Below, piece by piece: positions 1 to 64,000 of a stretch of 64,000 nt of DNA (its first letter is position 1; each line of letters begins with the position of its first letter). Source of the DNA: Pseudomonadota bacterium (GTDB lineage Bacteria > Pseudomonadota > Gammaproteobacteria > UBA1113). The stretch lies in contig JAJXVU010000011.1 of the NCBI GenBank assembly GCA_021781965.1, positions 1 through 64,000 of the forward strand, in the 5' to 3' direction. The notes beneath the pieces were generated by a model. That model ran no database searches. It saw only the letters and a list, made by a program, of their open reading frames with translations, and was not told where the DNA came from. The position numbers and the translations under genes were made by a program.

Positions 1-3000
1 CAAATGGGCGGTATCTTAAAGGTCATCACTGATTTTGTACCCCGCTTAAAAATCATCGTCGGTGAGCCCGAAGTCTTGCCGGAAGTCGGTATTGAAGCCA
101 CCAAAAATCGCTTTGAGCTGGCGATACAACGTTTTATTAAACTAATTGCAGAGCACCACCCCTTAGTGCTGTTTCTAGAAGACATGCAATGGGCCAACGC
201 ATCGTTGTTCGATTTGTTAAAAAAACTGGTATTAAGCGAGGATATTCAAAATATACTCGTGATTGTCAGCTATCGCAGCAATGAAGTTACCACCAAACAC
301 CCTTTTACTGGATTTTTAAATGCGATAGAATCAAGAAAACCAGTACAAAAGATAATGCTAGAGGGATTAACTAAGGAAGCCTTAAGCCAGTTATTAGAAA
401 ACATGCTCTATTTACCCGTCATTGAACTACAATTTTTAACGGGGTTGATGGAGCAAAAGACCGACGGCAATCCTTTCTTTCTATTGATGTTGTTAGAAGA
501 ACTGTATCGCGAAGGTTGTTTATCTTTTTCGCTAGAAAAGAAACGTTGGGTATGGGACGAAAAACGGATTAAACAAATGTCGTTAACCGACAATGTGCTT
601 AATTTTATTTATAATCGTATTGCCAAGTTAGACACCGATATAAAAGACTGCTTGCATTTGGCTGCTTGCATAGGAAGCACCTTCAATTTACAAGACTTAG
701 CCCTAGCACAAAAGGAAAGCGCCTCATTGGTGATTCATAGCTTACAACCGGCCTTACAAGAAAGTCTTATCGTTCCTACACAATTAAAAGATGAGTGGTC
801 CGAAGGTGTGTCAGAAGCAGAACTTTTAAAACGTGAATATCGTTTCCAACATGATAAAATACAACAAGCCTGTTATGAATTAAAACCCACGGAAGAAACC
901 AAACAGATTCATCTAGAATTAGCGCGTCGTTGGGCAGCATCCTACAAACCGAGCGATGCTGATACACGTATCATGGCCATTGCGGATCAGTTCAATAAGG
1001 GCTTGGCCTATGTAGTAGATACAGCGGAAAAGCGGAAAATTGCTGAATTTAATTATGCGGCCGCACAGATTGCATTGCAATCGGCGGCGTACGATATCAG
1101 TTATCAATACGGCAGTATGGCTAAAAACTTATTACCAGAGACCGCATGGCAAGCAGACTATGACTTTTGTTTTAAAGTCTATTTTTCCCACATCCAAAGT
1201 TCTTTTTTATCCAGGCATTTTGATGAAGCGGCACTTGCCGCAGAAGAATGCCTCAGCAAAGCTAAAACCAATTTAGAAAAGGCTAGATTGTTAGAATTAA
1301 AGGGTGGTTTAAACCGTGCTACCGGCGCCACTGAAGGCGGGGCAGCTTTTTTTGAAGAAGGTTTAAGGTTATTAGGTTATCCCAATATTGCCAAAAGACC
1401 AAACAAGTTGGACTTGGTGTTAACCGTAGTACAATTTAACTTTTACTTAAAATATAAGTTTTCTACCTTAGACTCTTTACCCCTGAATGCCACAGCAGAA
1501 CAAAAGATTTTGGTCTCCACCATGATCCACTTAGCACAAGAAGCATATTATTCTGGGGATAGGTTACGTTATGCCTATATTATGATGACCTGGGCTATAA
1601 GCACCTTCCCAGAACACACTAAAAACTTCCGGGCAACTGCATATTTGATCAACTCTCTCTTATTCCCTAAAAGCACCTCTACACATATTTTGTATCAACA
1701 AGCTTTGCCCATTATGCAAAATTCAATAGATTCAGAAGAAAAGTCCACTTTTTATTTAGCAGGCAGTGCATTGCACGCGGCTTGGCACGAACCTTGGCCA
1801 CAACTGGTTGATAATTACAAAAAAGCAATCTCCATGTGTGAAAAAGTCGGTGATTTAGAATTTTTGTCTATAAGTGTATTAAACCATATTATATTTGATG
1901 TGGCATTGCCATTACCTATCATGCTGTCTAAATTATCGGATGCTATTCCTCATATTCAAGCAGCAAGCCCGCGCCTAGCCGCTGTTTTTGAGATAGTGCA
2001 CCGCACTGTGCTTAATTTAAACGGCGGCTGTGCGCTTAACAATTGGCAAGACGATGCTTTTGATGCAAATACTATATTGTCTTTCTTTGAAGAACAGTCA
2101 TATGAGTTAGGTCTTCGTTTTTTCTATTTGTTTAAGCTAAGACTTGCCATTCAATTAGACGAACTGCCTATGCTGCAAGAGCATGTTAAGAATTTAAAGG
2201 ATATTTTTAGTGGTATAATGCACAGTAATTCTCCCTATCTAGCCCTTGCCGCTAGCATCTATTTATTTCTAGCCCAAGTAAACCTCTACCCCGCCTACAC
2301 GCGTAAAGAAAAGATAAAAACACGTATTCAACTATTTAAATTACATCGTGAGGTTAAGAGTTGGGTTAAATTCTGTCCCGAAATATTCGAGCATTGTGAA
2401 GTACTAATGCGTGCTGAACTAGCCGGATTAAAGGGTAATTTAAAAAAATCGTTAAAACTGTATGATGAAGCTATAGTCTTAGCCACCGAACATCAGACAC
2501 CAGAGTATGCTTGTTTAGCAGCCCTACGCGCCTTAAAACTGTGCTTTACGAAAAACAACCCAGAATCAACCTATCAATATGCCAATAAAGCCACAACTCT
2601 GTATGCTACATGGGGCGCTTTTGGCGTAGTGAAGATGCTACAAGAAAAGTATGCTTTGTATTTAACGCCGGAATCTAGCGCTTTGTCGGCACAACAAGAA
2701 CTTAGTAAAGAAGATTATAATGCTCGTTATGGTTTGGATGCACGCAGTATCATCTTGGCGACCCGTGTCATCAACAAGTCTATGCAATTGGGTGCTTTGT
2801 TGGGTAACGTCATGCAACTTCTCATTGAAAACATTGCCGCTACTCGGGGTGCCTTGTGTTTGATGTTAAAAGGTAAATTCTGGATAGAAGCTTATTATGG
2901 CAGTAAAGAAAGTGGTATTCAAACGCTAACGCATACGCCTTGGAAAGAGGCTAAAATCTCCCAAGAAGTGTTCTTACAAACCTGGCGCGAGAAAAAAGAA

Positions 3001-4095
3001 ATTCTTGTCATGGATGTGAGTAAAAGTGAAGAGTTTCAGGGTAGTAGTTATCTGCAAGAATCCGAGGCTAAGTCCTTAATCAGCGTGCCTATCTTCAATG
3101 CCGATGGCAATGAGGTTATAGGCGTTATCTATTGCGAAAACAAATTATCTACCGATTCTTTTACCGCCGATCGACTGATGGTATTACGTGCTTTGTCCAT
3201 ACAGATGTCTATATTCATCGATAACTCTAGGCTGTATACGTTGTTTGAACGTTTTGTACCTAAGCCTTTCTTGAATCAATTGGGAAAAGAAAACATATTC
3301 GACCTAGATGCGGGCGACTCAGTGAGTAAAAACATGAATGTGTTATTCATGGATATACGTAATTTTACTGGTTATTCAGAAAAATACAAGTCCGAAGCAG
3401 TTTTCCAATTTATCAATGACTATCTATTGGAAGTAACCCCTCTGATACACAGTCATCACGGTTTCATCGATAAATTCCTAGGCGATGGCGTTATGGCCTT
3501 ATTCCCCGGGGAAAGTAAAGAGGCTTTAAAAGCCTGCATGGAAATGCAGCACAAGATTGCAGCTTTTGCTAAAGGCCGTACCGATGTAAAACTAGAAGTC
3601 GGCATGGGCTTACATTATGGCCCCTTGATGTTGGGCATCGTGGGCGAGGCAACCCACATAGAGGGCACGGTTATTGGCGATACCGTCAATGTGGCTTCTC
3701 GTTTAGAATCATTGAATAAAACCTTTAAGACTCAATGCCTGATTAGCGATGCCGTTAAAGTCACCTTACCTATAGAGGCACACTATCATCTGCGCCCTGT
3801 GGGTAAGATTATTTTAATGGGACGCGCTGAGGCCATGACTGTATGGCAATTGTTGGACAGTATACGCGATGCGAATGAACGTGCCTTGCACATAGAGCAA
3901 TTGCCTTTATTTGAAGACTATTATCAAGCCTATCTGGGGCGGGCTTTTACGGCTGCAAGACATGGTTTTGAGGCTCTATTGAAAGACAATCCTAATGATG
4001 GGGTTTTAGCATTTTATATACAAAGCTGCCTCTATTACGAGCAAACACCACCACCCACTGAATGGCAAGCTGAGATAGAAATGCGGTTTAAGTGA
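1..4095 (+). CDS. Large STAND ATPase / TPR / GAF / class III adenylate cyclase protein, 5' end outside window
   Basis: C-terminal part (about 1,360 residues) of a large cytoplasmic signalling protein. The frame is already open at base 1. A Walker B-like segment (LVLFLEDMQWA, about residue 53 of the visible part) appears without its Walker A loop, so the start lies before the window. Visible order: AAA_16/STAND-type ATPase segment, a long helical TPR-like stretch (about 330-900), a GAF domain (about 920-1080), and a class III nucleotide cyclase domain (about 1105-1270). The cyclase keeps both metal aspartates (FMDIRNFTG and FLGDGVMALF) and the transition-state Asn and Arg (GDTVNVASRLE), so it is probably active; the Lys of FIDKF suggests ATP as substrate. 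Related proteins often begin with a Ser/Thr kinase domain, which cannot be checked here. The signal sensed is unknown. The gene ends 5 bp before a dispersed repeat and converges on rne. Confidence 0.85.
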   Translation, partial: QMGGILKVITDFVPRLKIIVGEPEVLPEVGIEATKNRFELAIQRFIKLIAEHHPLVLFLEDMQWANASLFDLLKKLVLSEDIQNILVIVSYRSNEVTTKHPFTGFLNAIESRKPVQKIMLEGLTKEALSQLLENMLYLPVIELQFLTGLMEQKTDGNPFFLLMLLEELYREGCLSFSLEKKRWVWDEKRIKQMSLTDNVLNFIYNRIAKLDTDIKDCLHLAACIGSTFNLQDLALAQKESASLVIHSLQPALQESLIVPTQLKDEWSEGVSEAELLKREYRFQHDKIQQACYELKPTEETKQIHLELARRWAASYKPSDADTRIMAIADQFNKGLAYVVDTAEKRKIAEFNYAAAQIALQSAAYDISYQYGSMAKNLLPETAWQADYDFCFKVYFSHIQSSFLSRHFDEAALAAEECLSKAKTNLEKARLLELKGGLNRATGATEGGAAFFEEGLRLLGYPNIAKRPNKLDLVLTVVQFNFYLKYKFSTLDSLPLNATAEQKILVSTMIHLAQEAYYSGDRLRYAYIMMTWAISTFPEHTKNFRATAYLINSLLFPKSTSTHILYQQALPIMQNSIDSEEKSTFYLAGSALHAAWHEPWPQLVDNYKKAISMCEKVGDLEFLSISVLNHIIFDVALPLPIMLSKLSDAIPHIQAASPRLAAVFEIVHRTVLNLNGGCALNNWQDDAFDANTILSFFEEQSYELGLRFFYLFKLRLAIQLDELPMLQEHVKNLKDIFSGIMHSNSPYLALAASIYLFLAQVNLYPAYTRKEKIKTRIQLFKLHREVKSWVKFCPEIFEHCEVLMRAELAGLKGNLKKSLKLYDEAIVLATEHQTPEYACLAALRALKLCFTKNNPESTYQYANKATTLYATWGAFGVVKMLQEKYALYLTPESSALSAQQELSKEDYNARYGLDARSIILATRVINKSMQLGALLGNVMQLLIENIAATRGALCLMLKGKFWIEAYYGSKESGIQTLTHTPWKEAKISQEVFLQTWREKKEILVMDVSKSEEFQGSSYLQESEAKSLISVPIFNADGNEVIGVIYCENKLSTDSFTADRLMVLRALSIQMSIFIDNSRLYTLFERFVPKPFLNQLGKENIFDLDAGDSVSKNMNVLFMDIRNFTGYSEKYKSEAVFQFINDYLLEVTPLIHSHHGFIDKFLGDGVMALFPGESKEALKACMEMQHKIAAFAKGRTDVKLEVGMGLHYGPLMLGIVGEATHIEGTVIGDTVNVASRLESLNKTFKTQCLISDAVKVTLPIEAHYHLRPVGKIILMGRAEAMTVWQLLDSIRDANERALHIEQLPLFEDYYQAYLGRAFTAARHGFEALLKDNPNDGVLAFYIQSCLYYEQTPPPTEWQAEIEMRFK

Positions 4096-4099
4096 AAAT

Positions 4100-4212
4100 G
4101 TAACTACTCGCGCTTTGTACTAAGAAAAACGTATATTGGATAGATTAGAGTATATCTTCGCCTTTCTCGCCCTTTCAGTCGCGGCTCGGTTAATCCATTT
4201 ATAACCGAGCCG
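4100..4212. repeat. Miniature repeat, GTAACTACTC family, copy A
   Basis: Begins with GTAACTACTCG at 4100 and carries the family core (AAGAAAAAC, a TATATT tract, then GTCGCGGCTCGGTT). It ends in a 12-bp hairpin, GCGGCTCGGTTA at 4181-4192 against TAACCGAGCCGC at 4202-4213. The right-hand GAGTAGTTAC end seen in other copies is missing. It sits between two convergent genes, so the hairpin could act as a two-way terminator. Related copies lie at 20605, 23291, 47872, 53806 and 56699. Confidence 0.8.
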
Positions 4213-4233
4213 CCCCTACACACAAATCAACGT

Positions 4234-6180
4234 TTACTGACCATCGCGCGGTGGTGCAGGAGGGCGCTGTCCGCCACTCGTCCCCGCAGCGCCAGGTGTA
4301 CGTGGTCTATTGTTACTACGCCCATGACGATTGTATTTACGGCGTGGCTGACCACTACCACTACTGTTGTTATTGTTATTCCTATTCCTATGACCGCCCG
4401 AATGTTGTGGTCTGTTTTCGGTTTGTCTAGCAGGTTGAGACGCGATATTTGGCGTTTCTACAGCGGGTGTACGCGTAAACAATTTACTCCACAAACGCTT
4501 TAATAGGCTAGGTTCTTGGCGTCCTTGTGGCTTAGGGCTTTCGGGTAAGCTATGGACGATCAGTGGTGTTTCAACCGCTGTGCCATGATGCACACTGATG
4601 TCTTTCAAGGCTTGTAATTCGCCGCTTAATTCATATTGATGCATATAACTGCTTTTACTCTCTTCCTGACCACGTGCAGAAGATTTGTAAACTTTTTCAA
4701 TACGGTAATGCGGCGTTTCTAGATAGCGATGCGGAATAATGATAATACGTACTTGTTGTTTGACTTCTAAATCAGCAATCATTGCCTTTTTCTCATTCAT
4801 CAACAAAGTTGCCACATCCACTGGTACATAGGCAATAATTTCACGCACAGCGCCATTTAAGGATTCTTGACGCATTTGACGGATAATAGACAAAGCTAAG
4901 GATTCAACTTGTCGAATCGTCCCCTGGCCATTGCAACGTGGGCACATGCCTTGATTAGCCTCAGCCAATGAAGGGCGCAAACGTTGTCTAGAGATTTCCA
5001 TCAAACCAAACTTAGAAATACGACCGAATTGCACGCGCGCACGATCGCTCTTAATCGCATTTTGAAAAATATTGACTACATCTTTTTGATTCTCTTGCGA
5101 TACCATATCGATAAAGTCTACTACCACTAAACCGCCCAAATCGCGCAAACGCAATTGCCGTGCAATTTCGACCGCAGCTTCGCGATTGGTGTTTAAAGCC
5201 GTTTGTTCTATGTGCCCACCTTTAGTATCTTTAGAAGAGTTCACATCGATACTAACCAATGCTTCTGTAGGTTGAATGACTATAGATCCACCCGATGGCA
5301 AACGCACCGAAGATTGAAATGCCGTCTCAACTTGTTCTTCCACTTTATAATGGTCAAATAAAGGCATGGTATTTTCATATAATTTAAGCTTATCTACCAA
5401 CTCTGGTCGTATCTTTTCCAGATGTTCTTTGGCGCGTTGATAAAGTTCGGGCACATCTAAGATGATTTCATCGGTATCTACCTGTAGAAAATCGCGCAAA
5501 GCACGTACCACAAAATCACTTTCTTGATGTATGAGCGCCGGTGCCGGCACTTGTTTACTGACATCTTGAATAGACTGCCATAAACGCAACAGTATGTCTA
5601 AGTCCCAGGCCAATTCTTCATAGCTTTTGCCCACACCCGCCGTACGAATAATAATACCCATACCCTCTGGCAGCGCTAATTGGCTTAAAATTTCTTTTAA
5701 ACTGTCTCTCTCATCCCCATCGATTTGTCGTGAAATACCACCCGAACGCGAGCTGTTAACCATTAGCACTAGATAGGAACCTGCGATCTTAACCAAGGTA
5801 GTTAAAGCAGCGCCCTTATTACCACGTTCTACTTTTTCAACTTGGACGATTAATTCCTGTCCTTCTTTGAGCACTTCACCTATGTTTACCTGGCGTGGAT
5901 TATCCACAGCTTTATTAAAATAAAGTTCACTGATTTCTTTGAGGGGTAAAAAACCTTGTCGTTCTGCACCGAACTCCACAAAGGCTGCTTGTAAGCTAGG
6001 CTCTACTCTGGTTACCACACCCTTATAAATATTGCCTTTCTTTTGTTGCCCTAGTTGTTCAATGTAGATATTTTCTAAACGATAACCATCTAATATGGCC
6101 AAGCGTAATTCTTCGCTGTGGGTACCATTGATCAATAAACGGCTGAGTTGTTTTTTTTCAGTTATCTCTTTTTCAATCAT
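4234..6180 (-). CDS. rne: Ribonuclease E
   Basis: Endoribonuclease of the RNase E/G family: processes rRNA and tRNA precursors and starts mRNA decay at the inner membrane. An S1 domain (about 30-120) is followed by the catalytic core with the metal site SIDVNSSKDTKGG and the Zn-link cysteines in CPRCNGQG. The tail from about 520 is proline-, arginine- and asparagine-rich with low complexity. At about 648 residues it is longer than RNase G (about 490) but much shorter than E. coli RNase E (1,061), so the degradosome scaffold is reduced. The ATG at 6180 is chosen because GGAGAG lies 6 bp ahead; a GTG at 6207 is also in frame. It is divergent from rluC across a long gap, as in E. coli, where the rne leader is autoregulated; whether that holds here is not shown. 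Confidence 0.92.
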   Translation of the reverse strand: MIEKEITEKKQLSRLLINGTHSEELRLAILDGYRLENIYIEQLGQQKKGNIYKGVVTRVEPSLQAAFVEFGAERQGFLPLKEISELYFNKAVDNPRQVNIGEVLKEGQELIVQVEKVERGNKGAALTTLVKIAGSYLVLMVNSSRSGGISRQIDGDERDSLKEILSQLALPEGMGIIIRTAGVGKSYEELAWDLDILLRLWQSIQDVSKQVPAPALIHQESDFVVRALRDFLQVDTDEIILDVPELYQRAKEHLEKIRPELVDKLKLYENTMPLFDHYKVEEQVETAFQSSVRLPSGGSIVIQPTEALVSIDVNSSKDTKGGHIEQTALNTNREAAVEIARQLRLRDLGGLVVVDFIDMVSQENQKDVVNIFQNAIKSDRARVQFGRISKFGLMEISRQRLRPSLAEANQGMCPRCNGQGTIRQVESLALSIIRQMRQESLNGAVREIIAYVPVDVATLLMNEKKAMIADLEVKQQVRIIIIPHRYLETPHYRIEKVYKSSARGQEESKSSYMHQYELSGELQALKDISVHHGTAVETPLIVHSLPESPKPQGRQEPSLLKRLWSKLFTRTPAVETPNIASQPARQTENRPQHSGGHRNRNNNNNSSGSGQPRRKYNRHGRSNNRPRTPGAAGTSGGQRPPAPPRDGQ

Positions 6181-6390
6181 AATTCTCTCCAGTACATTAA
6201 TCTCCACCAGAAAAGTAGTAGATGCACGGTGTATAGTACAGATGAAATATCTTTATGGATGGGTATTCGGCGCAATCATTATTGACGTCTAGCACGGTAT
6301 TCTCTATAACCATACACGCTTACCTCTTACCCAACATTCTCTGGCGGATCAAAACGTGTTATTCAATTCTTAACCAGTCATATTATTTGT

Positions 6391-6515
6391 ATACTCTTCG
6401 CATTTTATTTTTAGGGTGTGTTGCCTTCGCCCATCTCGCACTAGTCATGTAGAGTACTACACTCCTGGTGCTCGAGGACTCGGCGCCTACCCTAAAAATC
6501 AACTGCTGTGAGTAT
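6391..6515. repeat. 125-bp miniature repeat with inverted ends (family 2), copy 1
   Basis: Element with about 25-bp imperfect inverted ends: ATACTC...ATTTTTAGGG on the left, CCCTAAAAAT...GAGTAT on the right. The interior is GC-richer (CTGGTGCTCGAG, CTCGGCGCCTAC). A closely related full copy is at 37959-38082 and an internally deleted one at 28526-28586. No target-site duplication is obvious. It occupies the middle of the rne/rluC gap (6210-6733), so it may affect expression of either gene. I see no other clear signal in that gap. Confidence 0.8.
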
Positions 6516-6733
6516 AGGCTGGTCACCAATATCAGCCTTCATTCTGCTTCTAGGCTCACTAAAGCACGATAAGCAGTTACTAAATGGCTACAAATCTGTT
6601 AGCATCTCATTCACTCCGCAGTGCCCTATTATTGCACTGCTTTTTGATGAAACTCGCTTGGATATTATCTGTACAAGCGACGCGTAAGAGTATATCAAAA
6701 AAAACCTTTTATTTCAACGAGAGCATCTTAATT

Positions 6734-7672
6734 ATGAACGTAGAACAATACCAAAAAGCCTCCATTATTAGCGTCACGGAGCAAAGCGAAGGCCAACGAA
6801 TCGATAACTTTTTGTTCAAGACATTGAAAAATATCCCTAAAAGCCGTATTTACCGCATGCTACGCACGGGTGAAGTGCGTATTAATAAGAAGCGCGCCAA
6901 GGCTAGCGACAAATTAATCTTAGGCGATCAAGTGCGACTACCACCATTGTATCAAAGCAGTACAGAAAAAGTGGTATTGCCGCAAAATCTGAAGGATCGC
7001 ATCCTGGAAGCCATTTTATATGAAGATGATGATTTGATTATCTTGAATAAACCGCCGGGATTGCCTGTGCATGGTGGTACAGAAAGCAGTTTTGGCATCA
7101 TTGATGTCTTTCGCCAAGCCTTCCCAGATGCACCCTTCTTAGAATTAGTACACCGTTTAGACAAATACACCTCTGGCTGTTTAATGATCGCTAAGAAAAG
7201 AGACACTTTAAAGGCCTTACACGTATTATTGCAAGAAGGCGCATGCCAAAAGACATATCTAGCCTTAGTGCACGGTCGCTGGCCAAAAAACGAACATACC
7301 ATTGATGCTCCACTGCTAAAACGCACTTTAGCCTCGGGTGAACGTAAAGTGCAAGTACACCCAGAGGGTAAAGAAGCTTTAACAAGAGTAAATATTGAAA
7401 AATGTTATGCCAACCATTCTTTATTGCGCTTAACCCCTAAAACAGGACGCACCCATCAGCTACGGGTTCACTTGAGTTATAAAGGTCACCCTATAGTCGG
7501 CGATACCAAGTATGGGCAACGCCAATTAGACCAAAATTTAGCCGTCACCGAAAAATGTCGTTTATTCTTACACGCCTATCGTTTATCTTTTATCCATCCT
7601 AAAACGCAGCTTAAGCTCAGTGTAGAAGCGCCACTGTATGAGGATTTGGCGGCGGTTTTGGAGGGAGTGTGA
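6734..7672 (+). CDS. rluC: 23S rRNA pseudouridine synthase RluC
   Basis: RluA-family pseudouridine synthase, 312 residues. N-terminal S4 RNA-binding domain (about 18-75, with SRIYRMLRTGEVRIN) and a catalytic domain holding the family motif HRLDKYTSG with the nucleophilic Asp; TPKTGRTHQLRVHL is the second conserved block. RluC modifies U955, U2504 and U2580 of 23S rRNA in E. coli. The ATG at 6734 is preferred over one at 6584: homology begins there and GAGAG precedes it. Assignment to RluC rather than RluD or RluA rests on the S4 domain and on the divergent rne neighbour, a conserved gammaproteobacterial arrangement. Confidence 0.9.
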   Translation: MNVEQYQKASIISVTEQSEGQRIDNFLFKTLKNIPKSRIYRMLRTGEVRINKKRAKASDKLILGDQVRLPPLYQSSTEKVVLPQNLKDRILEAILYEDDDLIILNKPPGLPVHGGTESSFGIIDVFRQAFPDAPFLELVHRLDKYTSGCLMIAKKRDTLKALHVLLQEGACQKTYLALVHGRWPKNEHTIDAPLLKRTLASGERKVQVHPEGKEALTRVNIEKCYANHSLLRLTPKTGRTHQLRVHLSYKGHPIVGDTKYGQRQLDQNLAVTEKCRLFLHAYRLSFIHPKTQLKLSVEAPLYEDLAAVLEGV

Positions 7673-7799
7673 TTTTGGAATATACGCAATAATTCTATAA
7701 AGTACTCTAAAAAAATTCTATTTAATGTAACGCACTAACTAAGGATTGCGCCGGAAGAATATAATGTCATACAATAAAACGAAAACCAGGAGACTATCT

Positions 7800-8366
7800 A
7801 TGCTAGCAACTCTTCCAAAAAACATACTGGTTCTAATCGACATACAAAAAGAGTATGTCACTCCAGGAAGACCTTTCTATTTGTCTGGCTTTGAACCCAG
7901 CCTTGAGAATAGCCGTCAGTTATTAGCATTTGCACGCAAGAATAATTGGGAAATAATTCATATTCAACACTCCAATGGCGAGACAGCAGAACGATTTAAC
8001 TCTAAGACAGAATATTTTGATTTTGTGGATGACTTTAAGCCTATAAACTCAGAAAAACATTTTGTGAAAATGGATTTCTCTTGTTATTCTAGCCCCGAGT
8101 TTAATACCTATATGTCGGAACTGTTTACATCAAAAGAGGCCGCGCCGAATATCTATCTGATAGGTTATAATACCGTCATGTGCTGTTTGTCTACCTTAGA
8201 AGAAGCCAGACGCAAAAAGCATAAAATGCATTTGGTCAAAGATGCAACTCTTGCTAAAGCCATTGGCAATGTCACCGAAAAAGACATGCATCAAATTATG
8301 CTGGGTGTTTATGCCGCTAAAGGATTGGCTCCTTTGGTCACTACAGAAGAGATTATTCGTCAATAA
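7800..8366 (+). CDS. Isochorismatase-family cysteine hydrolase
   Basis: Soluble hydrolase of the isochorismatase superfamily (nicotinamidase-like fold), about 188 residues. The triad is visible: Asp in VLIDIQKEY near the N-terminus, a Lys in the middle (HFVKMDFS), and the Cys in YNTVMCCLSTLEEA. The family cleaves isochorismate, nicotinamide, N-carbamoyl compounds and similar molecules; the substrate here cannot be told. The ATG at 7800 follows AGGAG; an upstream ATG at 7764 is possible. It is followed at 11 bp by the nucleosidase gene, so the two probably form an operon, perhaps in nucleoside or NAD salvage (inference). Confidence 0.75.
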   Translation: MLATLPKNILVLIDIQKEYVTPGRPFYLSGFEPSLENSRQLLAFARKNNWEIIHIQHSNGETAERFNSKTEYFDFVDDFKPINSEKHFVKMDFSCYSSPEFNTYMSELFTSKEAAPNIYLIGYNTVMCCLSTLEEARRKKHKMHLVKDATLAKAIGNVTEKDMHQIMLGVYAAKGLAPLVTTEEIIRQ

Positions 8367-8377
8367 GGATCTTAGCT

Positions 8378-9193
8378 ATGTTGAACCCACCAAACGAAAT
8401 AGACCTAAAAACAAATTGCATTATCGCTAAGCAGCGACCTAGTACACCACAGAGCAAACATATAGCCATATTGGGTGCAATGCCGCAAGAAGTGAATAAA
8501 ATAATAGAACTTATGTCAGAAAAAGAAATAACCATTATTGCCGATAGAGAGTACCATTCTGGTTATATTGGTCCTCATAAAGCAACCGTTGTTTTTTCTA
8601 GATGGGGTAAAGTAGCAGCATCTTCAACGGTAACGACGCTTATCACTCACTTTGGTTGTGATTGTGTTGTTTTTACAGGCGTTGCTGGTGCCGTTAGCGA
8701 TGATTTGAATATCGGTGATATCGTCATTGCCGACTCTACATGCCAACATGATGTAGACGCAAGACCCCTATTTGAACGTTTCTGTATCCCCTTAACCAAT
8801 AAATCTTTTTTCAAACCACAAGAAGATCTTGTTCAAAAAGCTCTGAATGCGGCCAAAGACTTTATTGCATCAGATGAATTAAACCACAAAAACTTTCATA
8901 AATTTTCAATAGAAGAACCGAGAGTTTATAAAGGACTCATTGTAACGGGAGATCAATTTATAACCGATGCAGCATCACATGAGGCAATACAATCCGTGCC
9001 TGAAGTGGTGATGGCAGTTGAAATGGAAGGTGCTGCTGTAGCACAAGTTTGTGATGAACATCAAGTTCCATATATTATATTCAGAACTATATCCGATAAA
9101 GCCGATCACAGTGCAAATATTGATTTTATTGATTTTATAGAAGATATAGCGAGCCAATACTCTGCAGGAATTATAAAGTACTTTCTTGCTTAA
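8378..9193 (+). CDS. MTA/SAH nucleosidase-like phosphorylase-family protein
   Basis: PNP/UDP-type nucleosidase, most like 5'-methylthioadenosine/S-adenosylhomocysteine nucleosidase, which frees adenine from MTA and SAH. Catalytic residues of that family are in place: Glu in AILGAMPQEV, Glu in VEMEGAAVAQVC, and Asp in TISDKAD. A substrate Phe/Val loop and FTGVAGAV are also present. It is 271 residues against about 230 for MtnN; the extra part is an N-terminal extension of about 30 residues, so the true start may be later. Futalosine or adenosine nucleosidase activity is an alternative. It lies 11 bp behind the isochorismatase-like gene. Confidence 0.75.
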   Translation: MLNPPNEIDLKTNCIIAKQRPSTPQSKHIAILGAMPQEVNKIIELMSEKEITIIADREYHSGYIGPHKATVVFSRWGKVAASSTVTTLITHFGCDCVVFTGVAGAVSDDLNIGDIVIADSTCQHDVDARPLFERFCIPLTNKSFFKPQEDLVQKALNAAKDFIASDELNHKNFHKFSIEEPRVYKGLIVTGDQFITDAASHEAIQSVPEVVMAVEMEGAAVAQVCDEHQVPYIIFRTISDKADHSANIDFIDFIEDIASQYSAGIIKYFLA

Positions 9194-9307
9194 ATGTATT
9201 GTTATGTTATCGTAACCAGCTCCGTCTCTAAAACATTCTAAAGCAGGATATCTTTTACAAGAGCTACAATAAAATTGCTCACAATTTAACAATGATGGAC
9301 ATTCCAT
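8975..9307 (-). CDS. Possible small Cys-rich ORF, probably a remnant
   Basis: Begins MECPSLLNCEQFYCSSCKRY behind a good GGAGAAG site. Five cysteines fall in the first 26 residues, suggesting metal binding. Only the first 37 or so codons lie in free sequence; the rest run antisense through the end of the nucleosidase gene and are probably not native. Most likely the front part of a small gene cut off by rearrangement. Function unknown. Confidence 0.25.
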   Translation of the reverse strand: MECPSLLNCEQFYCSSCKRYPALECFRDGAGYDNITIHLSKKVLYNSCRVLARYIFYKINKINICTVIGFIGYSSEYNIWNLMFITNLCYSSTFHFNCHHHFRHGLYCLM

Positions 9308-9329
9308 GATACTTCTCCTCATCTCTCAT

Positions 9330-9491
9330 TTAGTAGCTAAAATAACGTTCTGCCACTTTCTTTTGCAGTTCTTTATTTTTTATGGCTAGAAAATGATAGG
9401 TCAATTTATCACCACCTACGCATTGTTGAATGGTTTCCGCGTCTACTTCTAGCGGATAGTTAAAAAATAAGGCTCTATATGCTATTATCAT
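9330..9491 (-). CDS. Small hypothetical protein (53 aa), possible C-terminal fragment
   Basis: Reads MIIAYRALFFNYPLEVDAET and ends in VAERYFSY. The composition is protein-like, with an acidic and lysine-rich C-terminal helix. Its stop lies 23 bp before the ATG of the Cys-rich ORF, so the two would be co-transcribed. No strong ribosome site precedes the ATG, so it may be the tail of a longer lost gene. I do not recognise the family. Confidence 0.35.
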   Translation of the reverse strand: MIIAYRALFFNYPLEVDAETIQQCVGGDKLTYHFLAIKNKELQKKVAERYFSY

Positions 9492-9577
9492 ACAAATATT
9501 GGTCTAAAAGTAAGAAAATCTATATTGAAAGTCTTGTAAGTGATCTGGCTTTTGCTTTAAAAATTAAAGGGGTACTC

Positions 9578-10564
9578 ATGCAAAACAAATATTTATTATC
9601 CTTATCTACTTTCTACATTACGATTAAAGTACTCACTATTCTGATGATTTATAAAATAATTTCTTTCTATGGATTTCCTGTTTCTGCTTCTACATTAATT
9701 ATTCCTTTTTGGTTCGTTACGGGAGATATTATTGCTGAGGTCTATGGTTATAAAACGGCACGATATTTAGTATGGCTTGCTTTAGGATGTCAATTCTTAT
9801 TTGCTTTCACGGCTGGGGCTTTTTCATTCATACCATCTCCTGAAATAATACAAGATCATGCAGCTTATGATAGTATTTTACATAAACTCCCACGCGTGGC
9901 CATAGCAAGTTTTATCGGTATTATCGTGGGCGGCCTATCCAATGCTTACCTTATTAGCAAATGGAAATTTCTACTAAAAGGGAAATACTTTATTATAAGA
10001 AGCTTTGGTGCATCTACTTTAGGAGAATTGGTTTTTACAATTTGCGTTTATGTGATCGAGTTTTTTGGATTAACCTCAACCAGTAACATTTTAAAACTAG
10101 CGATTGATTCTTATCTAATAAAAGTTGTTATCAATGCTATACTTGTTTTTCCTGCAAATATGATAACGGTATTAATAAAAAGAAAAGAAGAAACACATAA
10201 TGCGAGTTCTCCTTTACCTCACTTTACTGTGACAGAACTGTATACCAAAGAAGATGGGCTGTCTTATTTTAAAACAACATTAATTGATACCCCAGTCCAA
10301 CACTTTTTAGGCAACTATTCTAACCCAATCAATGTATCCGAAATGTATTTTCGGCATTTTCGGGCTAATAATATATTCGATCAGCATACTGCGCCCAAAG
10401 AACAGTATATCATTTATCTAAATGGTGAGGTAGAAGTTAAAGCAAGCGGCGGTGAAAGTAAAATTTTCAAGCCTGGGGATATTTTATTTGCACGAGATAC
10501 ACATGGCAGTGGCCATATTACTGTGACACGTTCACAGGGACGATCTATTGTTATTGCAACTTAG
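9578..10564 (+). CDS. YhhQ/VUT-family queuosine-precursor transporter fused to a cupin-like domain
   Basis: N-terminal 210 or so residues form an inner-membrane protein of the Vut_1/DUF165 (YhhQ) family with about six hydrophobic segments. The signature WFVTGDIIAEVYGYKTAR is followed by GIIVGGLSNAYLISKWK and TLGELVFTICVY. Family members import queuine or preQ precursors. After RKEETHN comes a cytoplasmic cupin-like domain of about 110 residues (FDQHTAPKEQYIIYLNGEVE, then FKPGDILFARDTHGSGH). Stand-alone YhhQ is about 220 residues, so the cupin is an added module and may bind the imported ligand (inference). The ATG at 9578 has AAAGG upstream; an earlier in-frame ATG at 9479 would add 33 unlikely residues. 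Confidence 0.8.
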   Translation: MQNKYLLSLSTFYITIKVLTILMIYKIISFYGFPVSASTLIIPFWFVTGDIIAEVYGYKTARYLVWLALGCQFLFAFTAGAFSFIPSPEIIQDHAAYDSILHKLPRVAIASFIGIIVGGLSNAYLISKWKFLLKGKYFIIRSFGASTLGELVFTICVYVIEFFGLTSTSNILKLAIDSYLIKVVINAILVFPANMITVLIKRKEETHNASSPLPHFTVTELYTKEDGLSYFKTTLIDTPVQHFLGNYSNPINVSEMYFRHFRANNIFDQHTAPKEQYIIYLNGEVEVKASGGESKIFKPGDILFARDTHGSGHITVTRSQGRSIVIAT

Positions 10565-10670
10565 CAAGGTGAATGCTGTATTTTGTCATAAACACAGATT
10601 GTGTCACATCTTGTGCAGGCTGTCTTGTAATTGAATACAAAATAATCGTAAAATAAAGACAAAGAGAAAA

Positions 10671-11144
10671 ATGGAAAAAACGGAGTACGATTTGACTATT
10701 AATAACACAGATGAAAATGGTCTTTTTATTTGGTCTTCCGCTGTCCGATGTTATGAAATTGATTATCAAGGTATAGTCAATAATTCTTTATATTTTAGTT
10801 ATTTTGAACAAGCCCGATCAGAACATCTCGCAGCACTTGGAATTAACTGGTTTGAATTACATGATAAAGGTATTGACGCAGTTTTAATACACGTAGATAT
10901 GTCTATTAAAGCCGCTCTTTCTATGTTTGATAAGTTTTATGTAACATCAAAGATAGAGAAGTCCGGAAGGCTAAAAATCATTTTTCACCAAAAAATATTC
11001 AAAGCTATCAGTGACATTCTTGTTTCTGAGTCCATAAATACAGTAGTCTGTGTCTCTACTACTACAAAAAGACCTATTCTGCCAAAAGAGATTGATAATT
11101 TGCTTTTTAATCCACAAAACAGTAATCATGAACCTATTCCTTAA
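10671..11144 (+). CDS. Acyl-CoA thioesterase, 4HBT (YbgC/FadM-like) family
   Basis: Hot-dog fold thioesterase of 157 residues. The motif VRCYEIDYQGIVNNSLYFSY carries the catalytic Asp and the conserved Asn-Asn helix start of 4-hydroxybenzoyl-CoA thioesterase relatives. Such enzymes hydrolyse acyl-CoAs; the chain length preferred here is unknown. An N-terminal extension of about 20 residues precedes the domain. Its stop overlaps the start of the pabC-like gene by 17 bp, suggesting translational coupling, although the two have no evident shared pathway. Confidence 0.8.
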   Translation: MEKTEYDLTINNTDENGLFIWSSAVRCYEIDYQGIVNNSLYFSYFEQARSEHLAALGINWFELHDKGIDAVLIHVDMSIKAALSMFDKFYVTSKIEKSGRLKIIFHQKIFKAISDILVSESINTVVCVSTTTKRPILPKEIDNLLFNPQNSNHEPIP

Positions 11145-11982
11145 TGATCAACTGCTAACATCACTGGCAGCCTCACCGCTGTGCTTTGACCGCGGCTTAT
11201 TATTAGGCGATGGTTTATTTGAGACTATCCGCGCTGAAAGTAATACCTTACTATTCTTTGATGCTCATTATCAGCGCCTAAAACAAGGCGCTTTAGCCTT
11301 AAATATCGATTTTAGCCTATCGTCCCTAGAACTCAAGAATCGCTGTCACCAATTGTTGGCCGCTAATAATCTAGATACTACTATAGCCAGTTTACGCATC
11401 ACCTTAACTAGAGGCTGTTCTGAGCGCGGCATAGACATTCCTAAGCAACAAAAGCCGACGCTGTTAATTCATGCTGCGGCTTATACAAATACCATTATTA
11501 AGCCTAAATCTGTCTACATAACCGATATTATTCGTAATGAATATTCCCCCATTATACATCTTAAAACAACGAATTATTTAGAATTGATCTTAGCAAAGAA
11601 ACAAGCCGTAGATCGCGGCTATGATGACGGTTTGATGCAGAACACCAAAGGCGCTATAACGGAACTCAGCACGGCAAATATTTTTGTGGTTATAGGCGAT
11701 AGCATTATTACCCCGCCACTAAAAGATGGCGTTTTACCTGGGATCACGCGGCAAGAAATCATTACGGCTAGTCGTCAAATGAATATAAATATTATAGAGA
11801 AAGCTTTATATCCTGACGACCTATTCACAGCCTCAGAATGTTTTAGCAGTAACAGTTTAATCGAAATACAATCGATTCTTTCTATAAATGAACATCGTTT
11901 TGCTACTGGGGCAGAAGCAACGATGACAAAGCGTATTGTAGAAAATTATGTTGCGTATAAAAAAATAGTTAGCAGAACGTAA
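11128..11982 (+). CDS. pabC: Aminodeoxychorismate lyase (class IV aminotransferase fold)
   Basis: PLP enzyme of fold type IV, 284 residues; PabC makes 4-aminobenzoate from aminodeoxychorismate for folate. Seen: CFDRGLLLGDGLFETIR near the N-terminus, the PLP Lys in IIHLKTTNYLELILA, and the phosphate-binding glutamate region AITELSTANIFVV. Length fits PabC (about 270). D-amino acid or branched-chain aminotransferases share these motifs, so the exact activity is inferred. The ATG at 11128 is inside the end of the thioesterase gene and has no clear ribosome site, which fits coupling. It is convergent, 3 bp apart, with the beta-lactamase-like gene. Confidence 0.75.
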   Translation: MNLFLNDQLLTSLAASPLCFDRGLLLGDGLFETIRAESNTLLFFDAHYQRLKQGALALNIDFSLSSLELKNRCHQLLAANNLDTTIASLRITLTRGCSERGIDIPKQQKPTLLIHAAAYTNTIIKPKSVYITDIIRNEYSPIIHLKTTNYLELILAKKQAVDRGYDDGLMQNTKGAITELSTANIFVVIGDSIITPPLKDGVLPGITRQEIITASRQMNINIIEKALYPDDLFTASECFSSNSLIEIQSILSINEHRFATGAEATMTKRIVENYVAYKKIVSRT

Positions 11983-11985
11983 CTT

Positions 11986-13503
11986 TCACTTCCTTATAAT
12001 CGCATCTATTTTATTAGTATCTAAATACTGACAGGATAAATGCAATTGCTTATTTTCCCAACTATAGGTTAATTTCATTCCCAATGGCGCAATGAATTGA
12101 TTCTTAGCTACAGGGTATAATTTTTCTGGAGGTGCATCGTTCCCCCAATCTAGAATAAGTTGTTTTTTATCTAGAACAACCTTATGTGTAATATCATTTT
12201 TATCTAAAGCAAAACTGATAACAAATTTACTCATAGATTGGGATATTTTAATCGGTGTAAACTCTGTCGCATTGCTGTAGCCAACTTTAAAAGTATCATT
12301 GAAACTATTTGCCAACATTTGATTGATAGCCCCGCCATGGTCGGAATTGGTCATAACAACTAAACCATCCATTAATTTTGATTTGCTTGAGTTTGGATCT
12401 GCATTCACATAAGCAACCATAACAGATTGAAAACCATCGTTAACGCCGCCATGCCCAAATTGTAAAATTTGATTATGACTCTCCAATGCTAAACCTAAGC
12501 CATAAGGAGAAGGCTTTTGTGGTGTAAATAAATCCTTAGTCAATTCATCATTAAGATTTAATAGAGTGCCTTCGTGATAATAAGCATTCATTAATTGGAT
12601 GAGCAATGCGGCTAAGTCTGTTGGATTTGTCCATAATCCTGCCGCAGCATTTTCAGGATAGCTATGGTATTTCCCTGGATAAGGATTTCCATTTTTATCA
12701 TGTGCGCTGCTTGCCCTATAGTCATAAATTTTAGGCAATGGCTGTTGATAAGTACTATTTTTCATGCCCAAAGGAAGAAGTACATTTGCATCCATCCATG
12801 TTGCAAAATCTTCACCCGTAATACTTTGCATCGCGAGCTGTAAAATGCTTATGCCACCACCTGAATATGAAAATGCACTTCCTGGAGTTTGTACAACTTC
12901 TACAGCTTCTGTAACAATCAGTGGTTTTTTTCCATTTAATACGTCAATAATCGAGGGGAAAGGCGTAGCGGCTGGCCCGGCTAATCCTGGAAATCCATGC
13001 ACATTTATGCCGCCGATATGGGACATCAACATTCGCGCAGTAACTTCTTTTTTTTGTGTAAATTGATTCTGCGGTATTTTCCAACCAATAAGATAATCAT
13101 TTATGTTTTTATCTAAATTAAGTTTGTTTTCGGCAACTAATTTCAACGCTCCTAGTGCAGTCACAGGCTTACTAATCGATCCTGCTTGCAATAAATCATT
13201 TGGCGTTAACAGTATTTTATCATGATTATCTTTATAGCCATAGGACTTAATCCACACTATTTTTCCATCATGAATAGCAACCACACTAATCCCTGGAACT
13301 TTAAACTGTTTCATTGCTTCAGAGATGGTGAGCATTTGCCCACTCTCACCTTTAAAAATATAAGGATTGCGCAAACCGTTTTCAAATAATGCTAAATTGC
13401 TACGCTCTTTGGCCTCAACGTAGGTTGTTTGAGTATGAATAGTATTATCGGCAATTAAATTACTAAAACTGAATACTAGAAATAGTGCAATTATTTTTCT
13501 CAT
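11986..13503 (-). CDS. Exported serine beta-lactamase-like hydrolase (class C / PBP-like)
   Basis: 505 residues with a Sec signal peptide (MRKIIALFLVFSFSNLIAD). The beta-lactamase/transpeptidase-like fold shows the SxxK nucleophile motif in AGSISKPVTALGALKL, a Tyr motif in FSYSGGGISILQ, and HGG in LQFGHGGVNDGFQS where class C enzymes have KTG. This pattern is typical of EstB/AmpH-like esterases and peptidases rather than true beta-lactamases. About 130 C-terminal residues form a separate beta-rich domain seen in many family members. Likely periplasmic; substrate unknown. Confidence 0.8.
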   Translation of the reverse strand: MRKIIALFLVFSFSNLIADNTIHTQTTYVEAKERSNLALFENGLRNPYIFKGESGQMLTISEAMKQFKVPGISVVAIHDGKIVWIKSYGYKDNHDKILLTPNDLLQAGSISKPVTALGALKLVAENKLNLDKNINDYLIGWKIPQNQFTQKKEVTARMLMSHIGGINVHGFPGLAGPAATPFPSIIDVLNGKKPLIVTEAVEVVQTPGSAFSYSGGGISILQLAMQSITGEDFATWMDANVLLPLGMKNSTYQQPLPKIYDYRASSAHDKNGNPYPGKYHSYPENAAAGLWTNPTDLAALLIQLMNAYYHEGTLLNLNDELTKDLFTPQKPSPYGLGLALESHNQILQFGHGGVNDGFQSVMVAYVNADPNSSKSKLMDGLVVMTNSDHGGAINQMLANSFNDTFKVGYSNATEFTPIKISQSMSKFVISFALDKNDITHKVVLDKKQLILDWGNDAPPEKLYPVAKNQFIAPLGMKLTYSWENKQLHLSCQYLDTNKIDAIIRK

Positions 13504-13521
13504 GGAAATACCCCCATGGCG

Positions 13522-14514
13522 TTATTCAAACCGCAATGGCCTGGCCATTAGTTGTTGTAGGGCTTGTTTGATGCTGATCTTTTCTTGTAACACTTCATAT
13601 ACACATTGGGTGATCGGCATATCGACGTTATGATATGCACGCAGCCGTTGTACGCGCTCGGTGGTTTTAACCCCTTCAACCACTTGACCTATTTGCTCTA
13701 AAGCCATCTTGACCGTTAAACCTTGTCCTAGCAAAGAACCAAAGCGATGATTACGCGATTGATTGTCGGTACAAGTTAATACTAAATCTCCTACGCCTGC
13801 TAGGCCCATCAAGGTAGTAGGTTTAGCGCCTACGGCTATCCCCAAACGCATCATTTCAGCCAAACCACGGGTAATCAAAGCGCTGCGCGCATTGGCACCT
13901 AAGTTTGAACCGTCCACTATGCCGGCAGCAATCGCTAAGATATTTTTAACGGCACCACCCAACTGCACGCCAATTAAATCGCTGCTTTGATAGGCTCTGA
14001 AATAAGGATTGGAAAACAGTTGACACAAGGTTTCGCCATAGCTGAGATCGTTTGCAGCAATGGTGACTGCCGTCGGTTTTTCAGCAATCACTTCGCTGGC
14101 AAAAGAAGGGCCGGATAAAACCGCCAGCTTGCATTTCTTTCCTAAATGCTGCTCTGCCACTTCGTGTAACCAACGTCCATCGCTGTCTAAACCTTTAGTG
14201 CCCCAAAATACGCCAGTTTTTACGGCTAGATGCGGCACAATGGCTTCTACGGTCGTGCTAAAAGCGTGACTAGGAACTACCAATAACACATGATCTACGG
14301 CATGCACTGCAGCCGCTAAATCCAGCTTCACTTCTAGCGTAGACGGAAAAATAACTTCAGGAAAATATTTAGGATTACGACGCATCGTCGCAACTTGTTG
14401 CATATGTCCTGTATCGTGGCCCCACAAAGAAACAGCGTGTTGATTACGCGCCAGCAACAAGGCCAGCGCCATCCCCCAAGAACCTGATCCTAATACTGCG
14501 ACTCGAGTGGTCAT
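13522..14514 (-). CDS. gpsA: Glycerol-3-phosphate dehydrogenase [NAD(P)+]
   Basis: Makes sn-glycerol 3-phosphate from dihydroxyacetone phosphate for phospholipid synthesis. The N-terminal Rossmann fold has AVLGSGSWGMALALLLA. The catalytic Lys is in GAVKNILAIAAGI and the conserved GLAGVGDLVLTCT and RNHRFG blocks follow. Length 330 is normal. Its ATG shares one base with the secB stop (TGATG), so it is translationally coupled as the last gene of the yibN-grxC-secB-gpsA operon, the same order as in E. coli. Confidence 0.95.
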   Translation of the reverse strand: MTTRVAVLGSGSWGMALALLLARNQHAVSLWGHDTGHMQQVATMRRNPKYFPEVIFPSTLEVKLDLAAAVHAVDHVLLVVPSHAFSTTVEAIVPHLAVKTGVFWGTKGLDSDGRWLHEVAEQHLGKKCKLAVLSGPSFASEVIAEKPTAVTIAANDLSYGETLCQLFSNPYFRAYQSSDLIGVQLGGAVKNILAIAAGIVDGSNLGANARSALITRGLAEMMRLGIAVGAKPTTLMGLAGVGDLVLTCTDNQSRNHRFGSLLGQGLTVKMALEQIGQVVEGVKTTERVQRLRAYHNVDMPITQCVYEVLQEKISIKQALQQLMARPLRFE

Positions 14515-15005
14515 CAGAGTTGTATCATTCCTTCATTCTCAGCAGAATCTTTCTGTTGTTGCATCATTTGCTGAGCATGCAACGCTTCGAAATTCATGGG
14601 CGCTAAATGCAATGTAGGAAAACCGCCATTCATGATAGCTTCAGCAACCACTTGACGTGCATAAGGAAATAAAATTGCGGGACAATAAGCGCCCATTAAA
14701 TACTGGACCTGATCTTCTGGGAAATTTATCACTGCAAAAATACCGGCTTGTGCTACTTCCACTATATACGCTACTTTATCATTTAGTTTAGCCGTTACCG
14801 TGATAGTCATCACCACTTCATGCAAATTATCTCCTAATGGTTTTGCTTGAGTATTCAATTGCACTTCTATTTGTGGCTGCCAATTTTGTACTTGAAAGAC
14901 TTCAGGCGAATTCGGTGCCTCGAAGGACATATCTTTAATATACAAACGTTGTATATGCATTTGTGCGTTTTGTTCTGCGGTTGGCGCTACTTTTTCTTGA
15001 CTCAT
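14514..15005 (-). CDS. secB: Protein-export chaperone SecB
   Basis: Tetrameric cytoplasmic chaperone that keeps preproteins unfolded and hands them to SecA. Recognised by QRLYIKDMSFEAPNSPEVF, the LGDNLHEVVMTITVTA strand region and the PYARQVVAEAIMNGGFPTLHLAPMNF end region (discussed in parts by family). Length 163 is close to E. coli SecB (155), with a Gln-rich tail. A TTATTCC/AGGAG-type site precedes the ATG. It sits between grxC and gpsA. Confidence 0.95.
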   Translation of the reverse strand: MSQEKVAPTAEQNAQMHIQRLYIKDMSFEAPNSPEVFQVQNWQPQIEVQLNTQAKPLGDNLHEVVMTITVTAKLNDKVAYIVEVAQAGIFAVINFPEDQVQYLMGAYCPAILFPYARQVVAEAIMNGGFPTLHLAPMNFEALHAQQMMQQQKDSAENEGMIQL

Positions 15006-15017
15006 TACTGATTACTC

Positions 15018-15275
15018 CTATTTATTGTCTAACTTTGATTTTAACTTTCCGGCACGTTCTAACTCAACTAAATCATCACAACCACCTATATGCTCACCAT
15101 CAATAAAAATTTGTGGGACCGTACGGCGCTGACTCTTTTCCATCATTTCTGGAGCTTTGCTGGGATCTGCATCGATATTCACTTCATCGATAGCGACATT
15201 ATAACGCTTTAATAAGGCCTTGGCTTGATCGCAATAAGGACAAACTGTACGCGTATAGATTAGAACTTTAGCCAT
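15018..15275 (-). CDS. grxC: Glutaredoxin 3
   Basis: Small cytoplasmic dithiol glutaredoxin, 85 residues, that reduces disulfides with glutathione. The active site is TVCPYCDQA, with the cis-Pro segment RTVPQIFIDG and the glutathione-binding HIGGCDDL. The ATG at 15275 has GAGGAG upstream and matches the family start; an open frame continues upstream only by overlap with yibN. Third position in the conserved yibN-grxC-secB-gpsA order. Confidence 0.95.
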   Translation of the reverse strand: MAKVLIYTRTVCPYCDQAKALLKRYNVAIDEVNIDADPSKAPEMMEKSQRRTVPQIFIDGEHIGGCDDLVELERAGKLKSKLDNK

Positions 15276-15321
15276 AGTAACTCCTCGTACTATTTCAAGA
15301 AAAGCCCATATTGGACATCTC

Positions 15322-15744
15322 TTACTTAACCAATGGCAAGTTGTCTTGCCGCCACGCAGCCATGCCCTGCGCCAAATAGTAAACACGTTTATACCCTAAT
15401 TTTTCCACTTGCTGTGCATGGCTTAAGGATTTCTGCCCCTGTGCACAGACGAGGATAACGGGATCGGTTTTATTTTTTAATAAATTTTCTATTTTAGTGG
15501 TCAGTTTACCTGGATCCACTTGTTTAGCCCCAGCGATATGGCCCGCCTTAAATTCTTCCACAGTGCGCAGATCCAACACCAAGGCTTGCTCGCGATTGGC
15601 CAAATTCACCAATTCTTGTGTACTTATTTTGCTCAGCCCACGCATTCTGATGATAATTTCATTCACCGCCAAAGCAGCCAAAACCACCAACATCGCTAAA
15701 GACAGCAGCCAATGACTTTTGGCAAATTCTATGTAGACACCCAT
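15322..15744 (-). CDS. yibN: Membrane-anchored rhodanese-like protein YibN
   Basis: About 140 residues: one N-terminal membrane segment (LLSLAMLVVLAALAV) and a rhodanese domain with the active-site loop VCAQGQKS, whose Cys carries a persulfide in this family. The conserved LDLRTVEEFKAGHI and the C-terminal LAQGMAAWR are present. In the family the domain faces the cytoplasm. Function in sulfur or redox handling is inferred. The ATG at 15744 follows GAGAGG; another ATG at 15771 is less likely. First gene of the yibN-grxC-secB-gpsA set. Confidence 0.88.
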   Translation of the reverse strand: MGVYIEFAKSHWLLSLAMLVVLAALAVNEIIIRMRGLSKISTQELVNLANREQALVLDLRTVEEFKAGHIAGAKQVDPGKLTTKIENLLKNKTDPVILVCAQGQKSLSHAQQVEKLGYKRVYYLAQGMAAWRQDNLPLVK

Positions 15745-15885
15745 GAGGACCTCTCTTATTAATATTGGCACTAAGTATACACAGGTTATAGCGCTTTGTG
15801 AAACAGGGTGGTTTTTAGTGACAAAATCTGGTAGCTTGCTTTTATAGCGCTAATGAGGAGCTGTTTGCCATTCTTCTAATCTGTT

Positions 15886-16632
15886 ATGATATATTTTGAA
15901 AATGTTTCTAAAATTTATGATGGCGAAAGTCACCCTGTAGTGAATAATGTGTCATTTTTTGTTCGTAAAGGAGAAATTTTAACTTTATTGGGCTCATCGG
16001 GCGCAGGTAAAACCACTTTGCTTAAAATGGTAAACCGTCTGTGTGAACCATCACAAGGACAGGTTACTTTAGATGGACGCGCTGTCCATACATTCGATCC
16101 CATAGAACTACGCCGCCAAATTGGCTATGTCTCACAAAACATTGGCCTATTTCCTCATATGACCGTAGAAGACAATATCACGCTGGTATTACGTCTACAA
16201 AAGAAAAATAAGAAATCACGCAAAAAGCGTGCCGATGAATTATTAGAATTAGTCGATTTGAATCCACGCGACTATGCAACTCGTTTTCCGGATGAATTAT
16301 CGGGTGGAGAACAACAGCGCGTAAGCGTAGCCAAAGCCTTGGCCGCTGATCCAGAATATCTATTAATGGATGAACCTTTTGCGGCATTAGACCCCATTAT
16401 TCGTGATGAATTGCAAACAGAACTATTACGTTTGAACACAGCATTAAATAAAACCATTCTATTTGTCACCCATGACATTAACGAAGCATTACGTTTGAGC
16501 AACACTATTGGCATTATGCATAAAGGAAAATTAGAACAGATTGGCACAAGGGCAGAACTTTTACAGTCACCGGCTAATGCTTTTGTAAAGAGTTTTATGG
16601 CAACGGCTTTAACTGCCAGAAACGAGGATTAA
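15886..16632 (+). CDS. Osmoprotectant/betaine ABC transporter ATP-binding protein (OpuCA-like)
   Basis: ATPase of 248 residues of the quaternary-amine (OpuCA/ProV/OpuBA) type. Walker A is GSSGAGKTT (about 36-44), the Q-loop is in GYVSQNIGLFPHM, the signature is LSGGEQQRVSVAKALA, Walker B is YLLMDEPFAALD, and the switch His is in FVTHDINEA. The C-terminal CBS pair of OpuCA is absent. The next gene starts 4 bp later and encodes the fused permease and binding protein, so this is a two-gene uptake system. The ATG has only a weak ribosome site. Divergent from yibN, with promoters presumably in 15772-15885. Confidence 0.88.
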   Translation: MIYFENVSKIYDGESHPVVNNVSFFVRKGEILTLLGSSGAGKTTLLKMVNRLCEPSQGQVTLDGRAVHTFDPIELRRQIGYVSQNIGLFPHMTVEDNITLVLRLQKKNKKSRKKRADELLELVDLNPRDYATRFPDELSGGEQQRVSVAKALAADPEYLLMDEPFAALDPIIRDELQTELLRLNTALNKTILFVTHDINEALRLSNTIGIMHKGKLEQIGTRAELLQSPANAFVKSFMATALTARNED

Positions 16633-16635
16633 AAG

Positions 16636-18222
16636 ATGAATATCATCGATTCCTCACTCTTACAATTTATACTCTATCAGTGGCCCGCTCTATTAGAGAA
16701 GACCTGGCAACAAATTTATTTGGTTACTCTTGCTACTTTTCTCTCTATTATTATTGGTATTCCTCTCGCATTATTAGCCCATTATTATAAACGCTTGCGC
16801 ACTATTGTTTTATCCATAGCCAATATCTTACAAACTATTCCTAGCCTCGCTCTGTTAGCTTTTCTACTGCCTTTATTCGGCATAGGATCAAAGCCTGCCA
16901 TCATTGCCATGGCTTTATATGGTCTATTGCCGATTGTGCGCGCCACTTTAACCGGCATAGAATCTGTGTCAGCACAATTACTAGAAACTGCAACCGCTAC
17001 AGGTTTAACCGCTTATCAAACCTTGTACATCTTAGAATTGCCATTGGCTGCACCCAACATTATTTCCGGCATTAAAACTTCGGCTGTCATTAATGTAGGC
17101 GTTGCGACATTGGCCGCTTTTATTGGTGCGGGTGGTTTAGGTGATTTTATTATGCGGGGCTTGGCTGTAGACAGTACTAGACTTATATTATTAGGTGCGA
17201 TTCCCGCCGCCATACTGGCTTTGTTCATGGATGGTTTTATAGGCTTTATCGCCAAGCTCAGCGACAAACGAGTACACCGGCATTCCTACAAGAAATCAAA
17301 ATATACTTTATGGCTAATCATATTGATCATTCTTGCATTTATAACCGGTGTGACTTTTAAACTTCTGTACTTAGAACCTAGACGCGCAGAGATTATTGTT
17401 GCTTCAAAAAACTTTACTGAATCTATGATTCTGGCTGAACTTACAGCTATTATGATAGAAGATCACACAGAGATTAAAGTAGATAGAAAATTAAATCTAG
17501 GATCCACCGTTATTTGTCATCGTGCCATGTTAAACCAACAAATCGATATCTATCCAGAATACACCGGCACGGCTTATCTCATTATATTACATAAATTGTA
17601 CAACCCTAATTTAACGGAACAAGACATTTACAATACCGTTAAAACGGCTTATAAAAAACAATTTAATATCGTGTGGCTAGCCCCTTTTGGCTTTAGCAAT
17701 TCTCAAGGCATTGCCGTACGTGCAGATATGGCGCAGCAATATCATTTAAAAACCATCAGTGATCTTAAAAAAATTCCACAGCAGTTTAGCTTTGCCGCTC
17801 CATCAGAAAGTTTCCAACGTGCAGATGGTGTACCAGGCTTAAGAAAAGCCTACGATTTACCTCTCAACAATACTAGAGAAATGGATATGAGCCTAATGTA
17901 CGATGCGCTCAAGAACAAGCTAGTGGATGTCAGTACTGTTTTTACTACCGATGGCCGTATTCCTAAATACCATTTACAGGTATTAATAGATGACAAACAC
18001 GTTGCCCCACCTTATTACGCTGCCCCCTTGATCCGCGACGCCATTTTAAAACGATATCCGCAATTAGAAAGCGTATTAGCTCCACTGGCGAATATATTAG
18101 ATGAAAACACCATGCAACAACTGAATGCAGAGGTAGATAGTGATCATAAAACACCCCATGAAGTAGCGTTGGCATTCTTAAAAGGAAAAGGGTTGGTGGC
18201 TGAATCTGGTACTGCAGAATAA
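16636..18222 (+). CDS. Fused permease-substrate-binding protein of osmoprotectant ABC transporter
   Basis: 528 residues. Residues 20-215 are an ABC permease with several membrane segments and the EAA-like loop LLETATATGLTAYQTLY. After another membrane segment (about 230-250) comes a glycine-betaine/choline binding domain (about 260-520; IIVASKNFTESMILAEL and QQIDIYPEYTGTAYL). In this fused layout, known from OpuB/OpuF-type systems, the binding domain sits outside the membrane tethered to the permease. Probable role: uptake of betaine, carnitine or choline. The last codons (SGTAE and the stop) are inside a 43-bp inverted repeat, so the native C-terminus may have been altered by a repeat insertion. 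Confidence 0.88.
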   Translation: MNIIDSSLLQFILYQWPALLEKTWQQIYLVTLATFLSIIIGIPLALLAHYYKRLRTIVLSIANILQTIPSLALLAFLLPLFGIGSKPAIIAMALYGLLPIVRATLTGIESVSAQLLETATATGLTAYQTLYILELPLAAPNIISGIKTSAVINVGVATLAAFIGAGGLGDFIMRGLAVDSTRLILLGAIPAAILALFMDGFIGFIAKLSDKRVHRHSYKKSKYTLWLIILIILAFITGVTFKLLYLEPRRAEIIVASKNFTESMILAELTAIMIEDHTEIKVDRKLNLGSTVICHRAMLNQQIDIYPEYTGTAYLIILHKLYNPNLTEQDIYNTVKTAYKKQFNIVWLAPFGFSNSQGIAVRADMAQQYHLKTISDLKKIPQQFSFAAPSESFQRADGVPGLRKAYDLPLNNTREMDMSLMYDALKNKLVDVSTVFTTDGRIPKYHLQVLIDDKHVAPPYYAAPLIRDAILKRYPQLESVLAPLANILDENTMQQLNAEVDSDHKTPHEVALAFLKGKGLVAESGTAE

Positions 18223-18302
18223 CAAAACGTGATCTACAGTACCAGAATGGCACTGTAAACTGGTACTGTAGATCACGTTTTGTTATTCTGCAGTACCAGA
18301 TT
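18203..18302. repeat. 100-bp perfect inverted repeat, gene-less copy of the ATPase-1 control array
   Basis: Arms 18203-18245 and 18260-18302 are exact reverse complements (43 bp) around a 14-base loop. Inside are two 36-bp units, 18208-18243 and 18262-18297, each GGTACTG...CAGTACC, 18 bp apart. The same 36-18-36 geometry is found at 20011-20100 upstream of the AAA ATPase. The repeat overlaps the stop codon of the permease/binding-protein gene and could fold into a very stable cruciform or 3' mRNA hairpin. A further 65 bp to the right (to about 18366) also match sequence beyond the 20011 array. Confidence 0.9.
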
Positions 18303-18379
18303 ATAGGTCACTATTTTGGTCTTTAGCGACGTAATTCGGCCAAAATGGAGATTAGGAATCCCCTTCGATTCTAAATGAT

Positions 18380-18476
18380 TGATTTTAAAGGATAAAATTT
18401 TGATGAGGTTCCAATTATAGTATTCCTATATTACCATTACTCAATTGGATATTTACCTGCTACTATATTAAAAAGT
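18380..18476. repeat. Gene-less copy of the ATPase-2 upstream region
   Basis: Closely matches 21999-22134 upstream of the second ATPase: TTTTAAAGGATAAAATTTT, GATGAGGTTCCAATTATAG, CTATATTACCATTACTCAA, then CCTGCTACTATATTAA. It has one 37-bp repeat unit where the ATPase-2 copy has two. It points rightward but no matching ATPase follows; instead the 3' end of the oppositely oriented ATPase-1 gene begins after a palindrome. Confidence 0.8.
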
Positions 18477-18508
18477 ATTCCTTCCCCGCCGATGAAGGGG
18501 TCAATATC

Positions 18509-18549
18509 TCATAAACTATGCGTCACATTATATGACACATAGTTTATGA
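18509..18549. repeat. Palindrome X, copy 1
   Basis: TCATAAACTAT at 18509-18519 is inverted at 18539-18549 (ATAGTTTATGA), with a second nested arm pair GTCA.AT/AT.TGAC between. A near-identical palindrome is at 21818-21862. It lies just past the 3' end of the ATPase-1 gene, where it might work as a terminator, although neither strand shows a long T tract directly behind it. Confidence 0.8.
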
Positions 18550-18566
18550 CACGACACGCTACTTTT

Positions 18567-19994
18567 TTACACAAATTCAGAAAAATCAATGATTTCAGAA
18601 AAAAATTCACTTTCAATAATGCTATTACTAACACGACCCACATGAATTAATACTGGTCTACATGAAAACCCTTTTGGTCTTTTTAGGCGATCTATTTTTT
18701 GCTGTACTTCTTTTATAACCTCTAGACCTATTTCATTTTTTGAAAACTTTATCTCACACACATATAGCCCCCCAAATTTGGTTTGGATCAAATAGTCAAT
18801 TTGGCAGCCAGGTTGAGTAGTCGTTTTAGTTTGAAAAAATGGGTTTTCAGAAATGATATCTTCTACGCTGATATTCAATGCTTGATGAATATATTTACGA
18901 TTATTCAACACTAAATTTTCAAATTGTAACCCAAGAATAGAATTCCATTCTGGCAGAGTGGTTAGTGACTTTATTGTGAATGCATTACGTTGTATTTTAG
19001 TTCTGTATTTGGATACATATTTTAGATAGAAACGCAAATAATTATCGCTAAGCCGATATTTACTTAGCCTGGAATCATGACCAGTGGCCACTTTCCAAGT
19101 ATAATCACGCTTAACAAAACCTGATAATTCAAGTTCTTCTAGATATTCTGTTAACCGACCTGTCTGTTCAATATTAAGGATTTTTGCTATTTCTTTACTC
19201 TCTTTTGCTCCATTTGCAAGCGTACTAACAATATTACGGTACATCTCACTATGGCGCAGAAAAAGATCTGAAAAGATATGATTGAATTCGTCAAAAAGAA
19301 ATCCGCCATTGGTAAAACATAACTTCTTAATGTTATCTTCGGCATTGAGTTTTGGATCAATTTCTTCTAAGTATTTTGGTACTCCACCCGTTAGCGATAA
19401 TACTTTTATTATTTCATAAGCAGAAATGTTCTTAGCCACCTTCCCCCAAAATTGTCGGCATTCTGCAAGAGATAATTCAGTTAATGTTAATGTATAGGAT
19501 ATTCTTCCTAAAAAGCCCGTACTACTGAGTATGTTTTTTTCGATCCAATAAGACGCTGAGCCGCATAAAATCAAAATAAGCTTGTTATTCTTCTTGAAAT
19601 GTAAATCCCAAGCATTTTTTAATTTCCCCAGAAAATCTGGATCTTTAAAACCCATCCATGAAATCTCATCGAATAAGATAACCACTCTCTCTTCGTGTGT
19701 ATGTTTAGCAAGTAACAGAAATAGTGTATTCCAATCATCCGCTTTAATGCCAGGAACACCTATGACAGAACTTAACTGATAAGCAAATTCATTCAGCTGT
19801 GATTGTTTAGTGGTTGCAGATGTGGGCGGCACACCGGTAAAGCTATAAAATTTATAGGGCTTGGCGAACTCTTCAGCCAACCGACTCTTACCAATTCTTC
19901 GTCGACCACGTATCACAATCAATGAGGCTGTTTTTTTCTGAGTGAATTGTTCAAGTTTTTTTAACTCATCCTCTCTGCCAATAAATGTTGCCAT
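18567..19994 (-). CDS. AAA ATPase of the ATPase_2 / DUF234 type (ATPase-1)
   Basis: 475 residues. It opens MATFIGREDELKKLEQF, with Walker A in RGRRRIGKSRLA (about 30-38), Walker B in VVILFDEISW and a sensor region LCGSASYWIE. A winged-helix segment follows (about 230-300). The C-terminal domain resembles a PD-(D/E)XK nuclease fold: QIDYLIQTKFG and then VCEIKFSKNE, with the spaced Asp and ExK. Such proteins are common in archaea and some bacteria; their function is not established. The ATG at 19994 follows AGAGGGG; a GTG at 20000 is also in frame. A strong promoter framed by palindromes lies directly upstream, suggesting tight, perhaps self-made, control (inference). Confidence 0.8.
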   Translation of the reverse strand: MATFIGREDELKKLEQFTQKKTASLIVIRGRRRIGKSRLAEEFAKPYKFYSFTGVPPTSATTKQSQLNEFAYQLSSVIGVPGIKADDWNTLFLLLAKHTHEERVVILFDEISWMGFKDPDFLGKLKNAWDLHFKKNNKLILILCGSASYWIEKNILSSTGFLGRISYTLTLTELSLAECRQFWGKVAKNISAYEIIKVLSLTGGVPKYLEEIDPKLNAEDNIKKLCFTNGGFLFDEFNHIFSDLFLRHSEMYRNIVSTLANGAKESKEIAKILNIEQTGRLTEYLEELELSGFVKRDYTWKVATGHDSRLSKYRLSDNYLRFYLKYVSKYRTKIQRNAFTIKSLTTLPEWNSILGLQFENLVLNNRKYIHQALNISVEDIISENPFFQTKTTTQPGCQIDYLIQTKFGGLYVCEIKFSKNEIGLEVIKEVQQKIDRLKRPKGFSCRPVLIHVGRVSNSIIESEFFSEIIDFSEFV

Positions 19995-20010
19995 GGACAC
20001 CCCTCTAGTT

Positions 20011-20100
20011 GGTACTGCAGAATAGCAAAACGTTATTTACAGTACCAGTATAGCATTCCAAGTCGGTACTGTAAATAGCTAAATCCTCTTTTACAGTACC
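20011..20100 (-). promoter_or_regulatory. Palindrome-flanked promoter of the ATPase-1 gene
   Basis: Two 36-bp units (20011-20046 and 20065-20100), each with GGTACTG/CAGTACC ends, are separated by 18 bp. Read on the minus strand, TTTACA (20075-20070) is the -35 and TATACT (20052-20047) the -10, exactly 17 bp apart. The -35 lies in the distal palindrome, the -10 fills the gap and the proximal palindrome covers the start site, 16 bp before the ATG. A dimeric repressor binding both units would block RNA polymerase. Confidence 0.75.
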
Positions 20101-20114
20101 AAGTTATACGACGT

Positions 20115-20253
20115 GATTTTGGTCTTTAGAGACTAATCCGGCCAAAAAAGCAAAAAAAAGGACAAGAAAAATCGACATATATCAAACGGTTATAAATAAT
20201 CCGGCCCGTTTCTCAATAATTCGGCCCCAATGGGGTGCTAGGAATATCCCTTG
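20115..20253. repeat. GGCCGRATTA-containing block, partly repeated at 18312-18366
   Basis: On the minus strand GGCCGAATTA or GGCCGGATTA occurs three times here (near 20137, 20200 and 20222) and once at about 18340. The flanking TTTTGGTCTTTAG and the GCTAGGAATATCCCTT segment also recur in shorter form at 18313-18365. With the 36-18-36 array, this makes a direct repeat of the entire ATPase-1 control region on both sides of the gene. Nothing gene-like is present in 20101-20345. Confidence 0.6.
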
Positions 20254-20345
20254 AAAATGTTCTCTTTTGGATGAATCCTAGCGGAGAAATATTATCTTCT
20301 TAGCAGAAGAAAAGAGCGACTCTCTAGCCGCTCCTTACAAGCCCG

Positions 20346-20579
20346 TTACAACTCTTCATCATCAAAATCGTAATTATCATCGTCTATTTCAAGTTTCACA
20401 TCAGACTCACCATTTTTTTCATCTTGAATACGGTCATAGATTTCGGATCGGTGTACGGCAACTTCTTTAGGTGCCTCTATTCCCAAATAGACTTGATTGC
20501 GCTTAACTCTAGTGACTACAACGCGTATATCATCACCGATGATGATTGCTTTTCCCACAGTACGACTTAACATTAACAT
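20346..20579 (-). CDS. csrA: Carbon storage regulator CsrA with acidic tail
   Basis: Homodimeric RNA-binding regulator that binds GGA motifs in mRNA leaders. Starts [19 protein letters not shown] and keeps the [16 protein letters not shown] block with the RNA-contacting Arg. The core is followed by an acidic tail ([12 protein letters not shown]), giving 77 residues against about 61 in E. coli. The ATG at 20579 has AAGGAG 7 bp ahead. Its surroundings are accessory sequence, so this may be an extra or island-type CsrA paralogue rather than the housekeeping copy; this cannot be settled from the window. Confidence 0.93.
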
Positions 20580-20604
20580 AGCAAAACTCCTTATTAAAAA
20601 TTGT

Positions 20605-20650
20605 GTGACTACTCTTCCTATCCGCTCCCTGACGGTCGCGGCTCGGTTAA
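20605..20650. repeat. Miniature repeat, GTAACTACTC family, copy B (partial)
   Basis: Starts with GTGACTACTC (one mismatch to the family end) and carries CCGCTCCCTGACGGTCGCGG followed by CTCGGTT. The central AAGAAAAAC/TATATT part is deleted. It lies between csrA and the terminator of the upstream transcript, so it may lie in the csrA leader. Confidence 0.65.
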
Positions 20651-20694
20651 AAAAATAAAAAATGGCCAGCTGGGGTTTCATCCCCAAACTGGCC
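20649..20694 (-). terminator. Rho-independent terminator of the orphan transcript upstream of csrA
   Basis: On the minus strand a GC-rich hairpin (20694-20664; GGCCAG...CCCC arms around GATGAAA) is followed by ATTTTTTATTTTTTT (20663-20649). It ends transcription coming from the 21.2-20.7 kb region before csrA, so csrA must have its own promoter or depend on read-through. Confidence 0.8.
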
Positions 20695-20765
20695 GCTTAA
20701 GCAACTCGTCACAGACGATGCTAACCTAAGGCCTACTAAACTAAAGCCTGATAGTGGGACTGTCG

Positions 20766-20927
20766 TCACGCCACACTATCTCCCAGCCTCTCATTATTCG
20801 TGCTACTGTTTTTGCTTTGATACGGTCTATACCCAGTCTGCAGCGACGGTGCGTGGCCAAGCTCGCGTATAAAGCGCCAACTATAGCCACTTAGGTACGG
20901 GTGCTTGCTAACTCCGTACTTATCCAT
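20766..20927 (-). CDS. Small ORF (53 aa) in structured transcript
   Basis: Reads MDKYGVSKHPYLSGYSWRFI and ends in NNERLGDSVA. It has protein-like composition rich in Tyr, Ser and Arg. It overlaps the end of the preceding 65-codon ORF in another frame, and its open frame extends eight codons upstream of the ATG, so the two may be halves of one frameshifted gene. I do not recognise it. Confidence 0.4.
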   Translation of the reverse strand: MDKYGVSKHPYLSGYSWRFIRELGHAPSLQTGYRPYQSKNSSTNNERLGDSVA

Positions 20928-21088
20928 GTAGACAAAGTAATGCTGTGAGCTCTAAAGCCCATATCAGCGCTGATTGTTTTGGGATAAATCGCGTATTTGG
21001 ATAATACACAGTCAAAGTGCGTAGGTTTACGTATAAAAAATATACGGTCTACTTGTGCGAATGCATGGTTATGCGTTAGACTTTTCAT
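20891..21088 (-). CDS. Small ORF (65 aa) in structured transcript
   Basis: Begins MKSLTHNHAFAQVDRIFFIR behind a GGAG...GAGG ribosome site. It lies downstream of a strong promoter and three leader hairpins and upstream of a clear terminator, so it is probably transcribed. No family recognised. A shift of frame near 20950 would join it to the 53-residue ORF that follows. Confidence 0.45.
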   Translation of the reverse strand: MKSLTHNHAFAQVDRIFFIRKPTHFDCVLSKYAIYPKTISADMGFRAHSITLSTWISTELASTRT

Positions 21089-21120
21089 AGCCTCAATATC
21101 TCCTGGTATTGCGGTTAGTG

Positions 21121-21224
21121 GCCTGGTTTCGTGTTACGAGCACTTGCCAGGCTGCGCTTACTTTTGCAAGTAAACGTTCATTGTACAGTGATGTGTCGCT
21201 CCTTTACATGCAACGACTCATCAC
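21121..21224 (-). ncRNA. Structured 5' leader with three successive hairpins
   Basis: On the minus strand: hairpin 1 at 21224-21188 (GTGATG-A-GTCG pairing with CGAC-A-CATCAC, AGGA in its loop), hairpin 2 at 21176-21155 (CGTTTACTT with AAGTAAGCG) and hairpin 3 at 21152-21121 (GCCTGG with CCAGGC). They fill the leader between the promoter and the first small ORF. AGGA in a hairpin loop is the type of site CsrA binds, and csrA is the next gene; regulation by CsrA is speculation. Confidence 0.5.
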
Positions 21225-21248
21225 ACTGTTTCTCATTGCTCACTGTAA

Positions 21249-21276
21249 TCATTATCTTTTTTTAATGTTTTGTCAA
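21249..21276 (-). promoter_or_regulatory. Sigma-70-type promoter for the orphan transcript
   Basis: Read on the minus strand, TTGACA (21276-21271) and TAATGA (21254-21249) are separated by 16 bp of A-rich sequence. Transcription would start near 21241, run through the hairpin leader and both small ORFs, and stop at the terminator at 20694-20649. Confidence 0.6.
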
Positions 21277-21314
21277 GGGGTTAAGATTACGAATAAAGAT
21301 TTTGAGGGATATTT

Positions 21315-21680
21315 ATGATTGACCATGTTATGATATACGTAGACAATTTAGCGGAAAGTAAAACTTTTTATGAGAAAACCTTTCTTCCTTTCAACTACCG
21401 AGTATCTTTCGGAGAAATTGGAAAATTTTGGTCATTTGATATAGGAAATAATGCTCTTTTTGAAATTGCTCAATATAACGGTATAAATAAACTAACGCCT
21501 TGCCATATTGCTTTTCGCGCTAAGAATAAAGAAGAAGTTCAACATTTCTACGCAGCGGCCCTCGCTGCAGGAGGAAAATGCAACGGTACTCCAGGAGCAA
21601 GACCACAATATACAGAAAGCTATTATGCGGCATTTGTGATTGACCCAAGCGGGCATAATATTGAAGCTGTTTTTAAGTAA
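21315..21680 (+). CDS. VOC (glyoxalase/bleomycin-resistance fold) family protein
   Basis: 121 residues with the two beta-alpha-beta-beta-beta modules of the vicinal oxygen chelate fold. Seen: MIDHVMIYVDNLAESKTFYE, PCHIAFRAKNKEEVQHFY and the end DPSGHNIEAVFK, where His and Glu are typical metal ligands. Relatives act as lyases, dioxygenases or binding proteins; no substrate can be inferred. The ATG follows GAGGGA. It stands alone, divergent from the orphan transcript. Confidence 0.8.
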   Translation: MIDHVMIYVDNLAESKTFYEKTFLPFNYRVSFGEIGKFWSFDIGNNALFEIAQYNGINKLTPCHIAFRAKNKEEVQHFYAAALAAGGKCNGTPGARPQYTESYYAAFVIDPSGHNIEAVFK

Positions 21681-21817
21681 TGCAATACATCTGAAAAAAG
21701 TAATTCCCCCTAACAATGTCGGTTAAAAAGCAATAAACTCTGAATTAAAATATGATGTAAATAATCTACTAACATAAACAGGGAAGAGGCTCTTATCCTC
21801 CGGTGAAGTGGTCTTAA

Positions 21818-21862
21818 GGTCATAAACTATTCGTCATATTATATGACACATAGTTTATGACC
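21818..21862. repeat. Palindrome X, copy 2
   Basis: A 45-bp palindrome: GGTCATAAACTAT inverted as ATAGTTTATGACC, with nested GTCATAT/ATATGAC arms. It matches 18509-18549 almost exactly. Here it lies between the VOC gene and the ATPase-2 control region. It is directly followed by the 41-bp direct repeat that recurs at 23721. Confidence 0.8.
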
Positions 21863-21865
21863 AGG

Positions 21866-21906
21866 GGTTCGTGTTGTAAGAGTGCATCAAAAGGCGCTTT
21901 TCTATA
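21866..21906. repeat. 41-bp direct repeat, left copy
   Basis: Starts GGTTCGTGTTGTA and ends TCTATA. It agrees with 23721-23761 at about 37 of 41 positions in the same orientation. The two copies bracket the ATPase-2 gene, the miniature element and the marR fragment, so they may mark cassette edges. Confidence 0.65.
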
Positions 21907-21998
21907 TGCCTTTGAAAGCTTCAATTTGACTATCCCTAAGCCAGCTTAGGCTGGGTACCCCGTACACAAACCTACATACCCTTAATATTCCTTTGTTA

Positions 21999-22134
21999 AG
22001 CGTTTTATTTTAAAGAATAAAATTTTTATGAGGTTCCAATTATAGTGTTACTATATTACCATTACTAAATTGGATAGTTACCTATCACTATATTACCACT
22101 AGTAAATTGGATAGTTACCTGCTACTATATTAAG
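21999..22134 (+). promoter_or_regulatory. 37-bp tandem repeats in the ATPase-2 control region
   Basis: ACTATATTACC starts at 22050 and 22087 and ACTATATTAAG at 22124, an exact 37-bp period; each unit also contains TAAATTGGATAGTTACCT. The block ends 16 bp before the ATG and is preceded by TTTTAAAGAATAAAATTTT. Repetition at this place suggests a multi-site operator. I cannot fix one promoter with confidence. A one-unit version without gene is at 18380. Confidence 0.7.
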
Positions 22135-22150
22135 AAGAGAGGAGAACTAG

Positions 22151-23269
22151 ATGAGTATTATCTTTACACGCGGGCTTGCGTTTGGCGATGGGTTTTGTAA
22201 TCGTTTGGTTGAAATGCAACAACTGCGAACTAATATTAAAAATGGAGCTCATACACTGATTGTATCACCACGACGTTATGGAAAAACCAGTTTGGCGTTA
22301 CAGGTGCTTGAAAAAGAAGGACTACCTTATACGCATATCGATCTCTTTATGAAATATACACAGCAAGATATTGAGAATGAAATTTATGAAGGTGTTAGTC
22401 AGTTACTTACTAAAATTATAAAACCCACCGAAAAAGCAATACAATTGCTACAAACCTTTTTGAAACAAATTAAGATCTCGCTCTCTTTTGGTGAGGCTGG
22501 CTTTGAGTTTTCGCTTACACCCATCACAGAAAAAAAGCCTTCGCTAAAATTTTTATTAGAAGGAATCGATCAACTATTAATCAAAAAAAACAAGCGTGCT
22601 GTCATCTTTATAGACGAGTTGCAAACTATCTCTGAAAGTAATTTTGGTCCCGAAGTTGAATCTTCATTACGATTCATCGCCCAGAAAACAAAAAATATTA
22701 TTTTTATATTTTCCGGCAGTAATCGCCATATGTTAAGAGAAATGTTTGATAATAGGGCACGCCCTTTTTATAAACTGTGCTTTAAAATGCCCATTCAAAA
22801 AATAGCGGCAGCACATTATATTCCTCATTTGAATAAATTCGCTAAAAAGAAATGGGGTAAAAATTTACCTGATCCAGTCTTGCTTATAATCACCAATTTA
22901 ACAGATTGCCATCCTTATTATATCAATGTACTTTGTGAAAAAGTATTTGAGGAGTCTCTATTTCCAACAGAAAAAAGTATTCTGGCTGCCTGGAAACAGG
23001 TTTGCATAGAAGAACAAGGTTCTATTAGTAGAGACTTAGAGCTATTAAGTACTAAGCAAAAACAATTACTCAGTGAAATTGCTAAAGATCCGGCTCTAAA
23101 AGAGCCCACATCAAAAGACTTTGTAAATAGAGTTAATTTAACGCCAAAAGGCGTTTTAGATGCTCTGGCGATATTATACAAGCATGATTTAATAGAAAAA
23201 AGTGTGGACGATTTTATTTCTATCATTGACCCCGTCTTGTCTTACTGGGCACGGGGATTAATACGTTAA
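22151..23269 (+). CDS. AAA ATPase (ATPase_2-like) with winged-helix tail (ATPase-2)
   Basis: 372 residues. Walker A is in IVSPRRYGKTSLA (about 39-47), Walker B in AVIFIDELQTI and a sensor-type segment in IFSGSNRHML. The C-terminal 80 residues look like a winged helix (LLSTKQKQLLSEIAKD, TPKGVLDALAILYKHDL). Unlike ATPase-1 and ATPase-3 it has no nuclease-like C-terminus. GGAGAAC is close to the ATG. Its stop codon overlaps the stop of the converging marR pseudogene. Function unknown; the shared control layout suggests the same kind of role as the other two. Confidence 0.78.
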   Translation: MSIIFTRGLAFGDGFCNRLVEMQQLRTNIKNGAHTLIVSPRRYGKTSLALQVLEKEGLPYTHIDLFMKYTQQDIENEIYEGVSQLLTKIIKPTEKAIQLLQTFLKQIKISLSFGEAGFEFSLTPITEKKPSLKFLLEGIDQLLIKKNKRAVIFIDELQTISESNFGPEVESSLRFIAQKTKNIIFIFSGSNRHMLREMFDNRARPFYKLCFKMPIQKIAAAHYIPHLNKFAKKKWGKNLPDPVLLIITNLTDCHPYYINVLCEKVFEESLFPTEKSILAAWKQVCIEEQGSISRDLELLSTKQKQLLSEIAKDPALKEPTSKDFVNRVNLTPKGVLDALAILYKHDLIEKSVDDFISIIDPVLSYWARGLIR

Positions 23270-23631
23270 ATTTGGCGCTTAAGGTTATTAGTAACTACTC
23301 ACCCTAATGACCTAGTCCCGGTTATAAAGGGATAAATCGAGCCGCGACCGTCAGGGAGCGGAAAGTGAAAATATATGCTAATCTATCCAGTATAGGTTTT
23401 TCTTATTACATGGTACGAGTAGTTACGGTTATTAAAGCACTCAATAAGCAACTTCTCTAAGAGGGCTTTATTCGCTTCGGTGAGGCTAGAGACCATTGTA
23501 GCTTCAACTTTACCAATGACTTTATGTGCTTGTTGTACAACTTTCATGCCTTGTTTTGTTAATTCCGTGCAAAGAATCCTACCATGTTGTGGATCACCTT
23601 TCCGTTTAACTAAAGCGAGATACGATTCATA
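23266..23631 (-). pseudogene. MarR-family regulator fragment split by a miniature element
   Basis: On the minus strand, 23631-23435 encodes the winged-helix wing and C-terminal dimer helices of a MarR regulator (LVKRKGDPQHGRILCTELT, then MVSSLTEANKALLEKLL). An in-frame TAG and loss of the N-terminal half show it is dead. The element at 23291-23426 interrupts the last codons. Removing it with one 8-bp repeat copy restores the reading CFNNLKRQI and a TAA at 23266, a natural MarR ending. Confidence 0.8.
23291..23426. mobile_element. Miniature inverted-repeat element, GTAACTACTC family, copy C, with target duplication
   Basis: 136 bp with perfect 10-bp inverted ends, GTAACTACTC (23291-23300) and GAGTAGTTAC (23417-23426). 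It is flanked by GGTTATTA on both sides (23283-23290 and 23427-23434), an exact 8-bp target-site duplication. It has no coding capacity, so it must be moved by a transposase elsewhere. It lies in the opposite sense to copy A. Confidence 0.92.
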
Positions 23632-23720
23632 CTAAGACAGATATTATATTCTACAGGGCATTGAGCGGAAGGACGCTTCACGAAGCACCCTACAGGCGAG
23701 TCGCCCCTACATCGTTCCGA

Positions 23721-23761
23721 GGTTCGTGTTGTAGGAGCGCATCAAAAGGCGGCTTTCTATA
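23721..23761. repeat. 41-bp direct repeat, right copy
   Basis: Matches 21866-21906 in the same orientation with about four differences. Just before it, 23655-23710 holds short palindromic, REP-like sequence (GCTTCACGAAGC, GGCGAGTCGCC). It marks the right edge of the accessory stretch before gpmI. Confidence 0.65.
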
Positions 23762-23839
23762 ACGTAGGAGCCCCCACAGTTACATCCAACGCCAAAAACC
23801 TTTAGAATAGTATCTAATTGACATGCTAGGATACAAAAA

Positions 23840-25396
23840 ATGACCACTACAGCTCCCCATCGACCTTTGGTATTGATCGTCCTGGACGGCTGGGGATACC
23901 GCGAAGAAACCAAATATAACGCCATTGCCCAAGCCAAAACACCGCATTGGGACTATTTATGGGCGAAATACCCTCATATGTTGCTCAATGGCTCCGGCTT
24001 GGCCGTGGGCTTACCCGAAGGGCAAATGGGCAATTCCGAGGTTGGTCACACCAATTTAGGCTCGGGACGCATTGTCTATCAAGACAGCGTACGCATAGAA
24101 AACGCCATTGCCGATGGCTCGTGGTGTGACAATACCGCTTTCAACGATTTCTTTAAATAAGTGAAACAGCATGACAGTACCTTGCATGTCTTAGGTTTAT
24201 TATCGCCCGGCGGTGTACACAGTCATGAACAACACATTTATGCCTTATTGCGCTTAGCGGCACAAAAGAAAGTAACGCGCGTGGTAATACATCCTATTTT
24301 AGATGGTCGCGACACACCGCCACAAAGCGCTGAAAATTCCTTGCGTTTTCTGATGGGCTTAACAGAAAGTTTAGGCAATGCTTCCATAGGCTCACTAATA
24401 GGTCGTTATTATGCCATGGACAGAGATCAACGCTGGGAGCGCGTTGCTAAGGCTTATGATCTATATACCATGGGCAGTGCCGAACATACGGCTGCCAATG
24501 CATTAGATGCTTTACAATGGGCTTATGCGCAAAAACAAAATGATGAGTTTGTATCACCCATCGCCATTGCTGCTAAAGCGGGCACCTCGCATATCATTCG
24601 CGACAACGATGCGATTATTTTCATGAACTTTCGTGCGGATCGTGCACGCGAATTATCGTTAGCATTTACAGACAAAAATTTTACTGGCTTTAAACGCGAA
24701 CAGTTTCCAAAATTAAGTGATTTTGTCAGCCTTACTCAATATCAAAAAGGTTTAAACGCCCATATCGCTTTTGCGCCACAAAACTTAAACGATACTTTAG
24801 CGCAAATCTTAAGTCAGCATCATTATAAACAATTTCGTTTAGCGGAAACGGAAAAATACGCCCACGTTACTTTCTTTTTTAATGGCGGCAGAGAAGAGCC
24901 TTGTGAAGGTGAAACACGACAGTTGATTGCCTCTCCTAGAGTGGCTACTTATGATCTGCAACCTGAAATGAGTGCTAAAACATTGACGGATGCTTTAGTC
25001 GATGCCATTAGTAGTAATCAGCACGATTTTATTTTGTGTAACTACGCCAACGCCGATATGGTGGGACATAGCGGTGATTTTGCTGCTACGGTGAAAGCGA
25101 TTGAAGCTTTAGATGAGGCCATAGGTAGAATCACTGCGGCTATAGAAAAAGTAGACGGCGAATTGTTGATAACCGCCGACCATGGCAATGCGGAATGTAT
25201 GTTTGATGAGATGACGCAACAACCGCATACCGCACATACCACAGGCCCTGTGCCTTTAATCTATGTAGGCAAACGTGGCCGCTTTTTGTATCCAGAAGGT
25301 ATTTTAGCGGATATAGCCCCTACTATTTTACGCTTATTTGATCTGCCTCAGCCCAAGGCGATGACAGGGAAAGTATTATTAGATATTCTTTCATAG
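23840..25396 (+). pseudogene. gpmI: 2,3-bisphosphoglycerate-independent phosphoglycerate mutase, interrupted by an in-frame stop
   Basis: Glycolytic enzyme converting 3- to 2-phosphoglycerate, of the alkaline-phosphatase-fold, two-Mn type. The N-terminal part has the metal Asp in [10 protein letters not shown] and the catalytic Ser in [14 protein letters not shown]. The rest (LLSPGGVHSHEQHIYALL, ILDGRDTPP, ITADHGNAE) continues in the same frame after a TAA at 24158-24160. One base change (for example CAA to TAA) explains it; everything else is intact. A GTG follows the TAA directly, so re-initiation could give two chains, but neither alone holds a full active site. Sequencing error is possible. 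Followed by envC and ctpA, a common gammaproteobacterial order. Confidence 0.85.
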
Positions 25397-25399
25397 GAA

Positions 25400-26545
25400 A
25401 TGAAGATGCAATTTTTTATAAAAAAAATATTACCGTTTATTCTTATGGGTTCATTGATCATGCCCGTTTTCGCAGATGATAAAAACAGCAAACTTTCCAA
25501 TATCAAAACTGAAATACAATCTTTACAACAAAGCATTGCCCATGACAAGGATTCCTACAAAACGGCAGAAAACGACTTACAAACCACCGAGGTCAAGATG
25601 AATCGTTTGTTTATCTCCATTGCAGATTTAGATAAACAAATGGCACAACTGCAAAATAATATTGCGCGCTTAAATCAACAGATCACGACATTACAAAATA
25701 CCTTATTACAAGAAGAAGCAAGCCTAGGCAAGGAAATGCGTAACACCTATGAATTTGGACAAGACAGCGCAGTAAAGTTGATTTTAAACACAGAAAGTCC
25801 AGACGATTTACAACGCATGATGCAATATTTTCGTTTATTGAATGAAAATAAACTCGTTTCCATGAAAAAAGTCAAAGACAACCTAGATCAACTGCTGCAG
25901 TTACAACAACATTTACAAGAAAGAAAAACGCAATTGCAAAATATACGTCAGCAAGAACAAGACTTGGTACGTGATTTAAAACAACAGCAATTACAAAGAC
26001 AAAAACTCATTGCCGCCATAGACGATACTATGGCCGCCAAAGCCGATCGTTTAAATGCCTTACAGCAAAATCGCCGCTCTTTAGAAGGCTTAGTACAACA
26101 ACTCAAAAGCCAACCCCCCATGACTACCCTACCACCTTATTCTTTTGCGCGTTTGCGTGGTCGTTTGCCTTGGCCTTTACCGGGCACCATCGTCGAGCAT
26201 TTTGGCGCATCTATAGACGAGAGTAACCTACAATGGAGTGGTGTCTTGATCAACACACCACAAAACACGCCCGTACATGCAATCTATCCCGGACGCGTTA
26301 TTTTTGCCGATTGGCTAAAGGGCTTTGGTTTGTTGGTGATCATCGACCATGGGCAAGATTATATGAGCCTTTATGGCCGTAACGACGCCCTAATGGTGAA
26401 AACGGGCGACAATGTCTCTTTTGGTCAAGTAGTAGCCAGGGCTGGCAGCACAGGCGGATTTGATAAAAGCAGTCTATACTTCGAAATAAGACATCAGGGT
26501 GATCCGGTCGATCCCGAACAATGGTGTAGGGGAACGGTACAATAG
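25400..26545 (+). CDS. envC: Murein hydrolase activator EnvC-like protein (coiled coil + M23/LytM)
   Basis: Periplasmic activator of cell-separation amidases in E. coli. It has an N-terminal signal peptide ending near PVFADD, a long coiled coil rich in Gln and Leu (about 30-235), and a C-terminal LytM/M23 domain (about 275-381; GTIVEHFGASIDESNLQW, IIDHGQDYMSLYGR, FEIRHQGDPVDPEQW). Zinc ligands of active M23 peptidases appear incomplete, as expected for an activator. It starts 3 bp after gpmI and is followed by ctpA. Length 381 is usual. Confidence 0.88.
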   Translation: MKMQFFIKKILPFILMGSLIMPVFADDKNSKLSNIKTEIQSLQQSIAHDKDSYKTAENDLQTTEVKMNRLFISIADLDKQMAQLQNNIARLNQQITTLQNTLLQEEASLGKEMRNTYEFGQDSAVKLILNTESPDDLQRMMQYFRLLNENKLVSMKKVKDNLDQLLQLQQHLQERKTQLQNIRQQEQDLVRDLKQQQLQRQKLIAAIDDTMAAKADRLNALQQNRRSLEGLVQQLKSQPPMTTLPPYSFARLRGRLPWPLPGTIVEHFGASIDESNLQWSGVLINTPQNTPVHAIYPGRVIFADWLKGFGLLVIIDHGQDYMSLYGRNDALMVKTGDNVSFGQVVARAGSTGGFDKSSLYFEIRHQGDPVDPEQWCRGTVQ

Positions 26546-26579
26546 ATCGTTTACATGGAAGTAGAATTGGAATTTAATT

Positions 26580-27920
26580 ATGCAAGCATCTCACCTGCGA
26601 GCTAAGTTACTTACGCTAGGACTATTCATAGGGTTTATCAGCCCTGCATTAGGGGCAAAAACACCCAGCAAAGTCACAGCACCTGATGACGTTCCTGCAG
26701 CCGAAATACAGCGCTTTACGACTGCCATTCAAGACATCAAGCAATATTATGTTGAGCCAATGGACGATAAAGCTTTATTTGAAAATGCCATACGCGGCAT
26801 GTTAGCGGGCCTAGACCCACATTCCAGTTATCTAGACATGGCCGATTACACCGAGTTACAAGCCTCCACTCAAGGTGAGTTTGGTGGCGTAGGCTTAGAA
26901 GTGGATATGGATAATGACTGGGTACGCATAGTAACCCCCATAGACGATACCCCCGCCACTAAAGCAGGATTAAAACCAGGCGACCTCATCGTTAAAATTA
27001 ACAATCAACCTTTAGATGGCATGAGTTTAACGGATGCGGTGAAATTAATGCGCGGCCCTAAAGGCTCGACTGTTGAGCTCACCATACTGCGTAAAAACGC
27101 CCAAGAACCACTGCAATTTAAACTGATGCGCGATGTGATCCGCACGCAAAGTATTAAGAGTAAACTCTTATCACCGAGTTACGCTTATGTGCGCATCTCG
27201 CAATTTCAAGCGACTACGGCAAATGATTTAGTGGCCGCTATTAAACACTTGCAACAACAAAATAAAACACCACTCAAAGGTTTTGTTTTGGATCTACGCA
27301 ATAACCCTGGCGGCTTATTGGAGTCCGCTATAGCGGTTAGTGATGACTTCTTAAATAGCGCCAAATTGAGCGACAACAAATTGATTGTTTACACCAAAGG
27401 CCGCACACCCAGCAGCAATATGAACGCATATGCTAATTCGGTCGATCTGCTCAACGGCATTCCCATGATCGTGCTTATCAATGGCGGTTCTGCTTCTGCA
27501 GCCGAGATTGTTGCAGGCGCCTTACAAGATCAAAACCGCGCTATTATTATGGGTCAAACTTCTTTTGGTAAAGGCTCCGTACAAACCATATTGCCTTTGG
27601 ATAAAGAGCATGGCATCAAGATCACGACAGCGCTGTATTACACTCCTAGTGGACGTTCCATTCAAGCCAAAGGCATCACACCTGACATAGAGGTGGATGA
27701 ATTGGCCATAGCAAATCCCAAGAATAATCCATTGTTAAATGTGAAAGAAGCCGATCTGGCAAAACACTTAAGCAATAGCGATAACAGCCCAAATCCAGCG
27801 GCTATAGACCAACCGTTGCCTAGCACCAATCCCGATCCTAATCAGGATTATCAACTGAATCAAGCTTTGGTGTTACTCAAGGGATTGAATACGCTGCATG
27901 GTGCAGCGTATAGGCAGTAG
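26580..27920 (+). CDS. ctpA: Carboxy-terminal processing protease (S41 family)
   Basis: Periplasmic serine protease of 446 residues that cuts proteins from their C-terminus. It shows a signal peptide (LGLFIGFISPALGA), a PDZ domain (about 95-180; GGVGLEVDMDNDWVRIV) and an S41 catalytic domain with Ser in INGGSASAAEIVAG and Lys in TSFGKGSVQT. In other gammaproteobacteria CtpA trims murein hydrolases; its place behind envC fits a role in cell-wall remodelling (inference). It is convergent with the next gene, 5 bp apart. Confidence 0.9.
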   Translation: MQASHLRAKLLTLGLFIGFISPALGAKTPSKVTAPDDVPAAEIQRFTTAIQDIKQYYVEPMDDKALFENAIRGMLAGLDPHSSYLDMADYTELQASTQGEFGGVGLEVDMDNDWVRIVTPIDDTPATKAGLKPGDLIVKINNQPLDGMSLTDAVKLMRGPKGSTVELTILRKNAQEPLQFKLMRDVIRTQSIKSKLLSPSYAYVRISQFQATTANDLVAAIKHLQQQNKTPLKGFVLDLRNNPGGLLESAIAVSDDFLNSAKLSDNKLIVYTKGRTPSSNMNAYANSVDLLNGIPMIVLINGGSASAAEIVAGALQDQNRAIIMGQTSFGKGSVQTILPLDKEHGIKITTALYYTPSGRSIQAKGITPDIEVDELAIANPKNNPLLNVKEADLAKHLSNSDNSPNPAAIDQPLPSTNPDPNQDYQLNQALVLLKGLNTLHGAAYRQ

Positions 27921-27925
27921 GAACT

Positions 27926-28510
27926 CTAAAAATGTCCACTCACAAAAATACTGGCAGGTAAATGCATGCGCATTTCATCAACCAGAAGTTGCATAGAAGG
28001 CCGTAATTCGGCTTCGTTAAAAGGCAATAGCAACGATGATTTTGCTTTCTTAGCATAACCTAAAATCATAATACCATTATTAAAAAGATATACCTTTTTG
28101 ATGGTAGCCCAAGAATATTGCGTGCTTTCTTGCGATTTTTCAGACTGCGTCATTACACGCACACCATCATCATTTAAGTCTATATTATAATTTACTTTGT
28201 GGTTATCGCTTTGCTCATGTTTAATTTCATATTTAGGGCTGTGTAGGTGTGAACTCAAAAAAGCCGAAGTGAAAATAACGATTACAAACGCTACCAATAA
28301 AGTAATAATAATGATTCGGCTATCGGCAGCCCATAATGACGGAAAAATCACACCGGTTTGCAACAGCACCATACTACCTAGTAAAATAATAGCGCAAAAA
28401 AAAGCGATGACTTGCAAACGCCATTTTTTTTGTTGGATTTCCACACTATGGGATGCTTGCGCCAAGCAGGCAGACAATTCTTGCTCAGCAATACTGCTTA
28501 AATATTTCAT
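27926..28510 (-). CDS. YcxB-like membrane protein
   Basis: 194 residues: a short cytoplasmic N-terminus, two membrane helices (about 35-55 and 68-88), and a soluble domain whose pattern (VRVMTQSEKSQESTQYSWAT, IKKVYLFNNGIMILGYAKKA) matches the YcxB-like C-terminal PH-type domain. Function of the family is unknown. An internally deleted family-2 repeat lies just upstream of its start. Confidence 0.6.
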   Translation of the reverse strand: MKYLSSIAEQELSACLAQASHSVEIQQKKWRLQVIAFFCAIILLGSMVLLQTGVIFPSLWAADSRIIIITLLVAFVIVIFTSAFLSSHLHSPKYEIKHEQSDNHKVNYNIDLNDDGVRVMTQSEKSQESTQYSWATIKKVYLFNNGIMILGYAKKAKSSLLLPFNEAELRPSMQLLVDEMRMHLPASIFVSGHF

Positions 28511-28525
28511 CTATACCTCTCGCTC

Positions 28526-28586
28526 TACTCTTCGCATTTAATTCTTAGGCTTAAAGCCTCGCCTAAAAATCAACTGCTGTGAGTAT
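28526..28586. repeat. Family-2 miniature repeat, copy 2 (internally deleted)
   Basis: 61 bp made of almost only the two ends of the element: TACTCTTCGCATTTAATTCT on the left and CCTAAAAATCAACTGCTGTG then AGTAT on the right, joined by a short GGCTTAAAGCCTCG hairpin. Full copies are at 6391 and 37959. It lies upstream of the YcxB-like gene; 28587-28704 beyond it has only AT-rich sequence. Confidence 0.8.
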
Positions 28587-28704
28587 ATTGTTTTGATTAT
28601 TGTTGCCATTACCTTGAAAGTATAGCTTTTTTTACGCTGCTATTCAATAGATGGCGTTTTGTATAATAGTGTAATTGTGCTAAAATCAGGCCCTTAGCGT
28701 GTCC

Positions 28705-28778
28705 GCGGGTGTAGTTCAATGGTAGAACTTCAGCTTCCCAAGCTGATAGCGTGGGTTCGATTCCCATCACCCGCTCCA
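28705..28778 (+). tRNA. tRNA-Gly(CCC)
   Basis: Cloverleaf is complete: acceptor GCGGGTG pairs with CACCCGC, the D-loop has TTCAATGGTAGAAC, the anticodon stem TCAGC/GCTGA encloses loop TTCCCAA (anticodon CCC, codon GGG), and the T arm has GTGGGTTCGATTCCCAT. CCA is encoded at 28776-28778. It stands alone, 17 bp before the asmA-like start. Confidence 0.95.
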
Positions 28779-28794
28779 AAAGAATGGAATTTTT

Positions 28795-30711
28795 ATGCGT
28801 AAAATTATATTAACTTTATCGATTCTTCTCGCTTGTTTGGCGCTGTTTTTCCTCATCCTGACACTGATATTACGTCATTGGTTAAACCCTAATACCCTTA
28901 TTGCCCCCTTGAGTAACCAAATCCAGCAAAAAACAGGCTTGGCGCTGCGTATCAATGGCAAACTCAGCTGGCATATATTTCCTACGGCGCATATCACCCT
29001 GAGACAACTGTCTTTACAAGCCACAGCGCCGCAAGATGCTACCAATGCACGTATTCAATCTTTAAACATCCGCCTGTCGCTCTGGCCACTTATCACTGAA
29101 AAGAAACTGATCGTCGATAATGTCACCTTAGACGGTTTAGATTTAACGCTACAAAAAGATAGCTTACAAATCCTAAAACAAAACCCTACCCTACCCATTA
29201 CCGCCACAAATGCAACCATAACAAGTATATCTACAGATAACACAAAAAAATCTATAGGCTTCGCCATTAAAAGCATTACGCTTAGCAATGCAACTCTACA
29301 CGGCGCCTTGGAAAATATACGGCCTGGCGCAACCCTTTATTTAGATAGTTTCACCATAAAAAATTTAGGTTCAAATTCTGACGTTAAAACCATTCCTATA
29401 GAAATGACAGCTAGAATAGTCGATAATGGCAATACGCTGCCGTTATCGCTAAGCAGCGATGTGGCCTTCGATGCCAGCAAGCAAAGTCTTAGCACCGATG
29501 ATCTACAGGCACGCATCAACACTTTAGACATACAAGGGCATCTAAGTGCCGAGAAAATATCGACTGCGCTGCAATGGCAAGGAAAGTTGACTCTAGACGA
29601 TAAAAATGTTGCTGATACTTTGCATTTGTTGACCGGCAGCTACAACTTTCCTATAAAAACGCTGCACAGCGAATTTACTCTAACAGCAAACAAACAAACC
29701 ATTGATGTGTCAGCGCTAAGCTTAAAATTCAATGACGATACTATAACCGGTTCGGCGACTTATAATATTAAACAACATCATCTAAATTCCGTGCTGAATG
29801 CCGATACAATACATTGGTCTGCAATGAGCCCATCTACGACTGCAGATAACAATACCGTTCAGAGTAGCAACGTAGCACCGTCATCAAAAGCCGCTACTCC
29901 TGCATCACCTAAAAATAGAATGTCTTCGTTGAGTGTAGACAGTCAATTGCATATTCAGCATTTGCTGTATGATACTCTATCCTTGGATAATATCAGCGGC
30001 CGGTTACATTATGCTGATCAAACTATCACTCTAGATCCTATTACAGTTACCGTGTTACAAGGTCTGTATCAAGGCAAGATCGCGTTGACGTTGGATAATA
30101 CAAGTAAATTAATGATAGCAGGAACGCTGTCTCATTTAGATCTGGCTGCATTACAACAATATTTAGGGAACAAACCTTCTATTACAGGTTTATTAAATGT
30201 TAAAGGCACTCTCAGCAGCCAAGGTCAAAGCAAACAACAGCGCCTAGCCAATTTAAATGGCAATATCGCACTGATCATTAACCAAGGTAGCTGGACCAAG
30301 CTGAACATGAGCAATATTTTAGGACTACTTAATCTAGTCTCTAGCACGCACACCATCCCTACAAGCGATGGTTTTAGCGCTATCAGCGGCGACTTTGCCA
30401 TTCATAATGGGGTTGCCAATAATCCTAATTTAAAATTAATTTCCCCGCTGCTAACTGCTAAAGGAAATGGCACCTTAAATTTAGTAGCGCAAACTCTGGA
30501 TTACGATGTCATGCTGCGTCCCGATGCGAGCATATTGCAACAAGTTAATGGTTTGTCACAATGGCTGAAAGATGACATCCCGGTGACTATCAGAGGTCCG
30601 TGGGATAATCCAAAGATCGAGTTGAATCAAGGTGCTTTGATCAAGACTAAAATAGACGGATCACTGAACGATACGCTCAAAAAAGTGCGCGGATTGATTC
30701 GATTTCAATAA
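28795..30711 (+). CDS. AsmA-family protein
   Basis: 638 residues with one N-terminal membrane anchor (ILTLSILLACLALFFLILTL) and a long periplasmic beta-rich body. The start region (LSNQIQQKTGLALRINGKLS and W.IFPTAHITLRQLSLQA) and the C-terminal LNLVAQTLDYDVMLRP are typical of AsmA. Family members are thought to shape or move lipids between the membranes. Length is like E. coli AsmA (617). mutY follows 2 bp later, an order seen in other gammaproteobacteria. Confidence 0.85.
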   Translation: MRKIILTLSILLACLALFFLILTLILRHWLNPNTLIAPLSNQIQQKTGLALRINGKLSWHIFPTAHITLRQLSLQATAPQDATNARIQSLNIRLSLWPLITEKKLIVDNVTLDGLDLTLQKDSLQILKQNPTLPITATNATITSISTDNTKKSIGFAIKSITLSNATLHGALENIRPGATLYLDSFTIKNLGSNSDVKTIPIEMTARIVDNGNTLPLSLSSDVAFDASKQSLSTDDLQARINTLDIQGHLSAEKISTALQWQGKLTLDDKNVADTLHLLTGSYNFPIKTLHSEFTLTANKQTIDVSALSLKFNDDTITGSATYNIKQHHLNSVLNADTIHWSAMSPSTTADNNTVQSSNVAPSSKAATPASPKNRMSSLSVDSQLHIQHLLYDTLSLDNISGRLHYADQTITLDPITVTVLQGLYQGKIALTLDNTSKLMIAGTLSHLDLAALQQYLGNKPSITGLLNVKGTLSSQGQSKQQRLANLNGNIALIINQGSWTKLNMSNILGLLNLVSSTHTIPTSDGFSAISGDFAIHNGVANNPNLKLISPLLTAKGNGTLNLVAQTLDYDVMLRPDASILQQVNGLSQWLKDDIPVTIRGPWDNPKIELNQGALIKTKIDGSLNDTLKKVRGLIRFQ

Positions 30712-30713
30712 TT

Positions 30714-31763
30714 ATGGCCAAAACTTTCGTGTCTAAACTATTACGCTGGTTTGACCAATTTGGTCGGCACGATTTGCCTTGGCAAAAACAAAAAACAGCT
30801 TATCGCGTTTGGTTATCTGAAATCATGTTACAACAAACGCAAGTCAAAACCGTCATCGACTATTTTCATCGTTTTATAACTCGCTTTCCTAACGTGAAAG
30901 CCTTAGCCACAGCCGATAGCGACGAAGTATTACAATTATGGGCTGGCTTAGGTTATTATGCGCGCGCTCGGAATCTACATCGCGCAGCACAAATCATTCA
31001 TGAGCAATACAATGGCCGTTTTCCGCGTACGGTAGACGCATTACAACAATTACCGGGTATAGGGCGTTCTACTGCAGGCGCTATCGTAGCGATTGCATTT
31101 GGCGATAAAGGCGTTATTTTAGATGGCAATGTCAAACGCGTTTTAAGCCGGGTATATGCTATAGAAGGGTCGCCACTGGACAAGAATATCGTTGACAGCT
31201 TATGGACAATCGCAGAGAAATTAACGCCAGAAGAGCGTGTAGGCGATTATACGCAAGCGATTATGGATTTAGGAGCAACGCTCTGCACTAGACTACAACC
31301 ACGTTGTGGTGATTGTCCATTGCAATCTTTATGTGAAGCTTACCGTTTAAATCGCGTTGCAGATTTCCCCGCTAAAAAAGCAAAGAAAGAAAAACCAAAG
31401 CGCGATGTGCATTTAGTTTTACTGGAGAATAACTTACAACAAATTTTATTGCTGAAACGTCCCGATAGCGGCATTTGGGGCGGCTTGTGGTGTTTACCTG
31501 AAGTGCTTGAAAAAGAAGAAATATTAAACTGGTGTGCACAACAGAATATAAAAAATTGCACCTTGCAATCCAGTTTAGAACCTATTAAACATGTGTTAAC
31601 GCACTTTAACTTGCAGATACACGTGCACCCTGTAAAATGCGTTACTGGTAAGCCGCGAGCAGATCATGTTACACTGGGTACTTGGACTGCGTTGCCCGCG
31701 TTAACATCCTTGGGCTTCCCCGCTCCCATCCAAAAATTATTCAAGAGGTATTATCATGACTAG
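30714..31763 (+). CDS. mutY: A/G-specific adenine glycosylase
   Basis: Removes adenine mispaired with 8-oxoguanine. Helix-hairpin-helix glycosylase domain: catalytic Glu in [28 protein letters not shown] and the catalytic Asp in [13 protein letters not shown]. The 4Fe-4S cysteines are in [19 protein letters not shown]-terminal MutT-like domain (about 225-345) recognises 8-oxoG. Length 349 equals E. coli (350). The stop overlaps the start of yggX by 8 bp, the same pair as in E. coli. Confidence 0.95.
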
Positions 31764-31989
31764 AACCGTACACTGCGTTAAATTAGGCACTACGGCTGAA
31801 GGTTTGGCGTTGCCACCTTTTCCAGGTCCTTTGGGTCAGCGTATTTTTAATGAAGTTTCAAAAACTGCTTGGCAACAATGGCTAGGCCATCAAACCATGT
31901 TGATCAATGAATATAAACTCAATTTATTAGAGCCCGAGGCGAAGAAGCTTTTAGAAACAGAAATGAAACGGTTTTTGTTTGCGGAATAG
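31756..31989 (+). CDS. yggX: Probable Fe(2+)-trafficking protein YggX
   Basis: 77-residue cytoplasmic protein that protects Fe-S enzymes from oxidative damage. [11 protein letters not shown] holds the conserved Cys, followed by [20 protein letters not shown] and a helical C-terminus ([15 protein letters not shown]). Overlaps the end of mutY by 8 bp and is probably coupled to it. It abuts the converging yaiI gene with no gap. Confidence 0.95.
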
Positions 31990-32436
31990 TTATTTATTTT
32001 TCGCCAAATATCGATCCAACGCATTGGCAAATTCTCGTAAATGTGCGGGATTAATCTTTGCTGGGCCGCCCGTTAAAACACCGCTAGAGCGCAATTCATC
32101 CATTAAATCTCTACTGGCAAGCCTATTGCTAATATTGGTTTTAGTATACATCTCCCCACGCGGATTCAACGCCGCTGCGTTTTTAGCAACGACTAGGCTT
32201 GCTAAAGGAATATCGGCGGTAATGACTAAATCACCTTCTACTACTGTACTTGCGATGTAATTATCCGCTACATCAAAGCCACTGGCCACTTGCACCGTGC
32301 GTATCAGAGGATGCCTACGCACTGACAACGGCTGATTGGCAACTAATATAAGCTCACAGCTACAACGCATCGCTGCTTTATATAAGATTTCTTTCACTGT
32401 GTTAGGGCAAGCATCTGCGTCTACATAGATTTTCAT
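31990..32436 (-). CDS. yaiI: YaiI/YqxD (DUF188) family PIN-like protein
   Basis: 148 residues. It opens MKIYVDADACPNTVKEIL, the DUF188 signature, followed by VEGDLVITADIPLASLVV with further conserved acids and LNPRGEMYT. The fold is related to PIN-type nucleases; no activity is established. Length matches E. coli YaiI (152). Upstream, 32437-32685 has no recognisable feature. Confidence 0.88.
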   Translation of the reverse strand: MKIYVDADACPNTVKEILYKAAMRCSCELILVANQPLSVRRHPLIRTVQVASGFDVADNYIASTVVEGDLVITADIPLASLVVAKNAAALNPRGEMYTKTNISNRLASRDLMDELRSSGVLTGGPAKINPAHLREFANALDRYLAKNK

Positions 32437-32685
32437 TCTACCCCTTTGAAATATTAAAGCAAATTATAATATCTTCAATATTATACCTATATACTTCAAA
32501 ATGCGAATTCATACGTAGAAACAAGCCCTAGAGCTTGTCCTAATAGCACAATTTAGAACAGATCATTTACTGACCACAGGCCAATTTTAACGATTCTTCC
32601 TCCAAAACTCTTAGTCTAGACTTTTCTTTTAAAGTCAATAACTTATAGTCTAAAAGCTACTCAGTTCCTAAAAAAGTTCATCTGC

Positions 32686-32766
32686 ATTCCATTTTAGACG
32701 ATGCTATATTCCATAATAGACGGACATATAATCCATAATGGACGAGGATGTATTCCAATTTAGACG
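32686..32766 (+). promoter_or_regulatory. Four direct repeats at exact 22-bp period upstream of ATPase-3
   Basis: Fifteen-base units start at 32686, 32708, 32730 and 32752 (ATTCCATTTTAGACG, ATTCCATAATAGACG, AATCCATAATGGACG, ATTCCAATTTAGACG), with unrelated 7-bp spacers. Each core TCCAWWWTRGA is a near palindrome, so each could bind a dimer; 22 bp is close to two helical turns, putting all sites on one face of the DNA. The array ends 25 bp before the start codon. Confidence 0.85.
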
Positions 32767-32791
32767 TGCTGATTGAGCATAAAAGATACAG

Positions 32792-34009
32792 GTGAACCCG
32801 TTGAACGTAAATAAAAATGATTATCCAAGAAAGCTTAAAAGCCGTTTGGAAATTGCAATGAAAGATACGCCTGTGGTATTGATTAATGGGCCTCGACAAT
32901 CCGGAAAAACAACGTTGGTTAAGGAATACTCACCTTCTTTATCCTATTACACTTTAGATGATGACAATATACTTAATGCTGCAAAACAAGATCCTGTAGG
33001 TTTTATTAATGGAATAGACAAAGCCATTATAGATGAAATTCAACGGGCACCAGAATTACTACGCGCGATCAAGCTCTCAGTCGATCAAAATAGGCAGCCC
33101 GGACGCTTTTTATTAACTGGATCAGCTAATCTTCTGACTTTGCCTAAAATCGGTGATAGTTTGGCTGGACGTATGGAAATATTAACTTTATTACCGCTAT
33201 CTCTTGCTGAAATTGGTCGTCGAGAAAGTCTCTTTTTAAGCTACGCCAAAAATCAATCTTGGCCACAGCAGATACCTTCAGAGCAGTTAGAAATTATTTC
33301 TCGGGTACTCACAGGAGGATATCCAGAGATGCTGATGCGACCAGATCTCGCTAGACGTAGTGCATGGGCTAAATCTTATATTAGGGCAATTGTAGAACGA
33401 GATATAAAAGATATCTCATCGATTGAAAAATTAGTTGAGATGCCAAGGCTTTTAGAGGTTCTTGCACAGCAATCGGGGAAATTAACTAATTTCACTCAAA
33501 TTGGTGGACAGTTAAATTTAGACTCTAAAACAGCACAAAAATATACTGGCTTACTTGAAACTTTATTTTTAGTACATCAATTAAAACCTTGGCATGGCAA
33601 TGCCTTAAACCGAATTCTTAAAACGCCAAAAATTCATTTTTTAGATAGTGGTCTATTGGCAAGTCTTAATAGAGTTACAATAGAAAGTGTTGAATGGAAT
33701 AAATCAGATTTTGGTGCGTTATTAGAAACCTGGGTGTATAGCGAATTATTAAAGGCTACCTCCTTCACAGAAGAACCGTGGAATATTTATTATTATCGTG
33801 ACAAGGATAAAGTGGAAGTTGATTTTATTCTCGAGAATCACGCCCGTAAAATTATTGGCATTGAAGTTAAAGCAAGTCATACGATATTTAATCAGGATTT
33901 TCGAGGGTTAAGAAAACTGGCTGATTTAACGGATAAAAACTGGCTGAGTGGTATAGTCCTATATAATGGAGATAAATTATGGGCAATTCCTTTTTCTATG
34001 TTGGACTGA
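32792..34009 (+). CDS. AAA_14 / DUF4143 family ATPase (ATPase-3)
   Basis: 405 residues. An AAA_14 ATPase domain has Walker A INGPRQSGKTTLV (about 33-41) and Walker B AIIDEIQRAPELL, with the sensor motif LLTGSANLLTLPK and GRMEILTLLPLS. The DUF4143 domain (about 190-400) includes the conserved RDIKDISSIEKL and HFLDSGLLASL and ends with a nuclease-like VEVDFILEN...IGIEVKAS (Asp and ExK). The family is widespread and uncharacterised; toxin or defence roles have been suggested but not proven. The start is GTG at 32792, or TTG at 32801 behind AGGTG. It stops 12 bp before the converging purL end. Confidence 0.85.
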   Translation: MNPLNVNKNDYPRKLKSRLEIAMKDTPVVLINGPRQSGKTTLVKEYSPSLSYYTLDDDNILNAAKQDPVGFINGIDKAIIDEIQRAPELLRAIKLSVDQNRQPGRFLLTGSANLLTLPKIGDSLAGRMEILTLLPLSLAEIGRRESLFLSYAKNQSWPQQIPSEQLEIISRVLTGGYPEMLMRPDLARRSAWAKSYIRAIVERDIKDISSIEKLVEMPRLLEVLAQQSGKLTNFTQIGGQLNLDSKTAQKYTGLLETLFLVHQLKPWHGNALNRILKTPKIHFLDSGLLASLNRVTIESVEWNKSDFGALLETWVYSELLKATSFTEEPWNIYYYRDKDKVEVDFILENHARKIIGIEVKASHTIFNQDFRGLRKLADLTDKNWLSGIVLYNGDKLWAIPFSMLD

Positions 34010-34021
34010 AATTTTGCTTCT

Positions 34022-37000
34022 CTACCCCAACCACACTCTCGCATTAGCAAATAATCTTTGCCACGGCGTATATTCGGTCCATTCGGGTGCACGCCACGAA
34101 CATTGCCACGCGCGATAACAACGCTCTGGATGCGGCATCATGATCAACACTCGCCCATCGCTAGAGCTGAAGGCTGTAGCGCCATCAGCGCTGCCATTCG
34201 GATTGAATGGGTAACGCGTCGTGGCATCGCCTTGATGATCCAAATAGCGCAAAGCGGTTAAGGCCTTATTTTTTAAAGCGGTATCGGACCATTGCGCTAA
34301 ACCCTCGCCATGCGACACCACTATAGGCAAACGCGAACCTACCATATCTTTTAATAAAATAGCAGGGCTATTGGTGATTTCCACCATCACCACACGTGCT
34401 TCAAATTGCTGTGATTGGTTGGCCACAAAACGCGGAAAGCCTTCGGCACCCGGAATAATATCGTACAATTGCGATAACATCTGACAACCATTGCACACGC
34501 CTAAGGTCAGAGTATCAGGACGATTGAAAAAATGGCTGAAAGTTTCTTTTACTGTTTCATTCATTAAAATGGCTTCGCTCCAACCACGCCCAGCGCCTAA
34601 AACATCGCCAAAGGAAAAACCACCGCAAATGGCTAACACTTTAAAGTCGTCTAAGCGTATACGTTGGTTGATAATATCCGACATGTGTACATCGACTGCA
34701 ATAAAACCTGCTTGCATAAAGGCCGCTGCCATTTCTACCTGGCCATTCACACCCACCTCGCGCAAAATAGCCACCTTAGGTTTAACCCCAAAGTCTAGAT
34801 AAGGCGCTAAGATATCTTCTTTGAATTCAAAACTAGGCGAGCTGTATAACCCTGGATCATGCAACAATGCAATACGCGAAAACTCTTCCTTAGCACAAAC
34901 TGGATTATCGCGCAGTGCTTGCATGTGGAAACTCACTTCACTCCACGCGCTTTGCCAAGCGGCCCTATGCTCTTCTAATATCTTTTTACCCTTATGGTAG
35001 AATGAAATAACTTCATTAATAGACAATTCTCCGATTACATGACTACAATGGGCCAATTTATGGTGTTCTAATTGTTTTAACACCGCATGTAAATGTGTTT
35101 TTTCCACTTGAATGACGGCACCCAATTCTTCCGCAAATAGGCTTGCGATAGGATCACCACCCAAAGCATCCAATTGAATCGTCAATCCCGTGTGGGCTGC
35201 AAATGCCATTTCCACTAGAGTAACGAATAAGCCACCGTCAGAACGGTCATGATAAGCCAATATTTGATTATCTTGATTGAGCTTTTGTATAGCACTAAAA
35301 AATTGTTGTAATAGCATCGGTGAATCTACATCCGGCGTTTGGCCCTTGCCCGATTCATTATATACTTCACTTAAAATAGAACCCCCTAAACGATGGTGTC
35401 CTTGCCCTAAGTCGATCAAGATCAACACTGAATCATCATAGGTAATTTGCAATTGTGGCGTTAAGCTTAAACGCACATCAGAAACGGGAGCAAAGGCAGA
35501 AATAACCAGGGTCAGTGGCGAGACCACTTGATGCTTGACACCATCCTGTTGCCATTGCGTTTGCATGGACAATGAATCTTTGCCTACTGGAATGGTCAAA
35601 TCTAAACTTACGCACAGCTCTGTTGCCACAGCTTTTGCTGTATCCCACAAAGCCATATCCTGTTGTTCTATACCGCAAGCGGCCATCCAATTAGCGGATA
35701 ATTTTACATCGCTTAATTTATCTATGGCGGCCGCAGCGATGTTGGTGATAGCCTCACCGACTGCTAAACGACCCGAAGCCACTGGATTGATAATCGCGAC
35801 TGGACTGCGTTCGCCTACGGCCATGGCTTCACCACTGTATTGATAAAACCCAGAAACACTGACGGCAACATCGGCTACTGGCACTTGCCACGGCCCCACC
35901 ATTTGATCGCGATAGGTTAAACCACCCACACTGCGATCGCCTATAGTAATCAAAAAACTCTTATTAGCAACGGTAGGATGTTTTAATACTCTGAGGCACG
36001 CTTCTTCTAAATTAATATGACTATGTTTAAATGCTGTATTTTTTTGACTGCCTCGATTCGCTTGACGTGTAAATGGCATTTTGGTTTCTAATAAAAATTT
36101 CAGATCCATATCGACACTATTGTTTTTGTGTAGCCGATCATAGACGATCAATTGTGGCATTTCAGTAACCCTGCCTACTACAGCAAAAGTACACTGTTCA
36201 CGCGCCGCTATTTTTGAGAATTCAGCTAGCCTGTCTTCAGTCAGCACTAAAACATACCGTTCTTGCGCTTCATTGCACCATAATTCTAACGGCGATAAGC
36301 TCAGATCAGCATTCGGTATATCGCGCAATTCAATGATAGCACCGCGTTTGTGATCGTACACCAATTCTGGAATGGCATTCGATAATCCACCGGCACCAAC
36401 ATCGTGTATACTGAGTATAGGATTATTACGTCCCAAAGACCAACAGCTATTAATGACCTCTTGCGCACGACGTTGCATCTCTGCATTAGCGCGCTGCACC
36501 GAAGCGTAATCTAGGGAATTATTTTCATCCGCTGAAACTTGTGACGACAAAGCACCACCGCCCAAACCAATGCGTAATGCCGGTCCACCTAAGACTATAA
36601 TCAATGCGTCTACAGGCAAAGACTCTTTAATAAATTGTGATTCGCGTATAGCACCTAAACCGCCCGCTAGCATTACCGGTTTGTGATATCCCCAATGTGT
36701 ATCCGCAGCGTGCTGTTCGAAACTGCGAAAATAACCGCAGGTATTGGGTCTGCCAAATTCATTGTTAAAACTGGCGGCACCTATAGGGCCTTGTAACATG
36801 ATGGTTAATGCCGAAGCCTTATTTTTTGGCGTATGCTGCGTATGCTCCCATTCTTGTTTAAAGCCTGGAATATGTAAATTAGACACACTAAATCCCGTTA
36901 AACCGGCTTTAGGTTTGGCACCGCGGCCGGTAGCTCCTTCATCGCGTATTTCACCACCGGAACCCGTAGCGGCACCTTGAAAGGGCGCTATAGCAGTAGG

Positions 37001-37897
37001 GTGATTATGCGTTTCCACTTTAATCACCATCGCCATGTCTTCATGATGACGCGTGTAATGGTGATCGCCTAGTCGCGGCCAAATCGCTTCTACACTGCGT
37101 TTGCCGATAATGGCACCATTATCGCAATAGGCCGAATAAACATCATCGGCATGGTGGTGATAGGTTTGTTGTATATGCGAAAATAATGACCCAGATTGTT
37201 GTTCGCCATTAATAACCCACTCACTTTTAAAAATATGATGGCGGCAATGCTCAGAATTAACTGAAGCGTACATCATCAATTCAGCATCGGTGGGATTGCG
37301 CTCTAAACGTGTGTATTCGGCACTAATGGCGGCGATAGTTGCTGCGTTAAATGCATAGCCTTTTTCTATACTGAAGGCCAAACGCTCTGCAGGCGATAAG
37401 TCTAACCAAGAAACTGTGTTTAAAGGCAGTGCGCTAGGAGTATTCAACCACTGGCTGACTTCCTTAACTTCTCTGACATATTCTTCAGTGAGCTTATCAT
37501 AAAATAAGTCCGCAATGAGCTGCCATTTTACATCATCAATGGCCAGCGGTGTTTGCTGATGAATCTGGTAGCAAATTCCCTGTTCTAAACGCGTTAGCTC
37601 ATTTAAGCCTATACGAGTGATAATGTCTTTGGCCTTACTGCTCCATGGCGATAAAGTCCCGCGCCTAGGCCATACCCAAAAACAGTTTAAACCGGCTTCT
37701 ATAGGGACCACATGCGCTTGTAATAAGTGGCTAAGTGCCTCTTTCATTTTTTCAGACAAGTTTGTGCTGGTTTCCAACAAATAGCAAAAATGCGCTTCTA
37801 CCGCTTCTGTATCAGGCAAGCGATTGATCAATTCATTTTGTAACTGTTGCGCTTTAAACGCAGGCAATGCCTTACGGCCTAAAAGATAGTATTGCAT
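34022..37897 (-). CDS. purL: Phosphoribosylformylglycinamidine synthase
   Basis: Large single-chain PurL (1,291 residues; E. coli 1,295) of purine synthesis, converting FGAR, glutamine and ATP to FGAM. It shows an N-terminal PurS-like domain, the linker, two AIRS-type ATP-binding modules (VETHNHPTAIAPFQGAATGS, IHDVGAGGLSNAIPEL), and a C-terminal class I glutamine amidotransferase with the Cys in LGVCNGCQML and the His/Glu in MMPHPERC. It stands alone. A family-2 repeat lies 61 bp upstream of its start. Confidence 0.97.
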   Translation of the reverse strand: MQYYLLGRKALPAFKAQQLQNELINRLPDTEAVEAHFCYLLETSTNLSEKMKEALSHLLQAHVVPIEAGLNCFWVWPRRGTLSPWSSKAKDIITRIGLNELTRLEQGICYQIHQQTPLAIDDVKWQLIADLFYDKLTEEYVREVKEVSQWLNTPSALPLNTVSWLDLSPAERLAFSIEKGYAFNAATIAAISAEYTRLERNPTDAELMMYASVNSEHCRHHIFKSEWVINGEQQSGSLFSHIQQTYHHHADDVYSAYCDNGAIIGKRSVEAIWPRLGDHHYTRHHEDMAMVIKVETHNHPTAIAPFQGAATGSGGEIRDEGATGRGAKPKAGLTGFSVSNLHIPGFKQEWEHTQHTPKNKASALTIMLQGPIGAASFNNEFGRPNTCGYFRSFEQHAADTHWGYHKPVMLAGGLGAIRESQFIKESLPVDALIIVLGGPALRIGLGGGALSSQVSADENNSLDYASVQRANAEMQRRAQEVINSCWSLGRNNPILSIHDVGAGGLSNAIPELVYDHKRGAIIELRDIPNADLSLSPLELWCNEAQERYVLVLTEDRLAEFSKIAAREQCTFAVVGRVTEMPQLIVYDRLHKNNSVDMDLKFLLETKMPFTRQANRGSQKNTAFKHSHINLEEACLRVLKHPTVANKSFLITIGDRSVGGLTYRDQMVGPWQVPVADVAVSVSGFYQYSGEAMAVGERSPVAIINPVASGRLAVGEAITNIAAAAIDKLSDVKLSANWMAACGIEQQDMALWDTAKAVATELCVSLDLTIPVGKDSLSMQTQWQQDGVKHQVVSPLTLVISAFAPVSDVRLSLTPQLQITYDDSVLILIDLGQGHHRLGGSILSEVYNESGKGQTPDVDSPMLLQQFFSAIQKLNQDNQILAYHDRSDGGLFVTLVEMAFAAHTGLTIQLDALGGDPIASLFAEELGAVIQVEKTHLHAVLKQLEHHKLAHCSHVIGELSINEVISFYHKGKKILEEHRAAWQSAWSEVSFHMQALRDNPVCAKEEFSRIALLHDPGLYSSPSFEFKEDILAPYLDFGVKPKVAILREVGVNGQVEMAAAFMQAGFIAVDVHMSDIINQRIRLDDFKVLAICGGFSFGDVLGAGRGWSEAILMNETVKETFSHFFNRPDTLTLGVCNGCQMLSQLYDIIPGAEGFPRFVANQSQQFEARVVMVEITNSPAILLKDMVGSRLPIVVSHGEGLAQWSDTALKNKALTALRYLDHQGDATTRYPFNPNGSADGATAFSSSDGRVLIMMPHPERCYRAWQCSWRAPEWTEYTPWQRLFANARVWLG

Positions 37898-37958
37898 AGG
37901 GTGCTCATTTCTCAGATTAGATACTGTTATTTTAGCTTAATCTGGGCCTAAACGCACG

Positions 37959-38082
37959 TACTCTTCGCATTTGATTCTTAGGCTTAAAACCTTCGCCCAT
38001 CTCGTCCTAGTATATGACAGAGTACGTCACGCCTGGTGCTCGAGACCTCGGCGCCTACCCTAAAAACAAACTGCTATGAGTA
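37959..38082. repeat. Family-2 miniature repeat, copy 3
   Basis: 124 bp, TACTCTTCGCATTTGATTCT on the left and CCTAAAAACAAACTGCTATG then AGTA on the right, with the interior CCTTCGCCCATCTCG and CTCGGCGCCTACCC shared with 6391-6515. It fills the gap between purL's upstream region and the luxR-type gene's 3' end. No target duplication is visible. Confidence 0.8.
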
Positions 38083-38091
38083 TTTTTTGTC

Positions 38092-38910
38092 TTATTTATG
38101 AACAGATAATAAGGCACGTAGTAATTGTGCTTTATTCCTCACTTTCAGCTTTTCTTTCATATTGATGGTATGCGCCTCTACGGTACGCCTAGATAAGAAA
38201 AACTTTTCTGCTATTTGCGCTGCTGTATAGCCTTGTACTAAAAGATCTGCTATTTGTTGTTCACGTAAGCTCAATGGGTTGTGTGGTAAGGCTATTTTCA
38301 GCTCCTTTTTTATATCCTCTACAGCTTTGCGATTAACAGTATCCAGATCTTGTTGCTGCAGCGCATTGAGCTGTTCATTACACGGCAAATACAAACGATG
38401 CTGATCCGCTTCGTTGATCAACGGCAAGGCTCTTTCTTTGAAATAGCGATTAAAGTTAAGTAAGAGATCCATATCGTTTAGATATAGATTAATCACCCCA
38501 GGATTAGTAGAAGCACTACAAAAGAATATCTTCTCGCAATAATCATGTTCTTTATTCAAAATGGTCATGCCATGGTCGATGTTAAAATCGTTTTTAGCAG
38601 AATCAAGAATCGGACTGTGGCTTACTAATGTGCTGTGGCATACCGATGTAGGTCTCAACATCGCACCCAGTTGATAATATTGCGGTGTTTTTTCAAAGAT
38701 ACTTTCTTTATATAAACCTTGAGTATAATAATGCTCCATCCAATCACTGCGATTACCTAGACGGAATTCGCTGCCATCGGCATAGGTTCTAACATAAACA
38801 TAACTACTGATACCTAACTTAAATAACGGCTGACACAGAGTAACAATGTCTTCATGATGTGTGAAACAGGGTAAAGATTTAAGCTGTTGTTTGTTAATGA
38901 ATTGCGCCAT
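38092..38910 (-). CDS. LuxR-family transcriptional regulator
   Basis: 272 residues. The C-terminal GerE/LuxR helix-turn-helix (about 205-268) is clear: LSLREQQIADLLVQGYTAAQ, then FFLSRRTVEAHTINMKEKL. The N-terminal 200 residues form an unidentified sensory domain (possibly PAS/GAF-like). They lack an obvious response-regulator phosphorylation site and the Trp/Tyr pattern of acyl-homoserine-lactone binding is not convincing. Similar long-headed LuxR proteins are numerous in Legionellales (general knowledge). The target is unknown; the nearest genes downstream are purL and upstream the oxidoreductase cluster. Confidence 0.8.
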   Translation of the reverse strand: MAQFINKQQLKSLPCFTHHEDIVTLCQPLFKLGISSYVYVRTYADGSEFRLGNRSDWMEHYYTQGLYKESIFEKTPQYYQLGAMLRPTSVCHSTLVSHSPILDSAKNDFNIDHGMTILNKEHDYCEKIFFCSASTNPGVINLYLNDMDLLLNFNRYFKERALPLINEADQHRLYLPCNEQLNALQQQDLDTVNRKAVEDIKKELKIALPHNPLSLREQQIADLLVQGYTAAQIAEKFFLSRRTVEAHTINMKEKLKVRNKAQLLRALLSVHK

Positions 38911-39046
38911 GGCTCAAACTCCAGATGTAGCATGATGGCGTATTGTAACATAAAGTAAGCATGTTTTCAATTGTAGTAATGTAGAAAACTATAAAATATA
39001 AATGAATATGATAATCTTAAAACAAAGCGCATAGATGGATATGCGC

Positions 39047-39346
39047 TCACTCCATACAATGTTCAATAGACACATAAGTCTTAGCCTGCCACTGTTTTAA
39101 TCTATAACCTGCTAATTCATCTAACACTCGCGTATGCTCTTCTCCCGACACCCATTTCTGATAAGCCATTTCGTCAGCAAAAACCATAAACAGATGAATT
39201 TCATCGGGCTGTTCACCAGCATACATAGGCCATACTGCGTCAAAGCCAGGGTATTTTTTAGCAATCGCTTGTAGTGTTTTAACCCACTCCTTAAAAAACT
39301 CTTTTCCCTCAGCAGTTAAAAAATGCTGCGCATGTTTTATAATCAT
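39047..39346 (-). CDS. Small ABM/NIPSNAP-like monooxygenase-fold protein
   Basis: 99 residues with the ferredoxin-like dimeric alpha+beta pattern: an N-terminal strand (MIIKHAQHFL), an amphipathic helix (FFKEWVKTLQAIAKKYPGF), and a second strand pair around DEIHLFMVFADEMAYQKW. Probably a small dimeric enzyme or binding protein of the antibiotic-biosynthesis-monooxygenase superfamily. It starts 3 bp after the aldo/keto reductase stop and is likely co-transcribed with it. Confidence 0.55.
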   Translation of the reverse strand: MIIKHAQHFLTAEGKEFFKEWVKTLQAIAKKYPGFDAVWPMYAGEQPDEIHLFMVFADEMAYQKWVSGEEHTRVLDELAGYRLKQWQAKTYVSIEHCME

Positions 39347-39349
39347 TTC

Positions 39350-40342
39350 TTATTGCTCTATATTGTCCTGCATATTATATGCTTGCATTAATTTCGGTGA
39401 GTAACGCGCGCCTTGGACATTCTCTATTTTGAAGATGTTATTTAACAAGGAAATATCTTGTGTGCTCAAAACAATCTCCACAGCATCGCAATTATCTTTC
39501 AAATAGCGTTTACGACGCGTTCCAGGAATAGGTACTATGCAATCATCTTGTGCCAACAACCACGCGAGCGCAATTTGTGCGCTCGTTGCCTTATATTTTG
39601 CAGCGATGCTTTGTATCTGCTGTACTAGTCGTTGGTTATTATCCAAAGCTTCCCCTTGAAAACGCGGCGCTTGATTACGAAAATCGCCATCTTCGTTTGA
39701 AGAAACTTTATATTCACTAGACAATAAGGCGCGGCACAATGGGCTATACGCTACCAGCCCTATATTCAACTCGCGGCAAATTTGTAAAATACCATTGGTT
39801 TCCACTAGTCTAGACATCAATGAATATTCCGATTGTATGGCGGTAATAGGATGCACTGCATGAGCGCGCCGTAAAACATCGGCTGACACTTCAGATAAGC
39901 CTATATGACGTATTTTACCTTCTTGTGCTAATTTAGATAGTGCTCCTACGGTGTCTTCAATAGGTACTTTGGGGTCAAAGCGATGCAGATAGTACAAATC
40001 GATATAGTCCGTATTTAAACGTTTTAAGCTCGCCTCGCAACAGGCGCGCGCATAATCAGGGGCAGCATTAATGCTAGGAATTTCAGTATCGCGCACTATG
40101 CCAAATTTGCTGGCAATAACGATCTTATCCCGTACTGATTTTAAGGCTTTGCCTAGCAACTCTTCGTTATGCCCTCTACCATAAGCGTCCGCAGTATCAA
40201 ATAAAGTAATTCCGGAGTAAAGCGCTTGATGCAACACTTCTATGGATTCTTTATCGTCGCTCTTGCCATAAAATTCCGACATCCCCATGCAGCCTAAGCC
40301 TAAAGCTGAAACGGTTAAATTGCCTAATTTTCTGCTTCTCAT
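39350..40342 (-). CDS. Aldo/keto reductase
   Basis: NADPH-dependent (beta/alpha)8 oxidoreductase of 330 residues. It has LGLGCMGMSEFYG at the start, the catalytic Asp and Tyr in FDTADAYGRGHNEELLG, the Lys in IVIASKFG and the His in YYLHRFDP. The C-terminal VPIPGTRRKRYLKDN is the usual cofactor-binding segment. It is of the YajO/Tas-like aldo/keto reductase subgroup; the carbonyl substrate is unknown. Neighbours (ABM-like, YCII-like) suggest a small-molecule detoxification cluster (inference). Confidence 0.9.
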   Translation of the reverse strand: MRSRKLGNLTVSALGLGCMGMSEFYGKSDDKESIEVLHQALYSGITLFDTADAYGRGHNEELLGKALKSVRDKIVIASKFGIVRDTEIPSINAAPDYARACCEASLKRLNTDYIDLYYLHRFDPKVPIEDTVGALSKLAQEGKIRHIGLSEVSADVLRRAHAVHPITAIQSEYSLMSRLVETNGILQICRELNIGLVAYSPLCRALLSSEYKVSSNEDGDFRNQAPRFQGEALDNNQRLVQQIQSIAAKYKATSAQIALAWLLAQDDCIVPIPGTRRKRYLKDNCDAVEIVLSTQDISLLNNIFKIENVQGARYSPKLMQAYNMQDNIEQ

Positions 40343-40384
40343 AATAGTTTTTCCGTGTTGATTAAAGAGTAGTTACGTCAAAAG

Positions 40385-40675
40385 CTACATGTCTTGTAAC
40401 TTCTTAAATTCCTCTGACGTAAATGGTGCATCAAAGTCAACAATCTGCATCTCAACAAGATTTTCAGTAACAAATGAATCTTCCGCCAAAATCTTCATTA
40501 GTCTATCTTTGTCCATTGATCTGCTGACGATTACACCACCATTCTTACCACGCCGTGGCCCTGCCATGATAAAATCACCGCTCTTGCTGTATTGCGCAAC
40601 CCACTCACTATGCTGCGCACGATGCGGGTCTACTTGTGTGGTGGGGACTACATAATTACTGATAATCAAAAACAT
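40385..40675 (-). CDS. YCII-like protein
   Basis: 96 residues of the YciI-like fold: MFLIISNYVVPTTQVDPHRA, the His/Trp region EWVAQYSKSGDFIMAGPRRG with conserved Gly-Pro, then GGVIVSRSMDKDRLMKILAE and FVTENLVEMQIVDFD. Members are small dimers, some with chlorohydrolase or isomerase activity. Function here is unknown. Preceded by AGGAGAAT. Confidence 0.75.
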   Translation of the reverse strand: MFLIISNYVVPTTQVDPHRAQHSEWVAQYSKSGDFIMAGPRRGKNGGVIVSRSMDKDRLMKILAEDSFVTENLVEMQIVDFDAPFTSEEFKKLQDM

Positions 40676-40746
40676 AGAATTCTCCTGTTGGTTAATATAC
40701 AGACATTATAAACCGGTTAATTAAACCTGCCTATCCGTAAAAATAC

Positions 40747-43110
40747 TTAAAATACAGCTTCTAAACCAAACGTGAGCAAACTGGAAGTAGGACCTTGACC
40801 ATCCGCTTTTAATATACTGGCGGTATCACCATAATTACGCGTATATTGATATTGCAGCTGTAGAGCAAGACTAGACAATAGTTGGTAAGATGGACCTATA
40901 GTGTATTGTATATTATTAAAACCTTGCCCTATTTGTGCATAATCCAATGATTTCGTTGCCGCAATGGCCTCTATAGAAGTAAAAAGAGACCAATTACCCA
41001 CTAAGGGTATGTTCCTCGAAAAAACCCCATCGATTTTACCGCTGCCATCGTGCCAATAAGAGCGAATATTAGCGTCAATAAAAAATGGCATGGTTCCCTC
41101 TAAGCCTGCACCCGGTTGCCAATAGCCTCCAGGTCTGTATTCGTAATTGGCACCGCCTTTAATGGCCCAAAAATCATTTAACATATGCCAAGCAAAAATG
41201 TCTACATCCGCATCGGTCAAGGAGCCATTGGTGAATTGCGCCTGATCAGTATAAAGTTGGATTTTATTATAATCGCCACCAATCATCGTTGTTGCTGTGA
41301 TCTGATCTACATTGCGTGCAAAATCATGGCCATATTGCCAATCGTTGCTCATTACCATGGGTGCTGGATGTGCGGATTTAGGCATAAAGTCTGAGCCCGT
41401 TGCCATGGGCATATCATTTTGTTGTAACGCTGTTTTCGGCATAACCATAGGCGTCACAGGTACGGTGCTGTTTTGAATATTAGTCTTGTTGGCCGCATCA
41501 TCAGGCGTATCATAATGCAGCACACGCGCCATCCCCGCTTTCATGTGATATAAATTATGGCAATGCATGTACCACCAGCCAGAACCAGCGTCAGCATCAA
41601 AATCAGCTGTCACTGTTTGAAAAGGACCTACATCGATGGTATGCACTAAAGGATCGTAAGCACCATGGCCATTGCGTAAAATCATCCAATGTCCATGTAA
41701 ATGCATAGGATGATGCATCATCGTTTCATTGATAAATACAAATCTATAACGCTGCCCAGGTTTAATTAAAATAGGCTTCGCTAGATATTCCGGCAATCCA
41801 TTGATAAACCACATATAGCGATCCATATAACCGCCTAAGCGCATGGTGAGTACAGTCACTGGTTTATTCGGATCGTTCGTAGGCTTTAACGCTTGCCATT
41901 GCGCGGCTTCATCATTATTTTCCGGCATAGCCATGGCATCACTATCCATAGCCGACATGTCGTGCTTCATCGCTGGCATATTTTGATCCATGCCTGGCAT
42001 ACTCTTCTCAGGCATATTTTGACCCATGTCTGACATATTCATTCCCGCCATATTCATCGGCTTTGGTGGTGGAAATGGTGTTACGACTGGAACTTGTGTA
42101 ATTTTCGTAGCGGTAGGATTTAATATGCCTACAGCATAACCCGAAGTATCTAATGATTCTGCATAAATGGTATAAGGTTTCTTTTCTTTGATCTTGAACA
42201 ACACATCTATGGTTTGCCCTGGAGCCAAAGTAATCTCTTTGACCTCAAATGGTTTAACATCATTGCCTTGAACCTCTACCACCTCTAGTGGCTCATTATC
42301 GATTTTAATTTTAAATACCGTACTTGCCCCCGCAGCTATCAGACGCAAGCGTACAGTATCGCCCACTTTTACAAATTGCTGCCACGGTTGTTGCTGCGTT
42401 TTGCCATTGAGTAAAAAAGCATCGTAATGCACATCGCTTAAATCATACATACTCATACGGCTTATTTGCATATCCCAATAGGCCTTCCAAACCTGTGCTT
42501 TCTCCACTTTTGTCTTTCCAGATAGATCTTTAAGAAATTTGTGCAAAGTAGGCTGCAAAGGGGCTGATCCACTGTAAAAATCGCCATTTTGTTTTAAATT
42601 TTTATAGATGGTATCTGGGTTTTCATTGCTCCAATCGGATAAAACAATGGGAAAATCTTTATTGTAATGATAGGGTGACGGTGTTTTAGGATCTATGATC
42701 AACGCACCATATAATCCCTGCTGTTCCTGCAGATCGGCGTGCGCATGATACCAATAGGTGCCCGATTGTTTTATCTTAAAGTGATAACTGAATTCTCCTC
42801 GTGGGGGAATAGGTTTTTGAGTTAGATTTTCTACTCCATCCATACGCCACGGCACTAACAACCCATGCCAGTGAACGGCAGTCCCAACCTTTAACTGATT
42901 GTGCACGCGAATGACAACGTCATCGCCTTCTTCAAAATGTAGCGTAGGCCCTGGAATTTGTCCATTGACAGCGATTGCCGTTATTTTTTTGTCCGCCAAG
43001 GTGACTTCTTTATAAGCAACAGTGAGGTCCACGGTTTTAGTTTGTGCGTATAGACTCGGCACGACCCAGCAGAGTATTAGAAAAAAGAAAATTTTATAGT
43101 TTAGACGCAT
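40747..43110 (-). CDS. Fused CopA-type multicopper oxidase and CopB-type outer-membrane domain
   Basis: 787 residues. A Sec-type signal peptide (MRLNYKIFFFLILCWVVPSL, no twin Arg) is followed by three cupredoxin domains. Copper sites: HWHGLLVPWRMDG, YWYHAHADLQEQQG, HPMHLHGHW and HCHNLYHMKAGM. A Met-rich stretch at about 353-400 resembles copper-binding repeats of CopA/PcoA. From about 575 the chain continues as a CopB/PcoB-type domain (WQYGHDFARNVDQIT, WAIKGGANYEYRP), ending in a terminal Phe typical of outer-membrane barrels. In most bacteria copA and copB are separate adjacent genes. The fusion would tether the oxidase to the inner face of the outer membrane (inference). Likely copper detoxification. 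Confidence 0.88.
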   Translation of the reverse strand: MRLNYKIFFFLILCWVVPSLYAQTKTVDLTVAYKEVTLADKKITAIAVNGQIPGPTLHFEEGDDVVIRVHNQLKVGTAVHWHGLLVPWRMDGVENLTQKPIPPRGEFSYHFKIKQSGTYWYHAHADLQEQQGLYGALIIDPKTPSPYHYNKDFPIVLSDWSNENPDTIYKNLKQNGDFYSGSAPLQPTLHKFLKDLSGKTKVEKAQVWKAYWDMQISRMSMYDLSDVHYDAFLLNGKTQQQPWQQFVKVGDTVRLRLIAAGASTVFKIKIDNEPLEVVEVQGNDVKPFEVKEITLAPGQTIDVLFKIKEKKPYTIYAESLDTSGYAVGILNPTATKITQVPVVTPFPPPKPMNMAGMNMSDMGQNMPEKSMPGMDQNMPAMKHDMSAMDSDAMAMPENNDEAAQWQALKPTNDPNKPVTVLTMRLGGYMDRYMWFINGLPEYLAKPILIKPGQRYRFVFINETMMHHPMHLHGHWMILRNGHGAYDPLVHTIDVGPFQTVTADFDADAGSGWWYMHCHNLYHMKAGMARVLHYDTPDDAANKTNIQNSTVPVTPMVMPKTALQQNDMPMATGSDFMPKSAHPAPMVMSNDWQYGHDFARNVDQITATTMIGGDYNKIQLYTDQAQFTNGSLTDADVDIFAWHMLNDFWAIKGGANYEYRPGGYWQPGAGLEGTMPFFIDANIRSYWHDGSGKIDGVFSRNIPLVGNWSLFTSIEAIAATKSLDYAQIGQGFNNIQYTIGPSYQLLSSLALQLQYQYTRNYGDTASILKADGQGPTSSLLTFGLEAVF

Positions 43111-43289
43111 AACCTTTTCCTGCCACGGATTTTATGAACACAACTATATCATTTTTTAAAGATAGGGTGTTATTTTTTCGTATAGCTCCATTAAACTTGC
43201 AACATTTTATGATTTGAGCTAGCATTAAGCGAGTGTTCAATGCATCTGGCCAAACTAAGGTGCCAATATAACAATAAGGTAATAACCCT

Positions 43290-43775
43290 ATGGGGAATTT
43301 AGTTTCATTCTTTCCCGCTAGAAAAGCGGAAAATTTGTCTCAAGAAAGTAATACTTCTTCTAATAGGCTACAGCCCGTTCTCTTAAAGTATCGCCTAGAG
43401 CAAGAGCAACTCCCCCCAGAAGTAGATGGCTATAAAAATGCGATAAACTTAGTAATAGATTTGGCTGCAATAAACAAGTTGCCCGTAGAAGAAGATCGAG
43501 TCATAGACGTGGCAAAAGCACTATCACTGTACCTCTTTGAGAAATGGGGTGACCATTTCAGTGAAACAGAAGAAATATTTTATATTTCCGAAAAATACTA
43601 TGATGTATTTGGAAAGCTTCTACAGCAAAATCGTTGCTTGTTTTTCAATCTTTTCTTAAGCCACGAGAGAACTAACATAGCAATAACAGCATTATTCGCT
43701 GTCATCCCCGAGCAGCAAGAATTACCATTTCTCAGCATGCCCCACCAGACCTCAGATCTTACTTTTGAAATGTGA
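43290..43775 (+). CDS. Hypothetical protein (161 aa)
   Basis: Not recognised. Soluble, mostly helical after a polar N-terminus (MGNLVSFFPARKAENL), with acidic stretches (LEQEQLPPEVDGYKN, HFSETEEIFY) and no membrane segment. It stands alone between the copper gene and a small conserved gene, with AAGGTAA as a poor ribosome site. A short lineage-specific protein; secreted effector status cannot be judged. Confidence 0.55.
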   Translation: MGNLVSFFPARKAENLSQESNTSSNRLQPVLLKYRLEQEQLPPEVDGYKNAINLVIDLAAINKLPVEEDRVIDVAKALSLYLFEKWGDHFSETEEIFYISEKYYDVFGKLLQQNRCLFFNLFLSHERTNIAITALFAVIPEQQELPFLSMPHQTSDLTFEM

Positions 43776-43875
43776 TGTTAATTAAAAATAGCGCGGGTAT
43801 TTTTCAGATTTTTCTTGTGGGCTCTCACCATATTATGACCCACAGTTATATGAAATTTTGATGATATCTAAAGAA

Positions 43876-43895
43876 GGGCGGTTTTTGACCCGCCC
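43876..43895 (+). terminator. GC hairpin between hypothetical genes
   Basis: GGGCGG (43876-43881) pairs with CCGCCC (43890-43895) around an 8-base T-rich loop. No T tract follows on the plus strand; on the minus strand TTCTTTAGA follows. It lies between two convergent genes and may be a weak bidirectional terminator or a REP-like remnant. Confidence 0.35.
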
Positions 43896-43947
43896 CTATA
43901 ATAAATCTAGGCAGTAATGATTTATTAGTTATTCATTAACCCGCTGG

Positions 43948-44250
43948 CTACGCCTCTGCTTTCCCATCCTCAGCAATCCAGTGATTTAAAATTTCAATCA
44001 ATTTTTGAGCTTGATCGGTACTAGAAATATTGAATTTTGATTTTAAATTATATTGGTCATTGCGTTTTTGATAACGACGTATGGAATATTTAGGTGGGCT
44101 ATACTTTTGTTTTGCTTTTTCCCAGTCTTGATATTTGTAGACGATAGTAGACCAAGCGCCTTTGGTCAATACAATTTTATCCAATTGCTTGATCGTGGTA
44201 ACGCCTTCGTCTACATATTCGATGGTTAAATCATCTATCGTTTGTGCCAT
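43948..44250 (-). CDS. Small conserved-looking hypothetical protein (100 aa)
   Basis: Not assigned. Reads MAQTIDDLTIEYVDEGVTTI, then LTKGAWSTIVYKYQDWEKAK, a basic YSIRRYQKRNDQYNLKSKF, and ends in a helix (STDQAQKLIEILNHWI). It looks like a compact alpha/beta domain with a positively charged face, possibly nucleic-acid binding (inference). Its ATG lies 20 bp inside the end of alr, so it is probably translated with dnaB-alr. Confidence 0.65.
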   Translation of the reverse strand: MAQTIDDLTIEYVDEGVTTIKQLDKIVLTKGAWSTIVYKYQDWEKAKQKYSPPKYSIRRYQKRNDQYNLKSKFNISSTDQAQKLIEILNHWIAEDGKAEA

Positions 44251-45334
44251 TATTGTCTCCTATTATTTTACGTTGTACTCTGTGTATTCCCATTTTGCAT
44301 AACAATTCTCGGGGATCGGTTTTGGCATAGTTCGCCACTGTTTCAACCGTCAATTCAGGCCCCCACAATACGGCTCGCTGACCTACGGCTACATCGCTAT
44401 AATCGCTAATGTCGATCATCACACTATCCATGGACACTCGACCAACGATCTTAGCCATCTTACCATTTAACCACACGGGTGTACCATTGGGTAATAGGCG
44501 TGGATAACCATCACCATAACCTATACCAACGACGGCAATGTCCATCTTTTCTTTGGCAACAAAGGTACCGCCATAACCCACAGCATCACCTGCCTGAATA
44601 GTTCGTATGGCCTTAATAGGCGCCGTTAAACGCATAACCGGCTTCAATGATGGTTTTTCTTCCGCAGGAAGAAAGGGCGAGCCACCATACATCATCAACC
44701 CAGGCCGCACCCATTGTAGGCATGCATTTGGAAAAGCCAAAATACCCGCGGAATTACTTAAACTACAGGGCTCGGAATAAGGCTTAATAATACGTTGAAA
44801 TGCCTCTATTTGCTTTTGAGTGATACTCAGATCTTTATTTTCGGAACTGGCAAAATGCGTCATCAAAATAACATCAGCGACTTGTGGATGCGCTTTTACT
44901 TGATGATACGCCGTATCGACTTCTGCTATCGCTAAACCTAAACGATGCATCCCCGTTTCTATTTTTAACCACACTGTTAATGGATGTTTTAATTTGGTTT
45001 TGCTGAGCAACGCCACTTGGCGTGGATGATGAATAACAGTTTGCAGATGATGTTCATCTATGGCACGCAAATCATCGGCATCATCAAAGCCAGATAAAAC
45101 CAATGCCGTGCCTTTATAGCCAAACTCGCGCAATTCAACAGCTTCGCTCACGCGTGCTACTGCCATGCCCTCTACATCACGCGCTAAATAGGGCCAAAGA
45201 TATTGTAATCCATGGCCATAAGCATCTGCTTTCACCACCGCCATGATGCGACTTTGCGGTACTGTTTGCCGAACTGTTAAAAGATTGTGGTGCAATGCAG
45301 CCACATCCAGGGTCATCATTGCATCTGAATTCAT
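44231..45334 (-). CDS. alr: Alanine racemase
   Basis: PLP enzyme making D-alanine for peptidoglycan. The PLP Lys is in MAVVKADAYGHGL near the N-terminus; the barrel includes WLKIETGMHRLGL and SNSAGIL. The catalytic Tyr is in VGYGGTF, with GIGYGDGYPR following, and a C-terminal beta domain includes GRVSMDSVMID. Length 367 is normal. Its ATG overlaps the dnaB stop (ATGA), the usual dnaB-alr pair. Confidence 0.95.
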   Translation of the reverse strand: MNSDAMMTLDVAALHHNLLTVRQTVPQSRIMAVVKADAYGHGLQYLWPYLARDVEGMAVARVSEAVELREFGYKGTALVLSGFDDADDLRAIDEHHLQTVIHHPRQVALLSKTKLKHPLTVWLKIETGMHRLGLAIAEVDTAYHQVKAHPQVADVILMTHFASSENKDLSITQKQIEAFQRIIKPYSEPCSLSNSAGILAFPNACLQWVRPGLMMYGGSPFLPAEEKPSLKPVMRLTAPIKAIRTIQAGDAVGYGGTFVAKEKMDIAVVGIGYGDGYPRLLPNGTPVWLNGKMAKIVGRVSMDSVMIDISDYSDVAVGQRAVLWGPELTVETVANYAKTDPRELLCKMGIHRVQRKIIGDNNGTNDR

Positions 45335-46740
45335 TCTAAGGATTCCGCCACATAGCGTTGCGCCAAATTATCAAAGCGCACATAAGGACCGCAAAAGTTC
45401 AAGCGAATTTTACCTATGGGCCCATTACGGTGTTTGGCCAAAATAATTTCGGCGATGTTTTTAGCATCGCTAGTATTGGGATGATACACTTCATCGCGAT
45501 AAATAAATATGATTAAATCTGCGTCCTGTTCAATGGCGCCCGATTCACGTAAATCCGACATCATCGGGCGTTTATCGGCGCGTTGTTCTAAGCTACGATT
45601 TAATTGAGATAACGCGATGATCGGTACATGCAATTCTTTAGCCAAAGCTTTTAAAGATCGCGAGATTTCAGATATTTCGGCGGTACGATTTTCTGGATCA
45701 TCACTGACGCGCATTAATTGCAGATAATCGACGACGATCAATTGCAAACCTTTCTGTTCGCGCGCGACCCGTCGCGCACGCGAACGTAATTCTCCAGGCG
45801 TCAAAGCAGGGGTATCGTCTATAAAAATAGGGGCTTCCGCAATTAAATTAATGGTAGAACCTATACGCGGCCAATCTTCTTTAGTCAGTTGGCCACTGCG
45901 TACCGCTTGTTGATCGATACGCCCTAAGGAAGAGATCATACGCATCACGATAGCATCTGAAGGCATTTCCATACTAAAAATCAAGACTGGTTTTTTGGTG
46001 TCTAAGGCTACATGCTCAGCGATATTAATACCCAACATCGTTTTACCCATACTAGGACGACCCGCAAGGATCACTAAATCGGCAGGTTGTAAACCCGCAG
46101 TTAACTGATCTAAATCTAGAAAACCCGTAGGCGTGCCCGTGACAGCTGAGGGATTACGATAACGCTCATCGATATTTTTTAAAGCTTGTATAGCCAATGG
46201 CCGTATCGGTTGCGGTCCCTGACCCCTACTGGTTTGTTCAGCAATTTGAAATACTTTTTGTTCGGCATGATCTAATAACTCTGTAGCCACACGCCCTTCA
46301 GGTTGATATGCCATATTGGCGATTTCCGAAGCGGCAGCAATCATCTGTCTTAAGATAGAACGTTCACGCACAATTTCCGCATACGCGGCAATATTGGCGA
46401 CACTAGGCGTATTTTTTGACAGCTCAAACAGGTAAATGTCACCCCCTATACCGTCCAAATCATTATTGCCTTTTAAAGTTTCTGCCAGCGTTAATACGTC
46501 TAAAGCTTTGCCTTGCGCTAATAAATTCGCCGCTGCTTGAAAAATAGTCTTGTGTTCAGTGCGATAAAAATCGCGTTCGGTCAATAATTCTGATACACCT
46601 TCCCAAGCGCTATTATCGAGCAATAAACCACCCAATACTGATTGTTCTGCTTCTATAGAATGCGGTGGCACTTTTAAATCATCTAATTTATGAGACCTTT
46701 TAGTGTCATAGCTTTTTTGCGTACGTTCTTTTACTGTCAT
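45331..46740 (-). CDS. dnaB: Replicative DNA helicase DnaB
   Basis: Hexameric 5'-3' helicase of the replication fork, 469 residues. The N-terminal dimerisation domain starts at VPPHSIEAEQSVLGGLLLD. The RecA-like motor has Walker A ILAGRPSMGKTMLGIN, Walker B LQLIVVDYLQLM, and the DRLRESGAIEQDADLI-type end (here LRESGAIEQDADLIIF). No intein. Translationally coupled to alr. Confidence 0.97.
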   Translation of the reverse strand: MTVKERTQKSYDTKRSHKLDDLKVPPHSIEAEQSVLGGLLLDNSAWEGVSELLTERDFYRTEHKTIFQAAANLLAQGKALDVLTLAETLKGNNDLDGIGGDIYLFELSKNTPSVANIAAYAEIVRERSILRQMIAAASEIANMAYQPEGRVATELLDHAEQKVFQIAEQTSRGQGPQPIRPLAIQALKNIDERYRNPSAVTGTPTGFLDLDQLTAGLQPADLVILAGRPSMGKTMLGINIAEHVALDTKKPVLIFSMEMPSDAIVMRMISSLGRIDQQAVRSGQLTKEDWPRIGSTINLIAEAPIFIDDTPALTPGELRSRARRVAREQKGLQLIVVDYLQLMRVSDDPENRTAEISEISRSLKALAKELHVPIIALSQLNRSLEQRADKRPMMSDLRESGAIEQDADLIIFIYRDEVYHPNTSDAKNIAEIILAKHRNGPIGKIRLNFCGPYVRFDNLAQRYVAESLE

Positions 46741-46884
46741 GATTTTAATGTAACTTCAGATGGGTAGAGGTGGATTATCCCATACACGGGGGACGGGATC
46801 AATGTGGCGGTTAAGATTGTAAATTTGTTTATGCATATTTATAAAATTTTTACCAGTTATATCCAGGGCTCAACATTATAACCC

Positions 46885-46990
46885 ACCGCTGGCCGGGCCC
46901 GGTCACGCGACCTCTCCGTCGTGCTCGTCCCGGCGCGCGCAGGCACGAGCACGACGGGGTAATCACCGAGACAGGACCACGCCAGCTATG
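46885..46990. other. Short GC-rich island with a 13-bp perfect hairpin
   Basis: In the 317-bp gap between thyA and dnaB (46741-47057) about 100 bp are far richer in G+C than anything nearby. CCGTCGTGCTCGT (46916-46928) and ACGAGCACGACGG (46945-46957) are exact inverse copies around a 16-base CG-rich loop. Next to it are GGTCACGCGACC (46900-46911) and a GGGCCC palindrome. There is no T tract, so it is not a plain terminator. It could be a structured RNA, a protein-binding cruciform or foreign sequence. The rest of the gap shows nothing else. Confidence 0.6.
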
Positions 46991-47057
46991 TACTATAACG
47001 ATCTCGCCCTAGGTCTAACTCCACTCAGAAGTACAAATTAACAATGGTTAACAAGTT

Positions 47058-47852
47058 TTACACTGCTACAGGCGCTTTAATTCCTGGGTGACAAATATAA
47101 TCGGTTATAATGATATCGTCATAGACATAATCGTCTATAGACTCTGGGCGTCTGGCTAAAATCAATTTCGGCAATGGATACGGTGTGCGCGATAATTGCA
47201 ATTCTACTTGTTCCATATGATTTTGATAAATGTGACAATCACCACCGGTCCAAATAAATTCTCCTACGTCTAGATCGCATTGCGCTGCCATTAAATGGGT
47301 TAATAAGGCATACGAAGCAATATTAAACGGCACTCCTAAAAAAGCATCAGCAGAACGTTGATATAAACAACAAGACAACCGGTTATCCTGAACGTAAAAT
47401 TGAAATAAAATATGGCATGGTTGTAAGCGCATAGAAGGTAGATCCCCTACATTCCACGCGCTGACAATTAAACGCCGTGAATGTGGATCCTGTCGTATAT
47501 TATTCATTACAGTGGCAATTTGATCGATGACACGACCATCACTAGACTGCCACGAGCGCCATTGCTTACCATAAACTGGGCCCAAGTCGCCATTGTGATC
47601 GGCCCATTCATCCCAAATAGTGACTTTATTGTCATGCAAATATTGGATATTAGTTTGCCCTTGTAGAAACCAAAATAACTCATGAATGATGCTGCGTAAA
47701 TGCACCTTCTTCGTCGTCACCAAAGGAAAACCTTCGTTTAAATCAAAACGCATTTGATAGGAAAAAATGCTTTGTGTGCCGACCCCAGTGCGATCGGTGC
47801 GCACGGCCCCGTGTTTTAAGATATGACGTAAAAAATCTAAATATTGTCTCAT
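47058..47852 (-). CDS. thyA: Thymidylate synthase
   Basis: Makes dTMP from dUMP with methylene-tetrahydrofolate. It is a 264-residue protein (same as E. coli) with [12 protein letters not shown], the folate region [12 protein letters not shown], the nucleophilic Cys in [13 protein letters not shown], and the dUMP-binding [19 protein letters not shown] (in parts). Follows lgt in the conserved lgt-thyA order, but a miniature repeat separates the two here. Confidence 0.97.
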
Positions 47853-47871
47853 ATTATTTTAGCCCTCTTCT

Positions 47872-47962
47872 GTAACTACTCGAACCATGTTGGAAGAAAA
47901 ACATATATTGGGTATATCGAAGTATATCCATCCTTCCGCTCCCTCACGGTCGCGGCTCTGTT
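47872..47962. repeat. Miniature repeat, GTAACTACTC family, copy D
   Basis: GTAACTACTCG at 47872, then AAGAAAAACATATATTGGGT, a TATAT tract, and CCGCTCCCTCACGGTCGCGG followed by CTCTGTT. The right inverted end is not recognisable. It is inserted between lgt and thyA, so it may change thyA expression. Confidence 0.75.
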
Positions 47963-47968
47963 ATATAT

Positions 47969-48760
47969 CTAATTCGGTCGACGCTCGGTTTTATGCGCAT
48001 AAACCCATAAAATAACACCCAGAATAATCATAGGAAATGTTAATATTTGCCCCATAGTCAGCCAATGAAATGCGATAAAGCCTAATTGTACATCTGGCAT
48101 GCGAAAGAATTCACAAAAAATACGCGCAACACCATAGCCTAATAAAAATAACGCAGACACTGCCATGCGCGGCGGCTTACGACTGGAATACCACCACAAT
48201 AAACAAAATAAGGCTACTCCTTCCAATAGAAACTCATACAATTGCGATGGGTGGCGTACAAAAGGACCTCCTGTAGGAAAAACCATGCCCCAAGGTACAT
48301 TAGTCACTCTACCCCATAATTCTCCGTTGATAAAATTACCTAAGCGTCCAAAAGCCAAACCTATAGGCACCACTGGTGCAATAAAATCCATCACGGCCAT
48401 AAAGGCCTTGTGGTATTTACGACAAAACAACCAGCAGGCTGCTAATACCCCTAAGAGGCCACCGTGAAAAGACATTCCCCCCTGCCACACTTTTAATATA
48501 GTTAAGGGTGCTTGCCAAATGAGTGCTGTGTCATAAAATAAGATGTAACCTAAACGTCCACCAATGACTACACCTAAAGCTGCATAAAAAATTAGATCCG
48601 ATACTTCTTCTTTAGAAAAACCATAATCCTTATCGCGGCAGCGTCTATGCAATAGCCACCAACCTAAGGAAATACCCAGTAAATACATTAAGCCATACCA
48701 ACGCACTGCTAGCGGCCCTAGATGCAATGCGATGGGATCAATCTGTGGATAATGTAGCAT
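47969..48760 (-). CDS. lgt: Prolipoprotein diacylglyceryl transferase
   Basis: Inner-membrane enzyme of 263 residues that adds diacylglycerol to the lipobox Cys. About seven membrane segments; conserved [12 protein letters not shown], the HGGLLG region ([11 protein letters not shown]), and the signature [18 protein letters not shown] with the catalytic Arg. [15 protein letters not shown] is also diagnostic. It starts directly after the TauE-like gene stop. Confidence 0.96.
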
Positions 48761-49594
48761 TTATAATATCCTCGCCAAAAAAGGTCTTAGTGCCATACTC
48801 GCTTCATAGATCATATCGCTACCAATCAAAAATAAAAGAGTAGCAAAAATACGCCGTATAAGTTTTACCTCTAAACGCATCGCCAAACGTACACCTACAG
48901 GCACTAAAAGAATGCACGGTAACACTAAACCCAATAAGGCGGGCCAATAGACATAGCCGAGGCTTTCTTTAGGCATAGCCAGATTGCTGGGTGTAGACAA
49001 CATCAATAGGGTTACACCTGTTAAGGCCACCGGGAAAGTACAAACCGATGCAGTAGCAATGGCATGGCGTAAAGGTATATTACAGCGGCTAAAATAAGGA
49101 ACTAATAAACTACCACCCGACACGCCCAGTAAAATACACAAAACACCTATAATAGTGCTGACTATGTTCAATTGCATCCCTTCAGGTATGCTTCTATTTT
49201 TAACTTGCTCCTTAGGAAAAGCCATGGACCAAGAAACCAATAACACAAAAAGACCAAAGAATAATTGTAATGCTGTGCTCGGTATATGTTTAGCAATAAA
49301 AATACCTAATAATGCGCCAATTATCAGCCCTATTAACATTTTGCGTACCAAAGACCATTGTACATTGCCATAACGATGGTGATTTAAACCAGATACTAAT
49401 GACGAACACACTACCAAACCCAAAGAAGTCGCTACTGCAACATGCATGAGTATATGTGGAGAAACCCCTACTTGAGGCAATTGCCACACTAAAAAAGGCA
49501 CCACTATAATCGCACCACCCAAGCCTAATAATCCAGCAATCACACCCACCAAAGCACCCGCCACTACATACAATGCAAGAAAATGTACAATCAT
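48761..49594 (-). CDS. TauE/SafE-family permease
   Basis: 277-residue inner-membrane protein with about eight hydrophobic segments. The repeat-like GLLGLGGAIIVVPFLVWQ and LLGVSGGSLLVPYFSRCNI are the two family signatures. Members export sulfite, sulfoacetate or related anions. A gene of this family lies between ptsP and lgt in other gammaproteobacteria too. Its ATG overlaps the stop of the previous gene (ATGA). Confidence 0.88.
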   Translation of the reverse strand: MIVHFLALYVVAGALVGVIAGLLGLGGAIIVVPFLVWQLPQVGVSPHILMHVAVATSLGLVVCSSLVSGLNHHRYGNVQWSLVRKMLIGLIIGALLGIFIAKHIPSTALQLFFGLFVLLVSWSMAFPKEQVKNRSIPEGMQLNIVSTIIGVLCILLGVSGGSLLVPYFSRCNIPLRHAIATASVCTFPVALTGVTLLMLSTPSNLAMPKESLGYVYWPALLGLVLPCILLVPVGVRLAMRLEVKLIRRIFATLLFLIGSDMIYEASMALRPFLARIL

Positions 49595-50325
49595 GCAGCC
49601 CCCAACCCGCGTAATAATACGCCTACACCATAAGCCAGTACAGCGGCTACGGAACCTATAGCCAGTGTTGATAAAGCCGATTTGTACATGGGTTCAATGG
49701 AAACCAAACTTTTTAACGCGCCCACAACTAGAAAAACAATGCCTACAGATATCGTCGACCAGAGGAATGGATTAGACAGCGCGAATAAGAATGGTAACAA
49801 GGGACATAAGCCACACACCATAAAGGATAAAAACGTAGCCCAAGCGGATTTCCAAGGAGAACGCAATACAGGACTTAAACCATATTCTTCTTGCATCATT
49901 GTTTCCACCCAACGATCTTCATCAGCAATGATCAATTCTACTGTTTTGTCTAAAGCGATACCAGAAAAACCTTTTTGCTTATAGATTTGCCGCACTTCTT
50001 CTGCTTCACCTTGAGGAATACGTCTGACTTGTTGTCGTTCATAACGTTCGTAGAAATCATATTCATCTTTTTCTGAACGCGTGCCTAAATAGTTTGCTGC
50101 CGCCATGGAAAAACCATCGGCAATTACATTGGCAAAGCCTAAAATAAGAATCACACTGGTTGCTAAATGCGCTCCTTTAACACCAGAGACTATAGCAAAG
50201 GTTGTCACAGCACCGTCTATACCACCATAGATCCAATCGCGTAAATAATTACGCTTAGGCTTAATAGACAAGCGCTTTTGAATATCATCTGCATCATGGC
50301 CGTGTTCTATATTTTTCTTTATCAT
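49591..50325 (-). CDS. VIT1/CCC1-family membrane transporter
   Basis: 244 residues. RDWIYGGIDGAVTTFAIVSG is the diagnostic start of VIT1/CCC1 iron/manganese transporters; ANVIADGFSMAAANYLGTRS carries further conserved residues. A cytoplasmic helical hairpin rich in Glu (about 85-150) would bind metals, and three membrane segments follow. Probable Fe2+ or Mn2+ efflux (family inference). ATGA overlap on both sides places it in the ptsP-lgt operon. Confidence 0.88.
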   Translation of the reverse strand: MIKKNIEHGHDADDIQKRLSIKPKRNYLRDWIYGGIDGAVTTFAIVSGVKGAHLATSVILILGFANVIADGFSMAAANYLGTRSEKDEYDFYERYERQQVRRIPQGEAEEVRQIYKQKGFSGIALDKTVELIIADEDRWVETMMQEEYGLSPVLRSPWKSAWATFLSFMVCGLCPLLPFLFALSNPFLWSTISVGIVFLVVGALKSLVSIEPMYKSALSTLAIGSVAAVLAYGVGVLLRGLGAA

Positions 50326-52559
50326 CGTTTTCCTGCTCGAATTAATCCACCAAGCCCCGCTTCATCCAACACTTTTTCAACTTCCATGCGGATCAGGGCA
50401 GCATCATTAAACACTAATACGCGTTGCACTAACGCCTTAGCGCGTTCATAGGATATAGTACGTATAATCCACTTAATACGCAACAAAATACCTGCATTCA
50501 TACTCAATTGGTCAAAGCCCAAACCTAATAATAATACCGCAGCCACTGCATCGCTGGCAATTTCACCACATAAACTGATAGGTTTATGGCAAGCATGCGC
50601 TTTTTCTACTGCATGATTCAAGGTTCGCAACACGGCTGGATGTAAGCTATCAAAGCGGTCACATACCCGTGCATTGTTTCTATCTATGGCCAGAATATAT
50701 TGCACGAGATCGTTAGAACCTACGGAAAAGAAATCTACTCGTTCAGCCATTGCTTCTATTTGATAAATGGCGGCGGGCACTTCCAACATCACCCCTATTT
50801 TAGGGGCTACAATCTTAAATCCTTGCGCACTAACATCTTCATAAGCACGCTGCAATAACTGTAAGGCCTCATTGACTTCTTCTACACTGGTAACCATAGG
50901 CAGCATAATTTGTAAATTATCTAACCCCTCACTAGCGCTTAACAATGCACGCAATTGCATCAAAAAAATATCAGGGTGATCCAGCGTAAAACGAACACCA
51001 CGCCACCCTAGAAAAGGATTCTCTTCATGTATGGGTAAATAGGGTAAAGGTTTATCGCCACCTATATCCAAGGTGCGCATTGTCACTGGCCGCGGAGAAA
51101 AAGCCTGTAATATTCTTCCATATAAGTTTCGTTGCTCAGTTTCAGTAGGAAATTGTGCTTTATTCATAAAAGACATTTCGGTGCGGAACAAGCCTACTCC
51201 TGATGCAGCCACCGTTAAAGCCAAGGCAGCATCTGATTCTAAACCCGCATTTAATAATAAGGCCACTTCATGACCATCGGATGTTTGGCAAGGTAAGGAC
51301 CGTAATGCTTGCAACTCTTTGTCCAGTTCTTTTTCTTCTGCAGCCCACAGTGTATAGTCTTGCAATAATTTAGGGGGAGGGTCTACATATAAGCAACCAT
51401 GGTAACCGTCCATCACCACCAGTTTGCCATCTAACTCAGTTACAGCTAAACCCGCCGCACTCATGATGGTTGGGATGTTAAGTGCTCGCGCTAGAATAGC
51501 CGCATGTGAATTTCCTGAGCCACTGTAAGACACCACGCCACACAACAGCCCTACGGGCACATTGGCTATGTCTGCCGCCGTTAATTTTTCACCGATTAAA
51601 ATGGTTTTCTGCGGATAGTTTAAGGGCTCTTTCTTTTTTTCTTGTAAATGATATAGCACTCGTTGCCCTAGAGCCAAGATATCTTCAGCACGCTCCTTTA
51701 AATAGTGATCGGTCATGGCGGAAAATTGCATCATATGTGTTTTAATCACGCGTCGCAAAGCGCCTTCAGCCCACTGCCCTTTTTCAATCTCAGTACAAAT
51801 CCCTACTTTTAAATCCGCGCTGTTTAAAATTTGTAAGTAAGCAGAAAAAAGAACTTGCTCTTCTTTAGGCAAGGTAGACTCTAAGCGTTGTTGCAATTGT
51901 ATGATATCTAAGCGAGCCGCATCCAGAGCAGTAACAAATCGTTCTATTTCGGCATCAACATCCGTAATGTGGCGATCGGGAATGGCATCTAAATCCGCAA
52001 TAGGATAGATGATCTTAGCTTCACCTATGGCCACGCCCGCCACTGCAGGAATGCCCTGCAAACAGGTGCTTTCCAAGGGCGTTACTTCTGCGTGAAAAAT
52101 AAAACCCATGTCCTTGGCATGCATGACTGTTCCGGCTATCTGCGCCGCTAAGGTCACTAAAAAAGCTTCTTCATCTTCACTGAAAATACGGTGATTGGCT
52201 TCTTCTACGGCAATCACTCCCAATACTTGGCGATGATAGACAATCGGCACACCTAGAAAAGCAAGTTTATTGTTTTCTTCAGGCACCGTTAAATTTAAAT
52301 GCGCTACCGGCGCCACACGTTCAGCAACTAAACCCAATAAGCCATCATCCAATGCGACAGATTGCGACGGTATAGGCAATATATCGTTGTTATCAAAAGC
52401 CATCAATACGTATTTTTTGCGCTTATGATCGATCAAATAAATTCTACACAAATGCACTTGCATAGCTTCGCGCACACAACGAGCAACGACGTTCAACGCG
52501 CTCGGTAAATCACCCGCTAAATCGATTTCTTGGGCAATTTGTCGCAAGACAGTTAACAT
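50322..52559 (-). CDS. ptsP: Phosphoenolpyruvate-protein phosphotransferase PtsP (enzyme I-Ntr)
   Basis: First enzyme of the nitrogen-related phosphotransferase chain, 745 residues. N-terminal GAF domain (about 1-160), then an enzyme I module with the phospho-His in SGSGNSHAAILARAL (the usual GGxTSHAAI has changed to SGSGNSHAAI). The PEP-binding barrel has FRTEMSFMNKAQFPTE, RTLDIGGDKPLPYL and the Cys in ISLCGEIASD. Its ATG lies 7 bp inside the rppH end. It passes phosphate to NPr and EIIA-Ntr encoded elsewhere. Confidence 0.95.
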   Translation of the reverse strand: MLTVLRQIAQEIDLAGDLPSALNVVARCVREAMQVHLCRIYLIDHKRKKYVLMAFDNNDILPIPSQSVALDDGLLGLVAERVAPVAHLNLTVPEENNKLAFLGVPIVYHRQVLGVIAVEEANHRIFSEDEEAFLVTLAAQIAGTVMHAKDMGFIFHAEVTPLESTCLQGIPAVAGVAIGEAKIIYPIADLDAIPDRHITDVDAEIERFVTALDAARLDIIQLQQRLESTLPKEEQVLFSAYLQILNSADLKVGICTEIEKGQWAEGALRRVIKTHMMQFSAMTDHYLKERAEDILALGQRVLYHLQEKKKEPLNYPQKTILIGEKLTAADIANVPVGLLCGVVSYSGSGNSHAAILARALNIPTIMSAAGLAVTELDGKLVVMDGYHGCLYVDPPPKLLQDYTLWAAEEKELDKELQALRSLPCQTSDGHEVALLLNAGLESDAALALTVAASGVGLFRTEMSFMNKAQFPTETEQRNLYGRILQAFSPRPVTMRTLDIGGDKPLPYLPIHEENPFLGWRGVRFTLDHPDIFLMQLRALLSASEGLDNLQIMLPMVTSVEEVNEALQLLQRAYEDVSAQGFKIVAPKIGVMLEVPAAIYQIEAMAERVDFFSVGSNDLVQYILAIDRNNARVCDRFDSLHPAVLRTLNHAVEKAHACHKPISLCGEIASDAVAAVLLLGLGFDQLSMNAGILLRIKWIIRTISYERAKALVQRVLVFNDAALIRMEVEKVLDEAGLGGLIRAGKR

Positions 52560-53047
52560 GATGGTTCATCCAACACAAATGGCGCAAAATTTTTAAGGGC
52601 TTTAATGTAAACATTTTTTTTAAAGGCAATAACATGCTTAATGGGATACCAGTATGAAACCCAACGCCAATCGTCAAATTCGGCTTTATGGCCGGGTTGC
52701 TCTAAGCAGATATGTGTATCATCTGTCACCAATTTTAGTAAAAACCATTTCTGCTTCTGGCCTATACACAAGGGCCTAGAATGATAACGAATGAGGTCTT
52801 GTGGTAAGCGATAATATAGCCAACGCTCGGTGACACCCATGATTTCCACATCAGCTTCTTTAAGCCCCACCTCTTCTTCCAATTCGCGAAACAAGGTTTG
52901 TTCTACCGTTTCCCCCGGGTGCATGCCACCTTGCGGAAATTGCCACGCCTCTTGCCCGCGCCTTTTCGCCCACAATACTTTTTTATCTGCATTGACGATG
53001 ATAATGCCCACATTCGAGCGAAAACCACGCCGGTCGATGATAGCCAT
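52553..53047 (-). CDS. rppH: RNA pyrophosphohydrolase
   Basis: Removes pyrophosphate from mRNA 5' ends to trigger RNase E decay. 164 residues, starting MAIIDRRGFRSNVGIIIVN. The Nudix box is complete (GGMHPGETVEQTLFRELEEE, then VGL). The C-terminal region WRWVSYWYPIKHVIAFK is typical. First gene of the rppH-ptsP-VIT-TauE-lgt operon. Confidence 0.96.
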   Translation of the reverse strand: MAIIDRRGFRSNVGIIIVNADKKVLWAKRRGQEAWQFPQGGMHPGETVEQTLFRELEEEVGLKEADVEIMGVTERWLYYRLPQDLIRYHSRPLCIGQKQKWFLLKLVTDDTHICLEQPGHKAEFDDWRWVSYWYPIKHVIAFKKNVYIKALKNFAPFVLDEPSC

Positions 53048-53219
53048 GTCGTTATTTCATATTATTTAAGTTGAATAGAACCATCGTACTGCAAAGACAG
53101 GGTCCAACACAAGGTGTGGTTAAAAAATGGGCTATTTCCCGCGGATGTAGGCGCTTATAGCCCAAAATTAAGATACAATACAGGAAGTCTAAAAAAGAAC
53201 CATTAGCCGAGTATTCATT

Positions 53220-53600
53220 ATGACAGATATTATCAACATAGATACATTAAAAAAAACATTGGCTGATTTTGCCGAGATTAGAGATTGGAAAAAATACCAT
53301 AGCCCTAAAAATTTAGCCATGGCATTAACGGTAGAAGCAAGCGAGTTGCTAGAGATTTTTCAATGGATGAGTGAAGCGGAATCTTTGGCTGCTAAGGATG
53401 CTCATGAGATCAAAGAAAGTATAAGCCATGAACTTGCCGATATTATAATTTATGCGATACGCATGGCCGATCTTTTAGACATTAACCTCAATGAAGCACT
53501 TCTTAACAAAATGCTTATGAATAACGACAAGTATCCTGCTGACAAAGTAAAAGGCAGTGCTAGAAAGTATACTCATTATGCAGCCGATACCGAAGCTTAA
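53220..53600 (+). CDS. MazG-like nucleotide pyrophosphohydrolase
   Basis: 126 residues, all-alpha NTP-PPase fold. The metal-binding helices are EASELLEIFQWMSEAE and HELADIIIYAIRMADLLD (E..E...E..D pattern). WKKYHSPKNLAMAL precedes them and NDKYPADKVKGSARKY follows, as in RS21-C6/dCTPase-type enzymes that clean up non-standard dNTPs. Single gene. A small ORF begins inside its last codons. Confidence 0.85.
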   Translation: MTDIINIDTLKKTLADFAEIRDWKKYHSPKNLAMALTVEASELLEIFQWMSEAESLAAKDAHEIKESISHELADIIIYAIRMADLLDINLNEALLNKMLMNNDKYPADKVKGSARKYTHYAADTEA

Positions 53601-53730
53601 ACTAAACCAACAATGGCTGTATAAATCCATCTACCACGCGCATAAATTCTTAGGGAAGAAAATCCCAACCCCTTTAATTAAACTATCGTTCGGCATAAAA
53701 TATTACTACCGCGATTTCTTATACCCATAG
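53578..53730 (+). CDS. Small basic ORF (50 aa) overlapping the mazG-like gene
   Basis: Reads MQPIPKLKLNQQWLYKSIYH and ends in KYYYRDFLYP. It is basic and aromatic, with protein-like composition. It starts 23 bp inside the mazG-like gene, so it could be coupled to it. It may also be the tail of a lost gene. Family not recognised. Beyond it to 54002 there is only copy E and AT-rich sequence. Confidence 0.35.
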   Translation: MQPIPKLKLNQQWLYKSIYHAHKFLGKKIPTPLIKLSFGIKYYYRDFLYP

Positions 53731-53805
53731 ATTCCCATTTCTATTACACTTTTTTCTTGGAGTTGCAAATAAAATCATTTGCGGTTTTTTATCCTAAAAA
53801 TAGTT

Positions 53806-53891
53806 GTAACGGCTCTCCCCTGCTTTCTAGTGAAGATATACTTTAGTCTATCGAATATAAGTTTTTCTTACTACAAGGCGCGAGTAGTTAC
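53806..53891. mobile_element. Miniature repeat, GTAACTACTC family, copy E
   Basis: 86 bp, reversed relative to copy A. Left end GTAACGGCTC, right end GAGTAGTTAC (53882-53891), with AGTTTTTCTTAC inside. It lacks the CGGCTCGGTT hairpin. Flanks AAATAGTT (53798-53805) and ACATAGTT (53892-53899) agree at 7 of 8 bases, consistent with a decayed 8-bp target duplication. Confidence 0.78.
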
Positions 53892-54002
53892 ACATAGTTT
53901 ATTTAAATAAGATCTCTAGAACAGAAACATAGTCTCTTCTCGCATTTTATCTTCAATCCCGCTACAATGGGCTATCGCTATAGCTTAGAAGGTTTTTAAA
54001 TC

Positions 54003-55148
54003 ATGGATTTTCACTTAAATACCGAGCAAATCGCCATGCAAGACATGGTCTTTGATTTCATGCAGGAACAAATGATGCCTAAGGCCGCTATTTGGGATGA
54101 AGAACACATCTTTCCCAAAGAAGTATTGCGTCATGCAGCACAATTGGGCCTAGCCGGTATCTGTGTTGCCAGCGATGTAGGCGGCAGTGAATTAACGCGT
54201 TTAGATTATGTATTGATCTTTGAAATCTTAGCCAAGGCTTGCCCATCCACAGCGGCCTATTTATCTATACACAACATGGTAACGAGTTTAATTGATCGTT
54301 TTGGATCTCAAGAACAACGCCATCGCTTCATTCCGAAATTAACGTCATTGGAACACTTCTCAAGTTATTGTTTAACCGAACCTTCCACGGGATCGGATGC
54401 CGCCAATTTGCAAACCACCGCTACTCGCAATGGCGACCATTATATTTTAAATGGCAGCAAGGCTTTTATATCCGGCGCTGGAGAAAGTGAAATCTATCTT
54501 TGTATGGTGCGTACTGGAGTAGAAGGTGCTAAGGGTATTAGCTGTATCGTCGTAGAAAAAGATACACCTGGATTTTCTATCGGTAAAAAAGAAGTAAAAC
54601 TAGGTTGGCACAGTCAACCCACGGCCATGTTGTTTTTTGAAAACTGCCGTGTACCCATAGAAAATCGTATAGGTGAGGAGGGTCAAGGCTTTCCTATGGC
54701 TTTATCTGCTTTAAACAGTGGCCGTTTAGGTATAGCTGCTTGTTCTCTAGGCGGTGCTACAGAATGTTTTGATTTAGCACGTCGTTATACCTATGACCGC
54801 GTACAGTTTAAACAACGCTTAAGTGATCTGCAAAGTATTCAGTTTAGGCTGGCGGATATGTACACACAATTGGAAGTGGCTCGCTTAGCCGTTTATCGCG
54901 CTGCCTGTTCTTTAGATGCCAAAGACAACAAGGCGCCTGTCCATGTCGCTATGGCCAAACAACTGGCCACGGATACTGGTTTTAATGTGTGTAATGAGGC
55001 ACTGCAATTACACGGCGGTTATGGTTATTTACGCGATTATCCTATAGAACGTTATCTGCGTGATCTGCGCGTGCATCAAATTTTAGAAGGCACCAACGAA
55101 ATAATGCGTGTTATTATTGCTAAAAGTCTATTACGTGAGATGGAGTAA
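54003..55148 (+). CDS. Acyl-CoA dehydrogenase, isobutyryl-CoA dehydrogenase-like
   Basis: FAD flavoprotein of 381 residues. It has the FAD/substrate loop YCLTEPSTGSDAAN, FISGAGESEIYLCMVRTG, and the C-terminal QLHGGYGYLRDYPIERYLRD with catalytic Glu in ILEGTNEIMRV. The overall pattern is nearest to short branched/isobutyryl-CoA dehydrogenases of valine breakdown, but butyryl-CoA-type substrates are possible. The next gene, an enoyl-CoA hydratase, starts 3 bp later; together they would do two successive beta-oxidation-type steps. Confidence 0.9.
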   Translation: MDFHLNTEQIAMQDMVFDFMQEQMMPKAAIWDEEHIFPKEVLRHAAQLGLAGICVASDVGGSELTRLDYVLIFEILAKACPSTAAYLSIHNMVTSLIDRFGSQEQRHRFIPKLTSLEHFSSYCLTEPSTGSDAANLQTTATRNGDHYILNGSKAFISGAGESEIYLCMVRTGVEGAKGISCIVVEKDTPGFSIGKKEVKLGWHSQPTAMLFFENCRVPIENRIGEEGQGFPMALSALNSGRLGIAACSLGGATECFDLARRYTYDRVQFKQRLSDLQSIQFRLADMYTQLEVARLAVYRAACSLDAKDNKAPVHVAMAKQLATDTGFNVCNEALQLHGGYGYLRDYPIERYLRDLRVHQILEGTNEIMRVIIAKSLLREME

Positions 55149-55151
55149 ACA

Positions 55152-55934
55152 ATGTCATATCAAAATATATTAACCGAATTAGATCAAGATGGGATCTTAA
55201 GCATTACCCTAAATCGTGCCGACAAGCTAAATGCATTGAGCGCTGAGCTATTAGAAGAATTGTTACAGGTCATAGACCTTGCACAAAAAGATAGCCAAAC
55301 CTATAGCGTGTTGATAACCGGTGCGGGCAAAGCTTTTTGTGCTGGCGCGGATATCCGTCGTTTAGCGGAATTAGATGCCAACAGTTCCTATCATTTTGCA
55401 CGTCACGGACAACACATTTTTGACCGCTTAGAAAATTTAGGCAAACCCTCTTTAGCAGCCATCAATGGTTTTTGTTTTGGTGGGGGTTGTGAATTGGCTA
55501 TGGCAGCCACATTCCGTTTTGCGAGTCTTGAAGCACGCTTTGCTCAACCCGAAGTTAAGTTAGGTGTTATACCTGGTTTCGGCGGCACACAACGTTTACC
55601 GCGTTTAGTAGGCAAAGGCCGTGCCTTAGATATGTGTTTATCTGGTCGCACTGTAGCGGCTGAAGAAGCGCACGCCTGGGGTTTGGTCAATGCCTTACAC
55701 TCCGCAGATACTTTGTTATCCGCCGCTAAAGAGTATTTACGACAATTGCGACACTTAGCACCTATAGCCTTACAACGCACCATGGAAGCCATCCACCAAG
55801 GCTATGATTTGCCTCTAGCCGATGCGTTGCAATTAGAAGCTTTATTATTCGCACAAAGTGCCGCGACTAAGGATAAAACAGAAGGTGTGGCTGCATTTTT
55901 AGAAAAGCGCGCTGCAAAATTTGTAGGAGAGTAG
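55152..55934 (+). CDS. Enoyl-CoA hydratase/isomerase family protein
   Basis: Crotonase-fold protein, 260 residues. The oxyanion-hole segments are GKAFCAGADIRRLAEL and NGFCFGGGCELAMA; the catalytic Glu is in FAQPEVKLGVIPGFGGTQRL, where both hydratase-type glutamates seem to be present. Hydrates the enoyl-CoA made by the preceding dehydrogenase. The other enzymes of valine or fatty acid breakdown are not in this window. Confidence 0.9.
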   Translation: MSYQNILTELDQDGILSITLNRADKLNALSAELLEELLQVIDLAQKDSQTYSVLITGAGKAFCAGADIRRLAELDANSSYHFARHGQHIFDRLENLGKPSLAAINGFCFGGGCELAMAATFRFASLEARFAQPEVKLGVIPGFGGTQRLPRLVGKGRALDMCLSGRTVAAEEAHAWGLVNALHSADTLLSAAKEYLRQLRHLAPIALQRTMEAIHQGYDLPLADALQLEALLFAQSAATKDKTEGVAAFLEKRAAKFVGE

Positions 55935-56035
55935 GGGTATCTTTACTTTGTCCACTTTAAAAATCGAATTCTATCGCGGGATAGAACGGCAATAGAGTTT
56001 TTATGATAAGAAGATTATATATGGGGAAATCAACA

Positions 56036-56434
56036 ATGACATCTGATGAAACTAAAATTTTTGTAAAAGAGATTTTTAAAAATACGATTGAAAATATGGA
56101 CGCTACAGAAGAAACATATGCTCAATATTTTTCTCAAGATTACATTCAGCACGTAGATGGAAAAACACTAAACTATACGGATTTTGTTGCACATATGAAA
56201 GCACAGAAAAACGTTATAAAATCGGCTAAAGTAACTTTCAAACATATTATTACAGAGGGAGATACAGTTGCCACTGTCCATATTGTTAACGGAATTAAAA
56301 AGGACGGCGGCATCATAGAAGCTCAAGTAAATGCACTATTTAAAATCAAAAATAAAAAAATCATTTTATGTGATGAATTAACTCATCTTATCAAAGGAGA
56401 AAAATCAGATAGCGATTTAGGCTCACGTCACTAG
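56036..56434 (+). CDS. NTF2-like (SnoaL) family protein
   Basis: About 132 residues in the cone-shaped NTF2/SnoaL fold: an N-terminal helix pair (FVKEIFKNTIENMDATEETY), DYIQHVDGKTLNYTDFVAHM, and strands FKHIITEGDTVATVHIV and VNALFKIKNKKIILCDELTH. Probably an isomerase, dehydratase or binding protein. The ATG at 56036 with GGGGAAA upstream is preferred; ATGs at 56003 and 56021 are in frame. Base usage is more AT-rich than the acyl-CoA genes before it. Confidence 0.7.
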   Translation: MTSDETKIFVKEIFKNTIENMDATEETYAQYFSQDYIQHVDGKTLNYTDFVAHMKAQKNVIKSAKVTFKHIITEGDTVATVHIVNGIKKDGGIIEAQVNALFKIKNKKIILCDELTHLIKGEKSDSDLGSRH

Positions 56435-56456
56435 CCCTACACCCAAGGATGTTGTC

Positions 56457-56695
56457 ATGGCCAAACAAAAAATACTAATCAGTGCTTGTTTATTAGGTCA
56501 AAAAGTGCGTTATGATGGCAAAGATTCTTTGCACGCAGCCCATCTTGTGGTAATAGCGCTATCTACGATGGCAGTTTTTCAAAAAATCTCATCTCCGGGA
56601 TGGTTGTGACAGCAGCATTATTAACGCAACATGGTTTTATGGTGTTTAATGAAAAGCAAGTAGAAGAAGCAATTTTATTTTTTAATACGCTTTAA
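56457..56695 (+). pseudogene. DUF523 family gene with internal deletion
   Basis: Begins MAKQKILISACLLGQKVRYD, the DUF523 start. After about 30 codons the frame is lost. In another frame the family's later signature appears, CGNSAIYDGSFS, then VTAALLTQHGFMVFNEKQ and a natural TAA at 56695. The family has about 150 residues, so roughly half of the gene has been deleted between two preserved ends. Confidence 0.85.
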
Positions 56696-56698
56696 AAG

Positions 56699-56774
56699 GT
56701 AATAACTCTCTCCCTCCGCGCCCTTTCAGTCGCGGCTCGGTTCATCCGTTTGCAACCGAGCCGTGAATAGTTAC
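56699..56774. mobile_element. Miniature repeat, GTAACTACTC family, copy F
   Basis: 76 bp with ends GTAATAACTC and GAATAGTTAC and the hairpin CGGCTCGGTT (56733-56742) / AACCGAGCCG (56754-56763). Flanks TTTAAAAG and TTTTAAAG agree at 7 of 8 bases, consistent with an 8-bp target duplication. It sits between the DUF523 stop and the end of the converging 476-aa gene, where the hairpin could act as terminator. Confidence 0.8.
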
Positions 56775-56776
56775 TT

Positions 56777-58207
56777 TTAAAGTAAAACCTCCTTTTCTCT
56801 AACACTTGCCGCTGTAGAACTCGTTTCCGCTGAACCCTGAGTCCTTAACCGAATCGCAATACAGCCCCGCATAAAAGCACCATCTTCACTCAAACCCCGC
56901 TTTTTTAATTTTATGCTACACCCGGCCGCGCCAAAACGAGGATCCACATGCTGCAATGCGCTGCTTAATTTAATATTCTCTTGATTGTTTTTATAACTGT
57001 GATACGTGCAAAACTCAACGCTCTTACCAATTTTTAACCACAGTGCGTTATCTAGATTAGGCGCAATCTTTGCTAAGCCTAAACACAATTCATCTAACAA
57101 GTGCTGCTGCTCACTCAAAGCATAGGTGATGCTATAAGAGTTGCGTGTTTTACAGGCAGCAACAAAATTGGTAGGATACTGCCGACTATAATACACTGCT
57201 GCCGCATTTGGGCTGTTTAAATTAAAATAACTGGGGTGTAAAATAGTAGGGTAATATTGCGTTAAACCATATACCTCTAAAAAAACATTCTGCAAAAAAG
57301 TGCGTGGCACATATGTTTCGTCGCTGGCTGGGGCAAATCCAGGCGCAAAACCTGCAGCAATTCTATAGAGATTATGTGCGGTATCTGCAAGATATGGATC
57401 TACTTTTAAATTCTGTTTTCTTTGCACCTCCGCAATTAAATTCATTTGTAAATTTAAGTCTATCATTCCAAAATGAAATTTCATAGCGTATCGATAAAAA
57501 TAAACGTAAATTTTATACCAAGCAGGGTCATATTTTATTTTTTCTACAAAGTTATTCGAAAACAGAAGTACGCTCATGATCCAGTCACATCCCGCTGTAG
57601 GATGCTGTGCTAAATCAGCAAATAATTGTGCATGTTCATAGAGACTATCTGGTTTGCGCATTCGCTTGCCAAATTTATGACGAATATTACTAAAATGTCG
57701 TGAACAACTGATGGGAGGCAACATCATTGTCGATCTACACCCTGCTACACTCTGTAAAATAGGGCTACTTTCCACTTCATTGATGACACGCTGTGCTGAA
57801 ATAAAATCCCCCGCATGTAAAAGACGATGTGGTACCGTTAAATTATAGTGCTTATGATCAACGAATAATTCCACCGCTTTGTCTAAAATCATCGTCAACG
57901 GTGAGGAATGGGCTCCATAGCCTAAGTCATTAGAAAAATTGCGATCTAATCTAACATCGGGCTTATTTAATGGTACAAAACCACCTTGCATGGTGGGCAG
58001 AAAAGCAGTTTCATTATCCCCCAAAGTAGCGCCAAAAGGATAATATGCAATATAAAAAGCGAATTCTTCGCCTGGACTGACTTCATCAACTAAAGCGCAA
58101 AACTCAGGATTAGCAGCACGCACTCGTTCGCGTACGGTGGCCCAAGATAAGCGCACTAATCCCTTATTTTCGTCTTCGGTACTATAAATATCAGCAAAAA
58201 GTTGCAC
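56777..58207 (-). CDS. Hypothetical protein (476 aa)
   Basis: Family not recognised. It is soluble with no signal peptide or long hydrophobic segment. Features: MQLFADIYSTEDENKGLVRL at the start, a Pro/Gly-rich acidic part (VSPGEEFAFYIAYYPFGATL), a histidine- and cysteine-containing middle (LPPISCSRHFSNIRHKFGKR) and many Tyr/Phe/Asn. The start is GTG with a perfect GGAGG 7 bp upstream, and a promoter-like sequence lies 41 bp further up, so it is well set for expression. Possibly a lineage-specific host-interaction protein; nothing in the sequence proves it. Confidence 0.7.
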   Translation of the reverse strand: MQLFADIYSTEDENKGLVRLSWATVRERVRAANPEFCALVDEVSPGEEFAFYIAYYPFGATLGDNETAFLPTMQGGFVPLNKPDVRLDRNFSNDLGYGAHSSPLTMILDKAVELFVDHKHYNLTVPHRLLHAGDFISAQRVINEVESSPILQSVAGCRSTMMLPPISCSRHFSNIRHKFGKRMRKPDSLYEHAQLFADLAQHPTAGCDWIMSVLLFSNNFVEKIKYDPAWYKIYVYFYRYAMKFHFGMIDLNLQMNLIAEVQRKQNLKVDPYLADTAHNLYRIAAGFAPGFAPASDETYVPRTFLQNVFLEVYGLTQYYPTILHPSYFNLNSPNAAAVYYSRQYPTNFVAACKTRNSYSITYALSEQQHLLDELCLGLAKIAPNLDNALWLKIGKSVEFCTYHSYKNNQENIKLSSALQHVDPRFGAAGCSIKLKKRGLSEDGAFMRGCIAIRLRTQGSAETSSTAASVREKEVLL

Positions 58208-58247
58208 AACAAACCTCCGTATACGACCGTTTAGCTCTTTTTAACGT

Positions 58248-58274
58248 TTTATACTATGTCAACAATAATGTCAA
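58248..58274 (-). promoter_or_regulatory. Probable promoter of the 476-aa gene with doubled TTGACA
   Basis: On the minus strand TTGACA occurs twice (58274-58269 and 58262-58257), 12 bp apart, followed by TATAAA (58253-58248). The upstream copy is 15 bp from the -10, shorter than ideal. AACGTT flanks the set on both sides. The duplicated GTTGACAT could also be a regulator site. Confidence 0.45.
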
Positions 58275-58561
58275 CGTTTAATATGAAAATTATACATTTA
58301 AACAGTTTGCATTGAATCCAGGATAATTTACGTGAACATTCTATCTGTGAATTTTAGGTGGTAAATGTAAATGAATATGATACTGAAATAATAGGCTTTT
58401 TTGGCCTAAAGGGCTATTTCCGCTATTAAATCCCTATAAACAACCTGAAAAAGAGTTATTCTTTTTATTCGTCTTTATTTTGTCAATAAATGGATTATTA
58501 TGGACAATTTATACCCACATCATCTCCAGAAAATGAATGGCTGTGGAGATGAAAAAATAAG

Positions 58562-58590
58562 GGGTTACAAGCATGCCAGCCATCAACAGG
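58562..58590 (-). pseudogene. 29-bp remnant of an SDR gene 3' end
   Basis: The minus strand reads PVDGWHACNP, nearly the same as the C-terminal PVDGGHACNPL of the SDR gene at 60014. The DNA match is 58562-58590 against 60022-60050 with about three changes. It is a scar of a duplication or of a lost second SDR copy. The rest of 58208-58616 shows only the promoter above. Confidence 0.6.
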
Positions 58591-58616
58591 AAGTTATTTT
58601 ATTTCAGGTACAATTC

Positions 58617-59987
58617 TTAGGGCCATTTAGGCAGATCTCTCCCTAATGGGGCCGATGGTTTATCCCAGTATGGTGGTGTTTCAGACATCTTTAAAACGGG
58701 TAAAAGATGTTCTAACCTACCAAAAGATGTTGTTGTTTGTGTCAATAAATATTTTAACTGCTCTCTCGTAGGGATCTCACATTGTGAAAAATCACCCGTA
58801 ATTCTGCCTAGTTGGTTGAGCCAATGTGCAGTTTGTGCTAAAGATACACGAACTAAATAACTACCTCCCTCTATTGTACGCCTTCTAAGCGCTTCCATTA
58901 CTCCAACAGAGGCTAGAAATCCCGTTATATAATCTAAGGACTGCGCAGGTAAATGCCTTGGTATATTTATTCCACTTTGCTCATAGACTATGCCTGTTGC
59001 AGACTGGACTAAACTATCGTAGCCATGACGATTTGCCCATGGACCTAAATGCGAATAAGCACTAAAAGTGACATAAATAATTCCGGGACGGAGTTCAGAA
59101 ACCACCTCGGGAGAAAATCCAAGATCTGCTAAGCCATTCGGGCGATAAGATTGTAAAAAAACATCCGCTTTCTTAATAAGTTGAACAAGCTGATCTTTAT
59201 CTTTAGTTTCATCTAGATTAAGATAAGCAGAAAATTTGCCAAAACCCGTATCCATAACCAGTGGTAAAATATACGGTAATTTAGGACTAGAAATAAGCAT
59301 CACCGTAGCTCCATGTTCAGCTAAAGTCTTACCGCAAACAGGTCCCGCGATAACTCTAGTTAAATCCAGTACATTAATGCCTGACAATGGCCTATCTCCA
59401 GCAGGTAGCGATTCTGGTTTGCTAACCCCAATTTTAATAATTTCTAGCAATGGGAGGGACTCTATCGCTTTTGCTTGAGGATGTTTTTGCCATTCCTCGG
59501 GCATTCGAACTATAGCAGCACATAAACCACGATTAGCAAGCGCTTCTTCTAATGGATCTGCTTGCCAATTCTTTACAGCATCCGTGACAGAAGATTTATT
59601 ATCTTCACAACACAATAAAGAAATCACACCCTGTCGATGATGTGGAAAATTACAATGCAGTTGTATCCATCGATTATCTTGAGTTTGATAAAAACCAGAA
59701 ATAGGGCTCCATAAATCTTCATTGTCTCCATCAATAACTTTGATATATTCATGTGACCGCTGCGCAATAGCGGCATCTTTTACCGCAACACTGATTTTCT
59801 GTGCTTTGTGATTTTTTAAAATCCACAATTCTGAAGAAAGATATCCTATTGCGGCAATAACAGCAGCACCCGCTTCTCCTATTAAAAAAGGGCTCGGTAA
59901 AACAGGATCACTGCCAATGATAGTAACATGATCAGCGCGATCAGTGGTGATTCCAATCAACTTTAATAAAGCTATGAAAATTTCCAT
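58617..59987 (-). CDS. Class III CoA-transferase (CaiB/BaiF family)
   Basis: 456 residues. After a leading 190-residue part that looks like a degenerate first half, the typical core appears: SGINVLDLTRVIAGPVCGKT, then YLNLDETKDKDQLVQLIKKA with the conserved Asp region, LQSYRPNGLADLGFSPE and GIIYVTFSAYSHLGP. The family moves CoA between carboxylic acids or racemises 2-methylacyl-CoAs. The SDR gene 26 bp upstream suggests a shared operon for an acyl-CoA pathway (inference). Confidence 0.85.
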   Translation of the reverse strand: MEIFIALLKLIGITTDRADHVTIIGSDPVLPSPFLIGEAGAAVIAAIGYLSSELWILKNHKAQKISVAVKDAAIAQRSHEYIKVIDGDNEDLWSPISGFYQTQDNRWIQLHCNFPHHRQGVISLLCCEDNKSSVTDAVKNWQADPLEEALANRGLCAAIVRMPEEWQKHPQAKAIESLPLLEIIKIGVSKPESLPAGDRPLSGINVLDLTRVIAGPVCGKTLAEHGATVMLISSPKLPYILPLVMDTGFGKFSAYLNLDETKDKDQLVQLIKKADVFLQSYRPNGLADLGFSPEVVSELRPGIIYVTFSAYSHLGPWANRHGYDSLVQSATGIVYEQSGINIPRHLPAQSLDYITGFLASVGVMEALRRRTIEGGSYLVRVSLAQTAHWLNQLGRITGDFSQCEIPTREQLKYLLTQTTTSFGRLEHLLPVLKMSETPPYWDKPSAPLGRDLPKWP

Positions 59988-60013
59988 TTCTTATCCTTAA
60001 ATAACAGCGCTAT

Positions 60014-60781
60014 TTACAACGGATTACAAGCATGCCCGCCATCAACAGGCAAAATGCAACCCGTGATATAACGACTGGCATCTGAGGCTAAGAATAACAA
60101 TGGCCCCTCAAAATCACGGAACTCTCCCGTACGAGCCATAGGAATTCGTTGGATCATCGCTTTAAACTCTGGGCGATCAACGGCATCTTTATTCAAATCC
60201 GTTATCACCAACCCTGGGGCAATTGCATTGACTCGGATGTTATTGCTCACAAGGTCATAAGCTAATGACCGTGTCAATTGACTTACTCCCGCTTTGGCTG
60301 TCGAATACAATGTTCCATTTTTATAAGCCTTGTTGGCCGCCATCGTTGAAACATTAATAATGTTTAACGGCTTGTTTTGTTTTATCATTTCTTTAGCCAC
60401 AGCCATTGATAACAACCAGCAACCTTTAAGATGCGTATTGATTATGCTGTCAAAATCCTCCCCCGTAAATTCTAGAATGGGTTTACGGATCGCATTCCCG
60501 GCCGTATTCACCAAAATATCTATGCGTCCAAATCTAGCAATGGCTTCTGTCACAATATTCTGAATCATATCGGGCTTAGTGATATCCAGACTTACAACCA
60601 ACACCGTGCCACCAAAAGATTCTATTTCTTTAGCCAATTCTTGTAGCTGTTCCGCTCTTCTCGCAGCAATAACGACCATAGCACCTGCTCTGGCGAGCGT
60701 TAAAGCAAAATGACGTCCCAAGCCAGACGAAGCCCCTGTTACCAAAGCAACTTTTTGTTTTACAGAAAATAGATCACTCAT
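60014..60781 (-). CDS. Short-chain dehydrogenase/reductase
   Basis: Classical SDR of 255 residues. Cofactor motif LVTGASSGLGRHFA (TGxxxGxG), NTAG in DILVNTAGNAIRK, catalytic Ser in INVSTMAANKAY and the Tyr-Lys pair in GTLYSTAKAGVSQL. The C-terminal YITGCILPVDGGHACNPL is typical. Arg residues in IAARRAEQL suggest NADP(H). Substrate unknown; in an operon with the CoA-transferase. Confidence 0.92.
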   Translation of the reverse strand: MSDLFSVKQKVALVTGASSGLGRHFALTLARAGAMVVIAARRAEQLQELAKEIESFGGTVLVVSLDITKPDMIQNIVTEAIARFGRIDILVNTAGNAIRKPILEFTGEDFDSIINTHLKGCWLLSMAVAKEMIKQNKPLNIINVSTMAANKAYKNGTLYSTAKAGVSQLTRSLAYDLVSNNIRVNAIAPGLVITDLNKDAVDRPEFKAMIQRIPMARTGEFRDFEGPLLFLASDASRYITGCILPVDGGHACNPL

Positions 60782-60947
60782 GTTATTGACTCCTAATTTA
60801 ATTCTAACCCCTTGACAAAAAAATCAGAAAAGATAATGATTCCAGTGAGCAGTCAGAAACAGTAAGTTTGGCGTTTCATCGAGATTTATCCTTGAAAACT
60901 CAGCGAGGCATACAGATATTGAATGACGTATTAATGAAGATACGTCA

Positions 60948-62198
60948 TCAATACACTTTGCGACCATGCACATAGGTTGCTAATACTTGGCCGCTGAGTG
61001 TATCCCCTAAAAATGGTGTGTTTTTGCCGCGGGAAACCAAGGTATCCGCGCTGACTGCCCATTCTGCTATAGGCGATAATACGGTTAAATCCGCACTTTT
61101 TCCTATATCCAACGTACCTCGGTTCAAACTTAAAATACGTGCGGGTGTAGCGGTGACTAGACGTAAACATTGACACCACGATAAATCCAACTCGCGATGT
61201 AACATGACCAACATTGGCCACATCAATTCCAAGGTAGACATCCCGGGAGGTGTTTCTAAAAATGGAACTAATAACGCATCGGCTTCATGTGGTGTATGTG
61301 CTGAACAAATGGCATCGATGGTGCCGTCGATCACCCCCTGACGTAAGGCTGCGCGATCCACATCACTGCGCAAGGGTGGTTGCATTATATATCCTTCAAA
61401 AGAGCGATGCATCGTTTCCGTAAACCATAGATGGTGTATAGATACATCAGCACTCACGGCTAAGCCGCACGCTTTGGCCTCAGCAATTAATTCCACTGCG
61501 CGTGCACTGGATAAACGACTAAAGTGAACTCGCGCACCTGTTTCCGGTAATAAAGCAATCATTCTAGCAATCTCGCTCACCTCTGCACAAACAGGCATTG
61601 CCGGTAATCCTAAAATTAGATTTTCTTTGCCCGCATGTACATAGTTTTTATCCTGCCATCCCGGATCGAGTGGGCAATGAATCACGAGTAAATTGTTAGT
61701 GGCTGCATATTGCAAAGCTCTATACAATAATTGTGTATTGAAAATAGGATGATACGCTTGACCCACCGCAATACAACCGGCTTCTTTTAATGCCGCCATT
61801 TCCGCCAATTGCTTCCCGGCTAAATTCTGTGTGAAGGCCCCTATAGGCAACACTTGCACCTTAGCAATGCGCTGAGCCTGACTATGCAAGGATTCGACTA
61901 CACTAGGCGTATCTAATAATGGCTCGCTATCCGGTGATACACATACGTGCGTAAAACCGCCTTTCACTGCTGCCGACAATTCAGAATGAATAGGATGATG
62001 TAAGGTAGTAGAAAGATCTATAAACCCTGGCGCTATTAAACAGTCGTTACAATCAATTTCCTCGTCTGCAATAAAGCCTTCTGGGGCACTTTCCAGTGCA
62101 ACGATTTTTCCTTCAGCAACAAACAAATCGGTTATGGTTTCGCTGTGCTTTTCTGGGTTAATTAAGCAACCATTGCGAAATACTATTTTGTTCGCCAT
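60948..62198 (-). CDS. Dihydroorotase-like protein, probably non-catalytic PyrC' (PyrX)
   Basis: 416 residues of the type I dihydroorotase fold directly behind pyrB. The zinc motif that reads DLHVHLREPG in active enzymes is FIDLSTTLHHPI here: both HxH ligands are gone. The catalytic Asp of the usual DHAPH is also replaced (ICSAHTPHEAD). In Pseudomonas such an inactive PyrC' is a structural partner that holds PyrB in a dodecamer. The same role is likely here (inference), and an active dihydroorotase should be encoded elsewhere. Confidence 0.85.
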   Translation of the reverse strand: MANKIVFRNGCLINPEKHSETITDLFVAEGKIVALESAPEGFIADEEIDCNDCLIAPGFIDLSTTLHHPIHSELSAAVKGGFTHVCVSPDSEPLLDTPSVVESLHSQAQRIAKVQVLPIGAFTQNLAGKQLAEMAALKEAGCIAVGQAYHPIFNTQLLYRALQYAATNNLLVIHCPLDPGWQDKNYVHAGKENLILGLPAMPVCAEVSEIARMIALLPETGARVHFSRLSSARAVELIAEAKACGLAVSADVSIHHLWFTETMHRSFEGYIMQPPLRSDVDRAALRQGVIDGTIDAICSAHTPHEADALLVPFLETPPGMSTLELMWPMLVMLHRELDLSWCQCLRLVTATPARILSLNRGTLDIGKSADLTVLSPIAEWAVSADTLVSRGKNTPFLGDTLSGQVLATYVHGRKVY

Positions 62199-62199
62199 T

Positions 62200-63141
62200 T
62201 TATTTCCTCGCCGTTAATTCAACCATCACCGCCATACGCACCGCAATGCCAAAATGTACTTGTTGTAAAATCATAGAGTGTGGTCCATCGGCGACCACGG
62301 AATCGATTTCAACCCCTCTGTCCATAGGACCCGGATGCATCACTATCACATCTTTTTTGGCTAACTTTAATCGTTCAGCGGTTAAACCATAACACTGATG
62401 ATATTCGCGCAGACTCGGTAATAAACCTTGATCCATGCGCTCTTTTTGCAAGCGCAACATGATAATCACATCCGCACCTTGAATACCCTCTTCCATATTG
62501 CTATAACAAATCACACCACTCGCGCCTATTTGCGCAGGCAATAGAGTTTTAGGGGCAATTAAGCGTATGTGTTTAACGCCCATGGTTTTTAAGGCCATGA
62601 TTTCCGAACGTGCCACACGCGAATGCAAAATATCCCCTACAATAGCAACCGTTAAATTTGAAAATTCTTTTTTAGCGTGGCGTATCGTATACAAATCTAA
62701 CAAAGCTTGGGTCGGATGTTCGTGACAACCATCGCCGGCATTGATAACCGCGACGCTGGGTTTTACCTGTTTCGCAATAAAATGCGCCGCACCCGAATCG
62801 CCATGTCTACAAACAAATAAATCCGCTTGCATGGCTTGTAAATTTAAAATAGTATCCCGTAAAGATTCTCCCTTGGCCGTTGCAGCAGTAGCTACATTGA
62901 CACTGATGACATCAGCGCTTAATCGTTTAGCTGCAATTTCAAAAGTGGTGCGGGTACGCGTGCTGGCTTCAAAAAAAACATTGACTACGGTTTTATCTTT
63001 TAAATCATCTGTATGGCGCAAACGATTATTCTTATCGATAAATGTATCGGTGAGCAACAATAGTTTATTGATATAGTCTTGTGGCAAGCTATCTAAAGTG
63101 AGCAAATGTTTTAGCCGACCATTTTTATCAATTTGTTCCAT
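62200..63141 (-). CDS. pyrB: Aspartate carbamoyltransferase catalytic chain
   Basis: Makes carbamoyl-aspartate in pyrimidine synthesis; about 313 residues. Carbamoyl-phosphate motif [33 protein letters not shown], and the end [13 protein letters not shown]. The ATG at 63141 has GAGGAAG upstream and lies 1 bp after the ruvX stop; a TTG at 63156 is also in frame. No pyrI is seen; the partner is the adjacent PyrC'-like gene. Confidence 0.95.
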
Positions 63142-63142
63142 A

Positions 63143-63613
63143 TTAGTCTTCCTCAAATTGCGCTAACCATTGTTCCAAGATTAATTTAGCGGCCAAGCTA
63201 TCTATGGCCGTTTTCTTTAAGGCCCTATAACCGCCACTTTCAAAGACTTGCGAACGCGCTTCTGCTGAAGTTAAACGTTCATCGGCAATATAGACCGGCA
63301 ACTGAAAACGATCTTTTAATGCCACTGCAAAAGTCGTTGCTTCCTCTGTGATCCATTGTGTTTTACCATCCATGTGTAACGGAATACCCACAACCAGGGC
63401 AAAGGGGCGCCACTGTTTAATTAAAGTGCCTATGCTTACCCAATCGATTTCATTTTTAACACGATATAATACTGATAGCGGCGATGCACTGCGCGTTAAT
63501 AACTGCCCTACCGCCACACCTATTTTCTTAGTGCCATAATCAAAGCCCAATGCAACCCCTTGCGGTTTGACTGGCTCTTGCCAATGGCTAGGTAATGATG
63601 ATGTATCAGGCAT
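63143..63613 (-). CDS. ruvX: Holliday-junction resolvase-like / pre-16S rRNA nuclease YqgF
   Basis: RNase H-fold nuclease of about 156 residues involved in 16S rRNA 5' processing. [15 protein letters not shown] carries the first Asp; [22 protein letters not shown] with the catalytic Glu, and [16 protein letters not shown] with the last Asp follow. The ATG at 63613 overlaps the yqgE end by 8 bp. Order yqgE-ruvX-pyrB-pyrC' is common in gammaproteobacteria. Confidence 0.93.
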
Positions 63614-64000
63614 GGCCCATATCATCCGACAAATTATCTGGATTAAAACCCAAACTTTTAATAGCGCGTTGCCATCGGTCAGCAAAAGGCATACCAAAAA
63701 TAATATCGATGTTTGCAGGCGCCACCAACCAATCATTGTCTGCAATTTCTTTTTCTAGCATCTCACCGGTCCAACCCGAATAGCCCAAAATCATCAATGC
63801 GTCTTTAGGGCCTTCATTGCGTGCCATAGCCTGTAAAATATCTTGCGAAGAGGTAACTGCTACCGTATCACATACCATGAGCGTAGACTGCCAAGATTGT
63901 TGCGGTTTATGTAATACAAAACCACGATCCGGTTGTAGTGGTCCACCTAATAATACGATGGAAGGAACTTGTAGATTATTATCGACTTTTATCTGCATTT
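63606..64000 (-). CDS. yqgE: YqgE/AlgH family protein, 5' end outside window
   Basis: C-terminal 130 or so of about 187 residues. GGPLQPDRGFVLHKP, LMILGYSGWTGEMLEKEIAD and NDWLVAPANIDIIFGMPF are family hallmarks. The N-terminal FLIAMP region is beyond base 64000. The role of YqgE is not settled; it is constantly found next to ruvX. Confidence 0.92.
   Translation of the reverse strand, partial: MQIKVDNNLQVPSIVLLGGPLQPDRGFVLHKPQQSWQSTLMVCDTVAVTSSQDILQAMARNEGPKDALMILGYSGWTGEMLEKEIADNDWLVAPANIDIIFGMPFADRWQRAIKSLGFNPDNLSDDMGHA

Follow-up and report, generated by a model that had tools for sequence, protein, structure and literature searches.

The 136-bp stretch at 23291-23426 of the window (the whole 64,000-nucleotide stretch of DNA analysed) is almost certainly a non-autonomous miniature element (MITE) belonging to the ISBst12 (single-ORF) group of the IS66 family. 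Judged from its sequence and that of its relatives, it was most likely moved by an IS66 transposase made elsewhere. According to this model, the transposase would bind the GTAACTACTC ends and join them to an 8-bp staggered cut, and repair of this cut by the host would leave the GGTTATTA duplication. An anonymous intergenic repeat is thereby tied to a defined transposase group. For a sister copy at the iscU start codon behind iscS, insertion is proven at the nucleotide level.

Structure of the window element

The element starts with GTAACTACTC and ends with GAGTAGTTAC, together forming perfect 10-bp inverted ends, and it is bordered by an exact 8-bp duplication, GGTTATTA. No ORF of at least 100 aa overlaps it, and neither a sigma-70 promoter nor an intrinsic terminator was found within the 136 bp. 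A non-coding element with perfect ends and an exact 8-bp duplication was what the sequence-only reading had described, and the sequence confirms it. Inverted repeats, target-site duplications and a size of about 50-600 bp without a transposase gene are the properties of a MITE, and all of them are present. The end itself is overrepresented: GTAACTACTC occurs 11 times in the window when up to one mismatch is allowed, whereas shuffled versions of the window averaged 2.2 such matches and never exceeded 7. The parts of the element are as follows.

23283-23290, no strand: target-site duplication, left copy, GGTTATTA
23291-23426, + strand: the 136-bp MITE; nine full-length copies in the genome, the other eight being 86-98% identical to the window copy
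23291-23300, + strand: left terminal inverted repeat GTAACTACTC, continuing with ACCCTAAT as in the ends of ISBst12-group IS
23339-23361, + strand: internal GC-rich hairpin motif GAGCCGCGACCGTCAGGGAGCGG, REP-like, about 126 in the genome
23417-23426, - strand: right terminal inverted repeat; the + strand reads GAGTAGTTAC
23427-23434, no strand: target-site duplication, right copy, GGTTATTA

As a single strand the element folds strongly (z -4.1). Since this fold is mostly made up of the inverted ends and the internal hairpin, we did not adopt a reading as functional RNA.

In view of the internal hairpin, one might suspect a palindromic REP/BIME-type repeat whose spread depends on a RAYT (HUH) transposase. 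The genome contains the motif, GAGCCGCGACCGTNAGGGAGCGG, about 126 times if one mismatch is tolerated; three occurrences lie in the window (20622-20644, 23339-23361 and 47936-47958), and in the congener G001 the motif often forms inverted pairs. The element thus resembles REP/BIME in that its interior holds a GC-rich hairpin motif which is itself repeated in the genome. Its boundaries, inverted ends and 8-bp duplications, in contrast, are those of a DDE transposon: duplication and empty site are defined at GTAACTACTC and not at the hairpin, and the motif is also found without GTAACTACTC ends. REP-type repeats are not known to have inverted ends of the IS66 type or 8-bp duplications. Membership in REP/BIME, which would imply boundaries at the hairpin motif and no target duplication, was rejected and is highly improbable. 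The hairpin motif is probably a separate REP-type repeat carried as a passenger, and the whole interior of the element, the REP-like hairpin included, would be passenger DNA.

Dispersed copies and empty insertion sites

Searched with the element, the 2.1-Mb draft genome to which the window belongs gave 53 matches, nine of them full length, so that it occurs in multiple dispersed copies as a MITE does; these genome-wide counts rest on searches and retrieved loci. Many of the other matches are one-ended or rearranged. When two-ended elements (ends with at most two mismatches in total) were counted in the retrieved stretches, 27 distinct ones were obtained. Six had flanks matching at 8/8 and seven at 7/8 positions, i.e. 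13/27 at 7/8 or better, whereas randomly paired flanks gave 0.8% (perfect) and 1.3% (7/8). Perfect duplications in the genome include GGTTATTA, TCTCCCGC, CTATTTGC and ATGTATAA. The relatives within the window are listed below.

4100-4207, - strand: one-ended relative, 81% identical over query positions 29-136, other end lost
47872-47958, - strand: one-ended relative, 79% identical over query positions 49-136
53806-53891, + strand: second two-ended relative, 86 bp, flanks AAATAGTT/ACATAGTT matching at 7/8
56699-56774, - strand: third two-ended relative, 76 bp, degenerate ends, flanks TTTAAAAG/TTTTAAAG matching at 7/8

The last two, with their 7/8 flanks, are exactly as first proposed. The proposed family of copies in the window stands in so far as it is multicopy and includes real two-ended copies, but several members, such as those at 4100-4207 and 47872-47958, are one-ended or rearranged and not intact.

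A comparison of filled and empty sites was possible for a sister copy (L008, 1493-1645) between iscS and iscU, gene names that were assigned from inspecting the translations. The start codon of iscU lies within the duplication of this copy, ATGTATAA. In the congener G003, whose IscS is 81% identical, the iscS-iscU junction (...GATGTATAATGAACAA...) holds one uninterrupted ATGTATAA, as opposed to ATGTATAA-element-ATGTATAA here. This empty site with a single 8-mer supports the proposal of transposition with an 8-bp stagger. Between folC and cvpA there is another copy. The same two genes in G003 and G001 are separated by a short spacer with no element, i.e. the site is empty as judged by gene adjacency. 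Neither both repeats at an empty site, nor a lack of related IS ends, nor inheritance of all copies in place was seen. A search of four congeners did not find the element itself; the internal hairpin motif was found there.

These observations also bear on the idea of a chance inverted repeat or an inherited, immobile regulatory element. No duplication is recognisable around L002, L004 and L009, three of the nine full-length copies, and all full-length copies examined are intergenic, as such an element might be. However, the copies are multiple and dispersed, the duplications are specific to length 8 and the congener site is empty, and we consider this idea next to impossible.

At the iscS-iscU site, the insertion recreates the iscU start codon through the duplication, and 137 bp of element DNA separate the adjacent genes. 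From this arrangement, an effect of the copy on iscU expression is possible. When an empty site for the window copy, which lies in an AAA-ATPase/gpmM neighbourhood, was sought through gpmM in three congeners, gpmM alone proved to be conserved, and the gene upstream of gpmM differed. The window's gpmM (phosphoglycerate mutase, 23840-25396) is interrupted by a TAA that lies in frame at 24158-24160. The three congeners examined show no such interruption, which leaves a nonsense mutation or a sequence error as the explanation.

Candidate transposases

The assembly encodes one IS66-family transposase (P0001, C30; 478 aa, a single intact ORF, NCBIfam IS66 equivalog). The resident IS66 has the ends GTAACAGCTC, which agree with those of the element at 8/10 positions, and a perfect 8-bp duplication, CACGATAT; ends and duplication length pointed to the IS66 family. 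Autonomous single-ORF IS66 elements with the ends of the window element were found in the same genus and beyond. The congener G002 (L092) carries a 468-aa IS66 transposase, P0002, between GTAACTACTCAGGCC and (G)TAACTACTCACCCC. In the Pseudomonadales MAG NORP332 (L233), a 1706-bp IS66 starts and ends with GTAACTACTCAGCG and is flanked by the duplication TTGCGATA; this genome also carries miniature elements with the same ends as its IS66. Thus, the search for a full IS with the element's ends, which had been suggested as a check, succeeded in relatives, but no exact-ended IS66 was found in the window's own draft genome. The same elements support the proposal that the transposase is encoded elsewhere.

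The assignment to the ISBst12 group is based on a comparison with more than ten IS66 elements. The end GTAACTACTCACCC starts with GTAA and is of the GTAACTRYTCA type, and the target-site duplication is 8 bp long as in this group. Perfect 8-bp duplications together with the same type of end were seen in elements on plasmids, namely Vibrio pVb1636 (GTAACTATTCACCCA), ISGst1 (GTAACTATTCACCCC), ISAs21 (GTAACTGTTCACCCA) and ISUnCu16 (GTAACGGTTCACCCA). A 1250-bp derivative in Candidatus Thiomargarita nelsonii also has the same ends, together with IS66 gene fragments only and the duplication CATTTGAC. ISDge4 of the ISBst12 group, with the ends GTGACTACTCAGCA/GTAACTGCTCAGCA, was reported to transpose with an 8-bp repeat (PMC12898284). 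The element resembles IS66 only in the outermost 15-18 bp or so of its ends. Several IS66 loci in which the script found no clear ends, including ISKpn15, ISGka4 and Acaryochloris, were left out of this comparison.

The element might instead be moved by the resident IS66, an explanation that differs from ours in the enzyme only. The assembly holds no IS66 transposase besides P0001, whose ORF is intact and whose element shares 8/10 end positions and the length of the duplication. Yet the two exact-ended transposases, from G002 and NORP332, are 43% identical to each other and only about 27% to P0001, which makes the resident IS the less likely mobiliser. Exact ends accompany a distinct transposase in the congener and one of the P0002 type in an unrelated genome too. 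We therefore regard mobilisation by P0001 as unlikely. A P0002-like transposase would be the better candidate, as suggested by the shared ends. Because the sole assembled IS66 has different ends and a distant transposase, the true mobiliser has probably been lost from this genome or is unassembled. Searches with P0001 of genome contigs and viral contigs, and with P0002 of viral contigs, returned no relatives.

Three further loci deserve mention. In G002, a group II intron-like sequence (GTGCGTCCAGCG...) extends from position 1681 of L092, starting one base before the right terminus of the IS66, and has a reverse-transcriptase-like ORF from 2135. G008 (L096), a genome of the same family, carries an IS66 with GTAACTACTT at both sides and no target duplication. 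A 567-aa frame with weak resemblance to IS66 was seen in G383 (L239); it is flanked by long inverted ends, GTAACTTCTCATTAACCC, and possibly represents a divergent IS66-like group.

Relation to known elements

MITEs and IS66 are both already known, and the window element is a new example. It shares with the ISBst12 group (ISGst1, ISAs21, ISUnCu16 and ISDge4) ends near GTAACTRYTCA(C/G)CC and 8-bp duplications. Whereas these IS encode a single transposase of about 450-480 aa, the element is 136 bp long and non-coding and has the terminal 15-18 bp or so in common with them. Tn3-derived miniature elements have a 5-bp duplication and GGGG-type ends; the 8-bp duplication and GTAAC ends led us to reject this origin.

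Several bacterial MITEs have been associated with IS: MITEPye1 with IS1182, MITEPsy1 with a possible IS5 and a Cardinium MITE with ISCca4 (PMC11578231, PMC3189936, PMC9769881). Like the window element they are short, non-coding and repeated, have inverted ends and are thought to be moved in trans, but they belong to other IS families and have other ends, while the window element follows IS66. The bacterial MITEs described in the accessible literature belong to other families or have no assigned parent; ISfinder and subscription papers lay outside this search, and an earlier description of an IS66 MITE is possible. IS66 finds no mention in a 2024 review on the MITEs of prokaryotes (PMC10969869). 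In the literature searched, we found no printed occurrence of GTAACTACTCA in an IS or MITE context.

Distribution across bacterial genomes

IS66-type MITEs are common across phyla, though absent from that recent review. Scanning 85,000 GTDB species genomes for the exact pattern GTAACTACTC-N(100-130)-GAGTAGTTAC yielded at least 119 stretches, whereas chance would account for about 2-11, the number varying with base composition; as the scan demanded exact 10-bp ends, this number carries no information on end conservation. The record labels among the matches listed, single ones of which may be affected by MAG contamination, include Chloroflexi/Anaerolineae, cyanobacteria, Nitrospinota, Desulfobacterales, Cyclobacteriaceae, Elusimicrobia, Bacillota and one Altarchaeum MAG, as well as several Gammaproteobacteria (Methylobacter, Thiomargarita and Nitrococcus). 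Among the matches listed, 120 elements had readable flanks. The 8-bp duplication was perfect in 60 of these and matched at 7/8 in 23 more, and every other length from 4 to 14 gave at most one perfect duplication.

Sorted by interior sequence together with the window element, the matches listed fall into about 60 groups, and the window element is alone in its group. BLAST of its interior against the 121 listed GTDB elements gave no match. An IS66 transposase scored above the family cut-off in 14 of 26 such genomes or records, a set that includes the Vibrio plasmid as a reference, and many of these matches were fragments. Hence, a cognate IS has yet to be assigned to most of the GTDB MITEs. We tentatively suggest that IS66/ISBst12-type MITEs with the end GTAACTACTCA constitute a very large class that spans bacterial phyla, with one Altarchaeum-labelled record in addition, and that has gone largely unrecognised. 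In this class, unrelated interiors would be combined with interchangeable ends. If so, an incoming IS66 could mobilise the resident MITEs of a foreign lineage. The two ends provide a simple 20-base signature for finding IS66-type MITEs and pairing them with transposases. Among the matches listed, the base after the 10-bp end, a position outside the search pattern, is A in 230 of 242 ends, and A/T is preferred in the middle of the duplications.
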